The notes beneath the pieces are model-generated. The model ran no database searches. It was given only the letters and a program-made list of their open reading frames with translations, and was not told where the DNA came from. From IMG/VR virus record IMGVR_UViG_3300037070_002162, positions 1-20,243 of that record: DNA of 20,243 nucleotides. One strand, 5' to 3'. Both the position numbers and the translations under genes were made by a program. Shown here piece after piece: positions 1-20,243 of the stretch (positions are counted from its first letter, which is position 1; each line of letters opens with the position of its first letter). Source of the DNA: a virus.

Positions 1-754
1 CTAAGCCGCCCGGTAGGGTGTCGTCGGTCGTAGTCTCTACGGCGTCCCCGTCCTCCAGGCCGTGTGCGGCGGACGTGAAGATGTTCGTGGTAGCGTCGAC
101 CGTGAAGGTGTCAGACGTCTGGGTGACCGCCGCGGTGTACACCCGGCCCGCTTCTGCCGTCATGTCGCGGAAGTATACGAAGGCTTCTGCCGCCGTCGAC
201 ACAGTATAGTCAATGGTGACATCCAGCGTGCTGGTGTCGATCTGCACGTCGTCCGGCAGCAAGGCGATGTTGGACTGCTCAAACTGGGCCGTGGATTCCG
301 CCAGACCTACCCAAAGGGCTGAGGTGTCAATGCCGTGTGAGGCCCCAGACTTGGTCAGGGTGCCTGAGGGAGGCGACAGGGTGTCCCGGGAAGATACTGA
401 AAAACTCGAATAGTAGTGAGCCGAGTCAGCAACGTCGAAGTCTCCGGCCTGAGACTCGGCGATCCGGCCGTATGCGATCAACGGCCCGCGCGTGGCGTTC
501 GTGAGATCGAGGGTGTTGGCTTGGTCCAGCTGAAACCGAATCGCCGTGCCGGAGTGATCCAGGCGGGTGACGCGTAGCGGCAGCCAGCCGTAGTACCCCT
601 CGTAGCCGTGCCGCGTGGACAGCTTGCCGTTGGCATTGGTATCCACGTTTTGCAGATCTTCGGCGCACCCGTCCGGCATCGACCCCTTCGCACTGAAGGT
701 GTCTATGCCCCGGGCCAAGTCTTTTTTGGTGATAGAGACTTTTGGAACAGCCAT
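1..754 (-). CDS. Probable tail nozzle/stopper-like virion protein (partial, N-terminal 251 residues)
   Basis: An open frame starts at the ATG at 754 and runs without a stop to the left window edge, so only the N-terminal half or so is present. It begins MAVPKVSITKKDLARG and continues with a segment reading ENVDT-like 'LQNVDTNANGKLSTRHGYEG', a pattern common near the start of short-tail nozzle/stopper proteins, which are rich in beta strands and list features of their bound segments. The rest is Thr/Asp/Val-rich and looks like beta structure. A Shine-Dalgarno-like AGGA lies 7 bases before the ATG. It follows the adaptor gene by 12 bases in the same operon, the position of the nozzle gene in podovirus modules. 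The function is inferred from position and general character; another virion protein is possible. Confidence 0.6.
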   Translation of the reverse strand, partial: MAVPKVSITKKDLARGIDTFSAKGSMPDGCAEDLQNVDTNANGKLSTRHGYEGYYGWLPLRVTRLDHSGTAIRFQLDQANTLDLTNATRGPLIAYGRIAESQAGDFDVADSAHYYSSFSVSSRDTLSPPSGTLTKSGASHGIDTSALWVGLAESTAQFEQSNIALLPDDVQIDTSTLDVTIDYTVSTAAEAFVYFRDMTAEAGRVYTAAVTQTSDTFTVDATTNIFTSAAHGLEDGDAVETTTDDTLPGGL

Positions 755-766
755 GAAAGATCCTGG

Positions 767-1738
767 TTAGCGGTAACGCTGGAGCGGAGACAGTCGGCGG
801 CCCCAGTACGGGGAGCGCTTCTCGACCCGGCGGGTCGCTTCGCGGCCGGCCCACATCGACTTGACGTCGTCCTCAAGTTCTTTGAGGGCGGCGTAGTCTT
901 CTTGCGACGGCTCGGTCGTCTTGCGTTTCAGTTCCACCACGGCGTACTGAACCAGATAGTCGTAGTAGTCTTGGAGTAGGGTGGGCACCGCGGTCCCATT
1001 GGCAATGCACACGTAGTCGTCTTGATTGACGGTGGTATCGCCGGTAGTTGGGATGGCAACGGCCACGGTCTGACCAAACACGGTAACACGATCCAGGCCA
1101 GTAGTTTTGTGGGTAATCGCAAGATTGTCCTCGTCGATCCCATTGACCTGCAGGGTGACCTTTACCAGTCCGGTCGTACCGTCGACCACATTAATGAACG
1201 CTTTCAGTGCATTAATGTTGGTCGTCAGGTCCGACCCGAGCGCGTCGAGATACAGCCGGTTGCTGGCGACGTCGACCGTTGTGATGCGGCCCTGGGACTT
1301 GACCAGCTCGGGGGGCCGAACCTGGTACCGGATGCGGACGGTCGTGCCCGTTCGGGGCGTAGGATACAGCCGGAGCTTGTTGGCGACCTGAGCGTAGTAC
1401 AAGGGGATCGAGCTGGTGGTGGAGTCGTTGTCATACTCCGTCATCTGACGCAGCTCGGCGGGCTCGACCGGGTAAGTCACCCCACCCGATACCGCCACAA
1501 CCTCGTTCACGACTAGGCCAAACGCTTGTTCGGGGATGGTGAATTCGCGGGTGCCGTCGCCGGTCAGCTCGACCTCGCGCTTGAAGATCGGCGCGTACCG
1601 ACGGCCGGCCAACCGCACCAGCTTCTGCTGGCCGCGATTGAGCGCCTGCAGGATGACCGGGTCAGTCAGATCCGTGGTGTTTTCCTCGTCCATTTGACTG
1701 CGGACTTGGGAAAGCAACTCGTCGGTAGTGATTGCCAT
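767..1738 (-). CDS. Head-tail adaptor (connector) protein
   Basis: A 323-residue protein. Its N-terminus (TTDELLSQVRSQMDEEN, then a helical segment ending in RLAGRRYAP) and the following beta-rich domain match the general build of adaptor proteins of short-tailed phages (SU10-adaptor/gp4-like families), which bind under the portal ring and join it to the tail nozzle. The C-terminal part (about 255-323) is helical and charged, with YLVQYAVVELKRKTTEPS and a Trp/Arg-rich tail. The ATG overlaps the stop of the upstream frame as TAATG, and GGGAG stands 7 bases before it. The next gene begins 12 bases after its stop. The family call is from recalled sequence character and operon position, with no search behind it. 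Confidence 0.7.
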   Translation of the reverse strand: MAITTDELLSQVRSQMDEENTTDLTDPVILQALNRGQQKLVRLAGRRYAPIFKREVELTGDGTREFTIPEQAFGLVVNEVVAVSGGVTYPVEPAELRQMTEYDNDSTTSSIPLYYAQVANKLRLYPTPRTGTTVRIRYQVRPPELVKSQGRITTVDVASNRLYLDALGSDLTTNINALKAFINVVDGTTGLVKVTLQVNGIDEDNLAITHKTTGLDRVTVFGQTVAVAIPTTGDTTVNQDDYVCIANGTAVPTLLQDYYDYLVQYAVVELKRKTTEPSQEDYAALKELEDDVKSMWAGREATRRVEKRSPYWGRRLSPLQRYR

Positions 1739-1902
1739 TAACTAGCTCCCTGCACCCAGACGGGGCGATCGGCCGAGTCATCGTCGTTCTCGGTCTCTTG
1801 GCCGTTGGCTGCGTCCTCCTTTTGGAGTTGGCGGCCCTTGGCTTTCTTGCGGCGGCGCTCGGTTTCCAGTTCGTCATCCTCAGGCGGCGAGCCCTTCAGC
1901 AT
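1738..1902 (-). CDS. Downstream ORF, probable -1 frameshift extension of the acidic protein
   Basis: A frame open from a TGA near 2092 to the TAA at 1738-1740. Its first canonical start is the ATG at 1902, which would give 54 residues (MLKGSPPEDDELETERRRKK, then a Lys/Gln-rich linker and an acidic tail ending WVQGAS). No Shine-Dalgarno sequence precedes that ATG, unlike almost every other gene here. The frame is protein-like well upstream of the ATG, back to a CCCAAAG heptamer at 1944-1950 in the preceding gene. Its stop overlaps the adaptor start as TAATG, the junction style used across the operon, which supports real translation. It may therefore be made mainly as a C-terminal extension by -1 frameshifting rather than alone. 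Confidence 0.5.
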   Translation of the reverse strand: MLKGSPPEDDELETERRRKKAKGRQLQKEDAANGQETENDDDSADRPVWVQGAS

Positions 1903-1919
1903 GCTGACGAACGCGGACT

Positions 1920-2168
1920 TTACATCCGAGGACCGCCCTTCCGCTTTGGGGGCGGGGGAACCTCCTCGTCGGACTCGGACGGCTCGGCCATGTCTTCGTC
2001 GAGCGATTCCATCTCGCCCATGTCCATGGCGGTGTCTTCTTCGTCGGCCGACATGTCGCCGCCGTCGGCATACGAGGCGTCGAGGATGTCGTCAAGCATC
2101 GGCTCGTCGTTTAGCTCCGGGTACGCCCTTTTCAGCTCAGCGATGAGCTTCTTGACTTGTGCTGGCAT
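1920..2168 (-). CDS. Small acidic phage protein, zero-frame product
   Basis: An 82-residue protein. The first 20 residues form a basic helix (MPAQVKKLIAELKRAYPELN); residues 21-69 are strongly acidic with several Met; residues 70-74 read V then four prolines; a short basic end follows (KRKGGPRM). The start is ATG with GGAG 6 to 7 bases upstream. Codons 74-75 form part of the heptamer C-CCA-AAG, a canonical X-XXY-YYZ slippery sequence. A -1 slip there would replace the last 7 residues by 68 others and give a 143-residue protein. I do not recognise the family. The position next to the adaptor and the lysis-like gene suggests a virion or assembly role, but nothing in the sequence proves it. Confidence 0.75.
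   Translation of the reverse strand: MPAQVKKLIAELKRAYPELNDEPMLDDILDASYADGGDMSADEEDTAMDMGEMESLDEDMAEPSESDEEVPPPPKRKGGPRM
1944..1950 (-). promoter_or_regulatory. Putative -1 ribosomal frameshift site (CCCAAAG)
   Basis: On the minus strand the zero-frame codons are CCC-CCA-AAG, giving the heptamer C-CCA-AAG. After a -1 slip both tRNAs re-pair as CCC and AAA. It follows four consecutive proline codons, which slow ribosomes. Five bases that can pair (GCGGA with TCCGC) begin right at the site, giving a weak downstream stem. The -1 frame is open from here to the adaptor start. Seen: the heptamer, the polyproline run and the open frame. Inferred: that slippage really occurs. Confidence 0.45.
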
Positions 2169-2185
2169 TTCTCACTCCGTTCGAA

Positions 2186-2467
2186 TTAAGGCCAGGTAAG
2201 GCCAAGTAGGTTTGCGAGGCCGATCATGGCCGTGATTCCTAAACACAACGATATCACAATCTTGGCTGCTTTACCAGGCAAAAGTGCTGCCGCTACATTT
2301 TCTTCAGCACGGCCCAGTCGCCCCTCCACCGCTTCCACCCGGCGTGCCGTCGCTTCCGTTGTCGCCTCAACGCGGGCAACGGAGACCTTGACGTCCGAGA
2401 GTATCTCGCCTTGCCGGGTGACGGCGTCGCGAAGCCACGCGTGATATTCATTCAGGTCGTCGCTCAT
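2186..2467 (-). CDS. Coiled-coil, C-terminally membrane-anchored protein (XhlA-like, lysis-associated candidate)
   Basis: A 93-residue protein. Residues about 10-62 have heptad-like spacing of Val/Ala/Leu with many Glu/Arg (VKVSVARVEATTEATARRVE), typical of a coiled coil. Residues about 68-92 form one hydrophobic membrane segment (KIVISLCLGITAMIGLANLL). This is the build of XhlA/haemolysin-like phage proteins that sit beside holins and help lysis. The start overlaps the stop of the upstream gene as ATGA and has little Shine-Dalgarno sequence of its own, so it is probably translated by coupling. No holin or endolysin partner is visible in the window. A tail-anchored virion protein is the main alternative. 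Confidence 0.6.
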   Translation of the reverse strand: MSDDLNEYHAWLRDAVTRQGEILSDVKVSVARVEATTEATARRVEAVEGRLGRAEENVAAALLPGKAAKIVISLCLGITAMIGLANLLGLTWP

Positions 2468-2700
2468 ATGGATGCAGCTGGAGGCATTACTTCCAGGTCC
2501 TCTTCAGTGAGTTCGTCTTCCGGCTTTCGTCGTTTGGGTCTGGCAGGGAAGATGGGCATGGGACCTCCCGGTCCCGCAGCCGGCGGCCCAACAAAGTCCG
2601 GATCCTCTTCCGCCCCAATCTCTTCCTGAGGATCTGAGCCAAATAACGTGTCCAGCTCTTCTTGGGTCGGCGGCTCCGGCATTTTACGGGGACGTTTCAT
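2464..2700 (-). CDS. Small Pro/Glu-rich hypothetical phage protein
   Basis: A 78-residue, unstructured-looking protein with a basic start (MKRPRKMPEPPTQEELD), an acidic middle (residues 20-35), a Pro/Gly stretch (PPAAGPGGPMPIFPARPKRR) and an acidic end. GAGG lies 7 bases before the ATG, and both ends overlap neighbours as ATGA. I do not recognise it. Together with the two acidic frames further down the operon it forms a cluster of short charged disordered proteins between the lipoprotein and the adaptor. Their conserved position suggests virion or assembly accessory factors, which is inference only. Confidence 0.65.
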   Translation of the reverse strand: MKRPRKMPEPPTQEELDTLFGSDPQEEIGAEEDPDFVGPPAAGPGGPMPIFPARPKRRKPEDELTEEDLEVMPPAASI

Positions 2701-3623
2701 GGTTTACCTCGAAGAATACGATCCAACAACAGCAGGTCACCGCCCGAGTGGGTGGCCCCGCGCTCGGGACACGGCACCCAGCCGTCGGCACCCGAGTCTT
2801 CCATGGTCACCCAGGCCGCGCACCGGTCGGCGCTGGTCGGCAGTCGGTCAGTCGGCCACATCCGCACGCCGGTCTCGTTGGTCAGCAGGACGTCCAGCCC
2901 TTGGGGGTCGGCCCCCAGCCAGCGCATCGCGGCCACGTAGAACAAGGGATTCCAGTCTTCGCGGGTCAGGTGGCGGCGTAGACAATCAGCCCCTTCCTCG
3001 GGGATCTGTCCGTGGATTTCGCCCCACAGCAGGATTTGCAGGACCTGCAGTTGCGCTTCATAACCAACCGTCTCGGAGTCCCAGGACGGTTGGATCAGAA
3101 GCGCCCAAGCTGGGGGATGTCCGCCCAATTCATATATTGTCCAGGCAAGCAGGGATAGCATGTTGGTGTTTAGTAGGGTATCGACGCCGGCCAGCCGGCC
3201 GTCACCCATAAACCAGGAGCGGCCGTTGCCATAGTCCCACAAACGGTCGACTACGTCCAGCCGGTTGGTGGTCCAAGCCCACCACAGCACACTCAGGATG
3301 GCGTCCCGGGAGATGGTGGAGCGAGACTGCTTATTGGCCCAGCATTCGGGGTAAGTGGTCGGTCGCCGTAACCAACGTCCGGGGGACTGCTCGGCGGTCT
3401 CCAGCTGGACTGGGGCGCCGCTCGCGGCCAGCAAGCCGGAGTACGTGGTGGCGTCGCAGTGTTCGACGTCGGCAAATCCAAAAGGATCCACAGCCGCGGG
3501 TTCTAGGGTGCGATACAGCTCCGCCCGAAGGGCGAGGGCTGGAGGCGTATTGGTGGGAGTGCTGGTGTGCTCTTTGCCACATCCCAGCAAGAAACCCAAA
3601 CAAACAAGTAGGGTTTTGTTCAT
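2697..3623 (-). CDS. Phage-encoded lipoprotein of unknown function
   Basis: A 308-residue protein with a short signal sequence and lipobox: MNKTLLVCLGFLLGC, with the acylated Cys expected at residue 15 and Gly at +2, so no Asp inner-membrane retention signal. A Ser/Thr/Pro linker follows to about residue 30. The rest is Trp- and Leu-rich with repeated helical stretches (for example ILSVLWWAWTTNRLDVVDRL and LFYVAAMRWLGADPQ), suggesting an alpha-solenoid. The start overlaps the fibre stop as TAATG, with AGGA upstream. Known phage lipoproteins include outer spanins and superinfection-exclusion proteins that block receptors; this one is much larger than typical spanins. Its site directly behind the fibre makes a receptor-blocking or cell-envelope role attractive, but that is inference. 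Confidence 0.7.
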   Translation of the reverse strand: MNKTLLVCLGFLLGCGKEHTSTPTNTPPALALRAELYRTLEPAAVDPFGFADVEHCDATTYSGLLAASGAPVQLETAEQSPGRWLRRPTTYPECWANKQSRSTISRDAILSVLWWAWTTNRLDVVDRLWDYGNGRSWFMGDGRLAGVDTLLNTNMLSLLAWTIYELGGHPPAWALLIQPSWDSETVGYEAQLQVLQILLWGEIHGQIPEEGADCLRRHLTREDWNPLFYVAAMRWLGADPQGLDVLLTNETGVRMWPTDRLPTSADRCAAWVTMEDSGADGWVPCPERGATHSGGDLLLLDRILRGKP

Positions 3624-6600
3624 TAGCGCATCCTACGAGCGCGAATTGACCCAAACAGCTGCACAGTGCCAGTGCCGTGAGTGAAGCTGGCGATGGCCTT
3701 CAGATAGTAGGTCGTTGTCGCAGTGATAGAGACGCGGAAAGTGGGGAGTACAAGAGAGATGTCGTTCGATGCAGCAAACGTAGCGGCTAGCTGGTTCGTG
3801 TTGCGGTTCAGGTCTCTACCAGTCGTGCTGGTGCCGATGGCCGTTCCAATCCAAGCGCTGGCGCTAGAGAGCGTATCTGGTGCGCCTCCACCAAGCTCAA
3901 AGCGCACAACACCACCGATGTCCCAGTCGCCGGCAGTTAGTGTGATGCCAGTCTCACCAGTCGTTGTGTTCGTGCCGAACGTTGCGTTGACGTCAACCGA
4001 GCCTGTAAAAACACCACCCGAAGACGTTTCAACAGAGAGCGCAGAAGAGCGGACGTTTTCCAGGTACTCACCCACGTACCCAGTAGCAGCACTGTCGTTG
4101 GTGTTGGTGCCCAACAGCTGTCCAGCGTTCTTAACGAGACCGGAGTGAGTCTGCGTGACTTCACCAAAGCCTACAGCAGCACCAGCAGCCTTCTTCTTCA
4201 CACGCCAGTAGCTAGTGCTGGGCCAGTCCACAGCAGGGGCATCGTCGTTGGCGATGTTCTGGTATCGCGCAAAGTAGACTCGGACGGATGTTGCGCCACT
4301 GCTGTCGATGTATGCACCAGAACCACCCGAAAGTGATCCAGCAGCAGACATCATGTTTTGTACTGCTGCGTTACTGATTACGGCGTTTGCAGCAGGGTAC
4401 CAGACGCTTTGATTCTCAGAGTATTCCAGGCTGATCTCATCCGTGGCCCGGATAGTCGTTTGGAACGTGACTGTCTTGATGCGAGTGGTAGTTAGTGCTC
4501 CGCCCATGATCGCGCCGCCAGGGCCGTACACGGTAGTGCTGTCGTTGGCGTCCCAGGTGCCAGCGACGGCGGCATACTCAACGTCGTTCTGGGCTACGTT
4601 GATCGTGCCGCTACCAGTCCACTCGGCAATGGGGATCTTGGCTGTAAAACCAATAGTGTCGCCACTAGCGATCGTTACAGGAGCTGCATCAGTCAACAGG
4701 CCACCAGCAACCTCACCAGGCTCACCACCATACTGAACAGTTAACTGCGTAGTGGAATTGTTGTAAACCACCAACGCTGACCGATTCTGTTGGGCTGAGG
4801 CGTCATCAAAGAAGCCAACACCAAGGGGTGTATTGCCAGACGACGGCAGTGCCGCGGTGTCTATAGTGAACCCAGACGGCAGCTCAAAGCGAAACGAACC
4901 CGCGCCGGTGGTCCCGCCAGAGGCAGTCCAAAAGGCGTACAGGTTCATGTACTGACCTTCGCGGTAGTAGTAGGTCTGCGAAAGCGTGCCAGCTACGTTC
5001 GTTGTAGTCCCATTCTTGACTGTCAGCGTGATAGCTGTAGGAGGGCCAACTATAGCACCCTGTGGCTGTGTGCCCGGTCCAACCACCACGTCACTGATGA
5101 CAATGCCGCCGTCGGTGGTCATGTCCCCAGTGGCGCGGATCACTAGCGACAGGGTCGCCGTGGTGCTCGCATCGAAGCTGGTAGTGAACACCCCGTCAGC
5201 AGCAGGGATGGCAGTAGTAACAGGCGTGTGAAGGAACGTGGTCCTGTCGGCCTGCGTGGTGATGCCCACCGCCAGCTGCCCAGCAGTGTAGGTCCCCGTG
5301 GTCTTCTGCGCCCAGGAAATCTTGAGCTTCTTGGACAGGTCTACATCATCAAGTGTGAAGTCGTAATAGACGTAGTCCGCCACCGACTGCGTGTTGGCAT
5401 CGGCGGTGATCTTGATACCACTGCCGGTAGTAAACTCGCGAGGAAGATCAGCCGCCGTCGTGGTCGTCGCCACATCGAGATCGCCAACATTGGCCCAACC
5501 ACTGGCCGTACTGGTCCCCTGGACGTAGTTCTTCTCACCAGCACCAGCACCAACAGCACTTTCTGTGCCGTCGCTGTTCTTCTGATACAGTTTCTTGTCG
5601 GTCTTGGCGTAAACACTGACACGCCCGGAGGCAGGAGTGCCTGGGGCCGTCTGCTCCACAAACTCAAGGCCACCGTCTTCTCCGACCGCAACGCGAGTCG
5701 TGAGGGCATTCGCTGAACTACCGCTGCCGCCGGCCGCTGCGGTCTGCAGCTTCAGCTCGCCGCCCACGCCGGTACCCGTACCCGCGCCCGCCGCGAGGAT
5801 CAAATCAGCGCCAGCCACGTTGCTGCCGCTGCCGGTGGTGCCGTTGATCGTCACTGACGTCGGCGTGGCGTGAGTTAGGCCCTTGCCAAAGTAGACCGAA
5901 TTGATTGGGTATCCAGACGATCCAGCTACGAAGGTGTTGCTGGCAGTGGTTGTGGCGTCACGCCCCAGCAGGATCGAGCCCGCAGTCGCCGCGCCAAAAG
6001 TAGTGTCTGCTCCTACCGCTACGTTACCGGCTCCGGTATCCAGTGTCAGTGCCGCCTGGTATCCAATGGCCACGTTCTTGGTGCCAGTGGTCACGTTGAC
6101 CATAGCCGACCGTCCAAGGGCCGTGTTGGAGGCCGCCGTGGAGTTATATCCGGCGGCTCGACCCACATGCACGGAGTCGTTCGACGTCGCGCTGTAGCCA
6201 GCTTCCAGGCCAACAAACACGTTGCCGGATTGATTGGTAAGGTTATGTCCTGCGTCGTAACCCAAGAGGGTATTGCCAGACCCAGACAACAAGCTGCTAC
6301 CGGCTTGCCAGCCCACCAACGTATTGGACCCGCCATCCGTAAGCGCGGCGCCCGCTCCCTTGCCGATCACCGTAAGTCGTGTGGCCGTCGTGTGGGCGGT
6401 GTTGGTAGTGTTGCCGATCCAGGTATTATCGGTACCTTTATTGTCCACGAACGTCGTGGCATCGAGCACGAACACCCCACCAGCCGTCACGTTGCCGGTA
6501 AAGGATGCCGAAGGACCGCTGACCGTTTTGTTGGTCAGGGTTTCGCTGCCGGCCAGCGTCGCCAGGGTGCCGGTAGTCGGCAACGTCAGCGCCGTAGCTC

Positions 6601-7534
6601 CCGACGTTGTAAGGGCTAGATCGTGATTACCGCTACGCGTCAGGGTGGCCGCAGTATTGTTGGCTACCCCAGTGCCGCCGTTGGCGGCGTCAAGCACGCC
6701 GGTGATACCGGTCGTGGGCAGTCCGGTGCAGTTGGTCAGCGTGCCGCTGGTGGGTGTGCCTAGGAGCGGAGCAATGAATGTGGGAGTATTGGCAAACACC
6801 AACGCTCCACTGCCGGTCTCGTCGCTGATCACCCCCGCCAACTGGGCCGACGTGGTGGCAGCAAACTGCGCCAGGGTGCTGCCGGTGTATGCCGCGGTGC
6901 CGCCGGCACCGAACACCACGGTGGAGCCGTCGCTGCCGGTGAAGGTCAGGGTGTTGCTAGCGGTCAGTGTCTTGCCGTCAGCGATCGTCAGCGTGGCCCC
7001 TGTGGCCGGAGCCGTGATGGCGACCTTGTTGATACTGGTGGCCGACGCCACCCCCAACGTAGGGGTAGTCAGAATCGGACTGGTCAGGGTCTTATTAGTG
7101 AGGGTTTCGGCGCCCGCCAGCGTGGACAGCGTGCCTGTGGTGGGCAGTGTCAGTGCCGTGGCCCCGGTCGTGGTCAAGGCAAGGTCATGGTTGCCGCTAC
7201 GGGTGAGGGTGGCTGCGGCATTATTGGCCACGCCAGTGCCGCCAAAATCCGCACCAAGCACACCCGTGATCGACCCGGCAGGAAGTCCCGTGCAGTTAGT
7301 AAGCACACCAGACACCGGCGTGCCAAGTGCCGGAGCTACCAACGTCTTGTTGGACAAAGTGTCCGTCGAGTCGGTGGACACCAAAGTCTTGGACCCGGTC
7401 TGGTTTGGGAGGGTAAACGTGGCCGTGCTGGCGTTGGCCCCCTTTTCCAGAGCGGTCTCGTCTGCTGCACCATCTTTCAGAACGATATTATCGCCTGCCT
7501 GGCGTAGACTGCCCCGACCGCGTTTCAGTCCCAT
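3623..7534 (-). CDS. Tail fibre / receptor-binding protein with repeat shaft and YadA-like head region
   Basis: A 1303-residue, Thr/Gly/Ala/Ser-rich protein. Residues about 70-150 and 256-337 are two copies of one repeat (each with GGTGVANN, TLTRSGNHDLALTT and LAGxETLTNKT), typical of collagen-like or beta-helical phage fibre shafts. Residues about 368-530 carry short repeats around NTLLGYDAGHN and NVAIGYQAAL, as in the left-handed parallel beta-roll heads of trimeric adhesins such as YadA. Later parts are mixed beta domains, including a segment around LLGTNTNDSAATGYVGEYL often met in phage fibres, and a C-terminus ending FGSIRARRMR. The ATG has GGAGG 5 bases upstream, abutting a GC-rich hairpin. 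It probably forms trimers that bind the host surface. Host receptor and any enzymatic activity cannot be read from the sequence. Confidence 0.85.
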   Translation of the reverse strand: MGLKRGRGSLRQAGDNIVLKDGAADETALEKGANASTATFTLPNQTGSKTLVSTDSTDTLSNKTLVAPALGTPVSGVLTNCTGLPAGSITGVLGADFGGTGVANNAAATLTRSGNHDLALTTTGATALTLPTTGTLSTLAGAETLTNKTLTSPILTTPTLGVASATSINKVAITAPATGATLTIADGKTLTASNTLTFTGSDGSTVVFGAGGTAAYTGSTLAQFAATTSAQLAGVISDETGSGALVFANTPTFIAPLLGTPTSGTLTNCTGLPTTGITGVLDAANGGTGVANNTAATLTRSGNHDLALTTSGATALTLPTTGTLATLAGSETLTNKTVSGPSASFTGNVTAGGVFVLDATTFVDNKGTDNTWIGNTTNTAHTTATRLTVIGKGAGAALTDGGSNTLVGWQAGSSLLSGSGNTLLGYDAGHNLTNQSGNVFVGLEAGYSATSNDSVHVGRAAGYNSTAASNTALGRSAMVNVTTGTKNVAIGYQAALTLDTGAGNVAVGADTTFGAATAGSILLGRDATTTASNTFVAGSSGYPINSVYFGKGLTHATPTSVTINGTTGSGSNVAGADLILAAGAGTGTGVGGELKLQTAAAGGSGSSANALTTRVAVGEDGGLEFVEQTAPGTPASGRVSVYAKTDKKLYQKNSDGTESAVGAGAGEKNYVQGTSTASGWANVGDLDVATTTTAADLPREFTTGSGIKITADANTQSVADYVYYDFTLDDVDLSKKLKISWAQKTTGTYTAGQLAVGITTQADRTTFLHTPVTTAIPAADGVFTTSFDASTTATLSLVIRATGDMTTDGGIVISDVVVGPGTQPQGAIVGPPTAITLTVKNGTTTNVAGTLSQTYYYREGQYMNLYAFWTASGGTTGAGSFRFELPSGFTIDTAALPSSGNTPLGVGFFDDASAQQNRSALVVYNNSTTQLTVQYGGEPGEVAGGLLTDAAPVTIASGDTIGFTAKIPIAEWTGSGTINVAQNDVEYAAVAGTWDANDSTTVYGPGGAIMGGALTTTRIKTVTFQTTIRATDEISLEYSENQSVWYPAANAVISNAAVQNMMSAAGSLSGGSGAYIDSSGATSVRVYFARYQNIANDDAPAVDWPSTSYWRVKKKAAGAAVGFGEVTQTHSGLVKNAGQLLGTNTNDSAATGYVGEYLENVRSSALSVETSSGGVFTGSVDVNATFGTNTTTGETGITLTAGDWDIGGVVRFELGGGAPDTLSSASAWIGTAIGTSTTGRDLNRNTNQLAATFAASNDISLVLPTFRVSITATTTYYLKAIASFTHGTGTVQLFGSIRARRMR

Positions 7535-7543
7535 ATAATCCTC

Positions 7544-7561
7544 CGGCGCCCGAAGGCGCCG
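7544..7561 (-). other. UUCG-loop hairpin abutting the fibre Shine-Dalgarno
   Basis: On the minus strand a perfect 7-bp stem CGGCGCC/GGCGCCG closes the very stable tetraloop TTCG. Its last G is also the first G of the fibre gene's GGAGG. There is no T-run after it, so it does not look like a terminator; a 5' stabiliser, processing end or translation-tuning element is more likely. Confidence 0.6.
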
Positions 7562-7604
7562 CCCAATGAACGGTCAAGTGCTTCGGCTACCCCAGTCGTT
7601 TCGA

Positions 7605-8432
7605 CTAGCGCTTGCCAACTTTCCAGTTGCTGATCACGACGCCCGCGTCGCCCGTCTCACCATCAACATGGATGAAAGGAAGGACGACTTCGCCATCGTC
7701 AAAGCGGAACGCCTGAGTGACCGTGGGAGCGGCATCGTCCACCGTAAAGGTAACAATTCCGCTCTTAGCAACGTCCACACGAAGCGTGTGGCTGCCGGCG
7801 TCGAGCCAATCAGTAAGGGTCGTGTCCGTCTTGGTCGTGGCGGCGTTGTTGAGGATCGTCCAGATGTTGAATTGGCCGTCGGCCGTGCCGCCGATCTGGA
7901 ACGTGGCCATCTCGTCGTACGACTCGGGGTTAGCCTGGTAGGCTTCAGCTTTGCGGAAGCCATAGAACATCGACGTGAGATCGCTGATGTCCGCGATGGC
8001 GATGGTGGCTTCCATGTAGAAGTCTTCGTCGGTACCGACCGTGAATGCAGCTTGGCTACGGGCCGTCGTACCGTGGGTCATCTCGATCGCCGACACGCCG
8101 TCCGTGTGGTTGGCGTCTTGTGGGACCGTGAGGCCGCCAGCGCCCACGACGGGGACCTGTGCGACCGCGGTGCCGGTGGATTCGATCGCGGCGTAGTAGA
8201 GTTCCCACATCGCCTTGCCGGTGTTCATGGACAGCAGGAGGGCATCCGCCGGTTCTGCGGCGATGGCGAGTCCCGTAGCCATGTCCCAGCCGCCGACGAC
8301 CGGCTGCGACTGGAAGGTCTCGGTGATGTTCTTGTCGGACCGTGCCGTTTCGAGGAGCTTGCGCTCGCGCGCGTTGTGGTCAGTAGGGTACACACCAGGT
8401 GCGCCCGTCTCAATGCCCATACGATTAGCCAT
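7605..8432 (-). CDS. Virion protein with a probable lectin-like (jelly-roll) domain
   Basis: A 275-residue protein. The N-terminal third (about 1-95) reads as an anchoring segment (MANRMGIETGAPGVYPTDHN, then a mixed helix/strand region). Residues about 120-275 are strand-rich with the look of a concanavalin/LamG-like sandwich: DEDFYMEATIAIADISDLTS, a central WTILNNAAT segment, SHTLRVDVAKSGIVTFTVDD, and a final VVISNWKVGKR. Shine-Dalgarno AGGGG lies 7 bases upstream of ATG. It sits between the capsid gene (with a terminator) and the fibre. It could be a head decoration/fibre or a baseplate protein. The fold is inferred from pattern only; no catalytic residues are evident. Confidence 0.6.
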   Translation of the reverse strand: MANRMGIETGAPGVYPTDHNARERKLLETARSDKNITETFQSQPVVGGWDMATGLAIAAEPADALLLSMNTGKAMWELYYAAIESTGTAVAQVPVVGAGGLTVPQDANHTDGVSAIEMTHGTTARSQAAFTVGTDEDFYMEATIAIADISDLTSMFYGFRKAEAYQANPESYDEMATFQIGGTADGQFNIWTILNNAATTKTDTTLTDWLDAGSHTLRVDVAKSGIVTFTVDDAAPTVTQAFRFDDGEVVLPFIHVDGETGDAGVVISNWKVGKR

Positions 8433-8498
8433 TTGGATCCCCTTCGCTCCAGCTCTACATCACCGGGGTGGTGGTAGAGTCTGCGGTTGAAAAATGAA

Positions 8499-8529
8499 GG
8501 AAGGAAGGCCCGGGCAAGGGCCTCCTTCC
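8499..8529 (-). terminator. Rho-independent terminator after the capsid gene
   Basis: On the minus strand, just after the capsid stop, GGAAGGAGGCCC pairs with GGGCCTTCCTTCC (12 bp, one bulged base) around a 6-base loop, followed by the T-rich TTCATTTTTC. This is the best terminator in the window. It probably lets only part of late transcription continue from the abundant capsid gene into the downstream tail genes. Confidence 0.8.
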
Positions 8530-8536
8530 AGCTTAC

Positions 8537-9886
8537 TTAGGTTGCGGTGAAGTTCTTGAGGACGGCGATGGCGGCAGCGTGCTTAACCACGATGACGGCC
8601 GAACCTTCCAGGTACGACTGCATTTCGCGCTTGTGGCTGCGGCCGGACGTGTCCGACTTCGCTAGGTGGAACTTCTGGCCCGGGTTCGGCTCGACCAGCT
8701 CGAAGTCCTTGCCGTGGAACTCAAGGACTTCCTTGGATTCCGGGAGGATCCAGATACGCTGCTTGCTGACATACTCGTCCGGGAGGAATTCGATGAAGTC
8801 CGCGCCGTGCTGGTAGCCAAGCATCTTCACGCCGCGCTTGCCGTCTTCGACGGATTGGAACCGACGGTCGGTTTCGCGGGACTCGACGAGTGCGTCGTAG
8901 ACGGTGTCGTACATGAACGCATTCTTGTACTTGTAACGCCCGCGGCCAGCACGACGCTTGACCTTCGAGAGAACTTTCTGGAAGTCGCTCGAATCAATCG
9001 GATTAGCGTCGCAATCCCGGATTGAACCCGAGATCGCACCGGAGTGCGTAACGCCGTTGACGAGGCGGCCGTCGTCCGCCGTCAGCGACTCCATACCAAC
9101 AAGACACTCAGAGAGCGTGTTGTAGTCGTTGGTGCTGATCGCGGTGAGGTCGTTCGGCGTGGTGCCGATGCGGTAGATGATGTCATCCGCCGCCGTGGAA
9201 CCATACGCCGTGAGGGTGCCATCGTTGCCTTCGAACGTGACCGTATCCGCGTCTTCGTCGATCGCGGTGACTTTGAGGTACGTCGCGCCAGTGAGGGAGC
9301 GGGCCGTGGAGTCAGGGTCAGCGATCTTGAACAGGTCGCCTTCATTGAACCAGCCCACGTGGCTGCGACCGGCATTGGCACTGGTCGTGCTGAGGGTGAC
9401 GGTGAACGCACCGCCCGAAACCGCCGTGGCCGACGCGATGACGCCGACTGCGCCCGAACCGTCACCTTGGGTCTGCGCCGACATGATGCGGGCAGCGACG
9501 ATCGACTTAGCGTCAAGCTCTTCGGTGAGCGGGTCCGCGTACTGGACCAGGTCATTGCCGGTCTTGTTGAGGAGGTTGCGCGGGATGTTGACAGTCATGC
9601 CAAAATCTTTGTACTGCGCGATCGCCTCGACGAGGCCCGAACGGGCACCCGCCGGGTAGTCGCCCGACGTGCCGGCCGCAAGGGACTGGACCGCCGCAGC
9701 GCCGTACGACGTGCGGAGGAGGTAGCGGAGCTGGCGACCGGCTGGGTCGCGCGCCTTGAGCTTGAGGAAGAACTTCCACATGTCCGAAGACGTGGAGAGG
9801 TTGTTGAATACTCCGTTGCTGGAGTAGATCTTGAGAAACTTGCCAATGTCGATGTTGTCGACAAAGGTCTGCGCTGCGTATGACAT
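8537..9886 (-). CDS. Major capsid protein (HK97-like fold)
   Basis: A 449-residue protein placed right after the scaffold gene, with the length and character of podovirus major capsid proteins. The N-terminal arm (MSYAAQTFVDNIDIGKFLKI) is followed by a helical segment, then YKDFGMTVNIPRNLLNKTGN, which resembles the spine-helix and E-loop region, and a long A/P-domain ending in a C-terminal strand-rich stretch with SHKREMQSYLEGSAVIVVKH. A Gly/Thr-rich inserted domain occupies about 150-230. The start ATG lies 11 bases after the scaffold stop, with AAGG upstream. A terminator follows the stop closely. The fold call is from position and overall look, not from a structural search. Confidence 0.85.
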   Translation of the reverse strand: MSYAAQTFVDNIDIGKFLKIYSSNGVFNNLSTSSDMWKFFLKLKARDPAGRQLRYLLRTSYGAAAVQSLAAGTSGDYPAGARSGLVEAIAQYKDFGMTVNIPRNLLNKTGNDLVQYADPLTEELDAKSIVAARIMSAQTQGDGSGAVGVIASATAVSGGAFTVTLSTTSANAGRSHVGWFNEGDLFKIADPDSTARSLTGATYLKVTAIDEDADTVTFEGNDGTLTAYGSTAADDIIYRIGTTPNDLTAISTNDYNTLSECLVGMESLTADDGRLVNGVTHSGAISGSIRDCDANPIDSSDFQKVLSKVKRRAGRGRYKYKNAFMYDTVYDALVESRETDRRFQSVEDGKRGVKMLGYQHGADFIEFLPDEYVSKQRIWILPESKEVLEFHGKDFELVEPNPGQKFHLAKSDTSGRSHKREMQSYLEGSAVIVVKHAAAIAVLKNFTAT

Positions 9887-9897
9887 TCTTCGTTACC

Positions 9898-10965
9898 TTA
9901 CTTGCGTTTGCCCGCGAGCAGCTCCAGGAGCCCTTTGGACGAACGACCGTCCCACTGTGACAGGTCTACCTGTCCACCGGTGGGGTATCGTTCCGTCGCT
10001 GCTGCCTGTGCTCGACGCGTGGCGTCTTGTTTTTTGCCTTCGATCACTCGGTTCACTTTAGCATCCACCGATCGACTCATGCCCGCCCGGAGGGTCTTGG
10101 CATTGCTCGCAAACGCCTTCGAGATCATCTCCGGCGTAATGTCGTCTGAGTCAATGGCTTCCAGGTCTGTCCAAGCCAACGTCCATAGCTTGTTGTTGAG
10201 GTTATTAGCGAGGTCTTGATCTTCGATGAAATTCCGCATGTCGTACTTGACCAGGGCCGTGGTCGCAACCGAACGCAGCCGATCTTTCTCGGCCTTGTCT
10301 TCTTGGGCCTGTGCTCGGCCTTCTGCTTCCTTGATCTTCTTCTCGTACATATGACGAGTGAGTTCTTGGTCCTTGGTCATGCGCTCCCGTTCGAACGTGT
10401 TGCGTTCGTCTGGATCGCCGCCTTGCATGACGGTATGTTCACGAATGATTTCTTTGCGAAGGGCCTCGTACCCCTCATCACCTAGGACAGCGTGTGCGAC
10501 TTTCGTACGTTGTCCGAGCCGTGCCAGCTCGTCTAGTTGATCCCAAACCTGAGCTTTTTCGCGGAGGGGGACGGTGTCCTTGACCGCTTTGTCACGCTCT
10601 TTCCTGGCTTGGTCTCGTTCGGCTTGCCACTTGCGGGCGCCAAGACCGAGGGCCAGCGTGCGCTGCAGCTCGGGATTGTCGGACGCGAGAGCAAACTTCT
10701 TGGCTCCACCAGGACCTTTAACTTCGATCTCACCACCTGACGGTGCTTGAGTCTTAGCAGCTGGCTGGTCGGTCGACTCAGCAGCTTTGGGATCTGGATC
10801 AGCCCAACTAGGGGTTCCCGTCGACGGTTCGTCAGTGGTAGAGACAGCTTCAGTCGGGGTCGCTTCAGCAGGTGCGGTCGTGGTGGGAGCGGCTTGCGAC
10901 GGGCCCGTGGGGACCGCCGGGCTGTTGGCCCATTCATTACCAGCATCAAACTCAATGCGTTCCAT
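9898..10965 (-). CDS. Capsid scaffolding protein
   Basis: A 355-residue, hydrophilic protein lacking Cys. Residues 1-80 are a Pro/Thr/Ala-rich disordered arm; residues about 110-260 are a long charged helix/coiled coil (KWQAERDQARKERDKAVKDT; EKKIKEAEGRAQAQEDKAEK); the C-terminus is basic and short (LLELLAGKRK), the part that usually touches the capsid shell. Size, composition and location between portal and major capsid genes are those of phage scaffolds. The start has GAGG 6 bases upstream after a hairpin-bearing leader. No protease domain is fused to it. The HExxH protein further up the operon is the only peptidase-like gene seen. Confidence 0.8.
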   Translation of the reverse strand: MERIEFDAGNEWANSPAVPTGPSQAAPTTTAPAEATPTEAVSTTDEPSTGTPSWADPDPKAAESTDQPAAKTQAPSGGEIEVKGPGGAKKFALASDNPELQRTLALGLGARKWQAERDQARKERDKAVKDTVPLREKAQVWDQLDELARLGQRTKVAHAVLGDEGYEALRKEIIREHTVMQGGDPDERNTFERERMTKDQELTRHMYEKKIKEAEGRAQAQEDKAEKDRLRSVATTALVKYDMRNFIEDQDLANNLNNKLWTLAWTDLEAIDSDDITPEMISKAFASNAKTLRAGMSRSVDAKVNRVIEGKKQDATRRAQAAATERYPTGGQVDLSQWDGRSSKGLLELLAGKRK

Positions 10966-11080
10966 GTAACCTCTTTTGGCGCCGCCGAGGCGGTGGCCTA
11001 AAATGCGGCCAGGGATAGTCCTGGATAGCGTTTGATTTTAAAGTACCGCAGTTGGCGGGTACTTGTCAAGTCTTTTCGAC
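10966..11080 (-). other. Leader between portal and scaffold with three short hairpins
   Basis: This 115-base gap holds, in minus-strand order after the portal stop, a stem at 11041-11064 (AAGTACC pairing with GGTACTT plus two inner pairs), a 5-bp stem at 11009-11024 (CCAGG/CCTGG, 6-base loop) and an imperfect GC-rich stem at 10978-10998 just before the scaffold Shine-Dalgarno. The T-runs after them are weak. It may act as a partial terminator or RNA-processing segment that sets scaffold and capsid levels apart from portal; no clear promoter was found. Confidence 0.45.
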
Positions 11081-13030
11081 CTAGGCCGCCACGGGTGGCG
11101 GCAGCGGAGCTGCCGGCATCGCTTCCAGGCCCAGTTCTGGGGGTCCGCCCGCGGCAGCGGGACCGGGAGGAGTCCCCGCTGCCGGCGCGGCGGCCTCGAC
11201 CATGAGCTGTTCCCGTTGTTCGATGTGACGCTCCAGCAGGGCCTGGACCTTGCGATCCAACACCTTGAATACCATAGACATTCTGAACTCGTACGCGGCC
11301 GACAGCATGCCTTGGTGTTCTTCCAGCTTGCGGGGCTCGATGTAGACCAACGTCCCGTCCTCTTCGAACTTGGCGATGATCTCGTCAAAGATCTCCAGCT
11401 GTCGACGGCGGGCCATGTCGGCCATGTCGAACAACCCAGCGACATCATTGAGCTTAAGCATCGACAGGATGGTCTTGACCGTGTAGCCGGCTTCCTTCAG
11501 CAGCGGCATCATCTGCATGATCTCTTCCCGACGGGAGGCCGGGTCGAGCGAGAACGATGCCCCATACTGGACATCTAGGTCGAAGCCGCCTTCGATGTCC
11601 GAGCTGGAGTAGTAGGCCACCGCCATGGCGCCTTCCTGGCCGGTGACCAGGATCTTGCGGCCGTCCGACCAGAACATCTGGACCAGGCGTAGGTGGGTCT
11701 TGTAGGCCCACTCGACCAGATCCTGATACTTGTTGAACAACCGGCGCCGCACCATGTTACCTGCGTTGATTGCGGTCTGGATCGAGAACCCAGACATCTC
11801 CCGGTTAACCTGGCCGAACATGGACTCGTTGACCCCAGCCAGCTGCTCCATGCCCTGGACCAGCTGCTCGCGGAAACGATAAATGTCAGGCATCATGGTG
11901 GGCGGGTCGACGAAGTCCGGCTTCTGGGCGGCGGTGCCTTTGATGTTCACGATCTGCCAGCCCGAGTCCGTGATGGCCCCGTCCTGGTTCTCGGCCGCGT
12001 CGTACACCACCATCCGCACGTTGCCGTGGGCCTGGATATTGTCGAGCACCGTCGAGTCCAGGCGGTTCAGCACATCCTGCAGGCGGACCAGATAGTCCAC
12101 GAAGGTCTTGCCATAGACCTGGCCAGGCACGTCCACGTCGGTCATGGGGAAGATCGGCAGCATGCCGTCCGGGTTCGGGTTGGCTTCGATGTCCGACAGC
12201 AAGGTGCCGTCGTCCAGCAGAAACACCCGACGACCGGCCATGCCGTTCCAGGGCAGCGCCTTCTCGATGTACTCGAACACCGCTACCCGGTCCTTGGGTT
12301 CGCGGCCGTGGGCGTCGCGATCCCAGAACCGGGATCGGGATTTCTGTCCCGTGTACTTCTGAATCAGTTCCTTCTGGTCTGGGAACCGGTACTCGGCCTC
12401 TTCGCGCGACATGATGTGACGCAGGAACACGTAGCGGACTTCGTCCCACACGGTGGCCGCGGGGTCCAAGAACACGTCCCAGATCAGCAGCGGCTTCCAG
12501 CAGATGTCGCCGGTCATGGTGAGTTCGCGCGTCTTCTCGTCGATCGCCAGGATCTGGCCGCGGCCTGGGTCGTTGAAGACCTTAAGGAAGCCGGTGCCGT
12601 AGGTCAGGGTCTGCAGGGACACCAGGTCCGTGCGCTCCTGGGTGCGGTACTGGCGGCGGGCGTGAGTTACCAGGTGGTCGGCCACCTCGGCCGCTTGGCG
12701 GTCCTGATAGTCGGAGCTGGTCGGTCGCGGCACCACTGACGGCGGGTTGGCCGACATCAGGGCATGAATGTACCGCAGGTATTTGAACATATAGTTGATA
12801 GTAATCGCAGAATCACCAGAATCCATGTCCCCAGCAAACAGCTCAGCCAGAGAGTCGTAAGACACAGAGATCTCGCTAGCGGTAGACCCGTTCGCAGAAA
12901 AGAGCATAGACTCATTGGTTGCCCATCCACCCTCAAACCGGGAGCGATAATCCTTGGCCTCTTTCAGGCGTTCAGGTACCTGCTTGGCGGCGTCGTCCTG
13001 CGTCCACTGTTCGTATCGAACCGGAACCAT
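11081..13030 (-). CDS. Portal protein
   Basis: A 649-residue portal, from the ATG at 13030 with GGAGG 5 bases upstream (MVPVRYEQWTQDDAAKQ). A GTG 18 codons earlier keeps the frame but has no Shine-Dalgarno sequence and would lie inside the preceding small gene. The protein has the mixed build of portals: an N-terminal helical part (ERLKEAKDYRSRFEGGW), a strand-rich wing with ICWKPLLIWDVFLDP, a central helical stem and crown region with long helices (FRMSMVFKVLDRKVQALLER), and a Pro/Ala-rich C-terminal tail ending APLPPPVAA. It forms the 12-subunit ring for DNA entry. Position between terminase and scaffold agrees. Its start overlaps the small gene's stop as TGATG. Confidence 0.88.
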   Translation of the reverse strand: MVPVRYEQWTQDDAAKQVPERLKEAKDYRSRFEGGWATNESMLFSANGSTASEISVSYDSLAELFAGDMDSGDSAITINYMFKYLRYIHALMSANPPSVVPRPTSSDYQDRQAAEVADHLVTHARRQYRTQERTDLVSLQTLTYGTGFLKVFNDPGRGQILAIDEKTRELTMTGDICWKPLLIWDVFLDPAATVWDEVRYVFLRHIMSREEAEYRFPDQKELIQKYTGQKSRSRFWDRDAHGREPKDRVAVFEYIEKALPWNGMAGRRVFLLDDGTLLSDIEANPNPDGMLPIFPMTDVDVPGQVYGKTFVDYLVRLQDVLNRLDSTVLDNIQAHGNVRMVVYDAAENQDGAITDSGWQIVNIKGTAAQKPDFVDPPTMMPDIYRFREQLVQGMEQLAGVNESMFGQVNREMSGFSIQTAINAGNMVRRRLFNKYQDLVEWAYKTHLRLVQMFWSDGRKILVTGQEGAMAVAYYSSSDIEGGFDLDVQYGASFSLDPASRREEIMQMMPLLKEAGYTVKTILSMLKLNDVAGLFDMADMARRRQLEIFDEIIAKFEEDGTLVYIEPRKLEEHQGMLSAAYEFRMSMVFKVLDRKVQALLERHIEQREQLMVEAAAPAAGTPPGPAAAGGPPELGLEAMPAAPLPPPVAA

Positions 13031-13179
13031 CACTTCCTCCCACGAGCCGTACGCGCGTACTTGATCAGTTCTTTGAGCAGCCACTGGGTCTGGTGGGTCC
13101 AGTACCCAACCAAGGACAGGCCGGCCAGATTGAGGCTAGCGAGGATCACCAGGGCGATCCAGAGCGACGAGGTTTCCAC
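13030..13179 (-). CDS. Tiny single-membrane-span protein (49 residues, GTG start)
   Basis: A short frame in the gap between terminase and portal. It starts at GTG 13179 with GGAGG 6 to 7 bases upstream, and its TGA overlaps the portal ATG as TGATG. The product has a hydrophobic segment at about residues 6-26 (LWIALVILASLNLAGLSLVG), then a basic tail rich in Arg/Lys (KYARTARGRK). It overlaps the end of the terminase frame by 34 bases. The good ribosome site, the coupled stop and the clear membrane helix argue that it is real. It could be a small holin-like or membrane-tethering protein; its function is unknown. Confidence 0.65.
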   Translation of the reverse strand: METSSLWIALVILASLNLAGLSLVGYWTHQTQWLLKELIKYARTARGRK

Positions 13180-14621
13180 TGGTTCCTCCGTTGTATGAGT
13201 TTCATCTGAGCAGCCTTGGTTTGGCGGTCTTGCTTGGCCCGCCAGGCTTGGCGTAGTTCTTGCGTGGGGGTCATCACCAGCCGGGTCTCGGGATCCCAGC
13301 GGGGGATCCGATCCAGCAGGTATCGGAAGCAGTCGGTCAGGTGATACTTGCTGGCGCCCGCAATCTTGTCGGGGTTCTTTTCTGACCAGCTACACAGCAC
13401 CAGCTCTTCTTCCAGCCGGAAGGCCGCTGGGGTCACAAACACCCGGGACTGGGCCAGCCAGGTATTGGCCAGGCCAATAGTCTCTAGCTTGCGATCCTGT
13501 TTCTCGGTGTAAGGAACCCAACGCAGGTTGCGGCGGGCGGCTTCCTTGTAGAAACCGGCCGGGTTACAGTCAGTCAGGCGTAGAACCACATTGTAGCCTG
13601 CGGTCTCGGCTTCGACATGCCCCACCAGCTCATACGCCGCCTCGCCTTTGAGGTAGATCGCCTTGACCACGTACCAATGCCCGTTGCTGGGATCTTCGGC
13701 GGCCAGGACGAAGCCGGTGAGTCCAGAGGCGGAAGGATCTACCACCGCCACATGACGCCAGGCCTGGTCGTAATCCACTGGTGGGGGCAGGCGATTCCGG
13801 TGATGGTCATACGAGAAGACTCGCGAGTCACCGGCGTACCAGTCCCCATACATACGGGCCCGAAACTCGGCTTCCGAGCTACACATGGCCCGCATCTGCT
13901 GTTCCACCTCGGCTTCGCGCCCCCGGTAGACGGGGTTATCCAGCATCTTGAGTTGGATCTTGCGAGCGCCAGGACTATCCATCTCGATGATGCGGCGGAT
14001 CTCTTCGTTCTTGAGGAGAGGGGTGAAGGTGGCGTACAGCCGGCCCCCACCAGAGATGGTTCGAACGAACAGCTCGGTCACGATCCCCGCGTCGTCCGGC
14101 ATCTCGTCCAACCACACCACGTGGGACGTGAACGCCTGGACTTTCTCCCGGGCGTTGGCGGCATCGTGGTGGGACAAAAAGATGATGGTGTTGTTATTCT
14201 TGAGATTGATGACCCGCTTCAGGTCGTTGCCGATGCGTACTTCTTTGTAGTCCCCCGGCTTCAGGAACGGCTTGAGTTTCCGCTCCCACAACTCGGACGT
14301 CATCTGCTCGCCGACCCGGCCCACGACCAGGATCTGCAGCGGACCCTTGCCCCATTCCAGGGGACGTTCCATGTAGGGGTGGTTGTCGTTGAACCACCAC
14401 GCGACCACCCGCGCCCCGGTCTGGGATTTGCCCGACCGGTTGGCGGCCACGATCCAGAACACCTTGGTGTCGGCGTCCCGCAACACGGACATCTGGGCCT
14501 CGGTCGGCACCGCATCCGGGTTCAGGCCGTCGAACGCCAACAGCAGCCGGCGCTGGTGCAGCTTACGCAGCCGCACCAACTCCAACTTCTTCTCGATCAG
14601 CGGGTCGTTACTCAGGCTCAT
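13146..14621 (-). CDS. terL: Terminase large subunit (ATPase and nuclease)
   Basis: A 491-residue DNA-packaging motor protein. The ATPase half shows a Walker A motif at about 58-66 (VAANRSGKS), Walker B with catalytic Glu at about 168-173 (VVWLDE) and a coupling motif at about 195-201 (LYATFTP). The RNase H-like nuclease half has the three expected acidic residues at about Asp295 (VAVVDPSASG), Asp351 (LTDCNPAG) and Asp430 (KYHLTDCFRYLL). Length is normal for the family. The start overlaps the upstream CxxC gene by 14 bases. It drives DNA into the prohead through the portal encoded just downstream. The C-terminal tail (about 465-491) is basic and probably binds portal or DNA. Confidence 0.95.
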   Translation of the reverse strand: MSLSNDPLIEKKLELVRLRKLHQRRLLLAFDGLNPDAVPTEAQMSVLRDADTKVFWIVAANRSGKSQTGARVVAWWFNDNHPYMERPLEWGKGPLQILVVGRVGEQMTSELWERKLKPFLKPGDYKEVRIGNDLKRVINLKNNNTIIFLSHHDAANAREKVQAFTSHVVWLDEMPDDAGIVTELFVRTISGGGRLYATFTPLLKNEEIRRIIEMDSPGARKIQLKMLDNPVYRGREAEVEQQMRAMCSSEAEFRARMYGDWYAGDSRVFSYDHHRNRLPPPVDYDQAWRHVAVVDPSASGLTGFVLAAEDPSNGHWYVVKAIYLKGEAAYELVGHVEAETAGYNVVLRLTDCNPAGFYKEAARRNLRWVPYTEKQDRKLETIGLANTWLAQSRVFVTPAAFRLEEELVLCSWSEKNPDKIAGASKYHLTDCFRYLLDRIPRWDPETRLVMTPTQELRQAWRAKQDRQTKAAQMKLIQRRNQWKPRRSGSPW

Positions 14622-14853
14622 CCTGGATGTTCTCGTCCTTGCGACCGGTCAGGCGTTTGATCTTCTTGCTGACGCGGTGCGAAAAGTCCTGGATCGGCGG
14701 GCCCCGATCTGCCGGGCCTTCGCCTTGCCGTGGCCCCGGCTGATTCGGGGCCCCGGTGAGAATCTGGACCACTACGGCGGGGGTGACGGAGGACCCAGGA
14801 CACTCGTGTCGCTGGCCACAAACCGAACACACTTCCTCGGGACTATCTTGCAT
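14608..14853 (-). CDS. Small CxxC (zinc-finger-like) phage protein
   Basis: An 81-residue protein from the second of two adjacent ATGs. That ATG has AGGAG 5 bases upstream and forms TGATG with the preceding stop; the first ATG (14856) would sit only 2 bases from the same site. The N-terminal region has CSVCGQRHECPGS, three Cys and a His within 12 residues, suggesting a half zinc knuckle. The middle is Pro/Gly-rich and the end basic then acidic (SKKIKRLTGRKDENIQDEPE). It overlaps the terminase start. It may assist packaging, but I do not recognise it and the metal-binding call is inference. Confidence 0.65.
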   Translation of the reverse strand: MQDSPEEVCSVCGQRHECPGSSVTPAVVVQILTGAPNQPGPRQGEGPADRGPPIQDFSHRVSKKIKRLTGRKDENIQDEPE

Positions 14854-15284
14854 CATAGCTCCTGCAGTACCCAGATCTCAGACACGGTCACTGCGTCGCC
14901 CGGAACTTCGAGGATAGGATCCGGGATGGCGTCGGGATCCGCAGGGATGGTGTCCGTGGTACCCACAACAACCACCCGACCCTTGCACAGCAGGGGTAGA
15001 TAGGTTTGGTCGGCCGCTCGGTCAACAAGGAATTTGAAGTAGTAGTTTCCGTCGGCCGTGATGGAGGCACTCTTGGTGTCGATCCAGTCGCCGTCCTGTC
15101 CTTCGGCAGTCTGAAGGGTAGCAGTGATGCTTCCCTCTACATTGACATCCACAGCCACAAGCTTGACAACGAGATAACAGGAGCCAACCGCGGTGATTGC
15201 AAACTCCTCACTAGCCACCACCGTTTGGTCGCCGTCGAGGGTCACTGGATTCTTGACTACGTTCTTGGGTACGTAACCGTTCAT
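14853..15284 (-). CDS. Virion-like paralog A (tandem duplicate)
   Basis: A 143-residue strand-rich protein starting MNGYVPKNVV and ending VLQEL. It is clearly similar to the next gene upstream: the same six-residue start, the same EEFAITAVGS/KPFAITAGGS block, the same GSITATLQTA/GTITAKLQTA block, the same DQTYLPLL core followed by GRV, and the same last five residues. Relative to its partner it has about 15-20 extra residues near 110-128 (a Pro/Asp-rich loop, TIPADPDAIPDPILEVPGD). The start overlaps the partner's stop as TGATG, with AGGA upstream. The fold looks like a beta sandwich. Likely a small virion protein (head decoration or fibre-tip type); this is unproven. Confidence 0.7.
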   Translation of the reverse strand: MNGYVPKNVVKNPVTLDGDQTVVASEEFAITAVGSCYLVVKLVAVDVNVEGSITATLQTAEGQDGDWIDTKSASITADGNYYFKFLVDRAADQTYLPLLCKGRVVVVGTTDTIPADPDAIPDPILEVPGDAVTVSEIWVLQEL

Positions 15285-15664
15285 CAGAGTTCCTGAAGGA
15301 CTTCGACAGCGTCGATAGTGACGGTGTCGCCCGCGTTGGTGTTGACAATCAGAACTCGGCCCACATCCAGGAGGGGAAGATAGGTCTGGTCGCCAGCAGT
15401 CTCGACCATCAACTTGATGTAAAAGTTGCCGTCCTCGGTGATTGCGACCGTCTTGCTATCAACCCAATCATCTCCAATGGCAGTCTGAAGTTTGGCTGTG
15501 ATAGTGCCTACAACCGTGACATCGCTCGCCACGATCTTGATGACCATGTGTCGCGAACCACCGGCGGTGATCGCAAATGGCTTAGTGACAACCGTGCCGG
15601 CCTGGACACCCGCCACAGTCTGTGTCCCTGGCTTGATTACACTAGAGGGTACATACCCGTTCAT
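15284..15664 (-). CDS. Virion-like paralog B (tandem duplicate)
   Basis: A 126-residue strand-rich protein, MNGYVPSSVIKPGTQ to VLQEL, the shorter partner of the adjacent gene and without its acidic Pro-rich insertion. Shared blocks run across the whole length, so the pair comes from duplication of a complete gene rather than one domain. It follows a 70-base gap after the peptidase gene, the longest gap between genes in this part of the operon. Function is as for its partner: an unassigned small virion or assembly protein near the packaging genes. Confidence 0.7.
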   Translation of the reverse strand: MNGYVPSSVIKPGTQTVAGVQAGTVVTKPFAITAGGSRHMVIKIVASDVTVVGTITAKLQTAIGDDWVDSKTVAITEDGNFYIKLMVETAGDQTYLPLLDVGRVLIVNTNAGDTVTIDAVEVLQEL

Positions 15665-15734
15665 TTGTGACCTTTGGTCCCGGGGTTGGTTGGTCTACTC
15701 CGTAGCTAGATACTACCAAGGTTCGCCCCCCAAG

Positions 15735-16157
15735 TCAACGTTTCTTCTTGCGTTTGGCTTTGGCCCGTGATACGGTAGCCTCAGTAGATGGGGTCACGCC
15801 GGAAGGCGGGCCTCTTTTTCTATTACGCTGCTTGCTTGCTGCTTTGGTAGCCTTGACCAACGCCACCACATCATCCCACGCGTACTCCATAGCCAGTACG
15901 ACCGCTTCCTCCTTCTTATCCCCCAGCAGGTAGTCAAGCCCCGCCCGAGCTAACACCATATGCACAAACTCATGCCAAAGCACCTGGACGGCCAGGTCCT
16001 CGTTCTGGATCTTGTCAGAAACTCCAATCATTTGCGAACTGGCGTCCGAGAATCCGAAGTCCCCGTCGCCCTTCGCAAAGTCTTCAGCCGTCTGGAGGTG
16101 CTCGGGTCGACTGACCTCGAACACGGCCCCGGTAATGGTAATTTCCTTGGGAATCAT
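15735..16157 (-). CDS. HExxH zinc metallopeptidase-like phage protein
   Basis: A 140-residue protein with HEFVH at residues 62-66 inside a hydrophobic helix (VLWHEFVHMVLARAG), the zinc and catalytic signature of many metallopeptidases. A downstream EE pair (about 84-85, DKKEEAVVLAMEYAW) could give the third zinc ligand. The N-terminus is strand-like (KEITITGAVFEVSRPEHLQ). The last 30 residues are very basic and disordered (ends AKAKRKKKR), which could bind DNA. The start overlaps the upstream stop as ATGA. Its place beside the terminase genes makes a role in capsid maturation or in trimming a host/phage protein conceivable, but no target can be named. Loss of activity cannot be excluded. Confidence 0.65.
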   Translation of the reverse strand: MIPKEITITGAVFEVSRPEHLQTAEDFAKGDGDFGFSDASSQMIGVSDKIQNEDLAVQVLWHEFVHMVLARAGLDYLLGDKKEEAVVLAMEYAWDDVVALVKATKAASKQRNRKRGPPSGVTPSTEATVSRAKAKRKKKR

Positions 16158-16657
16158 ACCGGCTTGCCTCCAGGAGTGAGCCCCAGCTTCTTCCGCGCCT
16201 CGACCAGCTGTCGATCGACGTCGTGCTCGGGCATTTCGTTGAGATCTCGGTCCAAGAACTTGACTTCCTTGGTCTTTGCTGGGAAAGCGTTGGCCAGGAT
16301 CAGCAATAGCTCAGCAGCCTTGAGCCGATCCTTCGTTGCCGTCGCTCCGTCTTCGCCGAGAGCGACGTCCCGAAGGACGGCAAGGGCCGCTTCCTTGAGC
16401 GCCTGCACCTTGATGCCAAAAGCGTCCCGCTCGTACAGCCAGGAGGCGAATTCGGCGTCCTTGAGCCAGTCCAAGACCCGCCGGGTGCCACACGCCACCC
16501 CCAGCTCGTCCTGGGTGAGGGTTTCGATGCCCACCAGCCCCTTGCGGGCGTCCAACCAGGCGTAAAGCTTGGCCTTGGCGGTCGCGTGGGCCTCGGTGGG
16601 CTCAAATACCCCGGCCCCAACCAACATTTCGAAGGCAGACTGACGATCAGACGACAC
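16154..16657 (-). CDS. Probable terminase small subunit
   Basis: A 167-residue, mostly helical protein starting at GTG with GGAGG 6 bases upstream. Residues about 44-72 (ETLTQDELGVACGTRRVLDW, then LKDAEFASWL) read like the helix-turn-helix of small terminases, in which a recognition helix is followed by a 'W..D.EF..W' pattern. A helical oligomerisation-like segment follows (ALKEAALAVLRDVALGEDGA; AAELLLILANA), then a charged C-terminus. It overlaps the upstream gene's stop by 11 bases. Normally the small subunit recognises the packaging start site and sits near the large subunit; here about 1.5 kb and four genes lie between. The call rests on pattern and operon context. Confidence 0.5.
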   Translation of the reverse strand: MSSDRQSAFEMLVGAGVFEPTEAHATAKAKLYAWLDARKGLVGIETLTQDELGVACGTRRVLDWLKDAEFASWLYERDAFGIKVQALKEAALAVLRDVALGEDGATATKDRLKAAELLLILANAFPAKTKEVKFLDRDLNEMPEHDVDRQLVEARKKLGLTPGGKPV

Positions 16658-16949
16658 GTTCGGCCTCCAACGGCTCGTTTGGGCCCACCAACAGCCCGTA
16701 GCCGGGGGGTGGGACTGGCTTGGCGACGAAATACGTCCCGTGGTAGTGCATCAGGGGCAGCAAACCCAGGTCCCGGAGGCGCACCAGGGCGTCCCGGAGG
16801 TCCTCGGACCGGGTTTGCAGCTCGCGACTGACCGGTCCGGTCGGTACGGTGATGGATCCATCCCCGTGGCGGGTGATCCAGTCGAAACGGCCGTACAACA
16901 GCACCGTCAGTAGGTGGTAGGGCAGCCGGGCGGGGCGGGCAGCACGCAT
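16647..16949 (-). CDS. Possible winged-helix DNA-binding protein
   Basis: A 100-residue protein from the ATG at 16949 (MRAARPARLPYHLLTVLLYG). Residues about 14-65 give a helix, a strand-bearing segment (GSITVPTGPVSRELQTRSED) and a helix LRDALVRLRDLGLL, then a two-strand wing-like end (LPLMHYHGTYFVAKP), the order expected of a winged helix-turn-helix as in phage replication-initiator or regulator domains. A TTG start 24 codons earlier is possible but has no ribosome site. It is the first gene after the control region with the promoter-like sequence, so it could regulate this operon. The assignment is tentative. Confidence 0.5.
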   Translation of the reverse strand: MRAARPARLPYHLLTVLLYGRFDWITRHGDGSITVPTGPVSRELQTRSEDLRDALVRLRDLGLLPLMHYHGTYFVAKPVPPPGYGLLVGPNEPLEAERVV

Positions 16950-16991
16950 TGTAGGGGGTACTCCGGGCCAGGAATGGCCTGATCTGAGGTA

Positions 16992-17021
16992 AAGATACCT
17001 TGAGTTGGGTCCGTTTGGCAA
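16992..17021 (-). promoter_or_regulatory. Putative sigma70-like promoter for the leftward operon
   Basis: On the minus strand TTGCCA (17021-17016) and TATCTT (16997-16992) are separated by 18 bases, a fair -35/-10 match. It lies about 43 bases before the ATG of the winged-helix-like gene, downstream of the G/C-tract region. Not supported by any experiment; the -10 differs from consensus at two positions. Confidence 0.4.
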
Positions 17022-17031
17022 GCGGAAAATA

Positions 17032-17130
17032 CCCCCGTCAGTGTTTTTGGGGGGTTAGGGGCCAAAATCCCCCCAATTCCGTCAGTGTGAAGCCCCAAGT
17101 TAAGGGGGGAGGTGGGGTGGTGTCCCCCAC
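17032..17130. repeat. G/C-tract region with duplicated 10-mer and inverted repeat
   Basis: The 10-mer CCGTCAGTGT occurs at 17035-17044 and 17079-17088 (44 bases apart). Between them is a perfect 8-bp inverted repeat, TTGGGGGG (17047-17054) and CCCCCCAA (17069-17076). More G-runs follow at about 17105-17117, then a GTGGGG/CCCCAC stem. No gene is seen in the 287 bases from 16950 to 17236, so this is probably the control region of the leftward genes: operators, a terminator, or both. Confidence 0.55.
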
Positions 17131-17236
17131 TTGTCGGGCAGTAGTCGGTAGCGGCTGTTTGGTGGGACGCCTACGGGCCTTTCGCGCGTTAGGCGTGTGT
17201 GGTGGATATATGAGGTTGAGGAACTATCGTGCTTGC

Positions 17237-17326
17237 TTACCAGTCGTACTCACTTGCTTCGGTCGGCACGATCGGCTCTGATTCCCTACCTGCCCAATCG
17301 TCCGGCCAGTCGTCTAGGTCATTCAT
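17237..17326 (-). CDS. Tiny acidic ORF (29 residues)
   Basis: From the ATG at 17326, preceded by GGGGAGGA with 4 to 5 bases of spacing, the frame reads MNDLDDWPDDWAGRESEPIV and ends ASEYDW. The product is very acidic with repeated DDW. The same frame is open further upstream and has another ATG at 17407 (56 residues, overlapping the zinc-ribbon gene by 35 bases) but with a poor ribosome site. Small acidic phage proteins are often DNA mimics or host-protein inhibitors; no such function can be shown here. It is too short for a homology call by eye. Confidence 0.45.
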   Translation of the reverse strand: MNDLDDWPDDWAGRESEPIVPTEASEYDW

Positions 17327-17372
17327 TCCGTCCTCCCCATCAAAGGTCTTATCGGCATTTCGCGCCAAACCT

Positions 17373-17657
17373 TTAGCGGATTCTGTAATCCCGCTTAACG
17401 CTTGCATTATTCCGGGCCCGGTCCGCCGCGATCCTGGCGTCCCGCACCTTGTTCGCTTGCTCGATCGTTCGCCAGTAGAGTGAATCCGTCTCCGTTGCTG
17501 TCGGCTTCGGTGCTTCGTCCGTCGGCGCTTTGGGCGCTAGTGGTACTACTGGCGCTAGTGGCCGGTCCGACAGTCGCCGACTGGCCAGGGCCCCGCACGG
17601 CTCGCATACCCGTCCGAACGGTCCACACTGGCGCACGTTGCAGATAGGGCATATCAT
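17373..17657 (-). CDS. Small zinc-ribbon-like protein
   Basis: A 94-residue protein. The N-terminus carries CPIC (residues 3-6), a further Cys at 11, then CEPCG (about 18-22), an arrangement of paired cysteines typical of a zinc ribbon. A Pro/Ala-rich linker spans about 33-55, and a charged helix follows (YWRTIEQANKVRDARIAADR) with a basic end. The ATG overlaps the stop of the upstream gene as ATGA. Likely a nucleic-acid- or protein-binding accessory factor; the exact family is not recognised. Small zinc-ribbon proteins of this kind are also met in HNH-type nucleases, but no HNH motif is present. Confidence 0.6.
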   Translation of the reverse strand: MICPICNVRQCGPFGRVCEPCGALASRRLSDRPLAPVVPLAPKAPTDEAPKPTATETDSLYWRTIEQANKVRDARIAADRARNNASVKRDYRIR

Positions 17658-17980
17658 GCTTGGTTACCTCGCGCTTGACGGCGCAAAGCGCGTGCCGCTG
17701 CCGCTTCCGCCCGACGCTGCCGGCCACGTTCCCGGCGCTCTACCAGCGCTGCTTCATCGTCCCGTTCGGCGTCCACATGGCGCTGGGCCCGGTCCGCCGC
17801 CTTGCATTCCACGGTGTCCGCCCTGCGGATACCGTAGTCCTGATCCCGCTTAGACAGCTTGCCGGCAGTCACGTCGACGTTCAACGGCCGATCATTCGAC
17901 GTTTTCTTGCCTGCCACGGACCTTTCATACTTGAGAGTTTCGAGACCACGATCATTAACGTCGACTTTCCATCGTCCCAT
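17654..17980 (-). CDS. Hypothetical charged phage protein
   Basis: A 108-residue protein. The first half (MGRWKVDVNDRGLETLKYER, then VAGKKTSNDRPLNVDVTAGK) is mixed; the second half is a long Arg/Glu/Ala-rich helix (DRAQRHVDAERDDEAALVER, RRERGRQRRAEAAAARALRR) that may form a coiled coil or bind nucleic acid. AAAGG lies 8 bases before the ATG. It begins 42 bases downstream of the tRNA and couples to the zinc-ribbon gene. Not recognised. Confidence 0.6.
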   Translation of the reverse strand: MGRWKVDVNDRGLETLKYERSVAGKKTSNDRPLNVDVTAGKLSKRDQDYGIRRADTVECKAADRAQRHVDAERDDEAALVERRERGRQRRAEAAAARALRRQARGNQA

Positions 17981-18022
17981 AATTCAGCCTTTCATATGCG
18001 ACAGTTTACAACTTCGCAAGGT

Positions 18023-18108
18023 TGGTGGATCGGGTAGGATTCGAACCTACAAAGCCTTTCGGCGCCTGGTTTACAGCCAGGTGGGTTAAACCATTCCCCC
18101 ACCGATCC
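18023..18108 (-). tRNA. tRNA-Tyr (GUA), class II with long variable arm
   Basis: Acceptor stem GGATCGG/CCGATCC is perfect, followed by discriminator A and an encoded CCA. The anticodon arm is CCTGG, loop CTGTAAA, CCAGG, with anticodon GTA (18074-18072). The variable arm folds as GCC-GAAA-GGC, as expected of bacterial Tyr tRNAs. The T arm is GTAGG, TTCGAAT, CCTAC. It is the first element of the leftward cluster, 42 bases before the next gene. Length is 86 bases including CCA. Confidence 0.95.
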
Positions 18109-18419
18109 GATTCCCTTCCTTGCAATCGCCGTGCCGCGCCCACCGTGCGGCGTTCCCGCCACATTTGCCAACGATTCCCACTCGGCACGCTACTTGCAGG
18201 ACTGTTCACGGTTTGGTGGGGGTGTCAATTCGCCCAAGCTCGCGGATCCGCTCGCCAATCGTCCGGTTTCGGACTTTCGCCTACATAATCATTGGTCGAT
18301 TCGGGGGTCGGACCGCGGTCCGCTCGATCGGCCGAAACTGCCAGTCATTTCGCGCCTATCGACGGGACGCGGTCCGTTGGCATCAAGCTTGCTTTATAGG
18401 TCTTCGTCAGGTGAAACGG

Positions 18420-18453
18420 ACTGGCCGAAAGGCGGAGTCAACTGGCCGGAAGG
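18420..18453. repeat. Two-copy repeat ACTGGCCGRAAGG, 21 bases apart
   Basis: ACTGGCCGAAAGG starts at 18420 and ACTGGCCGGAAGG at 18441, one mismatch, two helical turns apart. The 8-base core ACTGGCCG appears again at 18580. The first copy can fold as GCC-GAAA-GGC with a GNRA tetraloop. It may be an operator or iteron-like site. Confidence 0.5.
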
Positions 18454-18790
18454 AATCCCGTCAACAATCCCGACCCTGCATAGTCGTTAACTGTCGCAAC
18501 TGCTTGTAGGGATCGGCCGACCGATTGCCGCAGACACACAGTCAACAAAGGCTGTCTGATTCAGCGCTTCGGGACATACACTGGCCGATCGGGGATTGCA
18601 AACGGTATCGCCTATCAAAGGGGTAGATACCTGACCGTTGGGAGTACTGACCGCGCACCGACCGAACGAGGTTCCGGAGTCAGAGGTGACTTGGAATTGA
18701 AGTAGGCACGGCCACGCCAGAAGGACCAACTTGAGCGCACCGGGGGAGAAACCGGCGCTGACAATTGGCTTAATGCAATCCTCCACTGTC

Positions 18791-18840
18791 CGCCCGAAGG
18801 GGCGCCCGGACTATACGTCCGGCCGGCACATTCGTGCCGG
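18791..18840. other. Three back-to-back perfect hairpins
   Basis: CGCCC-GAAG-GGGCG (18791-18804), CCGGAC-TATAC-GTCCGG (18806-18822) and CCGGCAC-ATTC-GTGCCGG (18823-18840) follow one another with only one base between the first two. All stems are perfect, so both strands would fold. A possible closing stem is ATCCT (about 18777) with AGGAT (about 18855). There is no T-run, so it is not a simple terminator. Confidence 0.65.
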
Positions 18841-18967
18841 GATGATTCCGATTAAGGATGAAACAGTATGTTGTATTGTCCAACATTTTCATGGTTCGAT
18901 TCACGCGGTAAACAACACACACTGACCGGAGAATGGTCGCTGTGGGTCCTTGGATTGGGGGAGCTTG

Positions 18968-19336
18968 ATGTATAACTCTGAGGGCTTGATTGGCCTGGTG
19001 ATCCAGGCTGTTGAGCTGTCTCCAGACAAAGAGACTCTGACTTTGTTTGGAGCCGGCGGCGTGCCGCTCGGACGGCTGGTCACTACCGGAGATTGCTGCT
19101 CACACTCCTGGATCGAGCACGTCGAGGGAGAGGAGCACCTGCTGGGGCAGCCCATTCGGCGGGTCGAGGAAGTCTATCTAAGTAGGCAAGATCACCCGGA
19201 GTTTGACTGCCTGCAGTCCTACTCGTTCAAGATCTGGACGGATCGTGGGATCTGCGACATCGAATTCCGCAACTCATCTAACGGATACTATGGCGGGGAG
19301 ATTGAATTCCATGCGGCTGAAAGCACTGACGGCTGA
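18968..19336 (+). CDS. Small conserved phage protein with a DCCS motif (DUF7448-like)
   Basis: A 122-residue protein from the ATG at 18968, with GGGGGAG 4 bases upstream; a TTG six codons earlier is less likely. The start MYNSEGLIGLVIQAVELSPD leads to a core containing TTGDCCSHSWIEHVEG, a motif I associate with small phage proteins of the DUF7448 type, then SYSFKIWTDRGICDIEFRNS and YYGGEIEF near the end. It looks like a compact beta-rich domain. It is the first gene of the rightward set. The function of the family is not known to me, so only the family resemblance is offered. Confidence 0.7.
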   Translation: MYNSEGLIGLVIQAVELSPDKETLTLFGAGGVPLGRLVTTGDCCSHSWIEHVEGEEHLLGQPIRRVEEVYLSRQDHPEFDCLQSYSFKIWTDRGICDIEFRNSSNGYYGGEIEFHAAESTDG

Positions 19337-19505
19337 CCTGGCCGACGGAGAAGTACAGGCCTTGTACTACGGCCTGGCCGAGTCGATCGGCGACGGGACG
19401 GGCGACGGCGAACGCCTGTTAGAGGATCTACATACCGAACTAACGCCGTTGGGCTGGACGTTCCAGTCCGGACGAGCCTATCCACCCGGACCGGAGGGAG
19501 AATGA
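19311..19505 (+). CDS. Hypothetical small phage protein
   Basis: A 64-residue protein, MRLKALTADLADGEVQALYY to PPGPEGE, beginning inside the last 26 bases of the preceding gene in another frame. GGGGAG stands about 11 bases upstream, rather far, so coupling to the previous gene probably helps. It looks like a helical, acidic protein with a Trp/Phe-rich C-terminal third. Not recognised. Its stop overlaps the next start as ATGA, a sign of a genuine operon member. Confidence 0.6.
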   Translation: MRLKALTADLADGEVQALYYGLAESIGDGTGDGERLLEDLHTELTPLGWTFQSGRAYPPGPEGE

Positions 19506-19654
19506 AACATTTCCTGGACTTCACGATCTTCGTGATCGGCGCCGGCTTGTACGTCGCCGCCGTGCTGGGGCAGGCGTGGGCCTTGCCGACGCTAGCCTGG
19601 CTGGCGTTCTACCTAGGATTCATGCACATAATCAATCCTTATGTCCACAACTAA
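19502..19654 (+). CDS. Tiny two-span membrane protein (50 residues)
   Basis: MKHFLDFTIFVIGAGLYVAA and the rest form two hydrophobic segments (about 4-22 and 28-44) with a Pro between them and a short polar end (NPYVHN). The ATG overlaps the preceding stop as ATGA, and GGAGGGAG just upstream gives a strong ribosome site. Probably an inner-membrane protein of the early phage set; exclusion or host-membrane roles are common for such genes, but none is shown. It ends 15 bases before the three-way-junction element. Confidence 0.7.
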   Translation: MKHFLDFTIFVIGAGLYVAAVLGQAWALPTLAWLAFYLGFMHIINPYVHN

Positions 19655-19669
19655 GCCTGTTGGGGGAGC

Positions 19670-19723
19670 GCGAGGGGGGCCGGGCAATGCCCGGCGCGGG
19701 GACTTTGTCCCCGTCCCTCTCGC
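19670..19723 (+). other. Compact three-way-junction structure (candidate structured RNA)
   Basis: An outer stem pairs 19670-19678 with 19715-19723 (9 bp). Inside are two perfect 7-bp hairpins, GCCGGGC-AAT-GCCCGGC (19679-19695) and CGGGGAC-TTT-GTCCCCG (19697-19713). Only one base at 19696 and one at 19714 are left unpaired at the junction. The single non-Watson-Crick pair is G19675 with T19718, which is allowed as G-U only in a plus-strand RNA. The element lies between two rightward genes, so plus-strand transcription is expected. Confidence 0.6.
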
Positions 19724-19747
19724 CATGGCTCGACTGAAAGGAGAGGC

Positions 19748-20071
19748 ATGCTGAAGCTTGAAGTCGGTAAGACATATGTGGATGGGGCAGGCACACAATG
19801 GAGGTGCTTGGCCACCGACCGAAATGGCGGACCATATACCCGATGTGTCATGCTCGCGAAGTCCGGAGCAATACAATACAGCAACATTCATGGTGTTTAT
19901 TGTGGTAATCCCACCTCCGCGGACATGGTTCGCGAGTGGGTCGAGCCCCGCGAGTGGGACATGTGGGTCCATCCAACCGGACATCCCTTCATCAACTCTG
20001 AACACCACAACGAGCAGAACAACCGCGCGATGGGCTGGACCCTAATCAAGGTGCGGGAGATCTTCGAATGA
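19748..20071 (+). CDS. Hypothetical small phage protein
   Basis: A 107-residue protein with GGAG 5 bases before the ATG. It starts MLKLEVGKTYVDGAGTQWRC, a strand-rich N-terminal domain of the kind common in small phage proteins of unknown role, then has Cys at about 20, 33 and 52, and a Trp/His-rich C-terminal part (WVEPREWDMWVHPTGHPFIN). It follows the structured element closely. Its stop overlaps the next start as ATGA. Not recognised; no enzymatic motif is seen. Confidence 0.7.
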   Translation: MLKLEVGKTYVDGAGTQWRCLATDRNGGPYTRCVMLAKSGAIQYSNIHGVYCGNPTSADMVREWVEPREWDMWVHPTGHPFINSEHHNEQNNRAMGWTLIKVREIFE

Positions 20072-20243
20072 AACAGGTAGTCGAAGAAGATACTATAGGC
20101 CGTGATATGCGACGATACGTGACGCAGTATGGCCTGACTGCTCTTCTGGATCGCCTAGGGTATGTCTGTCTGGCCTTGTCTGCTCAGTATGAACAAGACC
20201 CTGTACTAAAGGCGATGTGGCAAGCTCGTGCTGTGTCCGTCAG
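20068..20243 (+). CDS. Hypothetical phage protein, truncated by the window edge
   Basis: The frame starts at ATG 20068, overlapping the preceding stop as ATGA, and stays open to the right edge. The visible part reads MKQVVEEDTIGRDMRRYVTQ, then YGLTALLDRLGYVCLALSAQ, and looks helical, with a Leu/Ala-rich middle. It is the last gene of the rightward set in view. Too little is present for a family call. Confidence 0.6.
   Translation, partial: MKQVVEEDTIGRDMRRYVTQYGLTALLDRLGYVCLALSAQYEQDPVLKAMWQARAVSV

Follow-up and report, generated by a model that had tools for sequence, protein, structure and literature searches.

The -1 frameshift of the lambda G/GT pair, located towards the 3' end of a small structural-module gene, yields the protein in two lengths, short and long, and is conserved in long-tailed phages. 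To our knowledge, few cases have been reported in short-tailed phages, namely those of the T7/T3 and kuravirus capsid genes and a predicted lysin/internal-virion pair. In T7/T3 and in kuraviruses, the shift extends the major capsid protein, and the slippery site of the kuravirus gene is GGGAAAG (PMC9965538). In the podovirus vB_AspP-H4/4, which infects Alteromonas, a -1 frameshift has been predicted between two overlapping late genes, those of the endolysin and of an internal virion protein (PMC5658483). The dnaX gene of Escherichia coli combines a Shine-Dalgarno (SD) element, the heptamer A_AAA_AAG and a stem, and its experimentally proven shift leads to a shorter product. In IS911 and the rest of the IS3 family, an upstream SD and an X_XXA_AAG heptamer join a second ORF in the -1 frame. 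A comparison of all 64 heptamers in E. coli ranked C_CCA_AAG first in efficiency (PMC4066793), with frameshifting of up to 54% when combined with a strong stimulator (PMC4066793; also PMC5009743). In this bacterium, -1 frameshifting is promoted by SD-like elements located 6-17 nt ahead of the motif (PMC4066793).

We analysed a window of 20,243 bases that makes up the IMG/VR virus record IMGVR_UViG_3300037070_002162 and is apparently a fragment. The phage is an uncultivated one. Its minus strand encodes a terminase, a portal (PHROGs match with E 2e-35), a scaffold, a capsid, a fibre, several small proteins and an adaptor, as well as the first part of a large tail gene. Our main conclusion, to which we give, as a judgement and not as a computed value, a probability of about two in three, is that the 3' end of a small acidic gene of this virion module carries a lineage-specific -1 ribosomal frameshift cassette with a layout like that of dnaX and IS911. 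The features of the region, all on the minus strand, are the following.

2-754, minus strand: start of the large tail gene, which is cut by the end of the contig and has a homologue of 1,851 aa in a relative (G001)
767-1738, minus strand: short-tail portal-tail adaptor, identified from the fold matches of its AlphaFold model (pLDDT 82)
1738-1943, minus strand: putative -1 frame extension, 68 codons plus the stop TAA (1740-1738), proposed from phase and codon usage
1851-1937, minus strand: predicted stem, with its first pair 6 nt past the heptamer (-40.4 kcal/mol, z -2.2)
1900-1902, minus strand: ATG 1902, rival start of the -1 ORF, first ATG in that frame and without an SD
1920-2168, minus strand: ORF1, acidic protein of 82 aa in the zero frame, homologous to ORF1 of the closest relative (L053) and with a syntenic acidic gene in relatives
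1944-1950, minus strand: slippery heptamer C_CCA_AAG, proposed from its phase and its efficiency in the literature
1961-1966, minus strand: AGGAGG, putative stimulator of frameshifting that resembles an SD and precedes the heptamer by 10 nt
2186-2467, minus strand: small protein of 93 aa with a hydrophobic C-terminus, upstream of ORF1, with similar-looking small ORFs in relatives

An earlier note on this DNA had proposed that slippage joins two acidic ORFs, and the elements it read from the letters are all in place. The sequence CCCAAAG at 1950-1944 is in phase as C_CCA_AAG, at codons 74-75 of the 82 codons of ORF1, and it lies, as an X_XXZ_ZZN motif, where ORF1 overlaps an open -1 frame. The latter runs from the TGA at 2094-2092 to the TAA at 1740-1738, which overlaps the ATG of the adaptor gene (1738) in a TAATG junction, and slippage would join 75 and 68 residues into a fusion of 143. 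ATG 1902 is the first ATG, GTG or TTG of the -1 frame and the only one ahead of a late GTG at 1755; its anti-SD pairing is just -0.4 kcal/mol. Taken alone, the upstream openness of the -1 frame (63 codons) is unremarkable, since 18.6% of positions equal it. The heptamer is 21 nt away from the zero-frame stop, a distance similar to the 26-nt mean of annotated phage frameshifts. The AlphaFold model of ORF1 predicts a short helical N-terminus (residues 2-34) followed by an acidic remainder of low confidence, and the sequence after residue 34 comprises an acidic linker, a proline run and a short basic end.

The AGGAGG at 1966-1961 was absent from the earlier note. We regard it as an exceptional candidate for an SD-like stimulator, with a spacing like that of dnaX and within the 6-17 nt in which such elements are effective. 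At -12.4 kcal/mol, its pairing with the anti-SD exceeds that of any scored gene start in the window and is matched at none of the 4,626 codon positions in the remaining genes, a nominal rarity that must be discounted because the test was picked after the site had been seen. The same hexamer occurs once elsewhere in these genes (15.8 kb). GAG codons abound in acidic genes, and we therefore reran the test on 16 homologous acidic genes, in which a pairing of -12 is reached at 2 of 1,433 positions. We rejected AGGAGG as an initiation site: there is no ATG, GTG or TTG at a usable spacing in any frame.

The heptamer itself also goes beyond chance, as in-frame heptamers are rare in the other genes of the window and none is flanked by an SD in related contigs. 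Just two in-frame XXXYYYZ heptamers were found in the other 16 genes (5,250 codons), and the three most efficient types are absent from them. Across ~162,000 ORF codons of related contigs, we identified 27 in-phase heptamers of these three types, none of which has an adjacent SD of -9 kcal/mol or better.

We used the other 16 genes to derive a codon-usage score for each frame. Before the heptamer, the zero frame is favoured (+44.5). Over the 67 codons after it, the -1 frame scores +28.7, against -34.9 for the zero frame and -45.8 for the remaining one. From the heptamer to ATG 1902 there are 14 codons, for which the -1 frame scores +1.8; of stop-free stretches read off-frame, 2.1% reach this value. 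The presence of coding-like codons upstream of ATG 1902 argues that coding in the -1 frame starts before this codon. The downstream stem adds little support. It is unremarkable for this genome, where 6-18% of in-gene stretches fold equally well (6th percentile for 94 nt and 18th percentile for 60 nt).

If the frameshift takes place, most ribosomes would translate ORF1 and stop at 1920, which would give the 82-aa protein. AGGAGG would pair with the 16S rRNA of an elongating ribosome holding tRNA-Pro and tRNA-Lys on C_CCA_AAG, and this pairing would strain the mRNA, such that a fraction of the ribosomes would re-pair on CCC AAA. The slipped ribosomes would then read the -1 frame to the TAATG junction and produce the 143-aa form, with 68 extra charged residues. 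Slippage presumably occurs in the host, perhaps at a rate of a few to tens of percent, and the short and long forms may serve head-to-tail assembly.

The locus resembles dnaX in its upstream SD-like element, in its X_XXA_AAG heptamer read by tRNA-Lys, and in the stem, predicted here 6 nt downstream. It differs from it because the shift would lead to a longer product and not to a shorter one, because the stem is not clearly exceptional, and because dnaX is experimentally proven whereas the present case is predicted. With IS911 and the IS3 family it shares the upstream SD and a heptamer joining a second ORF in the -1 frame, although the proteins are unrelated and there is no transposon here. T7/T3 and kuraviruses provide the precedent of a -1 frameshift in a virion gene of short-tailed phages, but in the window it is a small acidic gene that would be extended, the capsid gene being separate and intact. 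The vB_AspP-H4/4 site concerns other genes and is likewise a predicted one (PMC5658483).

The likeness to lambda G/GT requires more caution. The two have in common a -1 shift, proposed in the present case, that falls close to the end of a small structural-module gene and yields two forms of different length, and in this respect the comparison with tail assembly chaperones made in the earlier note stands as regards mechanism. It fails as regards position and family. The G/GT site lies between the major tail protein and the tape-measure genes, whereas here there is no tape-measure or tail-tube context, and the site is between the gene of the small hydrophobic protein and the adaptor. The acidic gene has no chaperone family match in PHROGs or Pfam. 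The cassette is thus not, by position or family, the tail assembly chaperone pair of long-tailed phages. The 93-aa hydrophobic protein may be holin-like; it has no family match in PHROGs or Pfam.

The short-tail adaptor that the note had placed beside the cassette is borne out by the predicted fold of gene 767-1738. Its sequence matches are weak. Foldseek matches its model to portal-tail and tail complexes of the PDB, including those of the short-tailed Pa223, VP1, GP4, SU10 and N4 (E 7e-8 to 6e-5), and the modelled fold is that of an adaptor. In G001, a relative of 61.8 kb, the adaptor is followed by the 1,851-aa protein, which is nozzle-like, and then by three large proteins rich in Ala and Gln, which resemble ejection proteins. 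Given the fold matches of the adaptor model and this gene order, the short-tail reading of the phage is sound.

We searched viral contigs for relatives using portal, adaptor and capsid alignments; the alignment of the tail gene was too variable for scanning. The closest relative found, L053, has 56% identity in TerL, 61% in the portal, and 58% in the capsid. No closer relative was recovered when the fused protein, the adaptor, or ORF1 together with that of L053 served as query, and neither the adaptor nor the 143-aa fusion had a match in 50,697 phage records. Every relative reaching the region has an acidic gene directly upstream of the adaptor, in a single frame. Conservation of the heptamer and of both frames, which had been suggested as a check of the frameshift, was not observed: the heptamer is missing from the corresponding place in all relatives found, the closest one tested being at 56% (TerL) and 61% (portal) identity, and their acidic genes have no in-phase heptamer near the gene end. 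In more distant relatives the acidic gene has one frame and there is no second ORF. In L053, the acidic ORF1 is homologous to that of the window (Smith-Waterman score of 78, 0 of 2000 shuffles), and a second small ORF precedes the adaptor, in the +1 frame, with its own ATG and GAGGA upstream. We detected no homology between this ORF and the -1 ORF of the window (ORF2). A separately started second gene in L053 weakens the frameshift idea; it does not refute it because the two ORF2s are not demonstrably homologous.

The -1 half has no significant similarity to any sequence found, including the C-termini of the tested relatives. Several matches noticed by eye were discarded as non-significant on shuffling, namely SAFVSM/GAFKAI (in L036) and a DDEL motif among the C-termini of relatives, and PKAxxRS and VQGxS in L053. 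The C-terminal motif SDEELMAELKKRG of more distant relatives has no significant occurrence in the window. The acidic protein of more distant relatives (L035-L051) has a conserved motif, SDEELMAELKKRGLMS, which is not significant in the window, L035 and L036 and was not seen in L053; it is possibly a short binding helix.

Other explanations have to be weighed against these results, and two of them, a separate gene and a one-base indel, are in our view less likely than the frameshift. ORF2 could be a small gene of its own, translated from ATG 1902, through coupling or reinitiation, by ribosomes that have terminated at the ORF1 stop (1920), in which case the heptamer and AGGAGG would be coincidental. 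The gap from this stop to ATG 1902 is just 17 nt, L053 has here a separate second small gene equipped with an SD and an ATG of its own, and the lack of an SD has one parallel in the window, the gene starting at 2467, although that start overlaps the upstream stop. We consider such a gene unlikely, given the missing SD of ATG 1902, the coding-like -1 codons ahead of it (2.1% by chance), and the lack of detectable homology between the ORF2s of the window and L053; it would also leave a rare heptamer and an exceptional SD unexplained. A slightly lower probability goes to an acidic gene that once had a single frame and suffered a one-base indel in the C5GC5AAAG run, by mutation or assembly error, with the heptamer as a by-product. 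The single-frame acidic protein of every relative fits this scenario, and a change in length of the C run before AAAG automatically yields an in-phase CCCAAAG. However, the other 16 genes (5,250 codons) are intact, with no frameshift among them, which shows that the contig is not error-rich, and the indel would be the sole frame error in its structural genes. It would not explain why the strongest SD stands at a stimulatory spacing, nor why the -1 half is unlike the C-terminus of any tested relative, and the 143-aa fusion exceeds all acidic homologues found (84-131 aa). The zero-frame tail past the heptamer, PKRKGGPRM, is at least as similar to PKRKKPKM of L053. Its conservation is suggestive, yet 13% of random tails score equally, so that this similarity gives no ground for rejecting the indel.

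It is very improbable that the -1 ORF is unexpressed, decaying DNA between ORF1 and the adaptor. We found no homologue of it, but its 67 codons carry a strong coding signal and its end overlaps the adaptor start exactly, as TAATG. The frameshift accounts together for the heptamer, for AGGAGG, and for two features of ATG 1902, its lack of an SD and the codon usage ahead of it. What the earlier note had called likely is thus strengthened by the SD-like element, the efficiency of the heptamer and codon usage, and receives no support from conservation; the cassette is present in one sequence only, which counts against it.

We know of no earlier report of a frameshift in this acidic gene. The case fits a known mechanism in an apparently new location, the acidic gene beside a short-tail adaptor. 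If true, it would place a stoichiometry-setting frameshift within the head-tail adaptor module of short-tailed phages and would show, in a natural setting, a strong upstream SD together with the heptamer that works best in E. coli. For the uncharacterised acidic gene, which is immediately upstream of the adaptor in all examined relatives, it would provide a tentative starting point. A broader proposal is doubtful: that a -1 frameshift stimulated by an SD provides some short-tailed phages with two forms, one short and one long, of a small acidic assembly protein beside the adaptor, a functional counterpart of G/GT for neck building or the loading of ejection proteins, the second part being a separate gene in other lineages.

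A few further observations concern the rest of the window and its relatives. An ORF of 308 aa (2697-3623), between the fibre gene and the small proteins, has no match in PHROGs or Pfam, but many relatives carry a homologue in the same position, with an identity of up to 37% (L040). Inspection by eye of the translated fibre gene (3623-7534, 1,303 aa) revealed long repeats within it, TLTNKTL...LTNCTGLP...TRSGNHDLALTT. Two adjacent small genes (14853-15284 and 15284-15664) are tandem paralogues, which both start with MNGYVP and align by eye over their full length; L004 and L005 have similar genes. A tRNA-Tyr (gta) gene at 18023-18108 on the minus strand, outside the structural module, could be phage-encoded or an attachment site. 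Finally, a LAGLIDADG-type sequence (AFLAGLVDTDGSVTV...) is found in L053 (3-430), in frame just before TerL residue ~58 and near the P-loop, and its sequence suggests that the large terminase of this relative carries an intein.

Follow-up and report, generated by a model that had tools for sequence, protein, structure and literature searches.

What a short and strongly folded sequence might be doing between two rightward genes of a virus is the question raised by positions 19670-19723 of the window, that is, of the whole stretch of DNA that was analysed, a complete IMG/VR virus record of 20,243 bases. The record probably represents only part of a tailed phage genome. Its leftward genes include those for terminase, portal, a protein in the scaffold position, capsid, adaptor and a tail-fibre-like protein. 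The features around the plus-strand operon are these:

18023-18108: tRNA-Tyr gene
18968-19336, plus strand: DUF7448 gene (PF24240, phrog_2650), the first recognisable gene of the operon
19314-19505, plus strand: open reading frame (ORF) of 63 amino acids (aa)
19502-19654, plus strand: upstream cistron, an ORF of 50 aa rich in hydrophobic residues (from sequence and translation)
19748-20071, plus strand: downstream cistron, an ORF of 107 aa preceded by AAAGGAGAGG
20068 onwards, plus strand: further ORF, overlapping the 107-aa ORF

Each of the first three ORFs (DUF7448, 63 aa, 50 aa) overlaps its neighbour, the ATG of the 50-aa ORF overlapping the stop of the preceding ORF, and the 107-aa ORF likewise overlaps the one starting at 20068. 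The sole gap in the operon is 19655-19747, where the element is located; because the neighbouring ORFs overlap, the element can be regarded as the filler of this only gap. The earlier note on this DNA had placed it between two rightward genes, and the 50-aa and 107-aa ORFs do flank it. A stop codon precedes it by 15 nt and the next start lies 24 nt beyond its end, distances that approximately correspond to the room between the footprints of a terminating and an initiating ribosome. There is no PHROG or Pfam match for the 50-aa protein, and no known relatives of the 107-aa protein were found.

The same 10-mer, TTGGGGGAGC, is present at 18955-18964, before the start of DUF7448, and at 19660-19669, directly before the element. 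Successive GC-rich hairpins occur at 18800-18840, close before a 27-codon ORF; this part of the window, ahead of the operon, is otherwise poor in genes. Two adjacent similar genes (14853-15284 and 15284-15664), whose proteins begin with MNGYVPKNV and MNGYVPSSV, adjoin the terminase gene and are apparently a tandem duplication. More GC-rich hairpins devoid of a T-run are found in gaps between late genes, one after the capsid gene (8504-8525) and one before the tail-fibre-like gene (7544-7561, minus strand).

The element can be divided into the following parts:

19670-19723, plus strand: whole three-way-junction element (RNA fold, exceeding shuffles)
19670-19678, plus strand: 5' arm of the closing stem (GCGAGGGGG), 9 bp with 19715-19723, one of them G-U
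19679-19695, plus strand: hairpin 1, 7-bp stem, loop AAT (RNA fold)
19696-19714, plus strand: hairpin 2, 8-bp stem with a terminal G-U pair, loop TTT (RNA fold)
19715-19723, plus strand: 3' arm of the closing stem (CCCTCTCGC; RNA fold)

The predicted RNA fold of these 54 bases is a fully paired three-way junction of 24 pairs, ((((((((((((((((...)))))))((((((((...))))))))))))))))), and the coordinates first proposed for it, 19670-19723, are exact. Its minimum free energy on the plus strand is -44.8 kcal/mol (ensemble frequency 0.85), with a z-score of -7.07 and equal stability in none of 200 shuffles. The earlier description, a 9-bp closing stem around two hairpins with 3-base loops, is borne out by the fold, but some details of it had to be amended. 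Hairpin 1 does have the 7 bp that were assigned to both hairpins, whereas hairpin 2 has 8, since the two bases thought to be unpaired at the junction, G19696 and U19714, form a second G-U pair at the end of its stem. The junction itself is fully paired, and the only unpaired bases are those of the two triloops. The wobble pairs are consequently two instead of one, although the statement that wobbling works on the plus strand only holds for both: they are G-U on this strand, but on the minus strand they become A-C mismatches and drop out of the best fold. With DNA parameters either single strand can fold (-25.2 for the plus strand versus -23.0 for the minus strand). The RNA fold persists when the flanking context is included, and the downstream ribosome-binding site AAAGGAGAGG then falls outside the element.

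The structure exceeds chance within this window. The element scores 21 on a three-way-junction descriptor; when the entire 20-kb plus strand was subjected to 827 dinucleotide shuffles, the highest score was 20. None of 7500 shuffles that kept the local composition reached 21 (3000 of the 93-bp gap, 3000 of 300 bp and 1500 of 1.2 kb), and of all 60-nt stretches in the window, on both strands, the element is the most stable. A control set of natural phage and bacterial DNA (1.74 Mb, searched on both strands), partly chosen for carrying one of the two hairpin sequences, holds eight junctions that score 21 or more; these are lopsided, many of them combining a single long hairpin with short arms, and no junction with three arms all of at least 7 bp is present among these controls. 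The screening of very many windows would turn up a few such structures.

Relatives of the element were sought at several levels. Rfam, at gathering and loose thresholds, yielded only a tRNA in the whole window; the loose matches over the element correspond to GC-rich microRNA models, far below the cut-off, and were discarded as chance. No second copy exists, at the stringency used, in the 20,243-bp record, which is possibly a fragment, and there is no copy in phage records. Beyond the window's own copies, the exact 17-mer of hairpin 1 is present in 41 viral stretches, in many cases as a plain terminator stem, and the 17-mer core of hairpin 2 in 5 viral and 63 bacterial or archaeal stretches. 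Among the former there is no three-way junction but the window's own, none of the latter holds a matching junction, and the two hairpins never appear together outside the window in the collections searched. A pattern joining both inner arms gave nine matches in viral contigs, all due to chance and with other folds. A covariance model, which effectively represents one sequence and is therefore weakly sensitive, recovered only the window's own copy among the phage's relatives, gave no match in 299 genomes, and produced weak one-hairpin matches in loci picked for carrying a hairpin.

The relatives of the virus by terminase and portal show 36-61% identity. The contigs of the closer ones stop before the element region, such a junction is absent from the two larger records (61.8 and 51.7 kb), and relatives with other genes at this region lack the element. 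The terminase search in bacterial genomes confirmed no relative, and queries with DUF7448 and the 107-aa protein had no match in viral contigs. DUF7448 is present in many phages. There is no high-scoring junction at the DUF7448 loci of AVIO78A and Scorpia, where an overlapping gene comes straight after DUF7448, or of HU1, where spacing is ordinary, indicating that the element lies outside any conserved DUF7448 module. It is a singleton in the collections searched. Two other structures deserve mention: a dispersed repeat, CGGGGACTTTGTCCCCGAACCCCTA..., present in many copies and accompanied by more small hairpins in the Ruminococcus metagenome-assembled genome RUG10751, and a near-palindromic element at 6377-6440 of a viral contig, in which a closing stem of 17 bp encloses two small hairpins, that is unmatched in phage records.

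The reading that we favour, with a probability of about 0.4, is that of an intercistronic element for messenger RNA stability and insulation, acting in a predicted plus-strand RNA. From the predicted structure, the rarity and the position of the element we infer that, once transcribed, it would form a compact, fully paired three-way junction within the message. Because of the 15 and 24 nt that separate it from the stop and the start, it may stay folded while both flanking cistrons are translated. The fold could keep 3'-5' exonucleases away from the upstream message at its 3' end, guard the downstream message on its 5' side and uncouple the translation of the 50-aa and 107-aa cistrons, and RNA polymerase would perhaps be paused or partly terminated at it. 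As in messenger RNA stabilising elements, a stable coding-strand structure is found between cistrons. For processed messages, hairpins at the 3' and 5' ends have been reported to act as barriers to exonucleases and RNase E (PMC5371410). The element shares with REP-like and other protective hairpins of bacterial operons its GC-richness, its intercistronic place on the coding strand, the lack of a U-tract and the proximity to stop and start signals. However, REP families are repeated in each genome, whereas this element is a three-way junction with one copy in a record of 20,243 bp that is possibly a fragment. The earlier suggestion of a phage element in plus-strand RNA that is not a canonical terminator fits, as far as it goes, the strand of the operon, the two G-U pairs, the intercistronic site and the missing T-run. 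On the other proposals of that note, a free-standing ncRNA, a specific protein-binding site or a DNA cruciform, the results speak neither in favour nor decisively against.

It is possible, if doubtful, that the element is instead a GC-rich attenuator without a U-tract, in which a partial stop or pause would set the ratio of upstream to downstream product. It is placed behind a stop codon, the capsid gene too is followed by a U-poor GC hairpin (8504-8525, minus strand), and hairpin 1 recurs with identical sequence in many viral contigs, often as a terminator stem before T-runs. Unlike intrinsic terminators, however, the element has two hairpins within a closing stem and no U-tract: the GC-rich hairpin of a Rho-independent terminator is present, but the T-run right after the stem is replaced by CATGGCTCGACTG, as the earlier note had also recognised, and the terminator scan omits the element. 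Moreover, there is no promoter-like site between the element and the downstream gene to serve that gene after a stop. Lacking this T-run, the element does not qualify as a canonical terminator.

The earlier note had also considered an RNA-processing site, a proposal that fared less well than the intercistronic stability element. In phage T7, RNase III sites stand between early genes, and the element resembles them, on general knowledge of T7, in its intercistronic place in a phage operon and in its strong duplex character; the operon itself is a probable early one. Cleavage by RNase III or a similar endonuclease is nevertheless unlikely, because the helices are too short: the arms have 9, 7 and 8 bp, and even coaxial stacking would give no more than 9+8 or 9+7 bp, below the 22 nt or so used as the minimum RNase III target size (PMC5371410). 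The short arms of a three-way junction also set it apart from T7-type sites.

An element working at the DNA level, such as a cruciform, a palindromic protein-binding site or a small palindromic insertion, would agree with the ability of both strands to fold, and hairpin 2 lies within dispersed repeats of at least one bacterial metagenome-assembled genome. We consider it improbable, since it is only on the coding strand that the two imperfect pairs can form as G-U, no second copy was found in the record and none in phage records, viral contigs contain no copy with the two hairpins, and neither a target duplication nor a flanking repeat was identified. There is a still smaller chance that the element is the first seen of a group of compact, fully paired three-way-junction phage RNAs that would act between cistrons as roadblocks to exoribonucleases or polymerase, with a specific phage or host protein recognising both C-G-closed triloops.

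A leader-peptide device is very improbable. The 16-codon ORF at 19687-19737 (MPGAGTLSPSLSPWLD) would start in loop 1 and stop shortly before the next ribosome-binding site, and the ATG, the in-frame stop (19735-19737) and an upstream G-rich sequence are all present; but the closing stem sequesters the putative Shine-Dalgarno sequence, ORFs this short often arise by chance, and coding constraint lacks any homologue to show it. Finally, N4-type promoter hairpins were considered and not retained, phi29 packaging RNA was dropped for want of an Rfam match and for its wrong anatomy, and a hammerhead ribozyme (Rfam clan CL00010), also a three-way junction within phage intergenic DNA, is excluded by the absence of an Rfam match and by its need for a conserved unpaired catalytic core, whereas the junction of the element has no unpaired base.

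Microbacterium phage Shocker (NC_073470.1), distantly related by terminase, has a type II hammerhead match above the Rfam cut-off at 43755-43838 (minus strand), in the gap between two small genes. The same phage carries an intergenic three-way junction at 11366-11428 (plus strand; arms of 9, 5 and 12 bp), between gp21 and gp22 and just after the portal gene; among other phages it was found in none beyond two records of Shocker itself.

The element at 19670-19723 is real, neat, above chance and well placed, and it probably acts in messenger RNA as a roadblock or spacer, a role that we infer for what is so far a singleton. As a singleton devoid of covariation it tests no open question now; it would become testable once a near relative from this phage lineage is found. 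If functional, the element would be a small natural RNA part that needs only 54 bases to keep two phage cistrons apart and withstand decay.
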